In this document: one piece after another, positions 1 through 64,000 of the stretch | How the letters are laid out: the number at the start of each line of letters is the position of its first letter | Position numbering within the stretch: position 1 is the first letter of the stretch | Assembly: GCA_023666275.1 (NCBI GenBank) | Contig: JAMPCJ010000009.1 | Coordinates: 1-64,000 of the forward strand | DNA length: 64,000 nt | Origin: Treponema brennaborense | Lineage (GTDB): Bacteria; Spirochaetota; Spirochaetia; Treponematales; Treponemataceae | Reading direction: 5' to 3' | Notes under the pieces: model-generated | Told to the model about the DNA's origin: nothing | Seen by the model: the letters and a program-made list of their open reading frames with translations, nothing else | Database searches by the model: none | Made by a program: the position numbers and the translations under genes

Positions 1-9
1 GGGGGGGGG
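1..9 (+). repeat. Poly-G tract (at least G9) in lipoprotein signal peptide
   Basis: Nine G start the window and may extend to the left of it. They encode Gly-Gly plus the first two bases of a third Gly codon, eight residues before the lipobox Cys. Loss or gain of one G would shift the frame before the lipobox and abolish the lipoprotein. The tract is followed by TATA, close to the G-tract-TAA pattern of the other tracts in the window. Confidence 0.7.
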
Positions 10-2617
10 TATATTCTTAACCTCATGCAGTAACGCCGCGGATCCCGACCCCGCACCTGGCAGCGGCGGCGGAGATGAGGACGGCGGATATGAAATCTAC
101 ATCCCCGATCCGGATGATGACAGGGATATACCGAGCGGTGCAACAGTCGACAAGAAAACCGGCGCGGTAACCAAAGACGGCATACTTTACGCCTGGGATC
201 CCGCAAAAGCAGTCGGTACCGTAACAGTTCCCGACGGCATAATAAGCATCGGGAAAGGTGCCTTTGAAAACTGCACGGAAATGACAAGCGTATTCATTCC
301 CGCAAGCGCAGTGGTTTACAGTGACTACAATCCGTTTGCCGGCTGTACAAAGCTTACAAGCATTACGGTAGACGCAGCTAATGACAAGTTCACATACAGC
401 AATGATAAAACAATGCTGCTCAACAAGACTACCTCAGCCACGACAAAACTGTATGCCTGGCCGTCCGCGGCGGGCGGGATTACAATACCCGATTACATAT
501 CGGAGATCGGCAGCGGCGCATTTGCCGGATGCAGCGGACTTACAAAAGTAACAATTCCCGACAGTGTAACAAGATTTATCGGCAGTGCATTCGAGAACTG
601 CGCCGATCTTAAGGAAATATCCGCAAACGGAAAATGGCTGCTGCTCAACGGCAGCGAGCGGAAAGTATTCGATTCGCTTTCAGTCAGCGATATAACCGAT
701 GACAGAATGGATGCCGCATTCATCCGCATTCCCGACGGCGCAAATTTTGACGGCAGCGGCGCGATAATCGACGCCGAGGGAACGCTGATCGGCTGGGCGG
801 AATCGCCGAACGGAAAGAGAACGGTTCCTTCGGCGGTAAAGAAAATCGATTCCGATGTATTCTTGAACTGCACCGGTTTAACCGAGATAGTTATTCCCGC
901 AAGCGTAACATCAATCAACAGCGGAGCGTTCCGCGGCTGCCTGAATCTTGCGGTTTTCACGGTAGATGAAAATAATACCAAGTATTCCGCAGCGGGCGGT
1001 ATTCTGTACGATAAAAACAAAACGCAGTTGATAGCCTATCCGTCCGCGGCAGGCAATATCAACCTTGCCGAAAAAATGGCTTCCTCGGTAACGAAAATCG
1101 GCAATCAGGCATTCCGCAATTGCACCGAGCTCGAAAGCATTACGATTCCCGATTCCGTAAACTCAATCGGAACTTGGGTATTTACCGGCTGCGAAAAGCT
1201 TGCAACGATAAGCATCAACGGAAAATGGCTGATGGGCTCCACAGGAAAACAGATTGTACCCGAAATCGATAAATTCCAGAATGAAAACAAACAGTACGAG
1301 TTTACCCGCATCGGAAGCACGTCGGTTACGGTGGAGAACGCGCTGCTGACAATCGAAAACGGCGTGCTGACCAAGGCTGCTGTGTACGGCACCGGTGCCG
1401 TAACCATTCCCGACAGCGTAACGAGCATTGACGAAGAGGCGTTCTTAAAGTGCACGGGGCTGAAAAGCATAGTAATCCCCGGCAGCGTGAAAACAATCGG
1501 TAAAAACGCGTTCAAACAGTGCACTGCACTTGCAGCACTGACGATCGACAGCGGCGTGCAGACAATCGGCAATCAAGCGTTTGTCTATTGCTCGGCACTG
1601 ACAGACGTAACCGTTCCCGACAGTGTAACGGAAATCGAATGGGGAGCGTTCTCGCAATGCACCGCTTTGAAGAGAGTCCGTCTTTCCAAAAATCTGAAAA
1701 AACATAATACGATGTTTCCCGGATGCGTGAGCCTTAAAACGATAGAAGTGGATGACAGCAACGAGCTGTACATCGTCAAAAACGCTCCCGAAGCCGCCGG
1801 CGGCGGGGCAATGCTTCTTGCAAAGGAGGAAGAGGTTGAAAGACTGTATGCCTGGCCGTCGGCAAAAGGAAATGTTGAGATACCCGATTACATAGAGGTT
1901 ATTGACAGTCAGGCGTTCCGCGGCTGCACGGAACTGACAGGCGTTACAATCCACGAAAAGGTAAGAAAAATCAGCCCACAAGCGTTTTTTGAATGCGAAA
2001 ACCTCACGGACATACAAGTACCCGGAAACGGAACCTGGGGGCGCTTTCAGTCGAGTCAAAGCTGGAATTCTTTCAGTATCGGAGATTTTATCGATGCCGG
2101 AAAGATTGCTGCGGAATTAAAGAATACCGTAAAAGACTCAACTTTTAAATATAAATACCGCCGTTTTACCAATGAAGAATACATTATTGATAATGAAACC
2201 GGAGCGGTGGTAACAATATCGGGAGCGCTGCTTGCCTGGAGACCTGCGCCTACGAAAGCGATAACAATTCCCGACGGCATAACGAGAATTTCCAACGATG
2301 CATTCCGCGAGTGTATTGAGTTACCCGCCGTAACGATTCCCGAAGGCGTAATATCGATTTCCAGCAGTGCATTCCGTGACTGTACCGCGTTAACCGAAGT
2401 AACGATACCTGCAAGTGTAAAGAGCATTTCTTCCAATGCGTTCCTTAATTGCAGCGCATTGAAGACAATAACGTATCTCGGTACGCAAGAGCAGTGGGAA
2501 AAGACATCGTTTGCAGGGCTTTTCTCCGCCAAAGTGCACGTAGAATACAAAGGTAATGACGCCGACGATGACACGGAGAACGGCGAGAACACGTCGTCCG
2601 GCACTACGGAAGTGTAA
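1..2617 (+). CDS. BspA-like leucine-rich-repeat surface lipoprotein (5' end outside window)
   Basis: The reading frame is open from base 2, so the gene begins before the window. The first visible residues, GGGIFLTSCSN, are the end of a lipoprotein signal peptide with the lipobox LTSC. The mature protein would start at that Cys and be lipid-anchored. A Gly/Asp/Pro-rich spacer follows. The rest is made of about ten or more repeats of roughly 23 residues of the Treponema/BspA LRR type, with cores such as ITIPDSVTSI, AF and C-L, interspersed with non-repeat inserts. BspA-family proteins are cell-surface proteins often involved in adhesion; that role is inferred here. The tail is Asp/Glu/Thr-rich. 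A first internal ATG lies at 281, but the upstream coding sequence shows it is not the start. The run of nine G at the signal peptide makes expression a candidate for phase variation. Confidence 0.85.
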   Translation, partial: GGGIFLTSCSNAADPDPAPGSGGGDEDGGYEIYIPDPDDDRDIPSGATVDKKTGAVTKDGILYAWDPAKAVGTVTVPDGIISIGKGAFENCTEMTSVFIPASAVVYSDYNPFAGCTKLTSITVDAANDKFTYSNDKTMLLNKTTSATTKLYAWPSAAGGITIPDYISEIGSGAFAGCSGLTKVTIPDSVTRFIGSAFENCADLKEISANGKWLLLNGSERKVFDSLSVSDITDDRMDAAFIRIPDGANFDGSGAIIDAEGTLIGWAESPNGKRTVPSAVKKIDSDVFLNCTGLTEIVIPASVTSINSGAFRGCLNLAVFTVDENNTKYSAAGGILYDKNKTQLIAYPSAAGNINLAEKMASSVTKIGNQAFRNCTELESITIPDSVNSIGTWVFTGCEKLATISINGKWLMGSTGKQIVPEIDKFQNENKQYEFTRIGSTSVTVENALLTIENGVLTKAAVYGTGAVTIPDSVTSIDEEAFLKCTGLKSIVIPGSVKTIGKNAFKQCTALAALTIDSGVQTIGNQAFVYCSALTDVTVPDSVTEIEWGAFSQCTALKRVRLSKNLKKHNTMFPGCVSLKTIEVDDSNELYIVKNAPEAAGGGAMLLAKEEEVERLYAWPSAKGNVEIPDYIEVIDSQAFRGCTELTGVTIHEKVRKISPQAFFECENLTDIQVPGNGTWGRFQSSQSWNSFSIGDFIDAGKIAAELKNTVKDSTFKYKYRRFTNEEYIIDNETGAVVTISGALLAWRPAPTKAITIPDGITRISNDAFRECIELPAVTIPEGVISISSSAFRDCTALTEVTIPASVKSISSNAFLNCSALKTITYLGTQEQWEKTSFAGLFSAKVHVEYKGNDADDDTENGENTSSGTTEV

Positions 2618-2645
2618 TTCCGCGGGAGTGCGGGTACATACTCCT

Positions 2646-2700
2646 GCGGCGGCGCACAGTATGCTGTGTAATACCTGCACAGCATACTGTGCGCCGCCGC
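2646..2700. terminator. Perfect 23-bp inverted repeat between convergent genes
   Basis: Arms 2646-2668 and 2678-2700 are exact reverse complements, separated by a 9-nt loop. The hairpin lies between the 3' ends of the lipoprotein gene and ychF, which converge. This fits a bidirectional terminator. There is no clear T run after either arm, so factor-independent termination is not certain. Confidence 0.6.
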
Positions 2701-2744
2701 TAAAGCATAATCGAGCAATGTGCTAAAGCATAATCGAGCGGTCT
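2699..2744. repeat. Two tandem copies of a 23-bp unit
   Basis: Units 2699-2721 and 2722-2744 share their first 18 bases exactly (GCTAAAGCATAATCGAGC) and differ in the last five. A degenerate third start follows at 2745. The repeat begins in the distal arm of the 23-bp hairpin. Function unknown. Confidence 0.6.
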
Positions 2745-2765
2745 GCTGAAGCGCCGCGGTGCAGA

Positions 2766-3893
2766 TTATGTATTGAACTTGAAAAAAATCACGTCGCCGT
2801 CCTGCACAACGTATTCTTTGCCTTCGATGCGGTATTTGCCGGCGGCTTTGATGCCCGCCTCGGAGCCGTACTGCACGAGATCCTCGAATGAGTACACTTC
2901 CGCCTTGATGAATCCTTTTTCGAAATCCGTATGGATAACGCCGGCGGCTTTCGGCGCGGTGTCTCCGGCATGAATTGTCCAGGCGCGGCATTCGTCGGCG
3001 CCGGCGGTCAAAAACGTGCGCAGTCCCATCAAATGATACGCGGCTTTTGCCAGCACGCAAAGTCCCGATTCTTTCAGTCCTAGTTCCGCCAGGAATTCGG
3101 CGCGTTCGGCAGGATCTTCCATATCCGCAAGTTCCGCTTCGAATTTGCCGCAAATCACCACAACGTCGGTATGTTCGCGCGCGGCAATTTCGCGGACGGC
3201 GTCGATATGCGGACTGCCGTTTTTTGCGCCGTCTTCATCGGTATTGCAGACGTACAGCTGCGGCTTCATCGTTATCAGATGACAGTCGTATATCGCGTTT
3301 TTTTCGTCGTCGGAAAGTTCCGCAAGCCGCGCGGGTTGTCCGTTTTCCAAAAGCGGTTTGATTTTGGAAACGGCGCCGAGCACAACGGCGGCTTTTTTCT
3401 GCTCTTCTTTGCCCATGACGCGGCTGGCGCGTTCCGCCTTTTCGATCCGTTTGTTCACGGTGTCAAGGTCGGCAAAGGCGAGTTCCATATTGATGGTTTC
3501 GATGTCGCCTGCGGGATCGATCGGCACGCTGACTTTGGCGTCGTCGCGGACATGCATGATGTCGGGATTTTCGAAACAGCGCACAACATGCGCGATAACG
3601 CCGACTTCTCTGATGTGGCCGAGAAATTGGTTGCCGAGTCCTTCGCCTTTCGACGCGCCTTTTACCAAGCCCGCAATATCCACGAATTCGACGGATGCGG
3701 GTACTTTGCGTTTTGTTTCGAATTTCCGCGCAAGATAGTCGAGCCGTGAATCGGGCAGATCCACAATGCCGATGTTCGGGTTTATGGTGCAGAACGGATA
3801 ATTTGCCGCTTCCGCCGGAGCCGACGTAAGGGCTGAGAAAATGGTTGACTTTCCGACGTTGGGCAGTCCGACAATGCCGCAGTTTACAGACAT
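2766..3893 (-). CDS. ychF: Redox-regulated ATPase YchF (Obg-like GTPase family)
   Basis: The 375-residue protein has the P-loop GLPNVGKST at residues 8-16, the G3 motif DIAG near residue 73, and NTDE at the G4 position. NxxE in place of NKxD is the hallmark of YchF/OLA1 proteins, which prefer ATP to GTP and associate with ribosomes. The C-terminus is the TGS domain ending in DGDVIFFKFNT. Length and ends match the family. The ATG at 3893 is preceded by an AGGA Shine-Dalgarno. It converges with the lipoprotein gene and is divergent from moxR. Confidence 0.97.
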   Translation of the reverse strand: MSVNCGIVGLPNVGKSTIFSALTSAPAEAANYPFCTINPNIGIVDLPDSRLDYLARKFETKRKVPASVEFVDIAGLVKGASKGEGLGNQFLGHIREVGVIAHVVRCFENPDIMHVRDDAKVSVPIDPAGDIETINMELAFADLDTVNKRIEKAERASRVMGKEEQKKAAVVLGAVSKIKPLLENGQPARLAELSDDEKNAIYDCHLITMKPQLYVCNTDEDGAKNGSPHIDAVREIAAREHTDVVVICGKFEAELADMEDPAERAEFLAELGLKESGLCVLAKAAYHLMGLRTFLTAGADECRAWTIHAGDTAPKAAGVIHTDFEKGFIKAEVYSFEDLVQYGSEAGIKAAGKYRIEGKEYVVQDGDVIFFKFNT

Positions 3894-4099
3894 AATATCC
3901 TCGATAACGCAAATATGTGCGCGGTATAACAGAGCGCACGGAAACTATACCTTTTTTGCGGAAAATCCGCAACGGCCGGAAATCGCTGTGCGGCGCCGGT
4001 TTCCGCTTCCGCTTCGTCAGAACGCATCGGCTGCTGCCATTGCTTGAAACGGCAAATAATGGTATGTTTTGAAGCAGTAATACATATTCGAGGTTGCTG

Positions 4100-5107
4100 A
4101 TGATTCAGGCAGAGAACGCCGCCGATGCGGGCGCGGAATGCAAAGAAATTATTGCGTCGTGCCGCGCGGAAATGGCAAAACGGCTCATAGGACAAACGGA
4201 AATTACCGACGGTATTTTGACCGCAATGATTGCAGGCGGGCATCTGCTGCTCGAAGGCGTGCCCGGTCTTGCGAAAACGCTTGCCGTGCGCACGTTTGCC
4301 GAAATTTCATCGCTCGATTTTAAGCGGGTTCAGTTTACTCCCGATTTGCTGCCCGCCGATATAACAGGCACATTGATATACAATCAGGTTTCGGGCACGT
4401 TTTCCGTCAGAAAGGGGCCCGTGTTTGCCAATTTGCTGCTTGCGGACGAAATAAACCGTGCGCCGGCGAAAGTGCAGTCCGCGCTTTTGGAGGCAATGGC
4501 GGAACATCAAGTAACGATAGGCGACGAATCGTTTCCGCTGCCGGATCCTTTTTTTGTTCTCGCGACGCAGAATCCGATTGAGCAGGAAGGCACGTACAGT
4601 CTGCCCGAAGCGGAACTCGACCGTTTCCTGCTGAAAGTGCTGGTGCCGTATCCGTCTGCGCAGGAAGAAGCGGCAATCGTAAAAAGCGGCGCTCAGGTGC
4701 CCGATATTCCGATAAACGCCGTTTTTTCCGCGGAAAAACTGAATATGTGCAGGGCGCAGCTCGGCCGCATTTCGATGCAGGACGAAATTGTCAATTACAT
4801 TGTGTCGCTGGTAACTGTTACCCGTCCGGAAAATACGTCCGGCACAAGGCAGTCCGGCGGCATTCGTGCCGATTTTCTCCGCTACATTTCGTTCGGGGCA
4901 TCTCCGCGTGCCGGAATCGCGCTTGCTGTCTGCGCAAAAGTGCGGGCATTGTTTGACGGACGTTCGTTTGTGCTGCCGGACGATGTGAAAAAAGCGGCGC
5001 CGTCTGTGCTTCGTCACCGTCTTGTGCTTTCCTACGAGGCTGCGGCGGATAATGCTTCCGCGGACGCTGTCATCGAAAAAATCTTGGAATTGATGCCGGT
5101 ACCATGA
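4100..5107 (+). CDS. moxR: MoxR-family AAA+ ATPase
   Basis: This 335-residue AAA+ protein shows a Walker A region GVPGLAKT, a Walker B LLLADEINRAP and the MoxR signature TQNPIEQEGTYSLPEAELDR. MoxR ATPases act as chaperones with VWA-domain proteins, which the following genes encode. The ATG at 4100 is chosen over an upstream TTG (4094) because GAGG at 4090-4093 sits 6 nt before it. The stop overlaps the next start as ATGA, so the Bat operon begins here and is translationally coupled. Confidence 0.95.
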   Translation: MIQAENAADAGAECKEIIASCRAEMAKRLIGQTEITDGILTAMIAGGHLLLEGVPGLAKTLAVRTFAEISSLDFKRVQFTPDLLPADITGTLIYNQVSGTFSVRKGPVFANLLLADEINRAPAKVQSALLEAMAEHQVTIGDESFPLPDPFFVLATQNPIEQEGTYSLPEAELDRFLLKVLVPYPSAQEEAAIVKSGAQVPDIPINAVFSAEKLNMCRAQLGRISMQDEIVNYIVSLVTVTRPENTSGTRQSGGIRADFLRYISFGASPRAGIALAVCAKVRALFDGRSFVLPDDVKKAAPSVLRHRLVLSYEAAADNASADAVIEKILELMPVP

Positions 5108-6045
5108 CAGGTTTTCGCTCGGCTTCTTCTTATTCTCGAACATCGGATCGAAGCGCACTGGCGGAAAAAGCGATGCGTCTGCGGCTTTCCGCGCTGGCGG
5201 TTGCCGGCGGGCTTCGTGCCGGATCATTCAGTTCTCTGCGCCGCGGCCAAGGCATGGAATTTTGCGGCGTGCGGGATTATTTTTACGGCGATGACATGCG
5301 TTCCATAGACTGGAATGTAACATCCCGCATGGGAAAACCGTTTGTCAAATTGTTTGAAGAAGAACGGGAAATAACATTTTTTTTGATTGCCGATTATTCG
5401 CTTTCCATGTCCGCCGGCGGTTCGGCAAAACTGCGCGGCGCTGCCGAAGTCGGCGAAGTATTCACGCTTGCCGCGCAGCAGATGAACAGTCCCGTCGGCG
5501 CAGTTTTTTTTGACGGCGGCATTCGTTTTTCCAGTGCGCCGAGGAACGGTGCCAAGCACAGCATGATGGTTTTCAATGCGTTTGAAACGTTCCGCCCGCC
5601 GCGCACAAACGGCGGTTCCGCTTTAAAACAGGCGCTGCAAGGCGCGCAGCATCTTTTGAAAAATCGTTCGCTTGTTGTGATTTTGTCCGATTTCCGCTGC
5701 GCCGGCTACGAAAATTCGCTTGCGCATCTTGCCGTCAAACATGATGTTCTTGCGCTCCGTTTTACGGAGCCTGCGGATTTTTGCATAGCGGATGTCGGTT
5801 CCGCGCTTTTTTATGACCCCGAAAGCGGATGCCGCCGATTTTTCCCGACCGGCAGCCGCGGTTTTTCCAAAGCCTGGAAAGAATACGGCGTAAAATCGCT
5901 TGAAGAATGGCGGCATATTTGCATGCGGCACGGCGCCGTTCCCATCGCGCTGTCTGCGGCGGATGATCCTGTCCGCGAACTTTCTGCGTTTTTATCTTCC
6001 GGCGGAATAAAAAATGCGGCTTCCGCAAAAGGCGGCGCGGAATGA
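5104..6045 (+). CDS. DUF58 domain protein of the Bat operon
   Basis: The protein has 313 residues. The DUF58 core is visible: FCGVRDYFYGDDMRSIDWN near residues 56-75, then a VWA-like segment with IADYSLSMS, a degenerate MIDAS (DxSxS). DUF58 proteins follow moxR in most Bat-type operons and are thought to work with the MoxR ATPase in the envelope or periplasm. The start overlaps the moxR stop by 4 nt and the stop overlaps the next start by 4 nt. Confidence 0.93.
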   Translation: MTGFRSASSYSRTSDRSALAEKAMRLRLSALAVAGGLRAGSFSSLRRGQGMEFCGVRDYFYGDDMRSIDWNVTSRMGKPFVKLFEEEREITFFLIADYSLSMSAGGSAKLRGAAEVGEVFTLAAQQMNSPVGAVFFDGGIRFSSAPRNGAKHSMMVFNAFETFRPPRTNGGSALKQALQGAQHLLKNRSLVVILSDFRCAGYENSLAHLAVKHDVLALRFTEPADFCIADVGSALFYDPESGCRRFFPTGSRGFSKAWKEYGVKSLEEWRHICMRHGAVPIALSAADDPVRELSAFLSSGGIKNAASAKGGAE

Positions 6046-7064
6046 ATGCGGAAAAACGGCGCGTTTTCATCGCATCGGCGGTAATTTTTCTGTGCGCTGC
6101 GGCGTGTCTGTCTGCGGAAAATGTCGGCGCCGAAAACGTGCTGCTTTTGCCGCAGGAAGTGTTTGTCGGCGACGAAGCGGAACTGCGGTACATGCTGCCG
6201 GAAAAAATTTCCGAATACGGCATTTCCGAAGAAACGCTGCTGAAAATTCCGGTGCCTGTTTCCGGCTGGGAATATGCGGAAACGATTTGCACGGTAAAAT
6301 CCGTTTCCGTGCGTTTTTCTGACGGTGCCTGTTCCGTGTCGGTTGTTTTTGTCCCCTGGCGCGCGGGCATGATTGATTTTCCGCCTCTGCCTGCGGATGT
6401 TTTCGCTTCCCTGCTGCCGGATATTTTCGGCGGGACGGAATTTGCGATTGATATTCCGCCGATACATATTTGTTCCGCGCTTGAAAAAACCGGCGCCGAT
6501 TCGCTGCAGCCGCCGCATGCGCCGCTCGTTGTTCCCGGAACGACATATATTATTTACGCGTGCGTTACGCTGTTTGCGGTTGTTTTGTTTTTGCTGTTCA
6601 TTGTATTTACGCGTTTCCGCCGCATAAAGAACGCCGTGTCGGGCTTTTTCCGCGCCCGTATATGTTCCCGCGCATATCGGAAAGCGGTGCGTCAGCTGCG
6701 CCGTCTTGAAAAAAAGCAGGCGCTGTACAATGATGCTGCGTGCGCCGCGTCATTGTCCCGTATTATCCGCCGTTATTTCGAAGAACGCTTTTCTTTCCCG
6801 TTCTGCGCGGCTTCCGCACAGGAAATACAGCCGCTGTTTGTCCGCCTTTTTTCCGAAATAAACGGCACGCTCTCCGAAGAAGTCGCCGCCGTGCAGGCGT
6901 TCTGTGTGCGCTTGGATTTTATCCGATTCAGCGGCGGACTGCCGGATTCGGATTTTCCGGCGGAAGAACGGCGGAACATGATGGCGCAGATCAAGGCGTG
7001 TCTGCGCTTTTTCGAAATGCCCGAACGGGAGGACAGTCATGACGCTGACGCTTGCGCATCCTGA
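6042..7064 (+). CDS. Secreted, membrane-anchored protein of the Bat operon
   Basis: A 340-residue protein with an N-terminal signal peptide (roughly residues 8-25), an extracytoplasmic region of about 140 residues, one transmembrane helix (around TTYIIYACVTLFAVVLFLLF), and a cytoplasmic tail of about 150 residues rich in Arg. The layout (beta-rich outer domain, one helix, basic cytoplasmic tail) resembles the DUF4381-type proteins found between DUF58 and batA. No catalytic motif is visible. It is coupled to its neighbours by an ATGA overlap upstream and a 26-nt overlap downstream. Confidence 0.8.
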   Translation: MNAEKRRVFIASAVIFLCAAACLSAENVGAENVLLLPQEVFVGDEAELRYMLPEKISEYGISEETLLKIPVPVSGWEYAETICTVKSVSVRFSDGACSVSVVFVPWRAGMIDFPPLPADVFASLLPDIFGGTEFAIDIPPIHICSALEKTGADSLQPPHAPLVVPGTTYIIYACVTLFAVVLFLLFIVFTRFRRIKNAVSGFFRARICSRAYRKAVRQLRRLEKKQALYNDAACAASLSRIIRRYFEERFSFPFCAASAQEIQPLFVRLFSEINGTLSEEVAAVQAFCVRLDFIRFSGGLPDSDFPAEERRNMMAQIKACLRFFEMPEREDSHDADACAS

Positions 7065-8043
7065 ATCTCTGCTGTTTTTGCTGTGCATTCCTGCGTTTTT
7101 TTTATTGCGCAGGCACAATATTTTGCAAAAGCCCGCATTTCCGCTGGTTTTTGCGGATTGGAACGGCACGCCTTTCGAGTGGAAATACCGTGCGCTCGGC
7201 GCCGCGCGTGTTCTGTCGGCGGCATGCTGTGTCGCTGCTTTTTTTGCGTGCACTGCGGCGTTATCGGATCCGATGTTTGTCCGCCGCGAAAAAGTATATA
7301 CTTCGCGCGGTGCGGATATTGTCTTTGTCATAGATATCAGTCCTTCAATGGCGGCGCTTGACATCGGCAGCGGCACGCGGCTCGATGCGGCAAAACTGGC
7401 AGTCGCGGAAACTGTCTGCCGCATGAAAGGCGTTTCGTTTGCGTTAATTGCGATGGGCTCCGACGCGGCTTTAATTGTGCCGGCGACTATGGATCACGAA
7501 ACGTTTCTTTCGCGCCTTGAGTCGCTGCAAATCGGCGCGCTCGGCGACGGAACTGCAATCGGAACCGGCATTGCGACGGCGGTGTATCACGCCGCGGCTT
7601 CGACTTCGCCGGAAAAATGCATTGTGGTTATGACTGACGGCGAAAATAATGCCGGAGTAATTCATCCGCAGTCGGCGGCAAAAATAGCCCGCAGCCATAA
7701 TATCGCCGTATACGTCAACGGCATCGGTACAAAAGGCCGCGTGCTTTTGGAATATTCCGATCCCGCATCGGGAAAACTGTATTCGGGTTATCTTGATTCG
7801 GACTTTGACGAGCGGCCGCTTCACGAAATTGCGCATGAAAGCGGCGGAAGATATTTCGGCACCGAAGATTTAAATGCTCTGCAAAGCGCGCTGCTGGATA
7901 TTTGCGGCAGGGAACATGTCGAGCAGACATTTTATTATAAAACGTCCGAAAAATCGTTGTCGGGGCAGCTGTTCGCCGCTGCGGTAATTTTGTCTGTTTT
8001 TGCCTGGATGATTCGGCGGATGTATATGAAGGAAATCTTGTGA
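7039..8043 (+). CDS. batA: VWA domain protein BatA
   Basis: A 334-residue inner-membrane protein. A hydrophobic N-terminal hairpin (residues 8-25 and about 55-80) precedes a von Willebrand A domain with a complete MIDAS: DISPS for DxSxS, and TDGEN. A last helix lies near the C-terminus (LFAAAVILSVFAWMI). Bat proteins were named for aerotolerance in Bacteroides; in spirochetes they are linked to oxidative or envelope stress. The start has GGGAGGA 6-7 nt upstream. It overlaps the preceding gene by 26 nt and the next by 4 (GTGA). Confidence 0.92.
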   Translation: MTLTLAHPESLLFLLCIPAFFLLRRHNILQKPAFPLVFADWNGTPFEWKYRALGAARVLSAACCVAAFFACTAALSDPMFVRREKVYTSRGADIVFVIDISPSMAALDIGSGTRLDAAKLAVAETVCRMKGVSFALIAMGSDAALIVPATMDHETFLSRLESLQIGALGDGTAIGTGIATAVYHAAASTSPEKCIVVMTDGENNAGVIHPQSAAKIARSHNIAVYVNGIGTKGRVLLEYSDPASGKLYSGYLDSDFDERPLHEIAHESGGRYFGTEDLNALQSALLDICGREHVEQTFYYKTSEKSLSGQLFAAAVILSVFAWMIRRMYMKEIL

Positions 8044-9758
8044 ATATATATTTTTCGCGTCCGTATGCGCTGTTTGCGCTGCTGCTTCTTGCGATTGCGC
8101 TGTTATACAGATGCGCCGGCTTCCGCCGTTTAAAAGCGCTTCCGTTTATGGCTTCTGCCGATGATGACTGCGGCACGGCATTTTTCATTTTCCGTCTGCG
8201 CCGCTTTATCGGCATGCTGTGCACTGCTTCCGCCTGGATTTGCCTTGTCTTTGCTTGGAGCGGTCCCGAATGGGGAATGTTTTCGGTGCCGGTGCGCACA
8301 TCGGGAGGCGCCATTTCTTTTGTGTTCGATGTTTCATACAGCATGACTGCGCAGGATATGCCGGGCAGCCCTCCGAAAACAAGACTTGACGCCGCGGCTT
8401 TATGTGCGGAAAACATACTCGAAAAAATCGGGGACTGCCCCGTGTCCGTTGTTCTTGCAAAAGGTTCCGGCGTTATCGCGGTTCCTATGACGGAAGACAA
8501 AAATGCTGTCCTGTCGTTAATGCGGAATCTTTCTCCGGCAATGATGAGTTCTGTCGGCAGCGATATAGGAAGCGGCGTTGCGGCGGCAATTAGATCGTTT
8601 CCTTCCCAAACGGCAAAAAAAGCAAGCATTATTGTGTTTACCGACGGCGAAGAAACCGCCGGTTCTCTGGAAAAAGCGATAGAAGAAGCTGTCCGCTGCG
8701 GCATTTCCGTTATTATTGCGGAAACGGGAACGGAAGCCGGCGCTGCGGCGGCAGCCGGCGGCGGAGAAACCGAAGTACACACATCATTGCAGAAAAACAA
8801 ACTGCATCGAATTGCGGAAAAATACGCCGCAGCCGAAAAAAAAGCAAAATTTCCCATTGCCGAAAACGAGCGCGTTCCGGTACTATGCATTGACGCTGCT
8901 GTTCCGTCGGCATGCGCCGAAATTGCCGAAAAAATCCCGCTGCACACCGATGCCTGCACGGTGTTTGAAATCCGCCGCAAACCGCGCGCGCGTTTGTTCG
9001 CCGCTCTTGCATTGATTTTTTTTGCTGCCGGAATTTTATGCAGGGAATTCCGTCTTCCGCGCATTGACGGCGACGAACCCGATTCCGCGGAAAAACACGA
9101 TGCCGGCGCCGATCGTGCTGCCGGAAATAAAAAGCATCCGTTTTCTCCGCTGATGTGTGTGTTTTTGGCGCTTTTTTCGGGAATGTTTTTTGTGTCCTGC
9201 ACGGAAACGGTAAAACAGACGGTTTCCGTATTGGAAGGCACAATCCGCTGGCGCAAACAGGAATATCAAAATGCGTCGGCCGTGTTTCTGCGCGTCCTGA
9301 ATAACTGCGCCGAAGAAGATCCGTCCAATCCTGCCGCCGGCTACGCGCTGCTGGGGCTTGCTTCCTGTTATATTATGCAGGGTGAATACGATGCCGCCAT
9401 TGCGCGCCTGTCGCAAATTCCGCAGGACTCTCCGCAGTCCGTATTGGCCGCCGCGGCGTATAACGGCGGTGTTGCGCGCTACATGTCGGGAAAATATCAG
9501 GCTGCCGCGGACTTATTCAAACAATCGCTGAAACATGACAGTCAGAATCTTCAGGCAAAAATAAATTTGGAATTATCGCTGAAGCAAATCGCAAACGCGT
9601 CGAAAAACGGAATGCAGAATCTTGTTTCGGTGCCGGAGCAGGAAAACGCGCGCATGCTGGAGCAGCCGCTGTTTTCCGTTATCAAAGAGGAAGAACAAAA
9701 CCGATGGAAAAATCATCTGCCGCAGACAATTTCGGACGATTCAGACATAGATTATTGA
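8040..9758 (+). CDS. BatB-BatC fusion: VWA domain plus TPR repeats
   Basis: In 572 residues this protein joins two usually separate Bat modules. Residues 1-80 hold two membrane helices. A VWA domain follows with DVSYSMTAQD (MIDAS DxSxS) and TDGEE. A third helix lies near LFAALALIFFAAGILC. A further hydrophobic segment ends in SGMFFVSC and resembles the signal peptide and lipobox of a free BatC. TPR repeats fill the last 160 residues (GYALLGLASCYIMQGEYDAA and following). Start GTG at 8040 overlaps the batA stop. The 3' end overlaps batD by 55 nt. Confidence 0.88.
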   Translation: MNIYFSRPYALFALLLLAIALLYRCAGFRRLKALPFMASADDDCGTAFFIFRLRRFIGMLCTASAWICLVFAWSGPEWGMFSVPVRTSGGAISFVFDVSYSMTAQDMPGSPPKTRLDAAALCAENILEKIGDCPVSVVLAKGSGVIAVPMTEDKNAVLSLMRNLSPAMMSSVGSDIGSGVAAAIRSFPSQTAKKASIIVFTDGEETAGSLEKAIEEAVRCGISVIIAETGTEAGAAAAAGGGETEVHTSLQKNKLHRIAEKYAAAEKKAKFPIAENERVPVLCIDAAVPSACAEIAEKIPLHTDACTVFEIRRKPRARLFAALALIFFAAGILCREFRLPRIDGDEPDSAEKHDAGADRAAGNKKHPFSPLMCVFLALFSGMFFVSCTETVKQTVSVLEGTIRWRKQEYQNASAVFLRVLNNCAEEDPSNPAAGYALLGLASCYIMQGEYDAAIARLSQIPQDSPQSVLAAAAYNGGVARYMSGKYQAAADLFKQSLKHDSQNLQAKINLELSLKQIANASKNGMQNLVSVPEQENARMLEQPLFSVIKEEEQNRWKNHLPQTISDDSDIDY

Positions 9759-11095
9759 TTTGCTGTTTTTTTTATGCGTATGCTTTGTCCGCTGCCGCGC
9801 CGTTTTCGCATAACGAGCTGACTGCCGCGCCGCTTTCCGATTATGTTTTTGCCGGCGCCGAATGCGTCTGCGAACTGACAGTTCCGAACGTGCCTCCTGC
9901 GCAAGTTGCGGTACAGGTGCAGCCGCTGCAGTCCGAAGCGGCGTTTTACGAGGTCAGAAAATCGGAAAAAATCACGGACGGAATGCACGGAACGTCCATA
10001 GAATTCGTGTTTGCGTTTTCGGTTCCCGGCACGTATCGGCTGCCGTCCGTGCCTGCGCGCATTCAGTCTGAAGCCGTGCGCATCGCTTTTGCGCCGATTC
10101 GCGTTACGGAAAATCCGCAGACACTGGTGCCGCAGGCTGTCTGTGTCCCGAAAAATCCGCGAATTTCGGAAACCGGTGTCTGCGCGGGCGACGTTGTGCG
10201 AATGGAACTGCGCGCGCGCTATTTTGCGCAGATACACGAAATTTCGGCGGAACTGCGGGAAGATATGCTTTTCATACAAAAAGAACAGCCGGTGCCGCTG
10301 CCGTATAAGCGGGATACGTTTCAGCCTGATTTTGAAACAATAGCCGAATTTGACTGGATTCCGTCTGCGGCAGGGCAGGCGGAAATCCCGCCGGTATATG
10401 TGACGTGCGATGCCTGGAACGGTACAAAATCCGTCATCACGGCGCAGGCAACCCGCATATTTGTTTCGTCGCCGAAAAAAAGTTCCGCGGAAGATTTTGC
10501 CGAAGCCGCGGCGGCTGCCGAGAATCGTCTTCGGAATGCGGAAAATCCTGCGCATCGGCAGCCTGCCGTGAATACGGAGCAGGCAGTTTTTTCCGAAGAA
10601 CAGCGGCGCTGTGCGGAAAATATTGCCGCATTCAGGGAACGGGAACGGAACAGTTTTTTTCCGCGTAAATTCAGGCAGAAGCGAATCGCCGAGGAACGCA
10701 AAGCAGGTCTTTCCGCCGCGCAGAAAAACGAATGCCCGCTGTGGCCGTTTGCCGCCGCGGGAGCCGCTTTGCTTTCGGCTGCTGTTCTTGCCGTTTTTGC
10801 TGCTGTGCGGCATAAAAAACGGAGAGCTTTGCAGACGGCACTTTGCTGCGTTTTTTTTGCGGCAGCGTTGTCTTTCGGCATTCCGGCAGCTGTTCTGCGT
10901 GCGCCGCGCCGCGCCGTTGCTTTCGGCGGAAATATCCGCGTGATACCGGAACACAGCGGCGCGGCAAGAGGTTCTTTGTATCCGGGGCAGTGCGTGCGCG
11001 TTCTTGCGGAAATCGGCGGCTGGGCGCGTATTGCTTCCGGACAAAGCGGCAGCGGCTGGACGGAAGCGGAAAACCTTATATTTTACGGACAATAA
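9704..11095 (+). CDS. batD: BatD-like membrane protein with C-terminal SH3-like domain
   Basis: 463 residues. A signal peptide (about residues 17-32) leads to a beta-rich extracytoplasmic region, with VFAGAECVCELTV typical of BatD repeats. Two hydrophobic helices follow near residues 345-365 and 375-400. The last 55 residues look like a bacterial SH3 domain (YPGQCVRVLAEIGGWARI and a GW-containing end). BatD is the large oxygen-tolerance protein that closes this operon type. The ATG at 9704 lies inside batBC, and the two overlap by 55 nt in different frames. Confidence 0.88.
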   Translation: MEKSSAADNFGRFRHRLLICCFFYAYALSAAAPFSHNELTAAPLSDYVFAGAECVCELTVPNVPPAQVAVQVQPLQSEAAFYEVRKSEKITDGMHGTSIEFVFAFSVPGTYRLPSVPARIQSEAVRIAFAPIRVTENPQTLVPQAVCVPKNPRISETGVCAGDVVRMELRARYFAQIHEISAELREDMLFIQKEQPVPLPYKRDTFQPDFETIAEFDWIPSAAGQAEIPPVYVTCDAWNGTKSVITAQATRIFVSSPKKSSAEDFAEAAAAAENRLRNAENPAHRQPAVNTEQAVFSEEQRRCAENIAAFRERERNSFFPRKFRQKRIAEERKAGLSAAQKNECPLWPFAAAGAALLSAAVLAVFAAVRHKKRRALQTALCCVFFAAALSFGIPAAVLRAPRRAVAFGGNIRVIPEHSGAARGSLYPGQCVRVLAEIGGWARIASGQSGSGWTEAENLIFYGQ

Positions 11096-11096
11096 T

Positions 11097-11687
11097 ATGG
11101 ATTTCGGCGATATTCTTTCTCAATGGGATAATTTGCAGTCTGAAAAAGCAAACGGCCGCCGCAGCGCGGATGCGCGTTCGGAAATTCCGCAGAACGGGCA
11201 GGCTTGGCGGAATAAAAAGAAGCAGCCTGATTCCATGCCGTCAGCGGGAAAAAAACAGAGCGGACAAATCGGAAAAGCCCGTATTCATCGGGAGCCGCGC
11301 ATAAATCCTATGGAATTCTGGCTGCGCCGCTACGGCATTGAGGACAAAGACGCCGCCATGGAAAATGCGGAAGAAAAAAACAGGCTGAACAGCCGTGCGC
11401 TGCTTCATTCCATGCCTTACGATGATACAATTGATTTGCATGGACTTACCGGCGACGAAGCATGGAAGAAACTTGATTCGTTTATCGCTGCCTGCTGCCG
11501 CCGAGGTTTCTGCAAAGTACTTATCATTCACGGAAAAGGAAATCATTCAAACGACACGCCGGTACTGCGCGGCATGGTCAGAACATTTATCGAGCAAGAT
11601 TCCCGCCTTGGGGAATTCGGTTTTGCGGACAATGCGGACGGCGGCAAAGGCGCAACTTGGGTAATAATACGGAAAAAAGACTTGTAA
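11097..11687 (+). CDS. Smr-domain protein
   Basis: 196 residues. The C-terminal half is a small MutS-related (Smr) domain with TIDLHGLTGDEA, IIHGKGNHS and a final GGKGATWVII. Stand-alone Smr proteins are nucleic-acid nucleases or ribosome-rescue factors; the exact role here is not known. ATG 11097 is one base after the batD stop codon, which suggests cotranscription. The N-terminal 90 residues are charged and probably disordered. Confidence 0.9.
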   Translation: MDFGDILSQWDNLQSEKANGRRSADARSEIPQNGQAWRNKKKQPDSMPSAGKKQSGQIGKARIHREPRINPMEFWLRRYGIEDKDAAMENAEEKNRLNSRALLHSMPYDDTIDLHGLTGDEAWKKLDSFIAACCRRGFCKVLIIHGKGNHSNDTPVLRGMVRTFIEQDSRLGEFGFADNADGGKGATWVIIRKKDL

Positions 11688-11726
11688 CATTCCGCCTATT
11701 TGATTATTTTTTTGTAAGAGGAATAC

Positions 11727-12329
11727 ATGAACGATTTATATGAAGAACTCGGCGTGCCGAAAACGGCTTCGGCTGAAGAGATAAAAAAAGCATACAAAAA
11801 ACTCGCAATCAAATATCATCCCGACAAAAATCCCGGCGATGCCGCTGCGGAAGAAAAATTTAAAAACATAAATGCTGCGTATTCCGTTCTCGGCGATGAA
11901 TCCAAGCGGGCACAGTATGACAGATACGGAAATGCCGGGCAAAGCGCATCACACCATGCGGGGCAGCACGCATACGCGGATCCGTTTTCACAGGAATATT
12001 CATGGAATTCTTCCGCGCGGAACCGATACGGAACCGAAGATGATTTTTGGGAATGGTTTACGGAAATGCATGATTCTCGGCAGGACAGCTATCGAACGTA
12101 TACGTACCGTACATCAGACAAAAACTCCCCGCGGGGCATGACGACCAAAAACGCGTTTTCGCAGCTGCTTACCGGCATACTCGGAATTTTATTTGTTTTA
12201 TTTGCCGGACGCTTTTTATTATTCGTTCCGTTCGGCTTGATTTTGTGGTTCGTTTTGCTGGTAAACAGCGTCATGGGAACAATCCGTTCGATTATCTATT
12301 TATTTTCTTTGTGGTTTCATAAAAACTGA
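11727..12329 (+). CDS. J-domain protein with C-terminal membrane segment
   Basis: Residues 1-67 form a classical DnaJ domain including YHPDKNPGD with the HPD motif that stimulates Hsp70 ATPase. The middle (residues 70-135) is Ser/Tyr/Asp-rich. Residues 148-190 are strongly hydrophobic and probably make two membrane helices. The zinc-finger and client-binding domains of DnaJ are absent, so this is a type III J-protein likely bringing DnaK to the membrane. AGAGGA lies 5 nt before the ATG. Confidence 0.9.
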
Positions 12330-12400
12330 CGCGGCTGGTTCCGGCAGGAAAAAACTGCTTGCCGCTTTGTTCGGCTGTTTTGCGGAAGAAAAAAAGCAAT

Positions 12401-12422
12401 CCGCAGATTATGCTGTCTGCGG
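12401..12422. terminator. Possible weak hairpin after the J-domain gene
   Basis: CCGCAG (12401-12406) and CTGCGG (12417-12422) can pair around a 10-nt loop in the gap between the J-domain gene and infA, whose 3' ends converge. There is no T run on either side. Confidence 0.25.
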
Positions 12423-12446
12423 CGGCTGCGCGTTCGGCGCTGTGTA

Positions 12447-12665
12447 CTAGCGCTCTCTGAAAATAATCCGTCCCCGATTTAAATCATACGGCGAAAGCGC
12501 AACTTTTACACTGTCGCCGGGAACAATTCTGATGTAATGCTTCCGCATCTTCCCCGATAAATGCGCAAGAATGATATGTTTGTTTTGCAGTTCCACTCTG
12601 AACATAGTGTTGGGCAGCGCCTCTTTTACGATTCCTTCAACCTCGATAGCTTCCTCTTTAGCCAC
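12447..12665 (-). CDS. infA: Translation initiation factor IF-1
   Basis: 72 residues, the exact length of IF-1. It starts [19 protein letters not shown] and is a single OB fold with the family segment [18 protein letters not shown]. The start is GTG at 12665, with GGAGG 4 nt upstream. It is transcribed away from the dksA-like gene. Confidence 0.98.
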
Positions 12666-12716
12666 AATTCCTCCATATTGTCAAATCTTAAAAAGCGAAA
12701 AAAACGAAAAAATAAT

Positions 12717-12745
12717 TTGCTTTTTTAAGATTTCATTCGTATAAT
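12717..12745 (+). promoter_or_regulatory. Sigma-70 promoter for the dksA-like gene
   Basis: TTGCTT at 12717-12722 and a perfect TATAAT at 12740-12745 are separated by 17 bp in an A/T-rich gap between divergent genes. Transcription would begin near 12752, giving a short leader before the Shine-Dalgarno at 12776-12780. Confidence 0.7.
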
Positions 12746-12786
12746 TTTATGAGTAAATAAATATGTTGTCAACACAGGAGCAAAAA

Positions 12787-13143
12787 ATGGAAAAAGATTT
12801 TAATCAAAAAATGAAAGAAGCCTTATTGGCTATGAAAAAAGAAATAATAGATCAATTGATGGCGAACACTGCGGATTTTCATCAAATAGTCGAAGGCGTA
12901 GAGGCAAAAGACGATATAGATATTGCTTCGGATGTGATTGACAGAAAAATGCTTGATACAATGGGCACAAAAGATATAAACCGCATGAAGCTGATAGATT
13001 CCGCGCTGACAAGGCTGGAGCAGGGGAAATACGGTTTGTGCATGAAATGCGGAAAAAAAATTCCGCAGGACAGGCTGGAAGCAATTCCTTACGCGCTTAT
13101 GTGCATTGAATGCAAAACTCTCGATGAACGGCGGAACAGATAA
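12787..13143 (+). CDS. DksA/TraR-family zinc-finger protein
   Basis: 118 residues. An N-terminal helical hairpin is followed by a C4 zinc finger, CMKCGKKIPQDRLEAIPYAL then CIEC. DksA-type proteins bind the RNA polymerase secondary channel and, with ppGpp, adjust rRNA and stress promoters. The acidic tip residues are not clear enough to call it true DksA. ATG 12787 is preferred over an upstream ATG at 12763 because AGGAG (12776-12780) is correctly spaced before it. Confidence 0.9.
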   Translation: MEKDFNQKMKEALLAMKKEIIDQLMANTADFHQIVEGVEAKDDIDIASDVIDRKMLDTMGTKDINRMKLIDSALTRLEQGKYGLCMKCGKKIPQDRLEAIPYALMCIECKTLDERRNR

Positions 13144-13219
13144 TCCTGCCCGAAAACGGCAGCGTTTTTATCGAAGCGGAAAGCAAAACGATGTGTGCGC
13201 TTGCGATTATATTCGGAGC

Positions 13220-13238
13220 CGTAATGACGGTCATTACG
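13220..13238. repeat. Short palindrome between convergent genes
   Basis: CGTAATGAC and GTCATTACG are exact reverse complements around one base. The right arm runs into GAGGAAC and overlaps the last codons of the minus-strand gene ending at 13234. It could be part of a transcription end, or a remnant of a dispersed intergenic element that typically begins GTCATTRCGAGGA. Confidence 0.35.
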
Positions 13239-13680
13239 AGGAACTCATTAAAATTCGAGCTGCATCGGCAATGCTTTGCGGCGTAACATATTCTTCTACC
13301 AAGTAAGCATTTTTGCCTTCGGTTGTCCGCGTCAGTTTGAAAAAGCGTAATTTCAAATTTTGTTTATTGAGTTCCGCGTCTTCGTTTTTGCTGTCCGGGA
13401 TTTTCAAATCGGATAAACGGCTGCGGAAATCGGAAAGCAGCTGACGATCGGCAGAAGTTTCGGCATCGTCGGTTGGCTTTTCGTCCGCCGCCTGCCGTGC
13501 CGGTTTTTCCTGCGCTTTCTGCGGCGGCCTGCCTAAGGCAAGAACATAGTGTTCGGTTTCGCTGATCGATTTATGCATAAAAATTGTTTGCTTGCCGCCG
13601 CCCGCTTCTCCCAAATCAAAGGACATTAAGTCCAAATTATTTTCTGATGTGTTTTTGCCGCCGCAATTATCGGATTCCAT
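13234..13680 (-). CDS. Conserved-looking hypothetical protein
   Basis: 148 residues with no motif that I recognise. There is no signal peptide or membrane helix. The middle is low complexity (Ala/Glu/Asp/Lys/Pro). The two ends look folded: residues 12-50 and the basic segment LKLRFFKLTRT, followed by YLVEEYVTP. AAGGA lies 7 nt before the ATG. It starts 21 nt after the DUF218 gene on the same strand, so the two are probably cotranscribed. Confidence 0.75.
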   Translation of the reverse strand: MESDNCGGKNTSENNLDLMSFDLGEAGGGKQTIFMHKSISETEHYVLALGRPPQKAQEKPARQAADEKPTDDAETSADRQLLSDFRSRLSDLKIPDSKNEDAELNKQNLKLRFFKLTRTTEGKNAYLVEEYVTPQSIADAARILMSSS

Positions 13681-13701
13681 TTCAAAGTCCTTGTTTTGCC
13701 G

Positions 13702-14556
13702 TTATTTTTCCGGTTTTTCAATCAAATCGGAACGGGAAGGTTTTCCGGTAAGAAAAATTCTGATGTACAATTTAATCCAGGCGCAGATTTCCCGCGCAAA
13801 TGCATTTACCGTGAACAGCGGCGATGTTTTTGCCGCAATCCCGCTGACACGGGCAAAGCCGAGCCGCCGCGCAAGCAATTCCGCACGTGCGAGATGATAC
13901 CAGCTTGTTGTGATTACCAGCGGATTTTCGAGCAGTGTTTCGATTTTTATTCCGCTGTCGGCGGCGGCGCACGCTGCGCCGAATATGAAATTTTCGATTG
14001 TGTCTTTTGCTTTGTCTTCCTGAATGATGCGTTCCTGCGGAATGCCGAGTTCCGCAAGGTATGCGGCAAGCACCGGAGCTTCCGCGCAGGGCGTGAACTT
14101 TCCTGTTCCGCCGGAAACGACGGCTTTTGTTTCTTCATGTGTTTTCAGATACAAAGCGGCTGCTTCGATGCGGGCTTTGGGGACAGGGCCGAGTGTTCCT
14201 TTGCGGGTTATTCCGCCGCCGAGTACAAATAAATATGCCGGATGTTCCGAGCCGTCTGCAATAACGGGCGTGCAAATGCGGCGTGTCATGACGACGCAAA
14301 GGCAGGCGCAGATAAACGCTGCCGCGGAAAGCGCAAGAACAGCCGTGCGCGGAAGTTTTTTGCGGAACAGCGGCTTTCCGAACAATCTTCTGCATCCGGC
14401 ATACAAAAAAAACACGCCCGATGCAAGCCACACCAGACTGAAACCGACAACGGACGGCGCTTTTATTTGCAGTACCGCGTAATAGCCGATGCCTGCTGCG
14501 GCAAGGCACAGCAGAAATGCGCTCGGTAAATGTTGTAAAAAGGTTTTATTTTTCAT
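13702..14556 (-). CDS. DUF218/YdcF-ElyC family membrane protein
   Basis: 284 residues. Three hydrophobic helices fill residues 10-110. A DUF218 domain follows with FVLGGGITRKG, VSGGTGKF, KAKDTIENF and a helix containing TTSWYHLARAELLARRLGF. DUF218 proteins such as ElyC and SanA are envelope proteins connected with peptidoglycan or lipid-carrier metabolism, but the reaction is not established. First gene of a two-gene minus-strand unit. Confidence 0.88.
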   Translation of the reverse strand: MKNKTFLQHLPSAFLLCLAAAGIGYYAVLQIKAPSVVGFSLVWLASGVFFLYAGCRRLFGKPLFRKKLPRTAVLALSAAAFICACLCVVMTRRICTPVIADGSEHPAYLFVLGGGITRKGTLGPVPKARIEAAALYLKTHEETKAVVSGGTGKFTPCAEAPVLAAYLAELGIPQERIIQEDKAKDTIENFIFGAACAAADSGIKIETLLENPLVITTSWYHLARAELLARRLGFARVSGIAAKTSPLFTVNAFAREICAWIKLYIRIFLTGKPSRSDLIEKPEK

Positions 14557-14710
14557 CTGTTTTTATTCGTGTTCCTGTGGCGAAGATAATGACGGAAACT
14601 TGCTTTCGGCGGCTCGGCAGCTCAAAGCGGGAACAGCAGTCCTTGCAGAACGGGCATTCTGCACACGAGCCCGCCGGCGCCATACATTGTGCTTACGAAC
14701 TGAAACAAAT

Positions 14711-14742
14711 ACGCCGTTGTCGTGTCAAACACGCAGCGGCGT
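14711..14742 (-). terminator. Candidate flaB terminator hairpin
   Basis: ACGCCG (14711-14716) pairs with CGGCGT (14737-14742), and an inner stem CGTGT (14721-14725) pairs with ACACG (14729-14733). In the flaB direction the stem is followed by ATTTGTTTC. It lies 67 nt after the flaB stop. Confidence 0.5.
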
Positions 14743-14808
14743 ATCCGGTTCTTATATGCGTCCGCGCAGCACGGCGCAGACGCTGTTTTTTCTTAACTGA
14801 TGCGGCGG

Positions 14809-15666
14809 CTACTGAAGCAGAGAAAGAACGCTTTGCGTAGACTGATTTGCCTGCGCCAGCATTGCCGTGCCTGCTTGTGTAAGCACCTGATTCTTCGTGA
14901 ATTCGACCATCTGCTCTGCCATATCGGTATCGCGGATTCTCGATTCGGAAGCCTGCATGTTTTCCGCACCGACGTCCAAGCCGACAATCGTATGTTCAAG
15001 GCGATTCTGATAAGCGCCGAGATCCGCGCGCTGTTTGTTGATTTTTTTCAGCGCTTCGTCAAGCGTGCCGATTGCGCGGTTTGCATCATCCGGCGACTGC
15101 AATGTCATAATTTGATCTGCCGGATCGCGGAGATTCAGTGCCATAGCGGTCATTGTTCCGATGAACACAGCCATGCGCTGATCCATATTCGCGCCGATAT
15201 GCAGCCACATTGATGCCGTTACGGTGTTTTCGCCGGTGTCTTTCGCAAAGCGTCCGGTGAGCATATTCATGCCGTTAAACTGCGCATGGCTTGCGATGCG
15301 GTCGACTTCCGCTACAAGCTGAGAAACTTCGACCTGAATCTGCATGCGATCCTCATCGGTATAAATGCCGTTTGAAGACTGCACTGCAAGTTCACGAATG
15401 CGCTGAATAATATCGGTGGTTTCCTGCAGATATCCTTCTGTTGTCTGGATAAAAGAAATGCCGTTCTGCGCATTTGTGGAAGCCATGTTCAATCCGCGTA
15501 TCTGGCTCCGCATTTTTTCCGATACAGCAAGACCGGATGCGTCATCTCCCGCGCGGTTTATCCTCAAACCGGAAGAAAGTTTTTCCATGTTTTTTCCGGT
15601 TGCTCCGTTTGTAACGCCTAAACTGCGATTCGAAAACATTGCGCTCATGTTGTGATTGATAATCAT
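14809..15666 (-). CDS. flaB: Periplasmic flagellar core flagellin FlaB
   Basis: 285 residues, the size of spirochete FlaB. The N-terminus [17 protein letters not shown], the conserved [19 protein letters not shown], and the C-terminal coiled region ending in TQSVLSLLQ are typical. FlaB forms the core of the endoflagella lying in the periplasm. TAGGAG sits about 6 nt before the ATG. A sigma-28-type promoter lies about 130 nt upstream. It is the only flagellar gene in the window. Confidence 0.97.
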
Positions 15667-15798
15667 GCTATACTCCTATAAAAGCCGTATTTGCGGCGCG
15701 GGCTGATATTCTGCAGATCCGGATTTTTTCCGAAAGTGCAGTTTTGTCCGTGTTTGCCATGTAATTACATTGTGTCAGAAAAATGCCTGACATTTTAA

Positions 15799-15825
15799 CT
15801 ATCGGAAATCGCAGGAAACTCTTTA
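15799..15825 (-). promoter_or_regulatory. Sigma-28 (FliA-type) promoter of flaB
   Basis: On the minus strand TAAA is followed by exactly 15 nt and then TCCGATAG, close to the flagellar consensus TAAA-N15-GCCGATAA (6 of 8 in the -10). The distance to flaB leaves a leader of about 125 nt. This fits the known sigma-28 control of flagellin genes. Confidence 0.7.
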
Positions 15826-16013
15826 GCAATTTTTGATAAAAGTGTTTATCTTATTTTTCATTGCCGATTCGGAGTGAACCGGCCGCAGCGAATAAAACCG
15901 ATAAGTCTTGCGGCTGCCGAATTTCGCTTCCGCAGCAAAATGCGTATGCGGAAATGTTTTTCGGAAGCGGATTATGCTTTGATGCGGCGCGTTCGGGGCT
16001 TTGTGCGGTGGTT
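15826..16013. other. Intergenic DNA after tonB
   Basis: No gene is recognised here. A hairpin TTCCGCA/TGCGGAA (15928-15934 and 15947-15953) with a 12-nt loop lies about 60 nt after the tonB stop. It may end that operon, although no T run follows it. Confidence 0.4.
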
Positions 16014-17189
16014 TCAGGGACTGATAATATTTATCAGGATTTGCGCATGATCGCTGAATTCCGCGGCGGAAAACCTCCAGCGGATAATTTGCGATGCAAT
16101 TGCCTGTTCCGCTTCCGGCGGAAGAATTCCGGCAGGTTTTATCTGCACGGAACCCAGCGGAATGATGCCCTGCGGAAGTATATCGCATTCGGCGGTGATT
16201 TTTACGCCTGTCAGCCGTGTCTGTATTTCACGCGGAATGATTATTTCCGGTTTTTCGGGCTCTTCCAGACGCCGCTCGGCGGCGCCCTCGGAAACTATGA
16301 CGATCTGCGTTTGTCCGCCGGCGGACGCACTGCCGGCAGGATTTACACTTCCGTTTGCCGCGGTATTCCCTGCCGTTCCGCCCGAATCTCCCATGCCTGC
16401 CGGCGCGGCATTTCCGTGAAGCGCGTCCGTTATTTTTTCGAGCGCTCCGGATATTTGCGGCGAAGATGCGTTTCCGCTTCCGGTATTTTTGCCGGAAAGT
16501 ATTTGCGGCAAAGCCGCGGCATTTTCCGCGGCTTCCGCAGCGCTTCCTGCCAGCGCCGACGACGTTTGCTCGGAATACGTGTTTGTTTGCGGAACGTTTT
16601 CCGAATTGCTGACAATTTCTGGCCGTCCCGCAAATACGGATTCGTCCCATACGGGTTTTTCGGCTGCCGTGCGGCGTTTTTGGCTGTTCATGAGTTCTTC
16701 GATGCTGGGGACGAGCGTTTCCGTCCGCGGCACGGAGCTCGGCGCGGATGTTTTGCCGGCGTTTTTTTGCGTTTCCGCGGATGCTGTTTGCGGAGTGCTT
16801 GGTTCGGGAACACTTTGCGCCGATTTGCCGTGCGCCGAGGTTTTTGCGGGATTTTTCTGTTCCGCCGTCATCGGAGAAGCGGCTGCACTTTTTGCTGCGG
16901 GATTATTTTTCGGCACGTTCGGCGGAACGGCGCTCTGCGGCGGCGTTCCCTCCGAGAAGCGCTTGTTCTCCGCCGGATTCAATTGCTGCTGCGAGCCGCC
17001 GCGGCTGTTTTCGGACTGATGTTCCGATTTCTGCGTCGGCGCGGGCGAATCGATGCGCAGCGAAATGTTTTCAAAATGTTTCTGCGAAGTTTTTATCGGT
17101 ATAAATACAAAAGACAAAAACAGCAGCAGCCATAATGCCGCTGTTGCCGCAAGACTTTTCCGTTCCGAATCTGCGGAAAAATATTTCAT
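16014..17189 (-). CDS. TonB-like energy transducer
   Basis: 391 residues. One N-terminal helix (about residues 15-33) is followed by a long Pro/Ala/Ser/Asn-rich periplasmic spacer and a C-terminal TonB-type domain. The domain is shown by VQIKPAGILPPEAEQAIASQ, then IIRWRFSAAE and a final beta strand. It would carry proton-motive energy from ExbB/ExbD to an outer-membrane partner. Its start overlaps the exbD stop by 4 nt. The spacer is low-complexity and poorly conserved, as usual. Confidence 0.82.
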   Translation of the reverse strand: MKYFSADSERKSLAATAALWLLLFLSFVFIPIKTSQKHFENISLRIDSPAPTQKSEHQSENSRGGSQQQLNPAENKRFSEGTPPQSAVPPNVPKNNPAAKSAAASPMTAEQKNPAKTSAHGKSAQSVPEPSTPQTASAETQKNAGKTSAPSSVPRTETLVPSIEELMNSQKRRTAAEKPVWDESVFAGRPEIVSNSENVPQTNTYSEQTSSALAGSAAEAAENAAALPQILSGKNTGSGNASSPQISGALEKITDALHGNAAPAGMGDSGGTAGNTAANGSVNPAGSASAGGQTQIVIVSEGAAERRLEEPEKPEIIIPREIQTRLTGVKITAECDILPQGIIPLGSVQIKPAGILPPEAEQAIASQIIRWRFSAAEFSDHAQILINIISP

Positions 17190-17632
17190 CTGCCGTTTCC
17201 TGTTTTCTGCCGTGTGGTTTGCGCGCTGCGGCTTTCCGTTCGCAGCTGTATCGCCGCAAAGCCGTTTTCCCGCAGAACATCAAACACGCGCACAATTACG
17301 CCGTTTGTTACAAGTTCGTCTGCTTCAAACTGTACGGGAAAATCTTTCCGTTCGGCAAACGGCACATCGGCTGCCGCCAGTTTCGCGGACAACTGCTCCA
17401 TAGAAACCGTTTCCGCGTTGAAATATAATGTTCCGTCGGATCGTGCCGTAACCGTTATGCTGCGGATTTCCGCGTTTTCTGCCGTTTCCGATTCCGGCAG
17501 TTTGACCGAAATTGCGGGCAGAAGCGCAAATGTAGTTGAAACAAGAAAAAACAAAATGAGCTGAAATACGACGTCAATCATCGGAATCAAGTCAACTTGT
17601 GCACGCGCTGCTGCGCGCCGCAGGCGTTTCAT
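17186..17632 (-). CDS. exbD: ExbD/TolR biopolymer transport protein
   Basis: 148 residues. A basic N-terminus is followed by a single helix with IPMIDVVFQLILFFL, which contains the essential membrane Asp of the ExbD/TolR/MotB family. A periplasmic domain follows. It lies 18 nt after exbB and overlaps the tonB start. Confidence 0.92.
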   Translation of the reverse strand: MKRLRRAAARAQVDLIPMIDVVFQLILFFLVSTTFALLPAISVKLPESETAENAEIRSITVTARSDGTLYFNAETVSMEQLSAKLAAADVPFAERKDFPVQFEADELVTNGVIVRVFDVLRENGFAAIQLRTESRSAQTTRQKTGNGR

Positions 17633-17650
17633 TCGGCAGCCTCCTTGTGT

Positions 17651-18253
17651 TTATTTTTTCAGCCGAAGTATTAAATCGGAAGAAGCGGATTCTATTTGCG
17701 AAATAAATCGATCGGCTTGCGACACAAAATAATTGTGAAAAATGACGGACGGTATCGATATAAGCAATCCTGCCGCCGTTGTTACCAGCGCTTCGGAAAT
17801 GGAACCGGCAAGCAAAGCCGGATTGCCCATTGTGCTGCCCGCACCGAGCACGCCGAATGCGCGGATATTGCCGGTAACGGTGCCGAGCAGTCCCAGCAGC
17901 GTTGAAATATTCGCTATGGTGCCGAGCGGCGTCAGCAAGTGTTCCAGTATCGGAATCTGCCGCGCGATTTCATTTGCGGCGGCTTCTTTTAAATTATCTT
18001 CTTTCATGCCGCGGCAGGCAATCGCTTTTTCAAAAACAAAAGCAAGCGGCGTTCCCGCGGCTTTGCAGTACGCGGCGGCACCGTCGAAATTGCCTGCGGC
18101 GAGTTTGCTTTCTATTTCAGGCATGAGCGCGGCATTTGATTTCTTCATCGCCTTGAAAAACAGCAGCCGCTCTATGATAATGAATGTCGCCGATACTGCG
18201 CATACTACAATCGGAATCATAAAAATTCCGCCGCTTTTTATTACTGCAAACAT
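17651..18253 (-). CDS. exbB: ExbB/TolQ-type proton channel subunit
   Basis: 200 residues with three membrane helices: about residues 10-30, then IANISTLLGLLGTVTGNI, and ALVTTAAGLLISIPSVIFHN. These are the family signatures of ExbB/TolQ/MotA. ATG 18253 has AAGGA 6 nt upstream. Longer upstream codons would run into the preceding gene and lack a Shine-Dalgarno. Forms the motor with ExbD. Confidence 0.93.
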   Translation of the reverse strand: MFAVIKSGGIFMIPIVVCAVSATFIIIERLLFFKAMKKSNAALMPEIESKLAAGNFDGAAAYCKAAGTPLAFVFEKAIACRGMKEDNLKEAAANEIARQIPILEHLLTPLGTIANISTLLGLLGTVTGNIRAFGVLGAGSTMGNPALLAGSISEALVTTAAGLLISIPSVIFHNYFVSQADRFISQIESASSDLILRLKK

Positions 18254-18276
18254 ATAAAATCCTTTTTCGCAATTTT

Positions 18277-19953
18277 TCAGTAGTTGAATTTTGCGGTTAC
18301 GGAAACATATCCTCCGCGTGTTATATAATTGCCGCAAATTATCCTGTCGGAATATGTAACCAATTTTACAATATCGTGTATGTCAACCGCAAGCCTGAAT
18401 GCATCGGAAAAACGCTGCCACATCGAAGCGGAGCATTCCGGCACGGCGTCTTTTTTAATATCGTACTGTATGCGGCAGCTGAATCCGGTGTTTCCGTCGG
18501 CAGCCGCCGCGGAAAATTCCCCGAACAGCGCATTTGCGGCGTCAAGATCGTTTTTGTCCTGCCAGCGCGAAACAAGCCCCGCGGCTGCGGAAAATACTTT
18601 GGCCGAATATGCGCATCGAAATTCCGTGTCAAAGCGGAATATATCTTTGCGTGCGGAAGAAAATAATCCGCTGGTTTCATTCGGAATATAGCTGCCGGAT
18701 GCATCGCAGTATACGGCTGTTATGGTGCCGTTTCCGAATGCCGTTTTCGAAACATTTATATCCGCGCCGAAAGAAAACGCCGCTCCTATCGGAACTTCCG
18801 TTTTTCCGCAAATAAACCAGTCTGTTTGTTCCTCGCTTTTATCCGTAAAATAGCAGTACGGATTTTTCCGCTGAAATTCCGCCGGATCGAATTGACTGCT
18901 GCGAAGTCCGCCGGAAACGGATACGGTGAACGGTTTGTCGGACAGCTCGCTTACCAGCGCGGTGGAAATATCGAGCGAAAACGGGAACACGATTTGATCG
19001 CGGATCACGATTCCGCCGGAAGCCGCGCCTTTGAAATACGTGAAATCATAGCTGCCGGACAACGAAAAAAATCCCCTGTGCGTTACTGCACGTTCATCCG
19101 CGGAAACAGTCCGCAGCGTGTACTGCGCGGCAAAAGCTGCACCGATTTTTTTTTCGGCGTATTTCAATTCGAAGCACGGAGAAAACAGAATTCTGTCAAC
19201 AGATGGAATTCGGTCTATGGCAGCCGCATCGGGGACGGGGACGCTTCGGTTTTCGTCCCGAATGTGTCCGCCGAATAAATTGCCGTAAGCAAACTGCAAA
19301 TCCGTTTTCATGGTCAATGCGTTTGTAAACATGCAGTTGAGCGCGAAATTGGCGCCGAGCTGCTGTGTCGATATATCGTGCAGAATCGGGCTTTGCTGCT
19401 GAAGCCCTGTCGTTGCCGTCATGTACTGCGCGTTGATATCTGCGGAAACAATCGAACTGACGGCGATTCTTTTTGCGGCGTCGAGGCTCGTTTTATGACC
19501 GAAAAAACCTTCCGAAGCATCCGCCGTATTAAAACTGTTTACCGTTTCATGCGAAAAATGCAGAGAAAACGGATCCGCGCCGTTGTGCCGATAAATCGAA
19601 AAATCTCCCAGGAAAAACAGCGGATAACCGCATCCTGCAAATCCTTCTATATGTGTGCTGCCGTGTTTTTGTCCGCTGTTTTCCGCGCCGATCGGTACGG
19701 ATGAATGCTGCTCCGCGGCAATTTCCGGCAGGACAGGCAAGTCCGATTTTTGGGGAGGAAGCACCGGCGTAAAATCCGGCAGAGCTTCTTCCGGAACTGT
19801 GAGCGATTCTCCTGAAACTGCCGTTGTCAATTCGGGAAGTTCGATTACGGACTGCGCGCTTAACGGCGGCAGCATTGCGGCTGCGGCAATTATCGCTGCT
19901 GCGGCGCGTTTTATATTTTCGTGTCCGTCAAAATATTTGCGTGATTTTTTCAT
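18277..19953 (-). CDS. Predicted outer-membrane beta-barrel protein
   Basis: 558 residues with a signal peptide (about residues 14-34, ending LSAQ). The mature chain is full of alternating short strands, with aromatic residues and a C-terminal strand ending VTAKFNY, typical of Gram-negative barrel proteins. The first part after the signal is Pro-rich. I cannot name a family. Its place between a periplasmic TPR protein and ExbB/ExbD/TonB suggests it is a partner or client of that motor. ATG 19953 is chosen because AAGGA lies 8 nt upstream. The preceding stop overlaps this Shine-Dalgarno region. Confidence 0.7.
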   Translation of the reverse strand: MKKSRKYFDGHENIKRAAAAIIAAAAMLPPLSAQSVIELPELTTAVSGESLTVPEEALPDFTPVLPPQKSDLPVLPEIAAEQHSSVPIGAENSGQKHGSTHIEGFAGCGYPLFFLGDFSIYRHNGADPFSLHFSHETVNSFNTADASEGFFGHKTSLDAAKRIAVSSIVSADINAQYMTATTGLQQQSPILHDISTQQLGANFALNCMFTNALTMKTDLQFAYGNLFGGHIRDENRSVPVPDAAAIDRIPSVDRILFSPCFELKYAEKKIGAAFAAQYTLRTVSADERAVTHRGFFSLSGSYDFTYFKGAASGGIVIRDQIVFPFSLDISTALVSELSDKPFTVSVSGGLRSSQFDPAEFQRKNPYCYFTDKSEEQTDWFICGKTEVPIGAAFSFGADINVSKTAFGNGTITAVYCDASGSYIPNETSGLFSSARKDIFRFDTEFRCAYSAKVFSAAAGLVSRWQDKNDLDAANALFGEFSAAAADGNTGFSCRIQYDIKKDAVPECSASMWQRFSDAFRLAVDIHDIVKLVTYSDRIICGNYITRGGYVSVTAKFNY

Positions 19954-19958
19954 TTTTG

Positions 19959-22900
19959 TCATTCCTTTATAACAGCGTCGGCGCGCCTTGTCCAAACCGA
20001 ATCCGCGAATTCATTCCGCAATGTTTCGTATATCTGCTCTGCGTCCGCGAAACGTCCGGAAAACGAAAATGCTTCCAGTGCGCAGTACAATGCCTGCGCT
20101 GCGTTTTCGCGGTCAAACGCCGCGTATAATTCCGCCGCCGAAAGAAAAAGCGGCGCCGCTTTTTTGCAGTCCCCGTCTTCGCGGCAGCAGTTTCCCAGCA
20201 TAAAATCGGCGTGCGCCGCGCAAATTTTATCTTCCGGCTGAAGCGAGCCACATTGCTTCCTGATTGTTTCCGCAAGGCGGATGCCTTCGTTCCTTTTTTC
20301 CGGCATGCTGATGTATACGGCGGCAAGTTCAAGTCCCGCCTCTCTGCCTTTCGGCGTTTTTTCTTTTCCGAGTTCGGAAAAGCGCGATATCAGCTGCGCT
20401 GTCCGTTCGTCTTCGCCTGAAACAAGCAGCGACAATTCCGAAAGCAGACTTTCTATTCCGTCTTTGCGCGCGGTTTCCCCGAATCGCTGCACCATGCTGC
20501 GGGCGGTGCTGTAGGCATTTTTATATTCGCCGCGTTTTTTATATAGAAGCACAAGATTTTTTTGTGTTTGATACATGTACGGACTTTCGGGATACATGCT
20601 CGTGAGTTCTCTTGAAAGCAGCAGCGCGCGGCTTTCGTTTCCCATGCGGAAGCAGGCATCTGCGTTAAAACAAAGCGCCGCCGCGGAAAATCGGCCCGAC
20701 GGATATTGCCGCCGATAGCGTGCCAAATATTCCGCCGATTGCAGCCATTCGCCTGCGTTGTAATACAATTCGCCGCAGCGGTATGCAGCTTCTTCCGCAA
20801 AAGCCGATGACGGAAAGCGTTTTTCCAGCTGAATGTAGGCGGATGCGGCATCGTCGAAGCGTTTTTGTGCCGCGTATATTTGCGCGCACCGGTACAGGCA
20901 AATCATGCCGACTTCCGTGTTTTGGTTCGTGTACGATGACAGCAGTGCTGCGGCATCGTCGTATCTGCCGGTATTTGCGTATACGCCTGCCGCGAGCAGC
21001 AGGGCATCGATGCGCTGCTTGTCCGACGGGGCGTACTTCAGAGCCCGTTCCGAAGCCTGCACAGCGCGCGGAAGCCATGGAGAAGCTTGGTTCGTTTGTT
21101 CGTATTCGAGTGCGGCGCATTTTGCGGAAAAAAACAAAGCATTCCAGGCAAAGGTAGTGTTCGTCATATCATCGGCGCATGCTTCAAATCTATTGTATGC
21201 GTCATCGTATGCACCGATTCGATATGCCGCGTAGGCAGCGTAATACTGCGCATACTGCATCCAGGAAAAGCGCGCGTTGTCTGCGGCATATTGTGATAAT
21301 TCATCGAACAAATGCAGCGCGAGTTTCCATTCTTTATTCATAATTGCTGCCGCTTCCGCAAGATACAGCGAAACGGGACGGAATTCTTCGGAAATAATAT
21401 TTGCCGATCGCGATGCGATTCCTGCGGCTGCGGCGGATTGTTTCTGTGCGAGAAATGCCCGCGCGCTGTTTATCAGAGAAACAGAAGCGATTTGTTCCGT
21501 TTGCGCCGAAGCGGCAGCTGCTTGCGAATCATCGTCATTTTCCGTCGCACGCGGTGAAATTTTTTCCAATAGCGCAAATGAACGCGCGGCGAGTTTTTCG
21601 AATTCCGCAAGCGCGTCTTCCGTCCGTGCGCAGCAAAAAAGGCTTTGCGCGTACAGCAGCGAAAGTCTTAATCCGTCCGCGTCGGAAGAAAAATCACCGC
21701 CGCTGCTTTTGCGCATTTTTTCAAGACTCGCAGCCGATTCCGCGTATTGTCCGTTCCGGAACGCGCAAAGCGCACGCAAATATCCGGCAAGCGACTGATG
21801 TTCTTTTGCCGCTTTTGGAACGCGCAGCAGTTTCGATGCATATAATGCGGTTTTTTCCCAGTCATTGTTTTCCGCCGCATACACAGCGAGCTCCGCAAGA
21901 TAATCGGCGTAATACGCGCTTTCCGCATCGAGATTTTTTTCAAGCATATTTACTGCGGATTCGGGATCTGCCATTCGGCTGCGGTATAAAACCGAAAGGC
22001 GCCGCAATTCGGGGAGCGCATACGCATCTGCGTTCTCGAAATATGTCCGAGCCGCAGCTGTGTCATTGCGGTTCCAGGCATTTATTCCCGCGCGCACCCA
22101 AAATTCTGCGAGAATTTCCGAATCTCCGCCGAACTGTTTCGACGCTGTTTCCAGCAGTTCCGCTTCCGATGTCCGAGCGTCCGGCTGCTGCGTGCACAGC
22201 AGATATGCTTTCAGCAATGCCGATGAAGCGGTTTGTTTGTCCGCGGAATGCAGCAGCTGTGTATAAATGCGCATCGCGGAAGAAATATTTCCGGAAGCAG
22301 CGTAGCTGTCCGCCGCCTGGAGTTGAAACCATTCCCGCGCGGAAACGGAAAAAAGCGCATCGGCGGGATTCGGAAACAATGCTTCATACAACGCAGTCAG
22401 TTTTTTGTCTTGTTTGAGGTTTTTGTATGCCGAAAAAAGCACTGCCGCGGCATCATAAATTTGCGCCGCGCCGAGTTTCACGTGAATATCGGCATAGAAG
22501 AGCGTTTCAAGCATTTCCGCGGCTTCCGCCGGTTTTGCCAGCGCTGCGAGCGATTTTCCGGCAGCAAGCACCGCGTCGGCGTAATATGCCGTATTGCGGG
22601 AATTGCTGCCGCTGCATTCCGCCAAAACGGCGTAGGAAAACCGCAGCGATTCGCGGTAATTTCCTCTTGTGCAAAAAGAGCGTGCCAGAAACGAATTTAT
22701 TTGCGGCGATTCCGGCAAAGACAAGGCAAGACGATGCGCTTCGTCGAAACGGCCGAGCCGGTACAAAGATTCCGCGCGCAGATAATTTATTTCCGTGGCA
22801 TATTCGGAAACGGGAAATTGCGCAAGAAAGCGTTCCGAACTCGAAAGCACGGCGGGGTAAAATCCGCCCGAAAATGATGCGCGGATTTCAGCCGCAAGTG

Positions 22901-23045
22901 CGCGGTCTGTCAATGCGCCGGAAGCGGCAGCCGCGGAATGAACAAATATTGCGGACAGAACAAAAACGGCTGCCGCGTTTGCTGCGGATTTCCGCTGTTT
23001 TTTCCGCATGAAGCGATTTTGATTGATTTTCGGCTTTGCGTTCAT
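19959..23045 (-). CDS. Large periplasmic TPR protein
   Basis: 1,028 residues. A signal peptide occupies about residues 18-40 (AAAVFVLSAIFVHSAAAASG). The rest is almost wholly alpha-helical with at least ten TPR-type repeats. Examples are AEINYLRAESLYRLGRFDEA, AAYRCGELYYNAGEWLQSA and LVLLYKKRGEYKNAYSTA. TPR scaffolds of this kind hold envelope complexes together. Together with the barrel and ExbBD-TonB genes just downstream it probably forms one trans-envelope apparatus. The Shine-Dalgarno before the ATG is weak. Confidence 0.85.
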   Translation of the reverse strand: MNAKPKINQNRFMRKKQRKSAANAAAVFVLSAIFVHSAAAASGALTDRALAAEIRASFSGGFYPAVLSSSERFLAQFPVSEYATEINYLRAESLYRLGRFDEAHRLALSLPESPQINSFLARSFCTRGNYRESLRFSYAVLAECSGSNSRNTAYYADAVLAAGKSLAALAKPAEAAEMLETLFYADIHVKLGAAQIYDAAAVLFSAYKNLKQDKKLTALYEALFPNPADALFSVSAREWFQLQAADSYAASGNISSAMRIYTQLLHSADKQTASSALLKAYLLCTQQPDARTSEAELLETASKQFGGDSEILAEFWVRAGINAWNRNDTAAARTYFENADAYALPELRRLSVLYRSRMADPESAVNMLEKNLDAESAYYADYLAELAVYAAENNDWEKTALYASKLLRVPKAAKEHQSLAGYLRALCAFRNGQYAESAASLEKMRKSSGGDFSSDADGLRLSLLYAQSLFCCARTEDALAEFEKLAARSFALLEKISPRATENDDDSQAAAASAQTEQIASVSLINSARAFLAQKQSAAAAGIASRSANIISEEFRPVSLYLAEAAAIMNKEWKLALHLFDELSQYAADNARFSWMQYAQYYAAYAAYRIGAYDDAYNRFEACADDMTNTTFAWNALFFSAKCAALEYEQTNQASPWLPRAVQASERALKYAPSDKQRIDALLLAAGVYANTGRYDDAAALLSSYTNQNTEVGMICLYRCAQIYAAQKRFDDAASAYIQLEKRFPSSAFAEEAAYRCGELYYNAGEWLQSAEYLARYRRQYPSGRFSAAALCFNADACFRMGNESRALLLSRELTSMYPESPYMYQTQKNLVLLYKKRGEYKNAYSTARSMVQRFGETARKDGIESLLSELSLLVSGEDERTAQLISRFSELGKEKTPKGREAGLELAAVYISMPEKRNEGIRLAETIRKQCGSLQPEDKICAAHADFMLGNCCREDGDCKKAAPLFLSAAELYAAFDRENAAQALYCALEAFSFSGRFADAEQIYETLRNEFADSVWTRRADAVIKE

Positions 23046-23077
23046 TTTGATAAAATCCGCTTTATTATCGGCAGATT

Positions 23078-24427
23078 TTATAAAGGATTGAACAATTCCG
23101 AAGCGTTTATACGTGTTAAATGCATAAAGCAGCCGGCATTATCCGCAACAAACGTGTCGATGTCGGTTTCTTTTCCGGACTGAAAAACAATTGCCGCAAA
23201 CTGTCCTGTCGGCGTGATATACGGAAAAAGCGCGGCGCAGTGATTGTATACAAAAGATTCCGGCTCTTTCCCGTCGCTTTCGCGGACTGCGCAAAGATAA
23301 AAGCGCCCCGGTTCCGTCGCGGCAAGCACAAATAACAGCGGTTTCAAAAAATTTGCGGCGTATCCGGTGTTTTGCATGTAAGCGGCGCCGGCGGCACCCG
23401 AAAAATCCGTGCTGAAAGGTTCTATGTGCACGTCTACGCCGGATGCCGTATACGGTATTGTTTTTTCTTTGTACACAGACAGCGCCGCGGCGGCAAGATT
23501 GCGTGTCCAGTCAAGCGCAAAATAAATGTTGGAAACAGACGAAACTCCTTCCGCTTTGCTTCCTACCGGCAGCGAAAATGTGGGCATCTTCAGCGGTTCG
23601 ATAAACAAGCAGTTTCCTGCCCGCGGCAAAACAAGACCGTCCGCAATCCATTTTAAAAAACCGGCGGTGGAAAGCGGTTTTTTATTTTCCTCAATCAGTT
23701 CCGGTGCAATAGGTTTTTTGGGATCCGATATGTGAACGGGAACGCCGTTTTCATTGAGTGCGGCATCGGGGAATTCCGTCAGTCCGGAAAGTTTTTCGCG
23801 GATAACGGCAATCATTTGCCTTGTTTCGGTATACAATCCGCGGTAATGCGTAACGTATTCCCATGGGATTGTGTGTTCCGTGAGCCGGAAAACTTCTTCC
23901 AGCGAAGCCGTATAAAACAATTTAAAATCGGAACCCGCCGGTACGCCGCGCGCCGCAAAAGCCGAATATATTACAAAATCTGCGACAGGTTTTGCGCTGT
24001 CGGGGCGCAGTTGAATATACACGTCCGGTGTCGTCCAAAAATAATATCTGATGCAGACGGGGCGCCCGTCTTTTTTGCTGCGGTGCAGAACCCAGCTTCC
24101 CGGTGTTCCCGCGCGGAAAACAGAAGCCGTCCGCATTTCCGTGCCGTATTCGGAATGAACTTCCAGCATTGCTTCCTGCCGCGGCGCCACAACAATCATG
24201 AATTCGTTTTCCGTTTCTTCAAACCTGACTTGAAATACATCGAGCACGCTGTTCGTTTTTTCTGTCGGTATGCAGGTTCGCAGATAATCGATGTCCCGCT
24301 CAAACCAAGGCAGCACAAGTTCCTGCCTGATTTCCGCCGAATCGGGAATTCCCGCGAACGGAAAAACAGAGGCGGCGGCTGTCCAGATCGGCAGCAGAGC
24401 GATAGCGCAGTACCATATTTTTTTCAT
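23078..24427 (-). CDS. Secreted protein of unknown function
   Basis: 449 residues with a signal peptide (about residues 3-22, IALLPIWTAAAS). No known catalytic motif is seen. ATG 24427 has AGGAG exactly 5 nt before it; the GTG at 24433 overlaps that Shine-Dalgarno and is rejected. It ends 32 nt before the TPR gene on the same strand, so it is probably the first gene of the six-gene TPR-barrel-ExbBD-TonB operon. Confidence 0.8.
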   Translation of the reverse strand: MKKIWYCAIALLPIWTAAASVFPFAGIPDSAEIRQELVLPWFERDIDYLRTCIPTEKTNSVLDVFQVRFEETENEFMIVVAPRQEAMLEVHSEYGTEMRTASVFRAGTPGSWVLHRSKKDGRPVCIRYYFWTTPDVYIQLRPDSAKPVADFVIYSAFAARGVPAGSDFKLFYTASLEEVFRLTEHTIPWEYVTHYRGLYTETRQMIAVIREKLSGLTEFPDAALNENGVPVHISDPKKPIAPELIEENKKPLSTAGFLKWIADGLVLPRAGNCLFIEPLKMPTFSLPVGSKAEGVSSVSNIYFALDWTRNLAAAALSVYKEKTIPYTASGVDVHIEPFSTDFSGAAGAAYMQNTGYAANFLKPLLFVLAATEPGRFYLCAVRESDGKEPESFVYNHCAALFPYITPTGQFAAIVFQSGKETDIDTFVADNAGCFMHLTRINASELFNPL

Positions 24428-24489
24428 GCACACTCCTGTAAAGCGGCAGTCTGCAATAATCCGCCGAAATGCCGCGGTTCATTGCAGTA

Positions 24490-24518
24490 TTTATGCACAT
24501 AAAAGCGGCGGTTCTCAA
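24490..24518 (-). promoter_or_regulatory. Weak candidate promoter for the minus-strand envelope operon
   Basis: On the minus strand TTGAGA (24518-24513) and CATAAA (24495-24490) are 17 bp apart, upstream of the ATG at 24427. The -10 is poor. Confidence 0.25.
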
Positions 24519-24538
24519 GCCGTGAAATTTACTTGCCG

Positions 24539-27500
24539 TTACTTGCCGCCGCTGTCTTGCGGAGACTGTTCTTTTTCGTCCGGATGACGCCCCGGCTGCG
24601 CGTTCGCAAGCAGCAGCTTGAGCCGATTCAGCTGATTTACTTCGCTTGAGCCCGGATCGTAATCGATTGCCGCAATATTCGCGGACGGATAGCGCCGCCG
24701 CAGTTCTTTAATCATTCCTTTTCCGGTAACATGATTCGGCAGGCAGGCGAACGGCTGTACGCATGCGATTGACAGCACGCCGTCTTCTATCAGTTCTACC
24801 ATTTCCGCGGTTAAAAACCAGCCTTCGCCGGTCATGTTGCCGAGCTGAACAATGTCGTCGACGCCGCGCATTAAATCATAAATCGATGCCGGCGGTTCAA
24901 AACGGCGGCTCTTGCGCAGCTGTTTTTTCATGTAGCGGCGGTATAATTCGAGCGCCCACACGAGCAGCCGCGCCGTGCGTTCCGTTTTGCTGCCGAACGC
25001 AAGCTGCCGATGCCGGAATATGCCGTTTGAAAACGAGTAAAACAAAAAGTCCGCCAAATCCGGCATTACGCATTCCGCGCCTTCACGTTCGATAGTTCCG
25101 CATATATCATTATTTGCCGTAGGATGAAATTTCACCAAAATCTCTCCGACAACGCCGACGCGCGGTTTTTTCTGCGGAAGCAGCGGCAGCGAATCAAAAT
25201 CATGTACAATGCCGCGCAGTAATTTGTGATATTTGCGGACAGAAAGCGATTCAAGCTGCTTGAGCGCTTTGCCGTTCCATTTTTCGTATAAAGCATTCGC
25301 GGAACCGGGAACCGCTTCATACGGCCGTGTCCGATACAGCACGCGCATCAAAAGATCTCCGGTCATCACAGCCATAAGCGCGCGGTGCAAAAGCGAGGGC
25401 GTTATTTTGAAGCCGGGATTTTGTTCGAATCCCTGTGCGGACAATGAAATAACCGGAATGTGCCCCCAGCCGGCGTCATTCAGTGCGCGGCGGATAAATC
25501 CGATATAATTTGTGGCGCGGCAGCCGCCGCCGGTTTGCGTTATCAGCAAACTGACGTGCTGCAAATCATAACGTCCGGATTTCAGTGCGGCAATCATTTG
25601 TCCGGCGACAAGAATGGACGGATAGCACGCGTCATTGTTTACGAATTGCAGTCCTGTTTCAACGGCCGCGGCATCTGTTTCCGGCAGTATGACGAAGTTA
25701 AATCCGGAACACTGAAATGCTTTTTGCAGCAGCTTGAAATGAATAGGGGACATTTGCGGCGCGAGAATAGTGTGCGTGCGCTTCATTTCTTTTGTAAATA
25801 CTTGCCGCTGATATGCCGCCGATTTTACGACGACCGGACGCCGATTGCGTATCCGCTCGCGGACGGCTGCAATCAAACTGCGTATTCTGATGCGTATTGC
25901 GCCGAGATTCGAACCCTCGTCGATTTTTATCAGCGTGTACATGCGGCTTTTGGCATTCATGATTTCTTCAACCTGATCCGCCGTTACTGCGTCGAGTCCG
26001 CACCCGAAACTCGTCAGCTGAATCAGCTCAAGGTTCGGCATTCCCGCGGTAAACGCCGCCGCGCGGTACAGCCGGTTATGGTACGTCCACTGATCGATAA
26101 CCCGCAGCGGCCGTTCGACTGCGCCGAGATGCGCCACGCTGTCTTCCGTGAAAACGGCAAGTCCGAGCCCCGCAATCAATTCCGGAATGCCGTGGTTTAT
26201 TTCGGGATCCAAATGATACGGTCTGCCGGAAAGCACGATGCCGTTTGCGCCGCATCTGATTATTTCTTCGACAGCCTCTTCGCCGCGTGTTTGGACATCA
26301 AGCCGGAACTGCTTTTGTTCTTTCCAGGCGGCGTCGACTGCGGCGTTTATTTCCTGCTTTGAAATGGAAAAACGTTCTCCCAGTTCTTCATGCAGGCGTT
26401 CCGCGAGGCGCTTTTTATCGTACACCGGCAGAAACGGATTCAAAAATATCACGTGTTCATTCTGCCGCAGCTGATCGATATTATTCCGCAGCACTTCGGG
26501 ATAACTTGTTACTATCGGACAGTTGTAATGATTGCCGGCGCCGGAATCTTCCTGGCTTTCGTAGGGCGCACATGGATAAAAAATGAAACGGCAGCCTTCT
26601 TTCAGCAAAGCTTCTATATGACCGTGCGCTATTTTTCCGGGATAGCAGACCGATTCCGAGGGAATTGTTTCCAATCCCATTTCGTACACCGTGCGGGAGG
26701 AACGCGGAGAAAGCCGCACGCGGAAGCCGAGCTTTGTGAAAAACGTGAACCACAGCGGATAATTTTCGTACATATTCAATACCCGCGGCAGTCCGACGTC
26801 TCCGCGCGGTGCATCCGGCGGAGATAACGGTTTGTAATAATTGAACAAACGCTTGTACTTCCAGTCGAACAGGTTCGGCAGCGGCTGCTTGCGGCCGGCG
26901 CTTTGTCCCGTAACCGTGTTGCGGGCGTTGCTTGCGTCAATCAGTTCTTCTTGCTTCAAGTCCGTGAGCTCGGCGCCGCGTTCGCAGCGGTTTCCGGTGA
27001 TAAATCGGCGCGATTTTTCGCCTGTGGAAAAGGTATTTATCGTCAGCAGACAATGGTTCGAGCATTTGCCGCAGCGCCGAAGCTCCAGGGAAACATTAAA
27101 ATGTTCCAGCTGTACCGGCGTGGCAATGCCGGATTTTATTTCGGCGATGCGTGCGGCATGTTCGGCGGCGCTTTCGTCGAGGCGCGGCGCGCACAAATCG
27201 ACCCACTGATCATAAGCCGTCAGTGCGGCGCCGTATGCGCCCATCAGTCCGGCGACATCGGGGCGGAATACATCGACGCCGGCGATTTTTTCAAACGCGC
27301 GGAGAACGGCGTCATTATTAAATGTGCCGCCCTGCACGACGACTTTTTTCCCGATGTCGGACGCTTTGCGCAGCTTGATAACTTTGAACAGCGCGTTTTT
27401 TATGACGGAATAAGAAAGTCCCGCGGAAATATCATCGACGGTGGCGCCTTCTTTCTGAGCCTGCTTTACGCGGCTGTTCATAAAGACTGTACAGCGGCTG

Positions 27501-29044
27501 CCTAAATCGACGGGATGCTGCGCGAGCAGTGCTTTGCGGCTGAATGTCTGCACGTCCATTCCCAAGGACCGTGCGAAATTATCGAGAAAGCTGCCGCAGC
27601 CGGAAGAACATGCTTCATTCAGCTGAATATTGGTGATGGCGCCGTCTTTCATGCGCAGGCATTTCATGTCCTGCCCGCCGATATCGAGCAGAAATTCCAC
27701 GCCGGGAACAAAAAAATCGGCGGCACGGTAGTGCGTAATGGTTTCGACTTCGCCGGCGTCTACGTTGAGGGCAGCCTGAAACAATGCCTCGCCGTAGCCT
27801 GTCGAAACGGTGCGGGCAATATATACCGACGGCGGCAGTTCCTTGTACAAGTCTTTCAGCACGCGGACGGCAAGCTCCACCGGATTGCCTGCGTTCGCGT
27901 CGTAAAAGCGCCACAATATGTTCCCTTTTGCGTCGATGAGCACCGCTTTTGTCGTAGTGGAACCTGCATCGAGACCGAGAAACACCGGACCCGACGCCTG
28001 CTGCAAATCCGCCGCCGCCGCTGTTTCTTTTGCGTGGCGTGCACGGAATAATTCGAGTTCTTCTTCGTTTTTAAACAGCGGCTCAAGGCGCTGCACTTCC
28101 GTCATTTCGGCGCCGATAAGATTCTTCAGGTTTTCCCGCAGCGAAGCAACCGTTGCCGGCGTTTTTTGTTCCGCGCTGCCGCAGTCATACAGCTGGTCGG
28201 CGGAAAAAGCCGCGCCCATAGCGACGAACAGCTGCGAATCTTCCGGCGCAATAATCTGGTCCGCTTCCAGTTTCAGCGTAATGATAAAACGCTCCCGCAG
28301 CTGATCGAGAAAATGCAGCGGACCGCCGAGAAACGCCACGTTGCCGCGGATCGGTTTTCCGCAGGCGAGCCCCGAAATTGTCTGGCTTACGACAGCCTGA
28401 AAAATCGAAGCGGCTATATCTTCACGGCGCGCGCCTTCATTGATAAGCGGCTGTATGTCTGTTTTCGCAAAAACACCGCAGCGGGCGGCAATCGGATAAA
28501 TGGTTTCCGCGCCGCGTGCAAGTTCGTTCAAGCCGGAAGCATCGGTTTCCAGCAATGCCGCCATCTGATCGATAAATGCGCCTGTTCCGCCGGCGCAGGT
28601 TCCGTTCATGCGCTGTTCGATGCCGTCGGTAAAATACGTGATTTTCGCGTCTTCGCCGCCGAGTTCAATCACGACATCCGTTCTCGGAATAAGACTGCGC
28701 ACCGCCGTTGTGGAGGCGACAACTTCCTGAATAAACGGAATCGAAAGCCAGTGCGACACGGAAAGTCCGCCGGATCCGGTTACTTTTATGCTGAGCGGCT
28801 GCGAAGAACCTGCCGCGCTTTTTGCTTCCACCGCGTCGAGCGCGCGGTTTGTTACTTGTATAATTGTGTTCCGTATGTCGGCTCGGTGCCGCTCGTATTC
28901 GCTGAATAATACGGTTTCGGCGGAATCGATAGCGACAACTTTTACCGTTGTCGATCCGACATCTATTCCCATGCGGACAAAACCATCCGCAGAATGTCCG
29001 TCTGCCATAGCAGCGGAAGTATTTTTTTGAATATTCTCAGTCAT
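24539..29044 (-). CDS. Giant acyl-CoA dehydratase activase fusion (two BadF/HgdC ATPase domains, DUF2229 and HgdB-like part)
   Basis: 1,501 residues. Two ASKHA ATPase domains of the BcrAD/BadFG/HgdC family are fused. The first has [25 protein letters not shown] and [14 protein letters not shown]. The second has [28 protein letters not shown] and [14 protein letters not shown]. The C-terminal half begins like DUF2229 ([28 protein letters not shown]) and ends with HgdB-like sequence. HgdC activators are iron-sulfur ATPases that inject an electron into 2-hydroxyacyl-CoA dehydratases. The physiological substrate of such giant fusions is not settled. The upstream ATG at 29104 falls inside the promoter, so ATG 29044 is chosen. 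Confidence 0.88.
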
Positions 29045-29075
29045 ATCGCAAAACTCACTTGAATAATTTGTTACT

Positions 29076-29104
29076 ATTATATTGCATATTGCTTCAATCG
29101 GCAA
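29076..29104 (-). promoter_or_regulatory. Sigma-70 promoter of the dehydratase activase gene
   Basis: Read on the minus strand, TTGCCG (29104-29099) and a perfect TATAAT (29081-29076) are 17 bp apart. Transcription would start near 29069, 25 nt before the ATG at 29044. This excludes the longer reading frame starting at 29104. Confidence 0.65.
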
Positions 29105-29121
29105 CTCGTCTGCCGTTACCG

Positions 29122-30996
29122 TCAGTCAAGTAATTTCAGATAACAGTTCGCGTGAATTTTCGCGGCGGTTTCCGGATTTTCGGGAAGCGCGAAGAAAATT
29201 CCGCTGTTTTCGGCAATTGTTACGGTGCCCAGTTTTTCCCGCGGATAGGCATACACCGATGCTTTCGAGCCGGCGGCGGAACTGCGGTATTTTTCCGCGA
29301 TAAAAACCCGCACGAGCGTTAAATCCGAATCGGAAAGAACGTATCCCGCGTGCCCGTTTTGTTCCGCCAGTGCTTCCAAAACGGCGGATAATTCCGAATT
29401 TTCCGTTTGCGCGGCATCGGCGCGGCCGGCAAAGCCGTCGCGTTCCTTTTTTGTTTTCGCAAGCATTGCTTCGAGATTTTCGGCATCTTCCCGAAGCGCC
29501 GCCGTTTCTGCCGATAAATTTTCCGTAATTATATGCATGGTTTTCACGTATTCGGGAATTGTGTTCGTCTGCGGAACAGACTGAACCTGCTTTGAAAGAT
29601 ACGCGTAATCATCGAACATTTTTATCGGATCCGCCTGTCTGTCCGATTCTCCGCGCCATACGAAATCCGCTGTTTTCGACGCCGATTCTGCGTGCGGCGC
29701 GGTGTGTTCCGTTTCCGTCGGCAATGCGGAAATATCCGCTTCCGCGGTGTTTATTTGAACTGCGGAAGCAGTTTCCGCCGCCGCGGATTGGGCGGTTTCC
29801 GCTGCGGCTTCGGGACTGCCGAAATTGCCGGAAACAGCGGGCAAATCTTCCTGCGCGTTTTGCGCGGCATTTTCGGAGGAAGCGGACTGTGCGGCGTTCT
29901 GCGGAACAATCCGAGCTGCCGCGCTTTCCGGCAGCGGTTTTTCGGGAAACAAAGCGGTTTTTTGTTTCGCGGAAAAAAGGACTGCCGAATCCGCGGAATC
30001 GAGCGGGCGTTCCGCAGTCTGCGGATTTTCCGGCGTGTTCGGCATAGAATTTTCGGGAGTTCCGTTTTCCGGCGCGGACGTGTTTTCTGCGGCTGCCTTT
30101 GCCGCCTGCGATTCTTTGTATTTTTTCACAATGCCGGCAGCCGCACTGTCTTCAATCAGCGGATCGAGAGAATCGACGACCGCCTCGTACTTTGAAGAAA
30201 TTTCATTCAACGCGCGTTTTTGTTCTTCGAAACTTTCCGTCCGCTGTGTTTCCAGCTGCGCTTGCAGCACGGCGATTGTTTTTTCGTATTCATCGACCAG
30301 CTGTTTTTTTTCCATTTCAAAAACCTGCCGCTGGGAATCGACCGCGGCTTTTTGTTCCTGCGCCCGCTGCGTGTCGTTGTCATTCAGTTCCGCGAGCTGT
30401 GCACGCAATTCTTCTATAATAGTGTCTTTTTCCCGAATTTCGGGTTCGTATTTTGCGGCGAGCGACAAAACGGTGCTGCTGTATGTTTCGTCAATGCGCT
30501 GACGGATTTTTTCCTTTTCGGAGCGGGAGATGCGCGGCATTAAATCGAGCGAGTGAATATCCGCGTCGCGCTTCATTTCCGCGCTGTGTTTTTCCGCAGT
30601 CCAGTTCCGTTCGAGTTTCGCTTTGTCGGCAATGGCTGTCCGCAGAGAATCTTCCGTCCGTGAAACCATATCCAGCAATTTTCTCAGATTTAAATCATCG
30701 AACACGGAAATATCGACGGCTATGCTGCTGTTCGCGGAATTGATATATTTTCCGGCAAACCAGGTAATAAGCGCTACAAATAAAACGCAGACGCCGAGCC
30801 CGACAGCCACGAATTTCGATTTGTTTTTTCCGGTTTTTGCATATTCCGCCTCAAGATTGTATGTGTCATTCCGTTCCTTGAAAAAATGTCCGGCGTCGTC
30901 CTGTAAAAAAAGTCTGACTTCGGGATTCTGTATGAGTTCGTCTTTTTTTTCGGATGAAGCGCGCGTTTCGGCAGTTATTTTGTTTCCATTGTCCAT
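29122..30996 (-). CDS. Membrane-anchored coiled-coil protein
   Basis: 624 residues. About 60 hydrophilic residues precede a single helix ([20 protein letters not shown]). A long coiled coil (about residues 115-300, rich in Glu/Lys/Gln heptads) and an Ala/Glu/Pro-rich spacer follow. The C-terminal 160 residues contain a second coiled coil and a small folded end. There is no catalytic motif. The ATG at 30996 overlaps the adenylate cyclase stop by 22 nt, so the two are cotranscribed and may act together; that link is inferred only from position. Confidence 0.75.
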
Positions 30997-32666
30997 ATTC
31001 CACTCCAATGTTCCGGCGCTTTTGCTTGTCCCATTCTGCCGAGAAAAATTTGCGCCTGCGGAAGTTCGCATACCTTGAACAAGCGGCGCGCGGCAGACCA
31101 ATTGCCTTCGTAATACGCGGCAAGCGCCGGCTCGTAAGCTTCAAATGCTTTCAGCAGCGCCGCATCTGCCGTTTTTGTGTCAAGCGGAAAGTAGATGCGC
31201 TTGCCTTCTGTTTTTCCTTTTACTTGTACCGTGTCTATTTCAAAGAAGCGGTACCGATCGGCTGTCTGCTCCACTTCGTTTTTGACATATTCGGACACAA
31301 TGACCGGAAGATTGTAGACCCGCGTCAAGCCTTCGAGACGGGAAGCGGAATTGACGTTGTCGCCGATAACGGTATTGGTCATGCGTTCCGTGGAACCGAT
31401 ATTGCCGTAGAAAACGTTGCCGCCGTCTATGCCGACGCCGACGTCAATCATTACCGCCTGAAAAACGCGCTCTTCGGCATCGGTAAGGCTGCGTTCTTTT
31501 TCGATTTCCGCGCGGCGTTCTGTCATTTTTTTCCGAAGTTCGGCGGCAACTTCCGTTATCAGCCAGGCGCTGCGTACCGCTTCCAGCGATTTGTTTTCCG
31601 CAGAACCGACAGTGCCGTATACGGCAAGCAGTGCGTCGCCGATAATCGAACCGATAATGCCGTTCTGTGCATGAATGCGGTGAATGGCACGGTCGTAGTG
31701 AATATTCAGCAGATTGATGATGTCGTTGCCGAGCGTTTCCGTGCGGTAAGTAAAACCGCGTATATCGGAAAACAAAATGGTCAATTCTCTTTGAGAACCT
31801 TCGAGGTTTATGACATGTTCGCTGTATGCTTTTTTTACCACGTCTTTCGTTACGAATTTCTGGAAAATTTCGAGCAGATTGTTTATCGTTGCCGAAAGAG
31901 AATTAAACGAAACGCCCAAGTATGTTACGTCGTCATTCGGCGCGCCGGATAAATCAATAAACGAAAGTTTTTGGTCCTGCTGCATTTTATACAAGCTGTC
32001 CGTCATTTGTTTTATATACTGCAAAATGCAGTTGAAAATGAGAATGCCCGCCCACAAAAACAGCACGGTAATAAAAATAATTATAATGGAAATAAACAGA
32101 AAAACTTTATTTGAACTGCGCTTCATGTCGGAAACGAGTTCTCCCCTGATTAAAAAGAACTGCCAGTCGTCATGATATTTATATACGCCGAGATAATTGC
32201 CTTTTTCTGTTTTGAAATGAACGGAACCGTCTTTTATTCCCTGCGTGAGCGCGCCGTTCAAAACGGAAAGCGCTTCCGAGTCGAAATTTTCCGCGGCAGA
32301 AGCGCCGCTGTTTGCGGCAAAAAATTCCAACGCACCGTCCGTGCCGACTCCGGCGGCGATGCTTGACGGCAGCGAAAAATCTCTTTGCGCTGCGGCAGCG
32401 ACGGCGGCAAGCGCTTCTGCTCGGTCGCGGGTAAACGTGTATATTTGAAATTGATTCGACGCTGCCGTGTACACGTCTTTCAGCCGGCTTACGAGAATTT
32501 CGTTTGTCATTTTTATGGTTTGAGTCTGATTCAGCAGAATATTGAGATAATTTGTTGCGAAATTCGAAAGCAGCAGCAATGTAATGAAAACGGTCAGAAT
32601 TTTTACGGAAATCGGAATTATCGGCGTGCCGCCGACGTATTGAAATAATGATTTTCTTTTCGGCAT
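30975..32666 (-). CDS. Class III adenylate/guanylate cyclase with extracytoplasmic sensor and HAMP
   Basis: 563 residues. Helix 1 (about residues 18-40) and helix 2 (around VFLFISIIIIFITVLFLWAG) flank an extracytoplasmic sensor of about 130 residues. A HAMP-like linker leads to the catalytic domain: LTILFSDIRGFT (metal Asp), IGDALLAVYG, DGGNVFYGNIGS and IGDNVNSASRLEG. The key class III residues are present, so it is probably active and makes cAMP (or cGMP). The C-terminal 70 residues look like one or two TPR helices. The start at 32666 is the most family-like but has no strong Shine-Dalgarno; ATG 32735 is the alternative. Confidence 0.9.
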   Translation of the reverse strand: MPKRKSLFQYVGGTPIIPISVKILTVFITLLLLSNFATNYLNILLNQTQTIKMTNEILVSRLKDVYTAASNQFQIYTFTRDRAEALAAVAAAAQRDFSLPSSIAAGVGTDGALEFFAANSGASAAENFDSEALSVLNGALTQGIKDGSVHFKTEKGNYLGVYKYHDDWQFFLIRGELVSDMKRSSNKVFLFISIIIIFITVLFLWAGILIFNCILQYIKQMTDSLYKMQQDQKLSFIDLSGAPNDDVTYLGVSFNSLSATINNLLEIFQKFVTKDVVKKAYSEHVINLEGSQRELTILFSDIRGFTYRTETLGNDIINLLNIHYDRAIHRIHAQNGIIGSIIGDALLAVYGTVGSAENKSLEAVRSAWLITEVAAELRKKMTERRAEIEKERSLTDAEERVFQAVMIDVGVGIDGGNVFYGNIGSTERMTNTVIGDNVNSASRLEGLTRVYNLPVIVSEYVKNEVEQTADRYRFFEIDTVQVKGKTEGKRIYFPLDTKTADAALLKAFEAYEPALAAYYEGNWSAARRLFKVCELPQAQIFLGRMGQAKAPEHWSGIWTMETK

Positions 32667-32701
32667 GATAGATAAATACTCTGAAACGCATAATACACGG
32701 A

Positions 32702-32730
32702 TTGAACAAGATTTACAACAACGATATGCT
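32702..32730 (+). promoter_or_regulatory. Candidate promoter giving a nearly leaderless murJ mRNA
   Basis: TTGAAC (32702-32707) and TATGCT (32725-32730) are 17 bp apart. The predicted start of transcription (about 32737) is only 3 nt before the murJ ATG at 32740, which has no Shine-Dalgarno. Confidence 0.4.
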
Positions 32731-32739
32731 GTCATTGTT

Positions 32740-34367
32740 ATGATTAGTAAAAAAAAACTAAAACTTCTCTTGCCGCGGCAGGACTGCGACTTTCGTTTTT
32801 AACATTCATATCGCGGATTTTGGGGCTTTTCAGAGAAATGACGAAAGCCTCTTTTCTCGGTACGTCGCGGCTTGCGGATGCATTCGGCATTGCGTTTATG
32901 ATTCCGAATTTATTCCGCCGCCTGTTTGCGGAAAATTCGATATCGGTCGCGTTTATTCCGACTTTCAGGGCATATTTGTCCGGCACTGCGGATGACGGCG
33001 GCGCAGACGGCACTTTGGGCGATTCGGCAGAAGCGGCTTCCGCGCGCACGCAGCAGTTTATTTCCGCAACATTTACGCTTGTCACTTTTCTTACGGCGGC
33101 AGTAACCGTCGCGGGAATGTGCTTTGCGCTGCCGATTGTGCGGCTGTTTGCGGATAATTCGAATCCCGCGGATATTCGGGAAATGGCGCTTTTGACGCGC
33201 ATCATGTTTCCGTATTTGTTTGTTATTTCCGTTGCCGCTTTTTTTCAGGGAATTTTAAACGGGGTGAAAATCTTTGCCCCGTCGGGCTGCACGCCGATTT
33301 TGTTTAATGTATGCGTTATCGGCGCTGCATATTTGCTTTCTCCGCATACGGCAAATCCCGCCCGTGCCATGGCTGCGGGTGTTGTTATCGGCGGCGTCGT
33401 GCAGGCGCTGTTTCAGCTGCCGTTTGTTTTGAAAACCGGCTGGAAAATTACGTTTACGGGGCTGCGCACGGCATTTTCCGACAGCGGCACGCGCCGCGTC
33501 ATGAGACTTATCGGACCGACAATCATCGGCATGGCGGCGTATCAGCTTAACGATGTCGTGTCCACCGCGCTTGCGGGACAGGCGGGCTCCGGCATTGTTT
33601 CGAGCTTGCAGTATTCGCTGCGGCTTCAGGAATTGATTCTGGGAATTTTTGCGGTTTCCGTCGGCACGGTCATTCTGCCGGATCTTTCGGCATACGCAAA
33701 GCAAAAGGACTGGGAACGCTTTAACGCGATGTTTTCTCAGGCAATGCGGATAATCGCGTTTATCACGATACCGATTACAATATACGCGCTTATCGAAGGA
33801 AAAGAAATTATCACGCTTGTGTATAAAAACAAACGTTTTACCGATGAATCTGTCGCACTGACGCTGGAGGCGTTCGTTTTTCATATTGCGGGGCTTTTTT
33901 TCATTGCGCTGAACCGCATTATTGCGCCGGCATTTTACGCGCAGGGCGACACAAAATCGCCGACTGCCGCGGGAATTTTCGGATTCGCGGTAAATATCGT
34001 TCTCGCCCTGCTGCTTGTACATCCGATGCGCGGCGGCGGCATTGCGCTGGCGTTAAGCATCGCAAGTTTTGCAAACACGGTTCTGCTGTTTTTGTTCTTG
34101 AAAAAAAGTCCTTTTATAACCGTGTCGGCAGTCGTTGTGCGCACCGCGCTTTACAGTTTGAAAATGCTTGCTTTTTCGGCAGCTGCTGCGCTTCCCGTAC
34201 TTGCCGTAAAACCGCATCTTTCGGCGATGTTCGCGGGACATAACCGCTTTATTGCTTTCGGCATTCCTGTTATACTTACTGCGGTTATATTTGCGGCGGC
34301 AGGAATGCTGCTGATTTTTGTTACCGGCGATTCGACGGTAACAAGCATTTTTCGGAAACGAAAATAA
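32740..34367 (+). CDS. murJ: Lipid II flippase MurJ (MviN); frame interrupted at an A9 run near the start
   Basis: MurJ moves lipid II across the inner membrane for peptidoglycan synthesis. From about 32760 onward the frame gives the classic N-terminus: SLAAAGLRLSFLTFISRI, then LGLFREMTKASFLGTS and PNLFRRLFAENS. The fourteen-helix body follows, ending at 34367. No ATG is available in that frame before the first helix. The ATG at 32740 reads MISKKK and then enters a run of nine A (32749-32757). One more A would join it exactly to the MurJ frame and give 542 residues. As written it stops at 32802. Possible causes are a sequencing error, transcriptional slippage on A9, or real variation; a non-ATG start (for example CTG 32784) is the other option. 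Confidence 0.85.
32749..32757 (+). repeat. A9 run at codons 4-6 of murJ
   Basis: Nine A in a row directly after ATG ATT AGT. A10 would place the ATG in the MurJ frame. Runs of this length are known sites of RNA polymerase slippage in bacteria. Confidence 0.6.
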
Positions 34368-34378
34368 AAGGAACTGTC

Positions 34379-35578
34379 ATGTCTGCGAAAAAAACAATCG
34401 AACATGCCGAAAGCGGTAAAGCCCGTCCCGATTCCGGCGCGGAGGAAGGGCAGAACTTTCAGAACAAATTCGAGCGGCGTATAAAAAAAATGGCGGAATG
34501 GCTCGCTTCGCGCGATATTGCTGCGGTTATGTTCGAAGATTCCGAAGAGCGCCGCGAACCGTCTGTCAGATATTTTACGGGACATCCTGCCGATGCGGTT
34601 TTGGTTATCGCATCATCCGGAAAATCCGTGCTGTGCCCCTGGGACGTGCATCTTGCGGCAAAAGCATCGTATGCCGATATTATTGTGCCGTTTACAAAAT
34701 ACGGACGCAGTGCAGTCAAATCGGCAGCCGGAATTCTGAAAACACTGAAAATTCCGGAAAATTCCCGCATCGAAATTCCCGCCGCAACGCCGTATCCGGT
34801 TTTTCTGCATTATGTCGACGAATTGTCCCAATACAATGTTATCTGCCGTGAAAACGGCGCGCATCACGCCGCCGATTCATTCAGGGAAATAAAAGACGAT
34901 TATGAAATATCCGTTATAAGAGAAGCCGCCGCCGTAACCGATAAAATTATCGAAATGATTGAACATGCCGTGCGGAATAAACTGATACAAACGGAACTTG
35001 ACGCAATGATGCTGATCGAACGCGAAGCGCGCGCTGCCGGCTGCGAAGGCACGAGTTTCGAAACGCTTGCCGCGGGACCGGAGCGAAGTTTCGGCATACA
35101 TGCGTTTCCGTCCTGCACTGCGGGCGCGTTTCCGGCAGACGGACTTTCGATTCTCGATTTCGGCGTGAAATACCGCGGATATTGCAGCGACGTTACGCTT
35201 ACAATCGCCGCAGGAACGCTGTCTGAGGAACAGGAAAAGCAAATCGAGCTTGTGGAAAAAGCCTACGCTGCGGCATTGCGGCTGTATGCAAAAGATGTTC
35301 CCGTCAGAACGGCGGCGGCAAAAGCCGATGAAATATTCGCAAAAGCAAAAATGTCCATGCCGCATTCACTCGGACACGGCACGGGACTTGCCATACATGA
35401 AGCGCCGTTTGTGCGCAGCAAGGTGGACGCCGGCGTTCTTTTTCAGCCGGGAATGGTCGTAACGCTTGAACCGGGACTGTACAATCCGCTGACGGGCGGC
35501 TGCCGTCTTGAAAACGATATTTTAATCACCGAAAACGGCAACGAAGCACTCACGCATTCCCGCATTATCCGAATATAA
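34379..35578 (+). CDS. M24-family Xaa-Pro aminopeptidase/dipeptidase
   Basis: 399 residues. The N-terminal creatinase-type domain covers about residues 30-170, with FTGHPADAVLVI. The C-terminal pita-bread fold carries the dinuclear metal ligands: Asp in LDFGVKY and in CSDVTLTI, His in HSLGHGTGLAIHE, Glu in TLEPGLY and in ENDILIT. It removes N-terminal residues next to proline. AGGA lies before the ATG, 12 nt after murJ. The 3' end overlaps the convergent TPR gene by 14 bp. Confidence 0.93.
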   Translation: MSAKKTIEHAESGKARPDSGAEEGQNFQNKFERRIKKMAEWLASRDIAAVMFEDSEERREPSVRYFTGHPADAVLVIASSGKSVLCPWDVHLAAKASYADIIVPFTKYGRSAVKSAAGILKTLKIPENSRIEIPAATPYPVFLHYVDELSQYNVICRENGAHHAADSFREIKDDYEISVIREAAAVTDKIIEMIEHAVRNKLIQTELDAMMLIEREARAAGCEGTSFETLAAGPERSFGIHAFPSCTAGAFPADGLSILDFGVKYRGYCSDVTLTIAAGTLSEEQEKQIELVEKAYAAALRLYAKDVPVRTAAAKADEIFAKAKMSMPHSLGHGTGLAIHEAPFVRSKVDAGVLFQPGMVVTLEPGLYNPLTGGCRLENDILITENGNEALTHSRIIRI

Positions 35579-38156
35579 TTTCCAGCTGTTCGCCCGAATT
35601 CAGCAGCGCGTCGATTTTTTCGGCAATGGCCGAAGCAGCGGCGGAATCCGGCAGATATGCCGTGAGCGAGCGCAGATATTCGAGCAGCCGCCGCACTTCT
35701 TTTGCATCGACAAGATGCCGGCGCTCTGTGCCGAGTGCGGCTTCCGGAAATTGTTCCGCCTTGCGTTCCGAATAATCTTCCGATCCGAAAAGCATTTTTT
35801 CGGCGGCGGCATACAATCCGTCTTTTTTCGCAAGATTCGCATCCAGCGTGCGGATGAGGTTTTCCAAACGGCGGTATTCGCTGCCGGAGAAAAAGCGCTC
35901 CTTTTTTTCCGGCGGAAGGTTTGCGCAAAGCTGCCGCAGTTCTTTGAGCATGGCGGCGATTTCCCCGCACGGCATCGGTTCGGCTGATTCCTGCACATCG
36001 GCTGCGTCGTCCGGAAGTTCCGGCAGTTCTTCGGTTTCCGGCGGATTTTCCGCATACTCTTCTTCGGCGGGAAGATTTTCCGTTTCCGCCTCCGGTTCGA
36101 AATCTGTTTCCGGTTCTTCTGCGGTTTGCGGATCGGCTTCCGCTTCGGCGGCTTCTGTCAGCGGAATCTCTTCGGATTCTTCCGCTTCCGACGGGAAAAA
36201 TTCTTCGGGCTCCGGCTCGGCTTCCGGCATTTCTTCCGGTTCGGAATCAATCGGCAGCTGTTCGTCCTCGTAATCATAATCGTAACCGCTTTCAGGGTCG
36301 GAGACATTCACGAATTCCTGCTCTTCGTCTTCCGGCGGATCCGCGTCAACGGTCATTTCCTCAAACGGTTCGTCGGGAATAAAATCCAGCGGATCGTCTT
36401 TTTCCGCAATATCTTCGATAGAAGTGGCTTCGTCGTCGAAAAGCGCGGCGATGTCATCTTCGTCTTCCTCCAAAAACGGAGATTCGGACGATTCATCGTC
36501 TTTGAGTCCGGCGGCTGCGGCAAGTTTCGCGAGTTCTTCGAATAAATTTCGGGAAAGATCGTCCGCGCCGCTTTCCGCCGCTTTCATATCCGCGCTGTCT
36601 GCATCGGAAGTTCCCGTTCCGTCGTCGATCGGCGTTTCTTCTATAAAGGCTGATAAAGCTGAAGCGGCTTCGGCGGGATTTGCCGCATTTTCTTCCGGCG
36701 GAAGGCTGTCTGCGTCAAAGTCCGGCGCTGCATCATCCGTCGGCAGCGTTTTTTCGGCTTTAGCTTTAATGGATGCGATTCGCTTTTCCATTCTGTCGGC
36801 GTCTTCCGCAAGCTGCGCGTTGTCTTTGTCGAGCGAGAGCGCCTGATTATACATGCTGCGGGCATGTTCGAAATCGCGCATCGCTTCGAAAATGCTGCCC
36901 ATAAGCTGAAAAGCTTCGGAATCGTCGTCGCGGCGCCGCAGATACTGACGCATGTAATCGCGGGCTTTGAGGTATTTTCCGAGTTCCGAACAGAACTCGC
37001 CGCAGTCTTTGAAATGCGAAATATATGACGGGAACAGTTTGGCTATGTAGCGCAGGCAGTCCTCGGCGGCGGCATCCGCGCCGGTTTTTATGTACAAACG
37101 TGAGCGCAGATTCCACATATCGGGGACGGCCGGCTGCGTTTTCTGCATGTCGTCAAGCAGGCGGCGGACTTTTTCCGTTTCGCCGGTATGAAGCAGAGCG
37201 TCTGCGTACAAAAGGCGGATTGATGAATCGGCATCGGGAGATTCGGCGTTTTTTTTCAGCAAATCCGCCGCTTCGGCATATTTTTTTCGGCGGGAATATA
37301 TTTTCGCAAGTCCTACGCGGGAAGCGGTATTATTTTTGTCGCGGTTCAAAACGCGTTTGTAGCAGGTTTCCGCTTCCGGCATGCGGCGCTGTTTCATGTA
37401 AATCGACGCGGCGGCAAGCTGAAAATCCGTGTTTTCCGGATCGAGCTGAATTGCGTCGCGGTATACGCGCAGTGCGCTGTTTGTTTTTTTGAGTTTCAGC
37501 AGCAGCGCGGCATATTTTTCCATGACTTCGGTCCAGCCGGGGCGGCTTTTCAGCGCGTTTTCGTAAGCTGCTTTCGCGTCCGTGTATTTTTCGAGCGCTT
37601 CGCAGCTGAGCGCCATATTGTAATGCAGCACGGGATGATTCGGATCGAGCTGCAGCGCGCGCGAATATGTTTGCAGCGCTTTTTCGTGATTTCCGCGCAG
37701 AGCCTGAATGGCGCCGAGATGATTGAACGCCAGAACATCGCCGGGGTTTTCTTCGATCACGGTATTGAAGCATTCTTCTGCGTCGTCGTAATTTCCCATG
37801 AGCTTGTACGTGTGTCCGAGGTTGTAATAAACCGCCGCCGCGTTTTTGCCGAGGGTCAGCGCGCGTTCGAGTACGGCTATGGATTCTTCGTATTTTCCGA
37901 GACGCCGGTATATTCCGCCGAGGCTGTCGAAAGCTTCGAAATTCTGCGGATCGATTGTATTTATGGTTTTGTATGTTTGCAGGGCTTTGTTGTCCTGCCC
38001 TGCGCGCACGTATACATCGCCGAGCTGCAAAAGCACGTCGATATTATTCGGATCTTTTTTAAGAACGGAACGGAACAATCGTGATGCCGTTTCGAAATCA
38101 TGGGCAATGACGGCGCTTTTTGCGCGGCTGATTGTTGTATTGATTGTGTCACTCAT
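35565..38156 (-). CDS. TPR protein with long acidic region
   Basis: 863 residues, no signal peptide. Residues 1-480 contain about twelve TPR repeats, such as ALQTYKTINTIDPQNFEAFD and AAVYYNLGHTYKLMGNYDDA. A Glu/Asp/Pro-rich low-complexity stretch of about 270 residues follows, then a small helical C-terminal domain. A cytoplasmic or membrane-associated scaffold is likely; the partner is unknown. The first codons overlap the stop... start pair with the downstream LamG/FN3 gene (ATGA). Confidence 0.82.
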   Translation of the reverse strand: MSDTINTTISRAKSAVIAHDFETASRLFRSVLKKDPNNIDVLLQLGDVYVRAGQDNKALQTYKTINTIDPQNFEAFDSLGGIYRRLGKYEESIAVLERALTLGKNAAAVYYNLGHTYKLMGNYDDAEECFNTVIEENPGDVLAFNHLGAIQALRGNHEKALQTYSRALQLDPNHPVLHYNMALSCEALEKYTDAKAAYENALKSRPGWTEVMEKYAALLLKLKKTNSALRVYRDAIQLDPENTDFQLAAASIYMKQRRMPEAETCYKRVLNRDKNNTASRVGLAKIYSRRKKYAEAADLLKKNAESPDADSSIRLLYADALLHTGETEKVRRLLDDMQKTQPAVPDMWNLRSRLYIKTGADAAAEDCLRYIAKLFPSYISHFKDCGEFCSELGKYLKARDYMRQYLRRRDDDSEAFQLMGSIFEAMRDFEHARSMYNQALSLDKDNAQLAEDADRMEKRIASIKAKAEKTLPTDDAAPDFDADSLPPEENAANPAEAASALSAFIEETPIDDGTGTSDADSADMKAAESGADDLSRNLFEELAKLAAAAGLKDDESSESPFLEEDEDDIAALFDDEATSIEDIAEKDDPLDFIPDEPFEEMTVDADPPEDEEQEFVNVSDPESGYDYDYEDEQLPIDSEPEEMPEAEPEPEEFFPSEAEESEEIPLTEAAEAEADPQTAEEPETDFEPEAETENLPAEEEYAENPPETEELPELPDDAADVQESAEPMPCGEIAAMLKELRQLCANLPPEKKERFFSGSEYRRLENLIRTLDANLAKKDGLYAAAEKMLFGSEDYSERKAEQFPEAALGTERRHLVDAKEVRRLLEYLRSLTAYLPDSAAASAIAEKIDALLNSGEQLEIIFG

Positions 38157-39730
38157 TTTGCATTCCTATCCGGCAGCGGGCGGGCGTATACTTCTTTTGA
38201 AAATCCGCCCGTCAGATTTTTGTTTTGTTCTGCATACGATGCAACGGCAAAATAATATATTTTTCCGTTTGTAAGACCTGTCAGTTTGTATGATAACGTA
38301 TTTCCTGCGTCGACGGGCGAAACGCCTTCCGCGGCGCTCTGCCCCAAATATTCACCGGGACGTTCGCCGTAATACACAAAATAGCCGCCCGCGGAAGAAT
38401 CTGCCGCCGCCGACCAAGTCAGCGTGACTTCGCCGTCCCCTGCGGCAGCCCGCACTGCAAACGGCGGCACCGGCGGATGCTTTTCCGTGTAGCGTACGAT
38501 TATTTCCGTGACGGCAGGCGTCGTCAGTCCCAGACCGTCGGGATATAATTCCGCCGCAAGCTGGAAATAACGGCCGGAAACATCGGTTATCGGTCCGTTA
38601 AGCGGCAGCGGAACCCATTCCGGCGGAGATTCCGCCCATAAATGAATGTTGTCGCCGCTGCGGACAAACAATTGTATTGCCGTTTGCGGCGGCATTTGCG
38701 TAATGGAACTGATTCCGGTAAGCTCCGCGCCGATTCCGGAAGTTTCCACCGGCATTGTTTCGAATCTGCCGCCTTCCGCGTTGAATCGGTCATATAAACG
38801 CTGTTCCGCGGCGCTGCGTTCTATTCTGATTTCGTCGATGCTGCCGGTAAAATGCGGACACCAGTTTATCGCTGCCGGAATGCCGAATACCGGATCGAGC
38901 CGTTTGCCGCCTTCGCGCTTGTTTTCCGTAACGTATACAATCGCTTCCAAAGAACTGTCTACGTAATATTCCAGGCGGGATATATTTTCGTTGTACACAA
39001 GCGTATGATGCGCCCATTGATTGGGAATAACGGCTTTGTAGCCGGTCAGCTCGACGGTGTTTTCCGACGAATCTTCTCCGGAAAATACATTGACAAACGA
39101 CCAGGAAAGCCGATTGCCGAAAAACGAAGCGGTTATTGTCTGATACTGCGGCACATCCTGAACTTTTTTCGAAGAACGCCAGGAAAAGACGGTTTCTCCG
39201 TTTTCCGCCAGCGACGGCATCAGCCAGAATTCTATCGTAAACGAACCTGACGGACCTTCCGTGCCGAACAGCGTGCCGTCTGTTCCTTTGAGTACCAGTC
39301 CGCCGCTGATGCCGCGGCTCACTCCGGCACTTTTTCCGAAGCGCGTTTTTTCGCTCAGAATGAGCGATGAAGAAACGACTTCGTAATTTCCCGCCGCGTC
39401 GCTTATGCCGAACCCGCCGTTTTCCGTGCCGTCTGCCGGAATTTCCTGCGGTGCTTCGGAATCTTCAAATCCGATCAGCAAGTCTGTGAATTCATCCGGC
39501 TGAAACGTAACGGCGGCAAGCTGCATGGCTTCGTACCCGAAACGCCCCATGCCCGATGTAATGTTTTTTTTGACGGCAAGCTCCTGCCAGCCGTTTTTCC
39601 CGCCGAAAGAAAGCGCCCGTTCGAGTCCCGAAAGCGGCATTGCGGCGCATAAAAAAAAGAAGCCCGCCGCCGAAATAACGATGCGTTTTGCGGCAAATCG
39701 GTGTTGTCTGTGCCGAATTTTTCCTGTCAT
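38153..39730 (-). CDS. Secreted protein with LamG-like and fibronectin type III domains
   Basis: 525 residues starting at ATG 39730. A signal peptide (about residues 14-32, ISAAGFFFLCAAMPLSG) is followed by a jelly-roll LamG/concanavalin-like domain in the middle (GSFTIEFWLMPSLAENGETV, YYVDSSLEAIVYV and IDEIRIERSA). A fibronectin III domain closes the protein (VTLTWSAAADSSAGGYFVYY, LTGLTNGKIYYFAVASY). Such proteins bind glycans or other surface partners. A longer frame to 40045 runs into uvrC on the other strand and is rejected. It is translationally coupled to the TPR gene. Confidence 0.78.
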   Translation of the reverse strand: MTGKIRHRQHRFAAKRIVISAAGFFFLCAAMPLSGLERALSFGGKNGWQELAVKKNITSGMGRFGYEAMQLAAVTFQPDEFTDLLIGFEDSEAPQEIPADGTENGGFGISDAAGNYEVVSSSLILSEKTRFGKSAGVSRGISGGLVLKGTDGTLFGTEGPSGSFTIEFWLMPSLAENGETVFSWRSSKKVQDVPQYQTITASFFGNRLSWSFVNVFSGEDSSENTVELTGYKAVIPNQWAHHTLVYNENISRLEYYVDSSLEAIVYVTENKREGGKRLDPVFGIPAAINWCPHFTGSIDEIRIERSAAEQRLYDRFNAEGGRFETMPVETSGIGAELTGISSITQMPPQTAIQLFVRSGDNIHLWAESPPEWVPLPLNGPITDVSGRYFQLAAELYPDGLGLTTPAVTEIIVRYTEKHPPVPPFAVRAAAGDGEVTLTWSAAADSSAGGYFVYYGERPGEYLGQSAAEGVSPVDAGNTLSYKLTGLTNGKIYYFAVASYAEQNKNLTGGFSKEVYARPLPDRNAK

Positions 39731-39772
39731 TTTCTGTATACCTGAATCTGTTAAAATCATATAATTACCGCT

Positions 39773-41749
39773 ATGAAAAACAATAGTTCCGTCCGGAAAC
39801 AGCTCCACGAAACAGCGCTCAATGCGCCGCTTTCCAGCGGCGTGTATATCTGGCGCGACGAACAAAACACGATTTTGTACATCGGCAAAGCCAGAAACCT
39901 GAAAAACCGCCTTTCGTCGTATTTTTCCGGACAGAAAGACATTAAAACGCGCATACTTGTTTCCCGCGCGTATTCCATAGAATACATCACGACCGGAAAC
40001 GAATACGAAGCGTTTCTGCTGGAAAACACGCTGATAAAAAAACATTCGCCGCGCTTCAATATCGAACTGAAAGACGACAAATCATATCCCGCACTGCGCA
40101 TAACAAACGAAGATTTCCCGCGCGTATTTAAAACGCGGCACATCGTCAAAGATAATTCGCGCTATTACGGTCCGTATCCGAACGTAGCCGCGCTCGATAC
40201 ATTCATCGATACGCTGTACCGTCTGTATCCGCTGCGCCACTGCAAAAAATTCCGCAAACGCAATGCGCCGTGCATGTATTACCATATCGGCAGATGCAGC
40301 GCGCCGTGCTGCGGAAAAATCAGCCGTGAATCCTATACTGAATATATCGATGAAATCAGTTGTTTTCTTGACGAAAAACCGAAAGAAACCGTGCGGAAAC
40401 TGGAAACCCTGATGAAAGAAGCGGCGGCTTCGCTTCGGTTTGAAAAAGCGGCGCGGCTGCGGGACGGCATCGCGGCGGTGAAAATCCTTTATGCGCAGAA
40501 TATTGTCGCCGAATTCAGCGCCGATTCGCGCGATTACATCGGCTACTGGGCGGAAGGACCGCTGGCGAGTTTCATCGTGCTGAAAATGCGGGACGGAAAA
40601 CTGGTTGCGAAAGACACGTACCGAACGCAGACGCTGCGCGAAGACAGCGGCATTATCGCGGAATTTTTCGCCGCGTATTATGCCGAAAAAGAGCAAATCC
40701 CGCCGCGCATCTTTGTGCCGGAAGCGGAAGGACTGGATTTTGCCGTACAGCATATTTCCGAGCAGTTCGGCATACAGCCGGAAATCACCGTTGTCCCGAT
40801 GCGCGATTCTGACGGCGCTTCGTCCGTCTGCTGCGCAGAGGACGGCAGGCCGAATCCGAGTGCGCCGGATGCGGAACAATGCCCGCAGTCGGAACAAAAA
40901 GCGGACAGCTTCGACGGGCGGCAGACTTCGGCACACGACGACATCGCGCCGATTCATGTTTCCGCGATGAACATGGCGCGGAACAACGCGCGCGAGGATA
41001 TTATCCGCCGCATGAGAGAGCGGGGCGACAAGCCGGCAATGGAAGAACTGCGCCGCCTGCTCGATTTGCCGCATCTGCCGGTGCGGATCGAAGGCTTCGA
41101 TATCGCGCATATCGGCGGAAAGTTTCCCGTTGCCAGCCTCATCAGTTTTTACAACGGCAGCCCGGATAAAAAAAATTACCGCTATTTCAGGCTGAAAACG
41201 ACGGACGGCGTTATCGACGATTTCGCGTCTATGCGGGAAGCCGCGGCGCGCAGGTACACCCGCCTGCTGAATGAGCATGCGGAACTGCCCGATCTTATCA
41301 TGATTGACGGCGGCATCGGGCAGGTGAATGCGGTCAAAACCGTGCTGTCGTCGCTGAAGCTTGACATTCCGATTGTCGGGCTTGCGAAACGCGACGAAGA
41401 ATTGTATCTTCCCGGAAACAGCACGCCGATTCGTCTGCCGCGCCGAAGCGATGCTTTGCGGCTTTTGCAGCGCGTCCGCGATGAAACGCATCGTTTCGCC
41501 ACCAAAAACAATCAGAATCTGCGCACGAAAGAAATTACCGCCCAAAAGATTGATGCCGCGCCGCGCGTGTCCGCCGCCGCGAATGCTGCGAACGCCGAAA
41601 ATGCCTTGAATGCCGCTGCCGCGCCGCATAACGGCGCGCCGAACGAACTTCCGCCGTCCGCAAAGGACAGCCGCGCGTACTCTCGGCGTTCCGTCGGCGA
41701 AATGCTTGCTGCGGAAATCAGCAGCGCATTTGCTGATCCGGAACCGTAA
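39773..41749 (+). CDS. uvrC: Excinuclease ABC subunit C lacking the C-terminal HhH domain
   Basis: 658 residues. The GIY-YIG nuclease is at residues 15-95 (SGVYIWRD, ILYIGKARNLKNRL, EAFLLENTLIKKH). A Cys-containing segment (CSAPCCGKISRE) and the UVR UvrB-binding motif follow. The RNase H-like second nuclease includes IEGFDIAHIGG, LIMIDGGIGQVNA and RDETHRFATKNN. Two oddities are present: an insert of about 55 low-complexity residues around residues 345-400, and the absence of the usual tandem helix-hairpin-helix DNA-binding domain. The chain ends instead in an Ala/Asn-rich tail. Other frames of the last 230 bases do not encode the missing domain. Confidence 0.92.
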   Translation: MKNNSSVRKQLHETALNAPLSSGVYIWRDEQNTILYIGKARNLKNRLSSYFSGQKDIKTRILVSRAYSIEYITTGNEYEAFLLENTLIKKHSPRFNIELKDDKSYPALRITNEDFPRVFKTRHIVKDNSRYYGPYPNVAALDTFIDTLYRLYPLRHCKKFRKRNAPCMYYHIGRCSAPCCGKISRESYTEYIDEISCFLDEKPKETVRKLETLMKEAAASLRFEKAARLRDGIAAVKILYAQNIVAEFSADSRDYIGYWAEGPLASFIVLKMRDGKLVAKDTYRTQTLREDSGIIAEFFAAYYAEKEQIPPRIFVPEAEGLDFAVQHISEQFGIQPEITVVPMRDSDGASSVCCAEDGRPNPSAPDAEQCPQSEQKADSFDGRQTSAHDDIAPIHVSAMNMARNNAREDIIRRMRERGDKPAMEELRRLLDLPHLPVRIEGFDIAHIGGKFPVASLISFYNGSPDKKNYRYFRLKTTDGVIDDFASMREAAARRYTRLLNEHAELPDLIMIDGGIGQVNAVKTVLSSLKLDIPIVGLAKRDEELYLPGNSTPIRLPRRSDALRLLQRVRDETHRFATKNNQNLRTKEITAQKIDAAPRVSAAANAANAENALNAAAAPHNGAPNELPPSAKDSRAYSRRSVGEMLAAEISSAFADPEP

Positions 41750-41984
41750 GCCGTTCTCGCGTTTCTTCATGCACTTGCGTCCGAAAAAAAACTTCGCCGC
41801 CCGCCGCATCGCAATCCGCATCGATGCATCGGCGTTTCGCCGCGAGTCGACTGCGCGCCGCCGCATTTTCCGCGGATTGCGTTTCCGCGCTTCCGTGAGC
41901 TGCGGTTTTTGTTTTGCATATTCCGTATTATCGTTTTATGCTTTTTGTGTTATAGTATAAAAACTTGCCAGGAGTTTTTTCAAA

Positions 41985-43364
41985 ATGCTGAATATCATCT
42001 TTTTTTCGGTTATCGCAATTTTGTGCGCCGTCGGCATTATTCTGCTGTCTGTTCTCATCGGGAATTCGAAAAACGCCAAAGCGGCGCTGCTGTCGGAATG
42101 TCTCGAAAATTACGAAAAAAGATTCGGCGCTTACGAAAAAAATCTGAAAGACGAATTCGAACGGAACCGAAAGGAAACGTCAGAGATGAATATTGCCGCG
42201 CGCAAAGAGAATACGGAAAACCTTATGGCGTTTCAGAATTCCGTGAACGGAAAACTCGACACGCTGACGAAAAATACGCATGAAAGTCTTTCGTTAAACC
42301 TTACGCGCTTTATGCAGACGCTTTCCGCGCAAATCGGCACGCTGACGAAAAACACGCAGGAGGCTTTGAACACGCAGCAGGAAAAAGTCCGGGAAAGCCT
42401 GAAATCGATTCAGGATTCGAATGAAAAAAAACTGGAACAAATGCGCGCTACCGTCGACGAAAAGCTTCAGTCGACGCTCGAAAGGCGGCTCACCGGATCG
42501 TTCGAACTCGTTACCAAACAGCTTGAGGCGGTGCAGAAAGGACTCGGCGAAATGCAGAATCTCGCGAGCGACGTGGGCGGGCTTAAGCGCGCACTGACAA
42601 ACGTGAAAAACGCCGGCGTAATGGGAGAAGTTCAGCTCGAAGCCCTGCTGACGCAAATTCTTTCGCCGGAACAGTTTATCAAAAACGCGCATCCGAATCC
42701 GAATAATCCCAAAAAGGTTGTCGAATTCGCGGTGAAGATTCCGTCGAAAACATCCGCCGGAGAATTTATTCTGCTGCCGATTGACTCGAAATATCCTGCC
42801 GAAGTTTGGGACAAGCTCAGCCTTGCTTATGAACATGCGGACAAAGACGAAATCGAAACGCAGAAAAAAGCGCTTGCTGCCGACATAAAAAAAATGGCAA
42901 AAGACATCAAGGAAAAATATATCGAAGTTCCGTATACGACGGACTTCGGATTGCTGTTTCTGCCGTTCGAGGGGCTTTTTGCGGAAGTCATGCGGATGCA
43001 GGGGCTTTTTCAGCGGATTCAGGATGAATGCAAGGTTACGATTGCGGGACCGACGACGCTCGGTGCGTTTTTGAACAGCCTGCAAATGGGCTTCCGCACG
43101 CTTGCCATTCAAAAAGAAACTTCCAAAGTCTGGGAACTGCTCGGCACGATCAAAAGCGAGTTCGGAAAATTCGGCGACATTCTTGCCGCGACAAAGAAAA
43201 AAATCGAGGCGGCGCATTCGGAAATCGAAAAGGCGGAAACCAAAACCCGCGGAATTGAAAAAAAGCTTACGAAAGTCGATGTGCTGCCGCCTGGCGAAAA
43301 AGAACTGCTTGCCGATAATACGCAGACATTGCTGAACGATATGACAGAAGCCGACCCAATCTGA
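41985..43364 (+). CDS. rmuC: RmuC-family DNA recombination protein
   Basis: 459 residues. One N-terminal helix (IIFFSVIAILCAVGIILLSV) is followed by a long coiled coil (about residues 35-190) and then the RmuC nuclease-like domain with GVMGEVQLEALL, LPIDSKYPAEVW and DFGLLFLPFEGLFAEV. In E. coli RmuC limits inversions at short repeats. AGGAG lies 10 nt before the ATG. The 235-nt gap after uvrC contains only a weak TATAGT/TATAAA stretch near 41951-41961. Confidence 0.93.
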   Translation: MLNIIFFSVIAILCAVGIILLSVLIGNSKNAKAALLSECLENYEKRFGAYEKNLKDEFERNRKETSEMNIAARKENTENLMAFQNSVNGKLDTLTKNTHESLSLNLTRFMQTLSAQIGTLTKNTQEALNTQQEKVRESLKSIQDSNEKKLEQMRATVDEKLQSTLERRLTGSFELVTKQLEAVQKGLGEMQNLASDVGGLKRALTNVKNAGVMGEVQLEALLTQILSPEQFIKNAHPNPNNPKKVVEFAVKIPSKTSAGEFILLPIDSKYPAEVWDKLSLAYEHADKDEIETQKKALAADIKKMAKDIKEKYIEVPYTTDFGLLFLPFEGLFAEVMRMQGLFQRIQDECKVTIAGPTTLGAFLNSLQMGFRTLAIQKETSKVWELLGTIKSEFGKFGDILAATKKKIEAAHSEIEKAETKTRGIEKKLTKVDVLPPGEKELLADNTQTLLNDMTEADPI

Positions 43365-43384
43365 AAAGCGCCGCCGTCAACGTT

Positions 43385-44341
43385 ATGGAAAAAAAACAAA
43401 AAGCTGCCAACAACAGAACGCTCACGCTTCAGCCCGAAGAAATCGAATCTTTGAAAGCGGCGCTTATTACCGAAGACAACATCGAAAAAACCGCGGACTT
43501 TGCAAACAAAACATTGAACGGCAATATCATCACGATGCTGCAGTACATTCCCGACAATTTTGCCGATTTAATCATAATCGATCCTCCGTACAATTTGACG
43601 AAAAATTTCAACGGAATGCGTTTTAATTCCCGTTCGGAAAATAATTACGAAGAATATTTGAATTCCTGGTTTCCGAGCGTTTGCGGAAAGCTGAAACACA
43701 ACGGTTCGCTTTATATGTGCGGCGACTGGAAATGCACCGCCTCGCTGCAAAGAGCAATCGAAAAAGAATTGACGATACTGAATCGAATTACCTGGCAGCG
43801 CGAAAAAGGACGCGGCGCAAAATCGAATTGGAAAAACGGAATGGAAGATATCTGGTTCGCCGTAAAAGATCCGCACGATTATTATTTCAATGTCGACGCC
43901 GTGATGCTGAAAAGAAAAGTTCTTGCTCCGTATAAAATCGACGGGCAGCCGAAAGACTGGAACGAAAGCGCCGACGGAAAATTCCGCCTTACGTATCCCT
44001 CGAATTTTTGGGATGATATTTCGGTTCCGTTTTGGTCGATGCCGGAAAACACCGAGCATCCGACGCAGAAGCCGGAAAAACTGTACGCAAAATTGATTTT
44101 GGCGTCTTCAAAAGAAAACGATTTGGTGTTCGATCCTTTTTTGGGCAGCGGAACCACAAGTGTCGTTGCGAAAAAACTGCGGAGAAACTACTGCGGCGTC
44201 GAATTGAACGAAGAATATTGTCTGTGGGCGGAAAAACGGCTGCGCATGGCAGATGCGGATTCTTCGATTCAGGGATATGACGGCGGCGTGTTTTGGGAAA
44301 GAAATACGCTGCACCTGCGCGGAAAAAACCGCAGGGAATAA
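43385..44341 (+). CDS. Orphan DNA methyltransferase, beta-type amino-MTase
   Basis: 318 residues. The catalytic motif IV DPPYNLTKNFNG (about residues 62-73) precedes the AdoMet motif I DPFLGSGTTS (about residues 256-265). That order defines the beta class of N6-adenine/N4-cytosine methyltransferases. DPPY favours N6-adenine but does not prove it. No restriction endonuclease or specificity subunit is adjacent. It follows rmuC by 20 nt. No Shine-Dalgarno is evident. Confidence 0.92.
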   Translation: MEKKQKAANNRTLTLQPEEIESLKAALITEDNIEKTADFANKTLNGNIITMLQYIPDNFADLIIIDPPYNLTKNFNGMRFNSRSENNYEEYLNSWFPSVCGKLKHNGSLYMCGDWKCTASLQRAIEKELTILNRITWQREKGRGAKSNWKNGMEDIWFAVKDPHDYYFNVDAVMLKRKVLAPYKIDGQPKDWNESADGKFRLTYPSNFWDDISVPFWSMPENTEHPTQKPEKLYAKLILASSKENDLVFDPFLGSGTTSVVAKKLRRNYCGVELNEEYCLWAEKRLRMADADSSIQGYDGGVFWERNTLHLRGKNRRE

Positions 44342-44395
44342 AGCCGCCGATCATCAGAGTTGCTCCGAAACTGTAAATAGCGGCAATACAACGTT

Positions 44396-44469
44396 GCCTT
44401 TGCGAGGAGCCGAGCGACGAAGCAATCTATCTTTTATTGCAGATCGCTTCACATTCGTTCGCGATGACA
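44396..44469. repeat. Imperfect palindromic intergenic element
   Basis: The segment GCGAGGAGCCGAGCGACGAA near 44402 and the segment CGCTTCACATTCGTTCGCGA near 44445 are imperfect reverse complements around AATCTATCTTTTATTGCAGAT. It resembles the dispersed elements of the type CATTGCGAGGAGC...GCTTCGCTCGCAATGAC that occur between genes in many genomes. The remainder of the 360-nt gap to the NusG paralogue holds nothing I recognise. Confidence 0.45.
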
Positions 44470-44704
44470 GACTTTGCTGCGGGTTTTGCCTTTAATTTCG
44501 GCTTGCGTGTTATTGATTTTTGCGGTATGGTTGAAAACGGTTTCGGATATGCCGCCGTCCTGCCGCGAATTCGAACTGCGGACTTCAGTGCAGCATCCGG
44601 CTTGCGGGCGGCTGTTTTATCGGCGGAAAAATGTTTTTTGTTTCTATTATAACGCATGAAATTCTGCCGGTATGTTGTTGTATTTTTGAAAATCGGGATT
44701 GTGT

Positions 44705-45232
44705 GTGAAGTTTTATTGCATGATGGTAAAAACCGGTGCGGAACAGCGTTTTTTGAAAACAGCGAAAGATTTGCTGTGCAGCGAATTGTGCGTCGCATAT
44801 TCCGACGCCTGCTTTTATTTTTTCAGAAAGACGCTGAAAACCCGTAAAGGCGTTTTCTATGAATCGCCGCTTTTCCCCGGATATGTGTTTATGAAAACCG
44901 CCGTGTTCGACCGCGCGGCTGTTCCCGCCTTGCTGAAGCGCGCAGAAGGTTTTTATCATTTTCTGCCTTCCAATTCCGACGCCGCAGAACTTTCCGGCAC
45001 CGATTTGGAATATGTCGAAAATTTTTCCGCTTACGGCGAAGTGCTCGGCGCTTCTCAGGCATATTTCGACGAAAACCAAAGAATCGTGATTACCGGCGGT
45101 CCGCTGAAAGGCTTTGCCGGAAATATCATCCGAGTAAACCGCAGAACCAACAGGGTTACGGTCCGCATCGATTTATACGGATCGCCGAAAACCGTGGATC
45201 TGCTGTATGACGAAGTTGCCGCCGAAGAATAA
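44705..45232 (+). CDS. NusG paralogue (LoaP/UpxY/RfaH-like antiterminator)
   Basis: 175 residues starting at GTG 44705 (MKFYCMMVKTGAEQ when initiated). The NGN domain covers residues 1-110, with SPLFPGYVFMKT typical of NusG proteins. A KOW domain follows (ITGGPLKGFAGNIIRVNR). Specialised NusG paralogues placed at the head of long polysaccharide operons promote read-through of those operons. The gene lies just before the EPS regulator and the sugar genes, so this role is likely. TTG 44699 is an alternative start. Confidence 0.85.
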   Translation: MKFYCMMVKTGAEQRFLKTAKDLLCSELCVAYSDACFYFFRKTLKTRKGVFYESPLFPGYVFMKTAVFDRAAVPALLKRAEGFYHFLPSNSDAAELSGTDLEYVENFSAYGEVLGASQAYFDENQRIVITGGPLKGFAGNIIRVNRRTNRVTVRIDLYGSPKTVDLLYDEVAAEE

Positions 45233-45312
45233 CATGCGGCGCATCGTTTGTCGTCTGCCGTTTTGATTTTTTCTGCGCGCAAAATGCTTTCAATGTTCAA
45301 AAAATAAACACC

Positions 45313-45342
45313 TTGACTAACTGCCTGTCGTCGGGTTAGAAT
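45313..45342 (+). promoter_or_regulatory. Strong sigma-70-like promoter before the EPS regulator
   Basis: TTGACT (45313-45318) and TAGAAT (45337-45342) with an 18-bp spacer. It would produce a leader of about 150 nt before the regulator ATG at 45502. Confidence 0.65.
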
Positions 45343-45348
45343 TGCGGC

Positions 45349-45501
45349 TGTAATCGGCTGCGGTTTGTTTACAACGCCTGATAGAGGCATAAACGGACGC
45401 AGCGTCCTTTCTCTCCGCGCCGTGCGGAATGCGCAGTCCGTTGAAAAAAATGCTTTTACGGAACGGGCGGAGCTGTCTGCAAAAATCAAAACAATTCAAA
45501 T
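45349..45501 (+). promoter_or_regulatory. Structured leader RNA, candidate NusG-paralogue recruitment site
   Basis: Two adjacent stem-loops are visible: GCCT-GATAG-AGGC (45376-45388) and GGACG-CAG-CGTCC (45395-45407). LoaP-type factors are known to load at hairpins in operon leaders. That this leader is the target is inference from position. Confidence 0.35.
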
Positions 45502-46032
45502 ATGTATAAATCTTCCGACGGAAAAATTCTCGAAAGCATCCGCCGTACGCTCTGCGCGGATCCGTATGCGAGCCAGCGGACTTTGGCAAAAAACGCGGAA
45601 CTTTCGCTCGGCATGCTGAATGCGGCACTGAAGCGGTTTGCGTCGCGCGGCTGGATTTTGCTCACGAACTTAAATGCCAGAAAAATCAAATATGCGCTGA
45701 CGGAAGAAGGCATGGCGGAACTTGCGCGGCGCAGCAAGGATTTCATTCGCGGTACATTTTCGCTTATCAGCCGATACGACACTTCCATATTGAATGCCGT
45801 GCGCAACGCAAAATTATGCGGAAAGAAACGCGTTGTCCTTCACGGGCAAAGCTATATCGCATTTTTAATTGAATACGCCTGCGCACGCTGCGGAATGGAA
45901 TTCATTGCGTCGTCTTCCGCTGATTTTACGGCAGACGAATGTGTTCTGCATCTTGCCGGAGAATTGACAGAAGCCGGCGAGTTTGCGTCATTCCTGAACC
46001 GCGGCTGCGTGAACGTAATGGATTTGGTGTAA
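45502..46032 (+). CDS. Winged-helix (MarR/EPS-associated type) transcription regulator
   Basis: 176 residues. Residues 8-85 are a winged helix: YASQRTLAKNAELSLGMLNA forms helices 2 and 3, and ALTEEGMAELARR the wing and following helix. Small regulators of this kind are commonly found ahead of exopolysaccharide or LPS loci. Residues 95-170 form a second domain with a possible nucleotide-binding beta-alpha pattern (KKRVVLHGQSYIAFLIEYAC). Last GC-rich gene before the composition drops. Confidence 0.82.
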   Translation: MYKSSDGKILESIRRTLCADPYASQRTLAKNAELSLGMLNAALKRFASRGWILLTNLNARKIKYALTEEGMAELARRSKDFIRGTFSLISRYDTSILNAVRNAKLCGKKRVVLHGQSYIAFLIEYACARCGMEFIASSSADFTADECVLHLAGELTEAGEFASFLNRGCVNVMDLV

Positions 46033-46044
46033 CGGATTTACCGG

Positions 46045-46061
46045 CCCGCTTTTCTGGCGGG
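46045..46061 (+). terminator. Weak hairpin after the regulator gene
   Basis: CCCGC and GCGGG around a 7-nt loop, 12 nt after the stop codon. No T run follows, so it is only a possible pause or attenuator point. Confidence 0.25.
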
Positions 46062-46076
46062 ACGCAGTTTGCTTAT

Positions 46077-46104
46077 TTGCTGCGATTATTCAGGGCATTA
46101 TAAA
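46077..46104 (+). promoter_or_regulatory. Candidate promoter of the rfb genes
   Basis: TTGCTG (46077-46082) and TATAAA (46099-46104) with a 16-bp spacer, 77 nt before rfbF. A second -35-like TTGATA lies at 46118 without a good -10. Confidence 0.4.
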
Positions 46105-46180
46105 TATTCCGCTTTCATTGATATTTGCTGTTCACAGTTTAAAAAATAAATACTTGTAAAATTACTGGAAATAATTAGGT

Positions 46181-46969
46181 ATGAAGACATTGATTTTAGC
46201 AGGCGGAATGGGTACTCGACTGGGAGAAGAAACAAAGCTCATTCCTAAGCCAATGGTAGAAATCGGCGGTTATCCTATTCTATGGCACATAATGAAAATT
46301 TACAGCCACTATGGCTATAACGATTTTATAATTCTCACTGGTTATAAAGGGCATGTAATCAAAGAATTCTTTTTGAATTATTACAACCGCTATAGCGATA
46401 TGACGATTGATCTTTCTAACAATGATGTCCAAATTCACAAAATGCGTACTGAGCCATGGAAAATTACAATGCTTTATACAGGACCTATGACGATGACGGC
46501 AGGGCGTATTCAAAGGGCAAAAGAATACATTGGCAATGAACCATTTCTGCTAACTTATGGAGATGGCGTAAGTAATGTTGATATTGCGAATCTTGTCGAA
46601 TCACACGCAAAGTCAGGAAAATTAGTGACTCTTACAGCTGTAAAACCAGAAGGTCGTTTTGGTACTCTTGATATTGAAACCGGCGGAACTATCAGACAGT
46701 TTCATGAAAAGCCCGCTGATGCATGGATAAATGGCGGTTTTTTTGTTTGTGAGAACAAATCTTTGGATTATATTCCCTTAGAGGCTGATAACATTATGTG
46801 GGAAAGAGAGCCTTTGCAGAATATTGCGAAAGACAAACAATTACATGCATACAAGCATGAAGGCTTTTGGCATCCAATGGATATGCTTAAAGACAAACAA
46901 GATTTGGATAAGCTTTGGGCAACGGAAAAAGCGCCTTGGAATGTATGGAATCATTTTGGAAACAAATAG
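46181..46969 (+). CDS. rfbF: Glucose-1-phosphate cytidylyltransferase
   Basis: 262 residues, the family length. The nucleotide-binding start is LILAGGMGTRLGEETKLIPKP. ITLTGYKGHVIKEFF-like sequence and YGDGVSNVDI, which holds the metal Asp, follow. It makes CDP-glucose from CTP and glucose-1-phosphate, the first step toward CDP-3,6-dideoxysugars. First gene of the low-GC island; the next gene starts one base after its stop. Confidence 0.96.
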   Translation: MKTLILAGGMGTRLGEETKLIPKPMVEIGGYPILWHIMKIYSHYGYNDFIILTGYKGHVIKEFFLNYYNRYSDMTIDLSNNDVQIHKMRTEPWKITMLYTGPMTMTAGRIQRAKEYIGNEPFLLTYGDGVSNVDIANLVESHAKSGKLVTLTAVKPEGRFGTLDIETGGTIRQFHEKPADAWINGGFFVCENKSLDYIPLEADNIMWEREPLQNIAKDKQLHAYKHEGFWHPMDMLKDKQDLDKLWATEKAPWNVWNHFGNK

Positions 46970-46970
46970 A

Positions 46971-48041
46971 ATGAATGAATTGTTGAATTTTTATAAAAAT
47001 AAAAAAGTATTTCTTACAGGACATACAGGTTTTAAAGGAACTTGGCTTACTCGTGTTCTAATACTTGCCGGAGCTAAAGTTACCGGTTATTCACTTGAAC
47101 CTCCAACAAATCCGAGCCTTTTTGAAAGGACAAATACTTCAAGTCAGATTGATTCAATTATCGGTGATATTTGTGACGGTTCAAAATTAAAAGCGGCTAT
47201 GCAAAATGCGAGCCCTGATATTGTATTGCATCTTGCAGCACAGCCGATTGTTCGTACTAGTTATAAAGATCCGGTTGGAACCTATGAATCCAATGTAATG
47301 GGAACTGTAAATGTTTTGGAAGCCGTGCGTGCAACCCAAAATGTAAAATCTTTTGTAAATGTAACAACTGATAAAGTTTATTTGAATAAAGAATGGAACT
47401 GGGGGTATCGAGAAAATGAAGAACTCTGCGGATTTGATCCTTATTCAAATTCAAAATCTTGTTCAGAACTGGTAACTTACAGTTATAAAAATTCTTTTTT
47501 TGCAGAAGCCGATTCGCCGGCAATCAGTACCGCCCGCAGCGGAAATGTAATTGGCGGAGGAGATTATGCTGTTGACCGCATTATTCCGGACTGCATCAGA
47601 GCCGCGGAGACTGGAAACGAAATAGTTCTTAGAAATCCGAATTCAACCCGCCCGTATCAGCATGTTCTTGAATGTCTCAGGGGTTATCTGATGCTTGCTC
47701 AAAGGCAGTATGAAGATAAGTCTTTCGCAGGGAATTATAACTTCGGTCCCAATGATGAATCCTGTGTTACAACGGGGGAACTTGCAGCATTATTCTGTGA
47801 ATCATGGGGAAACGGAACTGAATGGAAAGATGTCAGTGAAGCAGATGCGCCGCATGAAGCTAATTTTTTGAAACTGGACTGTTCAAAGTCAAAATCAGTT
47901 TTAGGCTGGTATCCTAAGTGGAATATCCGGCAGACTGTTGAGAAAATTATTGAGTGGGAAAAGGCTGTGCAGACAGGTACTGCTGCCGCAGAAATTACCG
48001 ATATGCAGATTAAGGAATATTTTGAGAATGATTATGTTTGA
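46971..48041 (+). CDS. rfbG: CDP-glucose 4,6-dehydratase
   Basis: 356 residues starting at ATG 46971, one base after rfbF. An SDR with the Rossmann motif TGHTGFKGTW at residues 15-24, DVTTDKVY-like NVTTDKVY, and the YSNSK catalytic YxxxK. It turns CDP-glucose into CDP-4-keto-6-deoxyglucose. The longer frame beginning at 46824 lies inside rfbF and is rejected. Confidence 0.95.
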   Translation: MNELLNFYKNKKVFLTGHTGFKGTWLTRVLILAGAKVTGYSLEPPTNPSLFERTNTSSQIDSIIGDICDGSKLKAAMQNASPDIVLHLAAQPIVRTSYKDPVGTYESNVMGTVNVLEAVRATQNVKSFVNVTTDKVYLNKEWNWGYRENEELCGFDPYSNSKSCSELVTYSYKNSFFAEADSPAISTARSGNVIGGGDYAVDRIIPDCIRAAETGNEIVLRNPNSTRPYQHVLECLRGYLMLAQRQYEDKSFAGNYNFGPNDESCVTTGELAALFCESWGNGTEWKDVSEADAPHEANFLKLDCSKSKSVLGWYPKWNIRQTVEKIIEWEKAVQTGTAAAEITDMQIKEYFENDYV

Positions 48042-49362
48042 AGGGAAAACAAAAGAAGAGGCAACCAAAGAAATTCTAGAGAGCGTAAGAGCATACTACG
48101 CAAAGTTTATGCAGAAACCTAACTACAAAGACGGCGACCGCATCAGTTATGCAAGCCGCGTATTTGATGAAAAGGAAATGATGAACCTTGCAGATTCCAT
48201 GCTCGAATTCTGGCTTACAAGCGGACGCTATACAGAACAGTTTGAAAGGCAGTTGGGCGAATATCTTGGAACTTCGTTTGTTTCGCTTGTAAATTCGGGA
48301 TCTTCCGCAAATCTTTGTGCGTTTATGGCTTTGACATCACCTTTGCTGAAAGACAGACAGATTAAGCGCGGGGACGAAGTAATCACCGTTGCCTGCGGTT
48401 TCCCGACGACTGTTACGCCTGTCTTGCAGTACGGTGCAGTTCCCGTTTTTGTCGATGTAACAATTCCGCAGTACAATATTGACGTAACACAACTTGAAGC
48501 GGCATTAAGCCCAAAGACAAAAGCTGTAATGATTGCGCATACGCTCGGCAATCCGTTCGATTTGAAGACAGTAAAAGATTTCTGTACAAAGCATAATTTG
48601 TGGCTTATAGAAGACAACTGTGATGCACTCGGTTCGGAATACACGATTGATGGAAAGATATTCAAGACCGGCACAGTAGGAGATATAGGAACTTCCTCGT
48701 TTTATCCGCCGCATCACATGACTATGGGTGAAGGCGGCGCTGTTTATACATGCGATCCGCTTTTGCATAAAATTATCCGCTCAATGCGTGACTGGGGCAG
48801 GGACTGTATTTGCCCCAGCGGTGTCGATAATCTTTGCAAGCACCGTTTTGACAAGCAGTATGGTACATTGCCTGTCGGGTATGACCACAAATATACATAC
48901 AGTCATTTCGGATATAATCTAAAAGCAACTGATATGCAGGCTGCGGTAGGATGTGCTCAGCTTGAAAAATTTCCTTCGTTTGCGGAGCGCAGAAAACATA
49001 ATTGGAAGCGGCTTCACGATAGCTTGAAGTGCCTTGAAGACAAATTGATTTTGCCGCAGCCTGTTGAAAACAGTAATCCGTGCTGGTTCGGTTTTTTGAT
49101 TACTTGCCGCGAAAATGTGGATAGATTTGAATTGGTAAAAAAAATCGAGGCAGAAAATATACAAACGCGTGCACTTTTTGCGGGAAACCTCACACGCCAT
49201 CCATGTTTTGATCAGATTCGTGGAACGGACGCCTATCGTGTTGTCGGTGATTTGTCTGTAACAGACAGAATTATGAAAGATACTTTCTGGGTCGGTGTGT
49301 ATCCGGGAATGACAGATGCAATGGTTGACAGAATGGCTAGTGTGATTAAGGAAAGTTTGTAG
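48034..49362 (+). CDS. rfbH: CDP-6-deoxy-D-xylo-4-hexulose 3-dehydrase (E1)
   Basis: 442 residues of the DegT/DnrJ/EryC1 fold. The usual PLP-binding Lys is replaced by His in SSFYPPHHMTMGEGGA, the hallmark of E1, which uses PMP. Cysteines for a [2Fe-2S] cluster are present: NCDALG, then CIC, seven residues, and C. It removes the C3 hydroxyl to give the 3,6-dideoxy-4-keto sugar and needs an iron-sulfur reductase (E3), which is not seen in this window. Start is ATG 48034 or 48028. It overlaps the rfbG stop. Confidence 0.94.
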   Translation: MFEGKTKEEATKEILESVRAYYAKFMQKPNYKDGDRISYASRVFDEKEMMNLADSMLEFWLTSGRYTEQFERQLGEYLGTSFVSLVNSGSSANLCAFMALTSPLLKDRQIKRGDEVITVACGFPTTVTPVLQYGAVPVFVDVTIPQYNIDVTQLEAALSPKTKAVMIAHTLGNPFDLKTVKDFCTKHNLWLIEDNCDALGSEYTIDGKIFKTGTVGDIGTSSFYPPHHMTMGEGGAVYTCDPLLHKIIRSMRDWGRDCICPSGVDNLCKHRFDKQYGTLPVGYDHKYTYSHFGYNLKATDMQAAVGCAQLEKFPSFAERRKHNWKRLHDSLKCLEDKLILPQPVENSNPCWFGFLITCRENVDRFELVKKIEAENIQTRALFAGNLTRHPCFDQIRGTDAYRVVGDLSVTDRIMKDTFWVGVYPGMTDAMVDRMASVIKESL

Positions 49363-49367
49363 GGTAT

Positions 49368-49442
49368 ATGGAATTAGAAAGGTACTATGATATTTTATTG
49401 AAATTACAGAAAAAAATTAGTGCTTGGGACTTTTATTTATGA
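49368..49442 (+). CDS. 24-residue small ORF coupled to the ThDP-enzyme gene
   Basis: ATG 49368 opens a 24-codon frame (MELERYYDILLKLQKKISAW and four more residues). Its TGA overlaps the ATG of the ThDP enzyme as ATGA. AGGG lies before the ATG. It could be a leader peptide that delivers ribosomes to the next start, which otherwise lacks a good Shine-Dalgarno. No similarity recognised. Confidence 0.4.
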   Translation: MELERYYDILLKLQKKISAWDFYL

Positions 49443-51295
49443 AACAACGTTTAGCAGATTATGTTGCAGACTTTCTGGTGAATTATGGCGTTACCGATTG
49501 TTTTACTGTCGTTGGCGGCGGAGCGATGCATTTAAATGATGCGCTCGGTCATCACGACGGACTAAAGGTAACGTATAATCATCACGAGCAGGCTTGCGCG
49601 ATTGCGGCTGAAGCGTATGCCCGCTTGGATAATAAAATCGCGGCAGTCTGCGTCACCACGGGGCCGGGAGGAACGAATGCGATTACAGGTGTTGTCGGCG
49701 GTTGGCTGGATTCTATTCCGATGTTTATTATTTCGGGACAGGTGAAATATACGACAACAGCAAGATATGCGATGCAGTTTACGGACGGGCTTCCACTAAG
49801 AGCAGTGGGAGATCAGGAGTATGACATTGTAAAGTCCGTAGAGCCGATGACAAAATATGCCGTTATGATTGAAGATCCGATGCAGATTCGCTATGCGTTG
49901 GAGAAAGCATGGCATTTGGCGACAACGGGCAGACCGGGACCTGTCTGGATTGATATTCCGGTAAATTATCAGGGAAGTTTTATTGAAACGAACGACTTAA
50001 AAGGATATGATCCTGCGGAGGATGATGCGCAGCTGCCGCCACCCGTTTCGGAGAATGTTGTCAAGACTGTGGTAGAGGAACTGCGCAAAGCGAAACGTCC
50101 TGTTATTTATGCGGGCGGCGGTATCAGACTTTCAGGTGGATATGAAGCGTTTCGGAAAGTAATTGAAAAACTCAATGTGCCTATTGTTACATATTGGAAT
50201 TCGATAGATGTGATAGAGAACGCACACCCGCTGTATGTGGGCAGGGGCGGAAACATGGGAGATCGTGCAGGCAATTTTGCTGTTCAGAATTCTGATTTGC
50301 TGTTGGCGATTGGAACACGAATTTCCATTCGACAGACAGGGTATGATTTTAACACATGGGCAAGAGCGGCAAAAGTTATCATGATCGATATTGACAGAGC
50401 AGAAATGAAAAAGCCGACGATTCATGTGGCTATGCCGATATGGGCTGATGCAAAGGATTTTTTAGAAAAATTAGATAAAATTGTTTCCAAAGAAAAGGAT
50501 ATTGTATTTAACGAAAAAGTGTGGATGGAAGCGTGTCAAAATTGGAAGAAGAATTATCCTGTTACATTGCCGCGTCATTGGGAAGAAAATGGCGGATACG
50601 CAAATGTTTATGCGTTTGTGCGATATATGAGCGAGCAGCTTCCAGAGAACAGTCTTACGGCGGTATCAAATGGTGCGTGCTGTGTTGTTGGACATCAAAA
50701 TTATTGTATAAAAAAAGGAACGCGGTTTATTATTAACAGTGCGATTGCAAGTATGGGATATGGTTTGCCTGCTGCAATCGGGCTTTGTCTTGCGGGCGGA
50801 AAAAAAGAAACGATCTGTCTTGAGGGGGACGGTTCGATTATGATGAATTTGCAGGAGCTGCAAACAATTGTTACGAACAAGCTGCCGATTAAAATATTCC
50901 TTATCAATAACCAAGGCTACCACTCTATAAGAATAACACAGAGCAACCTATTCTCACAAAATTGCAGAGTGGGTATCGGACCTGAATCCGGAGATTTGTC
51001 ATTCCCTGAATATAAAAAGATAGCAGAAGCATTCGGTTATCCTTATTTTGAGGCACATTCCAATGAAGAGATGAAACGGGTAGTCAATCAAGTTCTTGAA
51101 ATGCAGGGATTTGTATTTTGTGAAATTTTTACCAATACCATTCAGGTATGGGAGCCGAAGAGCAGTACAAAGCGCCTTGAGGACGGAACGCTCATCAGCC
51201 CGCCGCTTGAGGACTTGGCGCCGTTTTTACCGAGGGAGGAATTGGAGAAAAATATGTTTATTTTACCCCCCCCCGTCAAAAAAACGGAAGATTAA
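49439..51295 (+). CDS. Thiamine-diphosphate enzyme, acetolactate-synthase fold (YerE-like candidate)
   Basis: 618 residues. The PYR domain has the catalytic Glu in YNHHEQACAIAAEAYAR and the loop TTGPGGTNAITG. A central domain follows. The PP domain has the ThDP/Mg motif GDGSIMMNLQELQT then LINNQGYHS. Beside rfbFGH, such enzymes are known to add a two-carbon unit from pyruvate to the 4-keto sugar (YerE in yersiniose synthesis); this is the likely role but not proven. True anabolic acetolactate synthase is less likely here. A C9 tract near the 3' end sets the C-terminal residues LPPPVKKTED and the stop position. Confidence 0.88.
   Translation: MKQRLADYVADFLVNYGVTDCFTVVGGGAMHLNDALGHHDGLKVTYNHHEQACAIAAEAYARLDNKIAAVCVTTGPGGTNAITGVVGGWLDSIPMFIISGQVKYTTTARYAMQFTDGLPLRAVGDQEYDIVKSVEPMTKYAVMIEDPMQIRYALEKAWHLATTGRPGPVWIDIPVNYQGSFIETNDLKGYDPAEDDAQLPPPVSENVVKTVVEELRKAKRPVIYAGGGIRLSGGYEAFRKVIEKLNVPIVTYWNSIDVIENAHPLYVGRGGNMGDRAGNFAVQNSDLLLAIGTRISIRQTGYDFNTWARAAKVIMIDIDRAEMKKPTIHVAMPIWADAKDFLEKLDKIVSKEKDIVFNEKVWMEACQNWKKNYPVTLPRHWEENGGYANVYAFVRYMSEQLPENSLTAVSNGACCVVGHQNYCIKKGTRFIINSAIASMGYGLPAAIGLCLAGGKKETICLEGDGSIMMNLQELQTIVTNKLPIKIFLINNQGYHSIRITQSNLFSQNCRVGIGPESGDLSFPEYKKIAEAFGYPYFEAHSNEEMKRVVNQVLEMQGFVFCEIFTNTIQVWEPKSSTKRLEDGTLISPPLEDLAPFLPREELEKNMFILPPPVKKTED
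51266..51274 (+). repeat. C9 tract at the 3' end of the first ThDP-enzyme gene
   Basis: Codons TTA CCC CCC CCC. With C9 the protein ends at 51295, 43 nt before the next GTG. With C8 the frame runs to a stop at 51329, inside the downstream hairpin. With C10 it stops with TGA at 51340-51342, overlapping the next start codon as GTGA. The reverse strand reads G9-TAA. Confidence 0.75.
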
Positions 51296-51307
51296 AGCTA
51301 TGTCATT

Positions 51308-51337
51308 CACGCTCCTTTGGGCAGCTTAAGGAGTGTG
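51308..51337 (+). promoter_or_regulatory. Hairpin sequestering the Shine-Dalgarno of the second ThDP-enzyme gene
   Basis: CACGCTCCTT (51308-51317) can pair over ten base pairs, one of them G-U, with AAGGAGTGTG (51328-51337) around a 10-nt loop. The second arm contains the AAGGAG Shine-Dalgarno of the GTG start at 51339. Translation from the upstream gene into this region would open it. Confidence 0.6.
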
Positions 51338-51338
51338 C

Positions 51339-53069
51339 GTGATAAAGGCTTCTGATTTCATTGTAAAATATTTTGAACTTCTCGGAATAAAATGCATTTT
51401 TGGCTATCAAGGCGGAATGGTAACTCACCTTGTTGATTCTTTGAGAAAAAGCGTTTCCGTGAAATTCATTCAGTGTTATCATGAGCAGTCCGCCGCTTTT
51501 TGTGCGGAAGGCTATGCAAAAGAAAGCGGCATGCTTGGAGTTGCCATTGCGACTTCTGGTCCCGGCGCGACGAATTTAATTACGGGAATTGCCGACGCTT
51601 ACTTTGATTCTGTTCCTGTGCTTTTTATAACGGGGCAAGTCAATTCGTATGAATACAAATATGAAAAGAAAAAACGTCAGCAAGGTTTTCAGGAAACGGA
51701 TGTCGTTTCGATTGTAAAACCGATTACAAAATACGCGGAATTCGTTGACGATGTAAAAAAGTTGCCGCGATGCTTGAAGCAAGCGGCTGAAATAGCTATG
51801 TCTGGGAGAAAAGGTCCTGTCCTTCTTGATATTTCAATGGATGTTCAGCGAAGCGAAATTTTGTGGGACGAAAATTTTTTCAAGAAGCAAAATAATGGCA
51901 GCAAAAATGATGTTTGTTTTACGGAGAAAATAAATTCCGCATTGGAAGAATTTTCCAAAGCAAAATCTCCGCTTGTTTTATGCGGGCAAGGAATTAAACT
52001 TTCGCACTGCGAAGAAAAATTGGAATATTTTGTAAGACTGAATGATTTGCCGTGCGTTGTTTCGCTTTTGGGGAAAGGCTGTATTGATGAAATGCTGGAA
52101 AATTTTGTTGGCATGATTGGCAGTTACGGAAACCGTGCCGCAAACATAATTTTTGAAAACGCGGATTGCGTGCTAGTCCTTGGATCTCGGCTTGATTTGC
52201 GCCAGACTGGAAATGTGAATTCGATGTCTTTGCAGAAAATTCGATTCATTCACATCGATATTGACGAAAATGAACTTAATGAAACTTCCGTAAAAAAACA
52301 TCTTGGAATATGTTGCGATTTGAATAAATTTTTCGATACCGTAAAGAATTGGAAAATGCAAAACGAAAATTCGGATTGGAAGAATTTTGTCGTAAAAATA
52401 AAAAATGAATATTCGCAGCAAAAAGACATATCTTTGTTTGCGGCAGACAAAATGCCGTATATCTCTATTCAAAATATTTGCGCGTGTTCTGATTCCGATA
52501 CGGTTTTTGTCAGCGACATCGGGCAAAACCAAATGTGGGCGGCGCAGATGCTTTGTTTGAAAAAGGGACAGGAATTTTTTACGGGCGGCGGACTTGCGGC
52601 GATGGGATGTGCGGTTGCGTTCGGAGTGGGAATTGCGTTTGCTAATCCAAAGAAAAAAGTGATTTGCATTGTTGGCGACGGCGGATTTGAATTCAGTCTT
52701 CAATCATTGCTTCTGATTTCGCAATATGATTTGAATGTTATGGTCGTTGTTCTTAACAATGAATCGCTTGGAATGATAACTCAATTTCAGAGTTTATACT
52801 TTGATTCAAATATGGCGGGAACGACAAAGAACGGCGGCTACATCGTTGGCGACATTAAAGAATTTGCACAAGCGAATTATCTTTGCTATGAAAAAATTAA
52901 AGATGTTGAAAATGAAAAAATAATTTTCAAGAAAAGATTTGTTATGGAGATAAATCTGAACGGACTTACAACCGTTGTTCCAAAGCTTGAATATAACAAG
53001 AGCCTTTCCGATATGACGCCGAAAGTAAAAACATATCGATTTTTGCCTAACTGCACGTCAAATGATTAG
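51339..53069 (+). CDS. Second thiamine-diphosphate enzyme, acetolactate-synthase fold
   Basis: 576 residues starting at GTG 51339, with AAGGAG 5 nt upstream; an earlier GTG (51333) overlaps that Shine-Dalgarno. PYR domain with catalytic Glu in QCYHEQSAAFCAEGYAK and TSGPGATNLITG. PP domain with GDGGFEFSLQSLLL and VVVLNNESLGM. It is clearly diverged from its upstream neighbour and has a different base composition, so it does not look like a recent duplicate. Either enzyme, or both, may transfer a two-carbon unit to a nucleotide sugar. Confidence 0.88.
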   Translation: MIKASDFIVKYFELLGIKCIFGYQGGMVTHLVDSLRKSVSVKFIQCYHEQSAAFCAEGYAKESGMLGVAIATSGPGATNLITGIADAYFDSVPVLFITGQVNSYEYKYEKKKRQQGFQETDVVSIVKPITKYAEFVDDVKKLPRCLKQAAEIAMSGRKGPVLLDISMDVQRSEILWDENFFKKQNNGSKNDVCFTEKINSALEEFSKAKSPLVLCGQGIKLSHCEEKLEYFVRLNDLPCVVSLLGKGCIDEMLENFVGMIGSYGNRAANIIFENADCVLVLGSRLDLRQTGNVNSMSLQKIRFIHIDIDENELNETSVKKHLGICCDLNKFFDTVKNWKMQNENSDWKNFVVKIKNEYSQQKDISLFAADKMPYISIQNICACSDSDTVFVSDIGQNQMWAAQMLCLKKGQEFFTGGGLAAMGCAVAFGVGIAFANPKKKVICIVGDGGFEFSLQSLLLISQYDLNVMVVVLNNESLGMITQFQSLYFDSNMAGTTKNGGYIVGDIKEFAQANYLCYEKIKDVENEKIIFKKRFVMEINLNGLTTVVPKLEYNKSLSDMTPKVKTYRFLPNCTSND

Positions 53070-53087
53070 CAAAATATAGCTCATATC

Positions 53088-53124
53088 ATACACGGTTTCT
53101 TGTAGTAGCTTAAGGAATGTGTAT
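53088..53124 (+). promoter_or_regulatory. Second, related Shine-Dalgarno hairpin
   Basis: ATACAC-GG-TTTCTT (53088-53101) pairs with AAGGAA-T-GTGTAT (53112-53124), again hiding an AAGGA. The loop end AGCTTAAGGA is identical to that of the 51308 hairpin, so the two segments are probably copies. The ATG just after it (53125) opens only a 10-codon frame. Confidence 0.45.
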
Positions 53125-53129
53125 ATGGA

Positions 53130-53237
53130 ATGCTGCAATATCCGAAAATTGATATGACTCAGAAACAAAAAATGCCTTTTATGCAGACAAGCTGCACCGG
53201 AACGGGTTCTCCTAGTACTCTAGACAATATTGATTAA
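53130..53237 (+). other. Unidentified 35-codon frame between genes
   Basis: ATG 53130 to TAA 53237 would encode 35 residues (MLQYPKIDMTQKQKMPFMQT and 15 more). The spacing to the AAGGA at 53112 is too long. It may be a remnant of a lost gene that once followed the hairpin. Confidence 0.2.
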
Positions 53238-53251
53238 AAACTAGGTATTCT

Positions 53252-54238
53252 ATGCGTCGTATTGCTTTAACAGGTGCAACCTCTATGCTCGGTGCTTCTC
53301 TCATTGAAGAGTGCATTAAAGACAATATAGAAGTTCTTGCCTTTGTTCATCAAGGTTCGTCAAAATTAGATCGCTTGCCAAAATCACCGCTTGTGAAAAT
53401 TGCGGAGTGCGATTTGTGCGATATGGCTGCATTCGATGTCGGATTGGAAAGATGTGATGTCTTCTACCATTTTGCGTGGGGTTATACGGACAAGAAAGTT
53501 CGTGATAATCCAAAACCTCAATTGAAAAACCTAGAATATGTTTTTGATGCTGTTGATTTGGCAGCTCGGCTTGGCTGTAAAAAATTTATCGGTGCGGGAA
53601 GTCAAGCCGAATATGGCATTACTAGCGAAATTATAAGCGAAAAAACAAAGTGCGATCCACTTTCTTCCTATGGAATAGCGAAATTTGCAGCAGGAAAACT
53701 TTGCGAAAAATTATGTGCGAAAAAAAATATGATTTGTATTTGGACACGTATTTTTTCGGTTTATGGAGAATATGAAAATCCCAATTCTCTTATTTCTTAT
53801 TTGATAAACTGTTCTTTGAAAGGAGAAACTGCAAAAGTTTCGGCAGGACTCCAAAAGTGGGAATATCTTTATCAATCTGATGCCGCACGTTTTTTCATTG
53901 CGATTGGAGAAAAATGCAAAGAAAGCAAAGTTTTGATTCTTTCATCATTGGATAAAAGACAGTTAAAGGATTATGTTCTGGAAGTGCAGGAACTTACGGG
54001 TAGAAAATTGAATTTAGAATTCGCGCCGCCTTCGGACATTCCAATGGTGACGCTTGATTCTGATATTTCTGCTTTGATCCATGATACAAATATAAGACCA
54101 AGGGTGAGTTTTAAAGAAGGCGTTATGAAAATGATAGAATGTTGTAAGACGTTACCCCCCCCATACAACCATGACAAGTACTTCCTGATTTTTAGTCGTT
54201 ATGTTGATACGCTTTCTTCTTGGAGGCGTGCGGCATGA
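53252..54238 (+). CDS. NAD(P)-dependent SDR epimerase/reductase
   Basis: 328 residues. Extended SDR with the dinucleotide motif TGATSMLGASL at residues 7-17, and YGIAK as the catalytic YxxxK with an upstream GAGSQAEYG. In a yersiniose-type pathway a YerF-like reductase would act on the two-carbon side chain; in other 3,6-dideoxyhexose pathways a similar SDR reduces the 4-keto group. The last 28 residues (from TLPPP on) lie after a C8 tract and look unlike the family. The TGA overlaps the next ATG. Confidence 0.85.
   Translation: MRRIALTGATSMLGASLIEECIKDNIEVLAFVHQGSSKLDRLPKSPLVKIAECDLCDMAAFDVGLERCDVFYHFAWGYTDKKVRDNPKPQLKNLEYVFDAVDLAARLGCKKFIGAGSQAEYGITSEIISEKTKCDPLSSYGIAKFAAGKLCEKLCAKKNMICIWTRIFSVYGEYENPNSLISYLINCSLKGETAKVSAGLQKWEYLYQSDAARFFIAIGEKCKESKVLILSSLDKRQLKDYVLEVQELTGRKLNLEFAPPSDIPMVTLDSDISALIHDTNIRPRVSFKEGVMKMIECCKTLPPPYNHDKYFLIFSRYVDTLSSWRRAA
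54155..54162 (+). repeat. C8 tract at the 3' end of the SDR gene
   Basis: Codons TTA CCC CCC CCA. With C8 the frame runs on for 76 nt and ends TGA at 54236-54238, overlapping the next ATG (54235) as ATGA. With C9 it would stop at about 54173, and with C7 at about 54189, well before the next start. The reverse strand reads G8-TAA. Confidence 0.75.
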
Positions 54239-55293
54239 TGAAACTGACAGACAATACAATAATCGATAGCGATTTGGAAGAGATAGTATCCGAACCATTA
54301 AATTGGGAATATTTTGCCAATAAGACCGTCATTATCACGGGTGCAAATGGAATGCTTCCGGCATATATTGTGTATGCTTTGCTCGCTTTAAACGATACGT
54401 GTCTGAAAGAGAAAAAATGCAAGATAATCGCAAATGTCAGAAATTATGATAAGGCAAGAATAAAATTTGAAAAGTTTCTTAACCGCAATGATTTTCAGTT
54501 ACTCTTGAAAGATGTAACTGAACTGGCAGAATTTTGCGGAAGTGTGGATATAGTGATTCATGCCGCAAGCCAGGCAAGTCCGAAATACTACGGAATAGAT
54601 CCTGTGGGAACGCTGAAGGCTAATACAATCGGTACGATGAATATGCTGGAACTTGCCAAAAATAATAAATGTGAAAAATTTTTATTTTTCAGTTCAGGGG
54701 ATGTTTATGGGGTGTTGGACGGGGCTGTTCCTGTGATTAGCGAAACATATACGGGAAACGTTGATATAACAAATGTCCGTTCATGTTATGCAGAGAGCAA
54801 ACGCATGGGTGAAACAATGTGTGTATGTTATGCGCATCAATACGGCTTGCACGTGAATATGCTCAGGCTTGCTCATACTTATGGTCCCGGCTGCGCATTA
54901 GATGACGGCAGGGTGTTTGCGGATTTTGTCAGAAATATCATTAACAAGGAAAATATCAGAGTTAATTCAGATGGCGGTGCAAAAAGGTGTTTTATGTACG
55001 TTACTGATATGATAAAAGCTTTGTTTTATGTTTTACTTAAAGGAAAAAACAAAGAAGCGTACAATATTTCGTCAGTAAAAGAAACTTCCATAAGAGAATT
55101 GGCAGAGATGCTATGCGGATTATACCCTGAAAAGCTGCTTCATGCAGAATTTTCAGAAACAAAGGATGATAATCTGTATATGAAATCAAAATCGACCGTT
55201 GGAAAGCTTGATACCACAAAATTGTGCGGACTGGGATGGAAGCAAACGGTTTCTCTCGAAGATGGTTTTAAAAGGATGATTCAGAGTTACTGA
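54235..55293 (+). CDS. NAD-dependent SDR epimerase/dehydratase (UDP-glucuronate decarboxylase-like)
   Basis: 352 residues. TGANGMLPAYIV is the dinucleotide motif (about residues 34-45), HAASQASPKYYG and FFSSGDVYG follow, and CYAESKRMGE gives the YxxxK. Substrate is not clear; the sequence resembles nucleotide-sugar epimerases and decarboxylases. ATG 54235 (or 54238) has TTGGAGG about 8 nt upstream. The TTG at 54220 is itself part of that Shine-Dalgarno and is rejected. Translationally coupled to the preceding SDR in the present C8 state. Confidence 0.87.
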   Translation: MMKLTDNTIIDSDLEEIVSEPLNWEYFANKTVIITGANGMLPAYIVYALLALNDTCLKEKKCKIIANVRNYDKARIKFEKFLNRNDFQLLLKDVTELAEFCGSVDIVIHAASQASPKYYGIDPVGTLKANTIGTMNMLELAKNNKCEKFLFFSSGDVYGVLDGAVPVISETYTGNVDITNVRSCYAESKRMGETMCVCYAHQYGLHVNMLRLAHTYGPGCALDDGRVFADFVRNIINKENIRVNSDGGAKRCFMYVTDMIKALFYVLLKGKNKEAYNISSVKETSIRELAEMLCGLYPEKLLHAEFSETKDDNLYMKSKSTVGKLDTTKLCGLGWKQTVSLEDGFKRMIQSY

Positions 55294-55312
55294 CATGACA
55301 AGAATATAAAGT

Positions 55313-56623
55313 ATGGAAAAAAACTATAAGGATATTTTATCGACATTTATAAATTTGGCATGGCGGTTAGTATCGGGACCGTTAAGCTTATTGCTTATAC
55401 CGCTCTATTTGTCTCCGGAACAACAGGGATACTGGTATTTGTTCGGAAGTATTGCGACAATGAGTACATTTGCCGATTTGGGTTTTTCAAATATAATTCT
55501 CCAGTTTTCTGCACATGGGTTTGCTTTTCTTTCCATAAAAGAAAAATTACTTGCAGGAGAAGAAAAATATATTCAGCAATTAGGCAGTTTTTTTAGATTT
55601 GTTGTCAAATGGCTATCCCTAATGTGTTTGCTTGTTTATCCCCTCATTTTTCTTGTAGGGATATTTTTCTTTCAGAGAGATTCGGTTCTGGATATTTATT
55701 GGATACCATGGATTATTTATTCAGCAGGTTCACTAATTAATTTCTTTAATAATTCGGTTTTATCTTTTATTGAAGGTCTGAATCAAATAGATAAAATTCA
55801 AAACTCAAGGTTTATCGTAGCTGTTATAAATACACTTGTTATTATTGTTGGGCTAATATATAAATTAAATATTTATGCATTGGCTTTTGCAATGATTTTC
55901 AGCTCGTCCTTTATGTTCATTACTATATTTGTTACGTTCGGCAAAATTATAAAACAGCTGTGGTACGAATCGAGAGATTTTTTTTATCCATGGCGAAAAG
56001 AAATATTTCCTCTTTTTCAAAAATATGTATTAAGTTTTGCCAGTGGTTATTTTTTGTTTCAGATTTATACTCCTCTGATGCATTATTTCCATGGACCAGT
56101 GCTCAGTGGAAAAGTCGGTATTACTGTGAGTCTTGTTACGGCAATGTTTTCATTCAGTAATATTTGGATATATACAATTACACCGAAAATAAATATTCTA
56201 ATTGAAAAAAAAAATTGGAATATTTTAGACAAACTGTTTCATAAAAGATTGTTGTTAAGTTTGCTGTCATATATTCTTATTTGTATATGTTTTGTTTTAT
56301 TTGTTGTCATTTTTGGCAAATATAGACTACCGGCAAAAGTATTGGAACGGTTTTTGCCTTACAAGGCAATGCTTTTGCTGGTAGTTTCTTATTTTCTGCA
56401 ATTGATAGTAAATTCATGGGCTGTATATTTGCGCGGTCATAAACAAGAACCTTTTTGGTGGACAAGCATTATATCAGCAATCTGGGTTTTTCTAATAACC
56501 TTGTTTGCAGGAAAGTTTTTGCCGCCAATGCTGTTCTTTATAGGGTTGCTTACAAGTTACTTCTGGGGAATTCCTTTATCGTATTGTATTTTTTACAGGA
56601 ATAAGAATAAATGGCACAGATAA
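55313..56623 (+). CDS. wzx: Wzx-type polysaccharide flippase (MOP superfamily)
   Basis: 436 residues with about 12-13 hydrophobic helices. The N-terminal LVSGPLSLLLIPLYLSPEQQ is typical of Wzx/PST transporters. It would flip the lipid-linked repeat unit to the periplasm. A run of ten A lies at 56205-56214 inside the gene but the frame is intact. It overlaps the next gene by 13 nt. Confidence 0.9.
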   Translation: MEKNYKDILSTFINLAWRLVSGPLSLLLIPLYLSPEQQGYWYLFGSIATMSTFADLGFSNIILQFSAHGFAFLSIKEKLLAGEEKYIQQLGSFFRFVVKWLSLMCLLVYPLIFLVGIFFFQRDSVLDIYWIPWIIYSAGSLINFFNNSVLSFIEGLNQIDKIQNSRFIVAVINTLVIIVGLIYKLNIYALAFAMIFSSSFMFITIFVTFGKIIKQLWYESRDFFYPWRKEIFPLFQKYVLSFASGYFLFQIYTPLMHYFHGPVLSGKVGITVSLVTAMFSFSNIWIYTITPKINILIEKKNWNILDKLFHKRLLLSLLSYILICICFVLFVVIFGKYRLPAKVLERFLPYKAMLLLVVSYFLQLIVNSWAVYLRGHKQEPFWWTSIISAIWVFLITLFAGKFLPPMLFFIGLLTSYFWGIPLSYCIFYRNKNKWHR

Positions 56624-57582
56624 GAAAGCAGCCGATATTGAGTATTTGTATTCCTACTTTTAATAGAATTGAATATCTGGTAAAAAGCATAGAATCAATT
56701 ATCTCATCTGAAGGATTTAACAAAGACGATGTTGAAATTGTAATTTCAGATAATGCCTCAACTGATGAAACTCAAAAGACTATGTTGGAGTATTCTGAAA
56801 AATATTCCAATATCAAGTATTATAGGAATGAGGAGAATATTCGAGACAGAAATTTCCCGAAAGTTATTTCTGAAGCAACCGGAATATATAGAAAGCTGTG
56901 CAATGATACATTGTTATTCAAAAAAGATTCAATAAGAAAAATGATTGATATAATTCGGAGCAATACTGAAGAAAAGCCTGTTATCTTTTTTGATAATAAA
57001 GGCAATGAGATATTGCATGTAACTTCTCTGGAGGCATTTTTATATAGAGTAAGTTTTAACATAACTTGGATTGGCGGATTCGGCGTTTGGGAAGACTTTT
57101 GCGATGGTATGGCAGAGAGCATTGAAGGCTGTGATGAATTGCTTTGGCAGGTTTCGTTTTTGCTTAGATATATAGATTCAAAAAAAAACGCTTTGATTGT
57201 TGAAGAACCGTATTTTGTAACGCAGTCTGTTTCGCGTAAAGACATATCTTATGGATTGTATACTGTTTTTTATGTCAATTATTTGGGATTTATAAGGAAA
57301 TATTTAGAAGCAGGCACTATTTCACAATCATGTTATGATTTTCTTGAAAAAGATTTGCTTTTTAATTTTTTCCCTTTATGGATGTATAATTGGCAGCGAC
57401 AGAATAATTCATTCGAATATTCGAAAGAAGAAAACCTTGTTGCAAGTATAATGAATGCATATAACGGCAAGCCCTACTATAATAAGTTTCGACGCTTTTA
57501 CCGTTTTTTCAGGATTAAAATGACTGTTAAAAATATATTGAAAATATTTTATATGAGATATTTTTATAGGAGGACCTTATGA
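56611..57582 (+). CDS. GT2-family glycosyltransferase
   Basis: 323 residues. The GT-A fold begins LSICIPTFNRIEYLVKSIES, with VEIVISDNASTDET and a later CND where DxD is expected. It probably adds one sugar of the repeat unit. The C-terminus is basic with amphipathic helices. The TGA overlaps the ATG of the SGNH gene (ATGA at 57579), so that gene is translated by coupling when its frame is open. Confidence 0.9.
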   Translation: MAQIRKQPILSICIPTFNRIEYLVKSIESIISSEGFNKDDVEIVISDNASTDETQKTMLEYSEKYSNIKYYRNEENIRDRNFPKVISEATGIYRKLCNDTLLFKKDSIRKMIDIIRSNTEEKPVIFFDNKGNEILHVTSLEAFLYRVSFNITWIGGFGVWEDFCDGMAESIEGCDELLWQVSFLLRYIDSKKNALIVEEPYFVTQSVSRKDISYGLYTVFYVNYLGFIRKYLEAGTISQSCYDFLEKDLLFNFFPLWMYNWQRQNNSFEYSKEENLVASIMNAYNGKPYYNKFRRFYRFFRIKMTVKNILKIFYMRYFYRRTL

Positions 57583-58450
57583 AATCATCAATGTTTAAAA
57601 ATAATAGACGCGGGGGGGGGTAAGACTTTCCCTAACAATCAATGTCGTATTCTCGGTATTATTTTTGGCAATAGGAATTTGGAAATTTGATTCCATAAAG
57701 CGGATTCTTGTGGATGCCGGCAATAAAGCATTTCTGAAGCGGCAGATTTCAGAAGCAATTCTTGAAACTTTCAACAATGACATTGATAAAGATGTGCTGA
57801 ATGACGCACTTATCGTAAATCAAAACCTTAAAACAGTGACATTCCTTTTTCTCGGCAATTCATTGACATATTGTAGTGCGCCGGAAGAAGAAGCGGACAA
57901 GACGAGAAGAGGGCTTGCATCTACGAAAATCGAAAATGACTATGTACACCGCCTTGTTTCGATGTATGCGGAAAAACATAATGTCAACGTAAGATTCTCT
58001 GCAGTCAACATCGCAAACTTTGAACGCGGGTTTACGAAAAAAGAGTTTTCAAAGGATGTGACGGATTCGTTGTTATTAGGCTATGTCCATGTCGAAAATC
58101 CCGACTTCGTGATTTTTCAGATTGGAGAGAATGTCAGTCAGGAAGATATTTCAGAAAACGGAATGCTTTTCTTTGAGCGGTACTGTGCTCTGGTGAATAG
58201 TTTTGAAAATGCCAAGAAAGTTATCTGTCTTCCGTTTTGGCCACACAAAGAAAAGATAAATATTATTACGGATGTTGCATTAGCAACAGAAAGTGTTCTC
58301 TGCGATTTGAGCCATTTAGGAAGCGGACTTGATTCCGATAATTTTGCCTCAAGCTGCAAAAAATATAGGCAGCTCGGAGTCGGAATACATCCGGGCGATA
58401 CGGGAATGGACAGGATTGCAAAAAATATTTTTTCCGTTCTTTCTGAATAA
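57579..58450 (+). CDS. Phase-variable SGNH-type hydrolase/acyl-modifying enzyme, OFF in this sequence
   Basis: ATG 57579 has a perfect AGGAGG 5 nt upstream and overlaps the GT2 stop. It reads MKSSMFKNNRRGGG and hits TAA directly after a G9 tract (57612-57620). With G10 the frame continues VRLSLTINVVFSVLFLAIGI, a signal-anchor helix, and then the whole SGNH domain to 58450, 290 residues in all. The domain shows FLGNSLTY (nucleophile Ser, block I), a central QIGENV and the C-terminal GIHPGDTGMD with the catalytic His. Such membrane-anchored SGNH proteins add or remove O-acyl groups on glycans. An internal TTG at 57665 gives the shorter frame but lacks the helix start. Confidence 0.85.
57612..57620 (+). 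repeat. G9 tract controlling the SGNH gene
   Basis: Nine G at codons 12-14, followed by TAA. G10 (or G7) restores the full frame; G8 or G9 truncates the protein. Confidence 0.85.
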
Positions 58451-58502
58451 CATTTTAAAACACAAAATATAGTTTTTTTATTTTTCCTTTAGTAAAACAC
58501 TG

Positions 58503-59126
58503 ATGCTTTTTTCTATTATAAATATAAAACTCAAGGTGTTTCGCAAGCGTTTCCGCCTGCGAAACCGCCACAATCTTGTGTCCATTGTTAATATGTGCGA
58601 CATGAATCATGTTCAGGTCGGCAGGAGGTCTTACGGGGCAATAAGCGTAGTTGACTTTTCTCCCTCTGATGCAAAGCTAATAATTGGGAATTACTGCTCG
58701 ATTGCCGGCGGATCGACGTTCCTTTTGGGCGGTGAGCATAATCTTGATACGATTTCTACGTATCCATTTAAGGCAAAAGTTTTTGGTGTGCAACGAGAGG
58801 CGGGGAGTAAAGGAAATATCGTGGTAAAAGACGATGTGTGGATCGGACAGAACGCAATCATCTGTTCCGGCGTAACAATCGGGCAAGGAGCGGTCGTAGC
58901 AGCCGGTGCTGTCGTTACAAAAGATGTCGAGCCGTATGCAATTGTCGGCGGGAATCCTGCAAAGTTCATAAAATGGCGGCTGGATGAAAACTTGCGCAGA
59001 CGGCTTGAGTCGACAAATGTTGCCGCCCTGTTTGACCATTTTGCGGCAGAAGATATGCCGCTTGTATATAGAAAATTGAATGAGGAGAGTTTAGATAAAC
59101 TGTTGGAGAAATATGATGTCAAATAA
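58503..59126 (+). CDS. CatB/Vat-type hexapeptide O-acetyltransferase
   Basis: 207 residues. Left-handed beta-helix repeats from about residue 50: [12 protein letters not shown], the long active-site loop [14 protein letters not shown] with the catalytic His, [32 protein letters not shown], and [13 protein letters not shown] at the end. It would transfer an acetyl group from acetyl-CoA to a sugar of the polymer. No Shine-Dalgarno is obvious. Located right after the SGNH gene, so both may tune O-acetylation. Confidence 0.9.
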
Positions 59127-60255
59127 TAAGCCTCGTATAATAGCTTTTTATCTTCCGCAGTTTCATCCTATTCCCGAAAACGATGAATGGTGGGGGAAGG
59201 GATTTACAGAATGGACGAATGTCGGAAAGGCGAAGAAACTTTTTCCCGGACATTATCAGCCGAGAGTTCCTGCCGACTTGGGCTATTATGATTTGCGTGT
59301 TCCGGAAACAAGGGAAGCACAGGCGCAACTTGCGAGAGAGGCTGGTATTGAGGGATTTTGTTACTATCATTATTGGTTCGGCAGTAAGAATATGCCAAAG
59401 GAACTCATGCAAATGCCATTTAATGAGGTTGTTCGTACAGGGAAGCCCGATTTCCCATTTTGCTTATGTTGGGCAAATCATTCATGGGAAAAGAGGGATT
59501 GGAATGCAGAGAATTCTTTTTTAGATAGGACTTTGCTTGTCGAACAAAAGTATTATGGGCTTGAAGATTATGAGGAACATTTTTATTCTTTGTTAGAAGC
59601 GTTTAGAGATAACCGTTATATAAAGGTTAATGGAAAATTGCTTTTTGTCATTCTTCAACCTAAAAATGTTCCTCATATAAAAGAGTTTATTGATTGTTGG
59701 AATACATTAGCGACAGAAAATGGACTAAATGGATTCTGTTTTGTTAGTTATTACCAATATTGTAATGATATAAAAAATTTAGATGAAATTCCGTATAGTT
59801 TATTTGATGCAAAAATATATAGCATGTTGCCAATTCTAACAGATGATATTACGGATAGTAAGTTTTCGAAAATTTGTAGATATATAAAAAAAACATTTGC
59901 CTTATTGACAAAACTACCTATATATAAAATCGACTACAATCAGGCAATAAAAAAACTGATTCCAAAAAATCTATTAAGGGGAGATATAATACCTGAAATT
60001 ATATCAGGATTTGACCACTCTCCTCGAACAGGGAATATGCGGTTGATTCTACATAAATTTACTCCAGATGCATTTTATAAGCATTTAAAATCTATCCTTG
60101 ATGCGGTTGCTGCTTCAGATGGAGGATTTTATAATATTGTATTTTTAAAATCATGGAATGAATGGGGAGAAGGAAATTATGTGGAACCAGATTTAAAATA
60201 TGGGCATCAGTTTCTAGATGTTCTGAAGAATGAAATAAAAACTAAAGAAGATTGA
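59116..60255 (+). CDS. WbsX-family (GH99-like) glycan enzyme
   Basis: 379 residues. The family signature is at the N-terminus: [20 protein letters not shown] then [32 protein letters not shown] and the final [16 protein letters not shown] follow. Pfam groups these as WbsX; members occur in O-antigen and capsule loci and have been annotated as glycosyltransferases, with a GH99-like fold. ATG 59116 is chosen for the GGAG 7 nt upstream. Base composition falls markedly in the second half of the gene (after about 59,600). Confidence 0.9.
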
Positions 60256-60358
60256 TATGATAATTTTCTTTAAAATCCTATAAAACTAAGAGAATATATC
60301 AATTTTGAATATTAAAATTCGCTCGATAGGTAATAATACAATCGGAGAGGAAACAATT

Positions 60359-60946
60359 ATGATAGCCTTGCCGTATATAACAGTTGTAATAATATTTTTT
60401 TTAGACATTATGCTTCGAATTGTGCGTTGATATATAAAGCTTCTGAAAAATTTTTTATTTATTTTAGTTTTCTTTTTTTGTTTTCGAGGATATATATTCA
60501 CTGATGTACTACTTAGTTATGCTCCTTTCTTTGATTCAGTTCCAAATATTACAGAAATAATTAAAACTGCATATTGGAAACGGACATGGTGGGAGCCTGG
60601 TTTTGTATTTTATTGTGGGTTAATAAAGCTTTTCACAAATAAATGGATTTTTTTTCAAGTCATAGATAGTGCTATTGATTTGATTTTGTTGTATAAAGCA
60701 CTTGAATATTTTGACTCTGACCGAGCTGAAAATATTATGACATTTTTTAGCAATGTCAGGAAAGGTTGCATTTATTGATCTTTTGAGAAATATCAAATCT
60801 CATTGAGATATGTTTATGAAAAAAAGATTTTTAAACATTATATTTGCTATTTTATAACATTCTTTTTTCATAAGAGTTCTATTTTTTATTTTCTTGTTTA
60901 TTCGATATTAACAAGAAAGTTTACAAAAAGAAAATTTCTTTTATAA
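60359..60946 (+). pseudogene. Decayed EpsG/Wzy-type polysaccharide polymerase
   Basis: ATG 60359, with GGAGAGG 8 nt upstream, reads MIALPYITVVIIFFLDIMLR and then an in-frame TGA (60428-60430). Right after it the same frame continues FLFILVFFFCFRGYIFTD, WEPGFVFYCGLIKLF and IDLILLYKALEYF, up to a stop at 60778. A +1 fragment IDLLRNIKS follows, and then the first frame again with LRYVYEKKIFK and FFFHKSSIFYFLVYS. These blocks line up in order with the intact EpsG-like protein at 61430 (FRGFIQTDW, INLLRNSKAI, SLKYIERHQFFRY). It is an old paralogue broken by a stop, a frameshift and a deletion. Confidence 0.75.
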
Positions 60947-60962
60947 GGATATGTGTTGTGAA

Positions 60963-61322
60963 ATGAGAGATAAATAATATTTTTCGAAAATTTCTTAACT
61001 CATGGTCCGTTCTGTTTCCCTGAATTTTTATATCCTTCCTCTCGATCAAGCGATTCTCTTTTCATTGCTTTTTGCTCGGAATGTAAAAATTCCTGCAATT
61101 CATCGGGGGGGGTAAAATTGAATGACAAAATAATAAAATCGGCAATGATTCAAATCGGATATGAGATTGTTTGGCAATCTTGACGGGAAATATGAACGTG
61201 CGATTGTTGAGATTAGAAGACAGAGAACCGTAATTTTTGATGGGAGCTGTTCTTTAGGTATTGGGATTCGGCTCAACATTTATGAAACACTGCGATTCGG
61301 AGACAACGTGCAAATCATTTGA
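60963..61322 (+). pseudogene. Decayed acyltransferase with a G8 tract
   Basis: Pieces of a hexapeptide-type acyltransferase N-terminal half can be read in several frames: MRDK, NNIFRKFLNSW, NFYILPLDQAILFSLLFARN, then after the tract KLNDKIIKSAMIQIGYE, and finally VIFDGSCSLGIGIRLNIYE with LRFGDNV before TGA 61322. The G8 run (61105-61112) stands exactly at one frame junction and is followed by TAA; G9 would join the flanks. Further frameshifts before and after it mean the gene is dead even with G9. The C-terminal half is missing. Confidence 0.6.
61105..61112 (+). repeat. G8 tract in the decayed acyltransferase
   Basis: Reads CAT CGG GGG GGG TAA in the upstream frame. With one more G the frame continues into MIQIGY-containing sequence. 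Flanks CGGGG...TAAAAT match those of the 51266 tract read on the opposite strand. Confidence 0.7.
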
Positions 61323-61429
61323 AAAAATTACAAATACTGTCAAAAAAATTTAATTGGACTATTGCAGCGAAACAAACTTACAAAGCATATCTAACTTAGA
61401 ATTATAGTTTTATAACCTGGAAGATATTT

Positions 61430-62632
61430 ATGTCTATATTTAGTTATTCATACTCTTTGCCATATATATTTGTTTTCTTTCTTTTATTTTTTTCCTCGCT
61501 AGAAATATATAGAACAAAAAATATTTCTATTTGTGTCGCGAATATTTTGCTACAGAGATATATAGTAGTATTTACTCTTTTGATATTTATAGGTTTTAGA
61601 GGTTTTATTCAAACTGATTGGTTTTCATATTATAAATTTTTTGAAAAAACACCTTCTCTGCTTGATAATGCTTTTATCGATTATGTTCATAATTCTGAAT
61701 TTGAAGTTGGTTTTACAGTTTTTAGCAGTTTCATAAAATTATTTTCTGCAAATTATTTTGTCTTTCAATTTGTTAATTATTTAATTGAGTTTATTGTACT
61801 TTATACACTTTTTAGAAAATATTTGGGAAGAAATTTTCTTTTTGGCTTTTTGTTTTACTATATCTTTGGTTGCTTGACAATGAGTATAAATCTTCTACGC
61901 AATTCTAAAGCGATACTTATTTTTATTATATCGTTAAAATATATAGAAAGGCATCAGTTTTTTAGGTATCTATTTTTTAATTGTATAGGCTGTTTGTTTC
62001 ACGTAACTGCAATTTTATATATTCCATTATATTTTTTATTGTCAAAAGAATGGAATGGAAAATTACTTATTTTTCTTTTTATCATAGGTAATGTTTTTTT
62101 CTTTTTCCATATTGAGTGGATAAAGATTCTTTTTCAAATATTTGCTCCGTTCTGCGGTCAGAGGATTGGCAGTATGATGGAATTTTATACAAAATCAAAA
62201 ATCTTTGCTTCTTCTTATGGGTTTTCTATAGGATTTATAGAACGTTTTATGACTTTTTTATTAATCTATCATTATAGAAAAAAAATTTATGCATTAAATA
62301 AAACTAATATTATTTTTATAAATTGCTTATTTTGTTACGTGTATGTATATCTTTTTACATCTGAAATGGCTGTTTTAACAGATAGATTGCCATTATTATT
62401 TGTTTTTTCATATTGGTTTGTATATCCTCAAATATATGAATCATTAAATAGTATAAATATAAAAAGATTGTTTCTTTTAATTTTGATGCTCTATTCTATT
62501 ATAAAACTTATAAAATTTAATTATGCATTTGTAATGTATGATAATGCTTTATTTACACATTTGAACTACAACGATCGAAGTTATTATTTGAAAAAATATG
62601 CAAAGTTTCTTATAGAACGCCGAGGGGGATAA
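61430..62632 (+). CDS. EpsG-family polysaccharide polymerase (Wzy role)
   Basis: 400 residues with about ten membrane helices. The EpsG signatures are FRGFIQTDWFSYYKFFE, FEVGFTVFSSFIKLF and INLLRNSKAI. EpsG-like proteins polymerise lipid-linked repeat units outside the membrane. The gene is very AT-rich. The ATG has GGAAG about 8 nt upstream. A broken paralogue lies just before it. Confidence 0.85.
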   Translation: MSIFSYSYSLPYIFVFFLLFFSSLEIYRTKNISICVANILLQRYIVVFTLLIFIGFRGFIQTDWFSYYKFFEKTPSLLDNAFIDYVHNSEFEVGFTVFSSFIKLFSANYFVFQFVNYLIEFIVLYTLFRKYLGRNFLFGFLFYYIFGCLTMSINLLRNSKAILIFIISLKYIERHQFFRYLFFNCIGCLFHVTAILYIPLYFLLSKEWNGKLLIFLFIIGNVFFFFHIEWIKILFQIFAPFCGQRIGSMMEFYTKSKIFASSYGFSIGFIERFMTFLLIYHYRKKIYALNKTNIIFINCLFCYVYVYLFTSEMAVLTDRLPLLFVFSYWFVYPQIYESLNSINIKRLFLLILMLYSIIKLIKFNYAFVMYDNALFTHLNYNDRSYYLKKYAKFLIERRGG

Positions 62633-62634
62633 AA

Positions 62635-63699
62635 GTGAAAGTATTGTTTGATCATCAGATTTTTTCATATCAGGAATATGGAGGTGTTTCGCGATATTTT
62701 TGTAAATTGTTTGAAAACCTACCTCGTGAAATGTGGAATATTAGTTTATTATTGTCAAATAATTATTATTTGGAGGAGAATAGAAATTTAAATATTTCGT
62801 ATCATAATTTCTTTAAAAAATACCATTTTTATAGAAAAGAACGCTTGATGTTGGAATTGGGGAAAATATATTCCTCAAAGTGCATAAGAAATGAAAATTA
62901 TGATGTACTCCATCTTTCACATTATGAGAGTTATGCCTGTTCATTAACAAGGCGACCTATAGTTATTACATATATGGATGCGCTTTTTTCATCCTATGCT
63001 TTTAATGCAAGAACTGTTCGAGAACAAAAAAAGTGTTTTGATAGAGTTGATTCTGTCATTGCAATAAGCAATAGTACTAAAAGGGATTTACTTGAACTTT
63101 TTGATTATCCAGCAGAAAAGGTTAAAGTAATTTATCTTGGAGTTGATGATAATATCAAAAAACAAGAACCAATAATTAGTGGATCATATATATTGTTTGT
63201 AGGGCGACGTTCTGGGTACAAGAATTTTGATTTATTTCTTGATGCTTTTTCTCGGATAAGGGATATTGATTTGAAGCTTGTGTGTGCAGGACCTCCATTC
63301 ACAAAAGAAGAGGTAATTCATATAGAACATTTGGGATTGCAGAAAAGAGTTATTCAGAAACTTGTATCAGATAATGAGTTAAATGCGCTATATCAACATG
63401 CGTTATTTTTTATTTTTCCGTCAAAATATGAGGGATTCGGATTGCCTTTATTAGAGGCAATGGTCAATAAATGTCCAGTACTTTGTTCTAATACGAGTTC
63501 GTTGCCAGAGGTGGCAGGGAATGCTGCAATTTATTTTAATCCTAATGACTTGGATTCTATAGAATACGCGATGCTACAAGTGATTAATTCTTCTGATTTG
63601 AGAAATAATTTAGTTTCAAAAGGAGAGGATCGGATAAAGTTGTTTACTTGGGAGAAATGTGCAAAAGAGCATATTAGTCTTTATAAATCATTGTTGTAG
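62635..63699 (+). CDS. GT4-family glycosyltransferase
   Basis: 354 residues starting at GTG 62635, preceded by GAGGGGG and placed 2 nt after the previous stop. The GT-B fold has the N-terminal YGGVSRYFCKLFENL, the C-terminal YILFVGRRSGYKNFDLFL and the Ex7E motif in YEGFGLPLLEAM. Sugar donor not predictable. Confidence 0.93.
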   Translation: MKVLFDHQIFSYQEYGGVSRYFCKLFENLPREMWNISLLLSNNYYLEENRNLNISYHNFFKKYHFYRKERLMLELGKIYSSKCIRNENYDVLHLSHYESYACSLTRRPIVITYMDALFSSYAFNARTVREQKKCFDRVDSVIAISNSTKRDLLELFDYPAEKVKVIYLGVDDNIKKQEPIISGSYILFVGRRSGYKNFDLFLDAFSRIRDIDLKLVCAGPPFTKEEVIHIEHLGLQKRVIQKLVSDNELNALYQHALFFIFPSKYEGFGLPLLEAMVNKCPVLCSNTSSLPEVAGNAAIYFNPNDLDSIEYAMLQVINSSDLRNNLVSKGEDRIKLFTWEKCAKEHISLYKSLL

Positions 63700-63702
63700 A
63701 GA

Positions 63703-64000
63703 ATGAATTATATGAATTCAATTTGTATTGCAATATATAACGGTGAGAAATATATAAAAGATCAGCTTGAATCAATATTACCTCAAATAAAAGATGATGA
63801 TGAAATAATTATTTCTGATGATGGTTCAACAGATAAAACTATAGAAATTATCGGTTCTTATAAAGACAAAAGAATTAGGCTAGTATTTAATAAAAGAGAA
63901 CATGGAATTAAAAATAATTTTTTTAATGCATTAAAAAATGCACGGGGAGATATTATATTTCTGTCAGATCAGGATGATGTATGGTTTCCTGAAAAATATG
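63703..64000 (+). CDS. GT2-family glycosyltransferase (3' end outside window)
   Basis: ATG 63703 (or 63712 in the same frame) opens a frame that runs off the window. SICIAIYNGEKYIKDQLESI, IIISDDGSTDKTIE and the acidic motif FLSDQDDVWF are typical of rhamnosyltransferase-like GT2 enzymes. It lacks the usual T before YNG (normally CMATYNG), which may be a small difference only. Confidence 0.88.
   Translation, partial: MNYMNSICIAIYNGEKYIKDQLESILPQIKDDDEIIISDDGSTDKTIEIIGSYKDKRIRLVFNKREHGIKNNFFNALKNARGDIIFLSDQDDVWFPEKY

Follow-up and report, generated by a model that had tools for sequence, protein, structure and literature searches.

A C9 tract at the 3' end of an enzyme gene may govern translation of the downstream gene through a Shine-Dalgarno hairpin in Treponema brennaborense

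The 64,000-nt stretch of Treponema brennaborense DNA analysed here (the window) carries two consecutive genes for ThDP-dependent enzymes, the first of which ends in a run of nine cytosines, and the translation stop set by this run probably decides whether the second enzyme is made. We propose that the slip-prone tract controls enzyme 2 through coupling at an RNA hairpin while enzyme 1 is always produced, a model to which we assign even chances. The features of the locus are as follows.

49439..51295, + strand: ThDP-dependent enzyme 1, 618 aa, bearing the tract in its 3' end
51266-51274, + strand: C9 tract, within the 3' end of the enzyme 1 gene
51293..51295, + strand: TAA stop for C9 (also C12); predicted uncoupled state
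51327..51329, + strand: TAA stop for C8 (also C11), within the hairpin and touching the Shine-Dalgarno (SD) sequence; predicted coupled state
51340..51342, + strand: TGA stop for C10 (also C7), overlapping the GTG at 51339; predicted coupled state
51290..51357, + strand: interrupted RNA stem-loop, element E1, burying the SD and start of enzyme 2
51329..51334, + strand: SD AAGGAG of enzyme 2, in the stem; mean unpaired probability 0.001
51339..53069, + strand: ThDP-dependent enzyme 2, 576 aa, intact, 28% identical to enzyme 1
53068..53154, + strand: E2, a further, degenerate copy of hairpin element E1, downstream of enzyme 2; sequence shared with E1: AGCTTAAGGARTGTG

The initial annotation had placed a C9 run at the 3' end of the ThDP-enzyme gene, which proved exact at 51266-51274, and in silico computation of the stops for tract lengths 7-12 reproduced its three frame ends at 51295 (C9), 51329 (C8) and 51342 (C10, with the TGA over the GTG). 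At C9 and C12 the tail reads LPPPVKKTED and the stop lies 43 nt upstream of the enzyme 2 start; only in the C8 and C10 states does the upstream stop lie near or overlap the downstream start, as is usual in translational coupling. Counted from the TTG at 49424, the frame spans 623-639 codons for every tract length, and a frameshift does not truncate the tract-bearing gene as it would at a classic ON/OFF locus. A scan for forward-strand promoters near 51266-51339 gave no match, and the tract does not act as a -35/-10 spacer there. These frames alone constitute weak evidence, because the same pattern, with a single coupled and a single early frame, arises from 47% of virtual indels placed 50-75 nt before next-gene starts; we therefore rejected the frame coincidence as proof of selection.

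The structure over the enzyme 2 start is more distinctive. The inner 10-bp hairpin (51308-51337) has a predicted stability of -16.2 kcal/mol (z -3.7) and the whole E1 stem one of -29.7 kcal/mol (z -5.2), which none of 200 shuffled sequences equalled. The SD does lie in the stem, as had been claimed for a 10-bp hairpin, but the structure is larger than that claim allowed, extending over 51290-51357 and enclosing the GTG and first codons of enzyme 2 as well. Among 89 same-strand gene starts compared, the SD of enzyme 2 (start 51339) falls in the most occluded 2%, and opening the region from SD to GTG is predicted to cost ~10-12 kcal/mol even when a ribosome occupies the C9 stop. By prediction, then, the start is occluded by a structure that upstream translation would open. 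The hairpin is not a terminator, as a T-run is missing on its 3' side and a terminator scan gave none there. An Rfam search of 45-60 kb returned no match above chance, and in a by-eye comparison of the hairpin element with attC/integron sites the GTTRRRY core was not seen.

In the proposed mechanism, C9 would be a slippage-prone contingency tract just beyond the conserved end of enzyme 1, so placed that enzyme 1 would be produced in all states and only its loose tail would change. At C9, ribosomes would terminate at the base of the stem, the inner hairpin would stay closed and enzyme 2 would be low; at C8 or C10, they would enter the hairpin and stop beside or across the start codon, and enzyme 2 would be made by coupling at a high level. 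From C9, a slip in either direction would thus raise enzyme 2, and random slips of one nucleotide would vary it without loss of enzyme 1, so that a surface sugar would vary. A strong SD with spontaneous breathing, or frameshifting at the A7 run beside the tract, could give some enzyme 2 in every state. Documented here are the tract with its stops and its class, the hairpin as a prediction, and the recurrence of the layout; length variation, coupling and the glycan effect are steps that we infer.

The same layout recurs at three further 3'-end tracts, one at 54155 in the window and two elsewhere in the genome (G000:C16:26406 and C11:162785), and the same device may operate at all of them. The features of the second locus in the window are as follows.

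53252..54238, + strand: NAD-dependent epimerase 1, carrying the second 3'-end tract
54155..54162, + strand: C8 tract, 3' end of epimerase 1
54192..54245, + strand: RNA stem, approximate extent, burying the SD GGAGG (54222-54226) and ATG (54235) of epimerase 2
54235..55293, + strand: NAD-dependent epimerase 2, which the model places under control of the second tract

Here C8 and C11 lead to a TGA at 54236-38 that overlaps the ATG at 54235, while C7 and C10 stop at 54188 and C6 and C9 at 54174. The SD of epimerase 2 is occluded beyond all 89 control gene starts; occlusion is moderate at the C16 and C11 loci (SD rank 52% and 12%, respectively). At each of the four 3'-end tracts that are followed within ~75 nt by a gene start on the same strand, one or two tract lengths end at that start and the rest end early, and all four lie in surface-glycan operons. 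The flanking genes share one family at every locus (ThDP/ThDP, SDR/SDR, a cytidylyltransferase pair and GT2/GT2), a pattern drawn from n=4 at glycan loci, which are rich in SDR and GT2 genes. Relatives provided one similar case (L233) among ~120 tract loci. Somewhat less confidently than for the single locus, we suggest that phase variation has here a separate mode used repeatedly, in which a 3'-end tract keeps its own gene on and switches the next through coupling, and glycan operons add or drop an enzyme of the same family.

The most serious competing explanation is C-terminal phase variation as already published, in which slips alter the last residues of enzyme 1 and the next gene is indifferent, the selected effect being the change in tail charge or length, or there being no selected effect. 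This class has been described for eight genes of Helicobacter canadensis (PMC2823697), where the cases include an rfbB-type epimerase and group close to a glycosylation locus, and for four of Neisseria gonorrhoeae (PMC5320596). In these cases, as here, a homopolymer near the gene's 3' end gives three C-termini in three frames while the gene stays on, and enzyme 1, with its 3' tract, early ends and untouched conserved part, fits that description. Four other 3'-end tracts in the genome, without a close downstream gene (C11:348875, C15:54328, C15:61332 and C1:21545), also speak for this explanation. Enzyme 1 is encoded fourth in a CDP-sugar operon, behind rfbF/rfbG/rfbH-like genes; its closest solved relative is 8rph (450 bits) and its homologs in Clostridia are 75-88% identical. 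Comparison with homologs places the end of its conserved core before the tract, with a poorly conserved tail that the structure model renders as unstructured, at low pLDDT; the conserved cores of epimerase 1 and of the TagD-like enzyme likewise end upstream of their tracts. Because the C9-encoded tail is short and native-like relative to homologs, and the tail is poorly conserved, enzyme 1 should survive all three tract states, which supports the initial claim that tract length does not switch the upstream enzyme off. No C/G run of at least 7 was present in 80 homologous gene ends, nor did any of these 80 homologs in relatives show an orthologous tract. A P0002 homolog in genome G117 (47%, L195) comes directly after an rfbG-like gene, meets it in a stop/start overlap and lacks a tract. 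With the altered residues outside the conserved core, the enzyme 2 start exceptionally occluded and a close downstream gene in every glycan-operon case, an effect confined to the tail is unlikely.

A further explanation holds that the hairpin is a mere insertion scar of enzyme 2, which would be expressed independently of upstream translation, with C9 incidental. E1 and E2 are imperfect copies flanking enzyme 2, and their similarity was matched by none of 2000 shuffles. Enzyme 2 is missing from this position in the Clostridial homologs and is AT-richer than enzyme 1 (GC 0.388 vs 0.443). E1 is not a mobile genomic repeat, as only the two copies exist. Against a mere scar, no forward-strand promoter match lies near 51266-51339, the SD is predicted on physical grounds to be occluded regardless of where the hairpin came from, and epimerase 2 shows the same layout without flanking repeats. 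We regard the scar explanation as slightly less likely still than an effect on the tail.

The control model takes the C9 run to be a contingency-type tract. The run at 51266 is not a product of chance and is longer than chance would allow, because C/G runs of at least 8 are far above expectation and those of 6-7 almost absent: the window holds 5 runs of at least 8 where a first-order model expects 0.33, and none of length 6 or 7. In 367 kb there were 600 runs of 4, 39 of 5, 5 of 6 and 1 of 7, then 26 of 8, 35 of 9, 8 of 10 and 2 of 11; these regions were picked for holding tracts, a choice that does not produce the gap at 6-7. The whole genome has 70 C/G tracts of at least 8 (lengths 8-11), many of them at classic contingency sites such as TTGACA-tract-TATAAA promoter spacers, lipoprotein signal peptides and out-of-frame genes. 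Among lipoprotein paralogs whose local flanks match, tracts of C8, C9 and C10 occur, which argues indirectly that such tracts change length here. Membership of the 51266 tract in this organism-wide, contingency-type class is thus supported. It is very improbable that the DNA is fixed at C9 and that RNA polymerase slippage on C9/A7, or frameshifting at A7, serves as a constant dosage device: an A7 run (51278-51284) does follow the tract and is itself followed by a strong stem, but the heptamer A AAA AAC can be read in frame only at C10 and falls out of frame at C9, and paralogs in this genome carry tracts of the same class at differing lengths. A sequencing or assembly error masking another fixed length is more improbable still, since the native-like tail comes from C9, the bimodal length spectrum and class-specific sites are unlike errors, and a wrong length would shift the frame but leave the layout in place, even if several draft contigs end at or near such tracts, which are therefore hard to assemble.

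Poly-C/G tracts are familiar as contingency loci for ON/OFF translational phase variation, and tracts of that type are present here at 5' ends, as at 57612, where a G9 would need to be G7 or G10 to open a gene of ~290 codons; such loci switch the tract-bearing gene off, whereas enzyme 1 should not be switched off. Promoter-spacer tracts, described for the treponemal tpr genes as transcriptional phase variation, are of the same type and occur in this genome (TTGACA-C9-TATAAA, spacer 15-16), but the tract at 51266 is not a promoter tract. In translational coupling, upstream translation opens an SD hairpin or the genes meet in a GTGA/ATGA stop/start overlap, and this locus shares the predicted hairpin and, in the C10 frame, the overlap. 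To our knowledge, cases of coupling by mRNA unfolding or overlap are fixed, unlike the one predicted here, which depends on the frame set by a mutable tract.

The initial annotation regarded phase variation by coupling at a gene's 3' end as not known to have been described; 3'-end tracts themselves are already reported in PMC2823697 and PMC5320596. There the effect is read as a change of C-terminus or a fusion to the following ORF, whereas our prediction is that the tract acts, via a hairpin, on how the next gene is translated. The word stem 'coupl' is missing from the H. canadensis text (PMC2823697), the available passages of PMC5320596 hold no discussion of coupling, and a literature search combining phase variation, translational coupling and tracts found no paper on this mechanism. 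In Helicobacter pylori, RepG acts as an sRNA that binds the leader G-repeat of tlpB-hp0102 (PMC8295292); the length of the homopolymer there controls glycan-gene dosage at the post-transcriptional level, as proposed here, but its authors argue against direct translational coupling, unlike the mechanism proposed here (PMC8295292).

What is new is the proposed coupling role of the 3'-end tract, 3'-end tracts as a class being already known. If correct, this would be a third mode of expression control beside promoter-spacer and 5' ON/OFF tracts, with the unusual logic of a constant enzyme 1 and a variable enzyme 2. Annotation pipelines would overlook switches of this kind. The C-terminal phase-variable genes already published are open to re-reading for the same layout, as some of them may be switches of their downstream neighbours. 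Because the layout recurs three more times in the genome, our findings suggest a little-noticed bacterial route to varying surface sugars.

The operon around the C9 tract contains, in order:

46181-46969, glucose-1-phosphate cytidylyltransferase homolog, upstream of enzyme 1
ORF ending at 48041, CDP-glucose dehydratase homolog (family inferred from sequence and position), upstream of enzyme 1
48034-49362, RfbH homolog, upstream of enzyme 1
49439-51295, ThDP enzyme 1
51266-51274, C9 tract, 3' end of ThDP enzyme 1
51339-53069, ThDP enzyme 2
53252-54238 and 54235-55293, two NAD-dependent epimerases
thereafter, a Wzx-like flippase, then a putative glycosyltransferase-like gene

These genes mark the locus as a CDP-sugar/surface-polysaccharide operon; gene order and the best solved relative of enzyme 1 (8rph) suggest that the enzyme makes a branched sugar (YerE-like). 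Re-reading and in silico variation of tract length bore out the C9 run and the three stops of the initial annotation: 51295 with C9, 51329 with C8 and 51342 with C10, the last overlapping the enzyme 2 GTG at 51339. C12 repeats the frame of C9, C11 that of C8 and C7 that of C10. An A7 run (51278-51284) lies directly 3' of the tract, with A AAA AAC in frame in the C10 frame only; with the strong downstream stem, it is a possible -1 frameshift site in the C10 state.

The hairpin proposed to hide the Shine-Dalgarno (SD) sequence of enzyme 2 is borne out by folding prediction and does enclose it, but is longer than the 10 bp claimed, forming an interrupted stem (51290-51357) with a predicted folding energy of -29.7 kcal/mol, compared with -15.4 ± 2.7 in shuffles, and -16.2 kcal/mol for its inner part (51308-51337). 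Both the SD (AAGGAG, 51329-51334) and the GTG lie within the predicted stem. With a ribosome at the C9 stop covering the mRNA to ~51306-51310, the SD is predicted to stay paired (mean unpaired 0.001-0.014), and opening the SD-to-GTG region would cost 10-12 kcal/mol, against 20.7 without the ribosome. The extent of mRNA covered by a ribosome and the occurrence of reinitiation are taken here from established knowledge. In the C9 state a ribosome would stop at 51295 and leave the SD paired, keeping enzyme 2 low; in the C8 and C10 states the stop codon would touch the SD or overlap the start, respectively, so that the stem would be open, reinitiation possible and enzyme 2 high.

The claim that tract length leaves enzyme 1 on is upheld by homolog comparison and a predicted structure, both of which indicate that this enzyme is not switched. 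Homologs end in NMFIP(L/M)(I/M)xEE-stop or similar, and the C9 tail, NMFILPPPVKKTED, is of the same kind; the C8 and C10 tails are 11-16 residues longer. Sequence conservation stops before the tract, and the final helix of the model extends to residue 604 of 618, the last four residues having pLDDT <50.

Nearly all enzyme 1 homologs (~70-88% identical) are from Clostridia, and many of them are followed directly by the epimerase. Because an adjacent second ThDP gene was absent at every homolog junction read, enzyme 2 looks like an insertion between enzyme 1 and the epimerase. Its lower GC (0.388; enzyme 1, 0.443) and the related hairpin elements on either side, E1 (51290-51357) and E2, are consistent with this; no third close copy of the element occurs in the genome. 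The stretch 53070-53251 holds E2, in which the hairpin-SD-start element is repeated in degenerate form, and after it a tiny ORF (MCIWNAAISEN, then stop); this may be what is left of another gene start, or the footprint of an insertion.

The layout is shared by every 3'-end tract that has a same-strand gene start within ~75 nt; there are four, all in glycan operons and each separating two enzymes of one family (identity: ThDP 28%, SDR 19%, cytidylyltransferase 33%, GT2 24%). The C8 tract at 54155 came to light by reading and not through the automatic screen, in which gene calling had overlooked epimerase 1; it sits at the 3' end of this gene, just where homologs end. C8 leads to a TGA overlapping the epimerase 2 ATG (54235), and C7/C10 and C6/C9 stop 46-60 nt before it. 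The SD and ATG again fall inside a long predicted stem, with predicted opening costs of 17.6 (C9) and 8.6 (C10) kcal/mol; the present C8 would be the coupled state, and C9 and C10 less coupled. The epimerases are weakly similar (E 0.003) and both match PF01370. At G000:C16:26406 (contig C16 of this genome), a G9 ends a TagD-like cytidylyltransferase, the next gene being a second TagD-like enzyme; the B. subtilis TagD C-terminus coincides with the start of the tract. G8 would stop 2 nt before the next ATG, G9 and G10 ~40-45 nt earlier, and the next SD lies within a predicted GAGGGCA hairpin. At C11:162785 a G9 ends a GT2 glycosyltransferase; G8 would give an ATGA overlap with the next GT2, and the G9 and G10 frames close well upstream of it.

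By itself the frame pattern is weak evidence: when 206 virtual indels were set 50-75 nt ahead of actual gene starts of the genome, 47% gave one coupled frame (stopping at the next start) and one early frame. Occlusion is better evidence at two of the four loci: SD unpaired probability ranked at 2% for 51339 and below all 89 controls for 54235, with ranks of 52% and 12% at C16:26406 and C11:162785. The ~120 tract loci of relatives yielded one further case, in G034 (L233), where a G9 precedes a sensor-kinase-like gene.

The C9 at 51266 belongs to a special class of tracts. Across 367 kb of the genome, taken from regions around tracts, the number of C/G runs drops from 600 (length 4) through 39 (5) and 5 (6) to 1 (7), then rises again to 26 (8), 35 (9), 8 (10) and 2 (11). 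Runs of at least 8 number 70 genome-wide, and 5 in the window against 0.33 expected. By a simple, approximate heuristic, sites include promoter spacers (e.g. TTGACA-CTA-C9-GTGC-TATAAA), the signal peptides of lipoproteins and genes that their present tract length puts out of frame. Between matching local flanks (gttaagaatata - tract - acgaagtcagcaataaa), paralogous lipoprotein genes have 8, 9 and 10 Cs, the sole direct sign of length change here; signal-peptide G tracts of 8/9/10 occur in lipoprotein-like paralogs at G000:C2:89078, C4:39530, C8:25, C8:3727, C16:109908, C17:106086 and C18:1 (window 1-9). A C9 occupies the -35/-10 spacer (TTGACA...TATAAA, 14-16) at G000:C1:53436, C1:75458, C1:77468, C2:16154, C10:98090 and C13:75103 (fetched stretches L142, L143, L145, L154, L169), three preceding genes with near-identical leaders; these loci are candidates for transcriptional phase variation. 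The G9 at 57612-57620, at codon 12 of a ~290-codon gene (57579-58450), reads as a classic ON/OFF locus, now OFF: G9 gives MKSSMFKNNRRGGG and a stop, and G7/G10 open the whole ORF. Two further genes in stretch L170 (G000:C13:98426 and C13:110942) are apparently out of frame: a sulfatase-like gene, OFF at C8 and open at C9, and an IspD-like cytidylyltransferase, apparently OFF at G8 (flank read by eye). Draft contigs end at or near C/G tracts at C18:1, C8:3735, C4:39530-39546 and C10:47, where length mixtures or repeats perhaps broke the assembly. No clear gene surrounds the G8 at 61105-61112, where local GC is 28%.

The initial annotation knew of no phase-variation system acting by coupling at a gene's 3' end. 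The 3' tracts themselves are already described, as C-terminal phase variation, in papers that stress altered C-termini or fusions (PMC2823697, PMC5320596). The coupling part stands within the literature searched: a search on phase variation and translational coupling with homopolymeric or slipped-strand tracts found no paper on the mechanism; others could exist. Because the layout recurs and the tract belongs to a special class, the interpretation is strengthened, and a switch in which tract length sets coupling to the second enzyme is plausible, with both length variation and coupling predicted from sequence.
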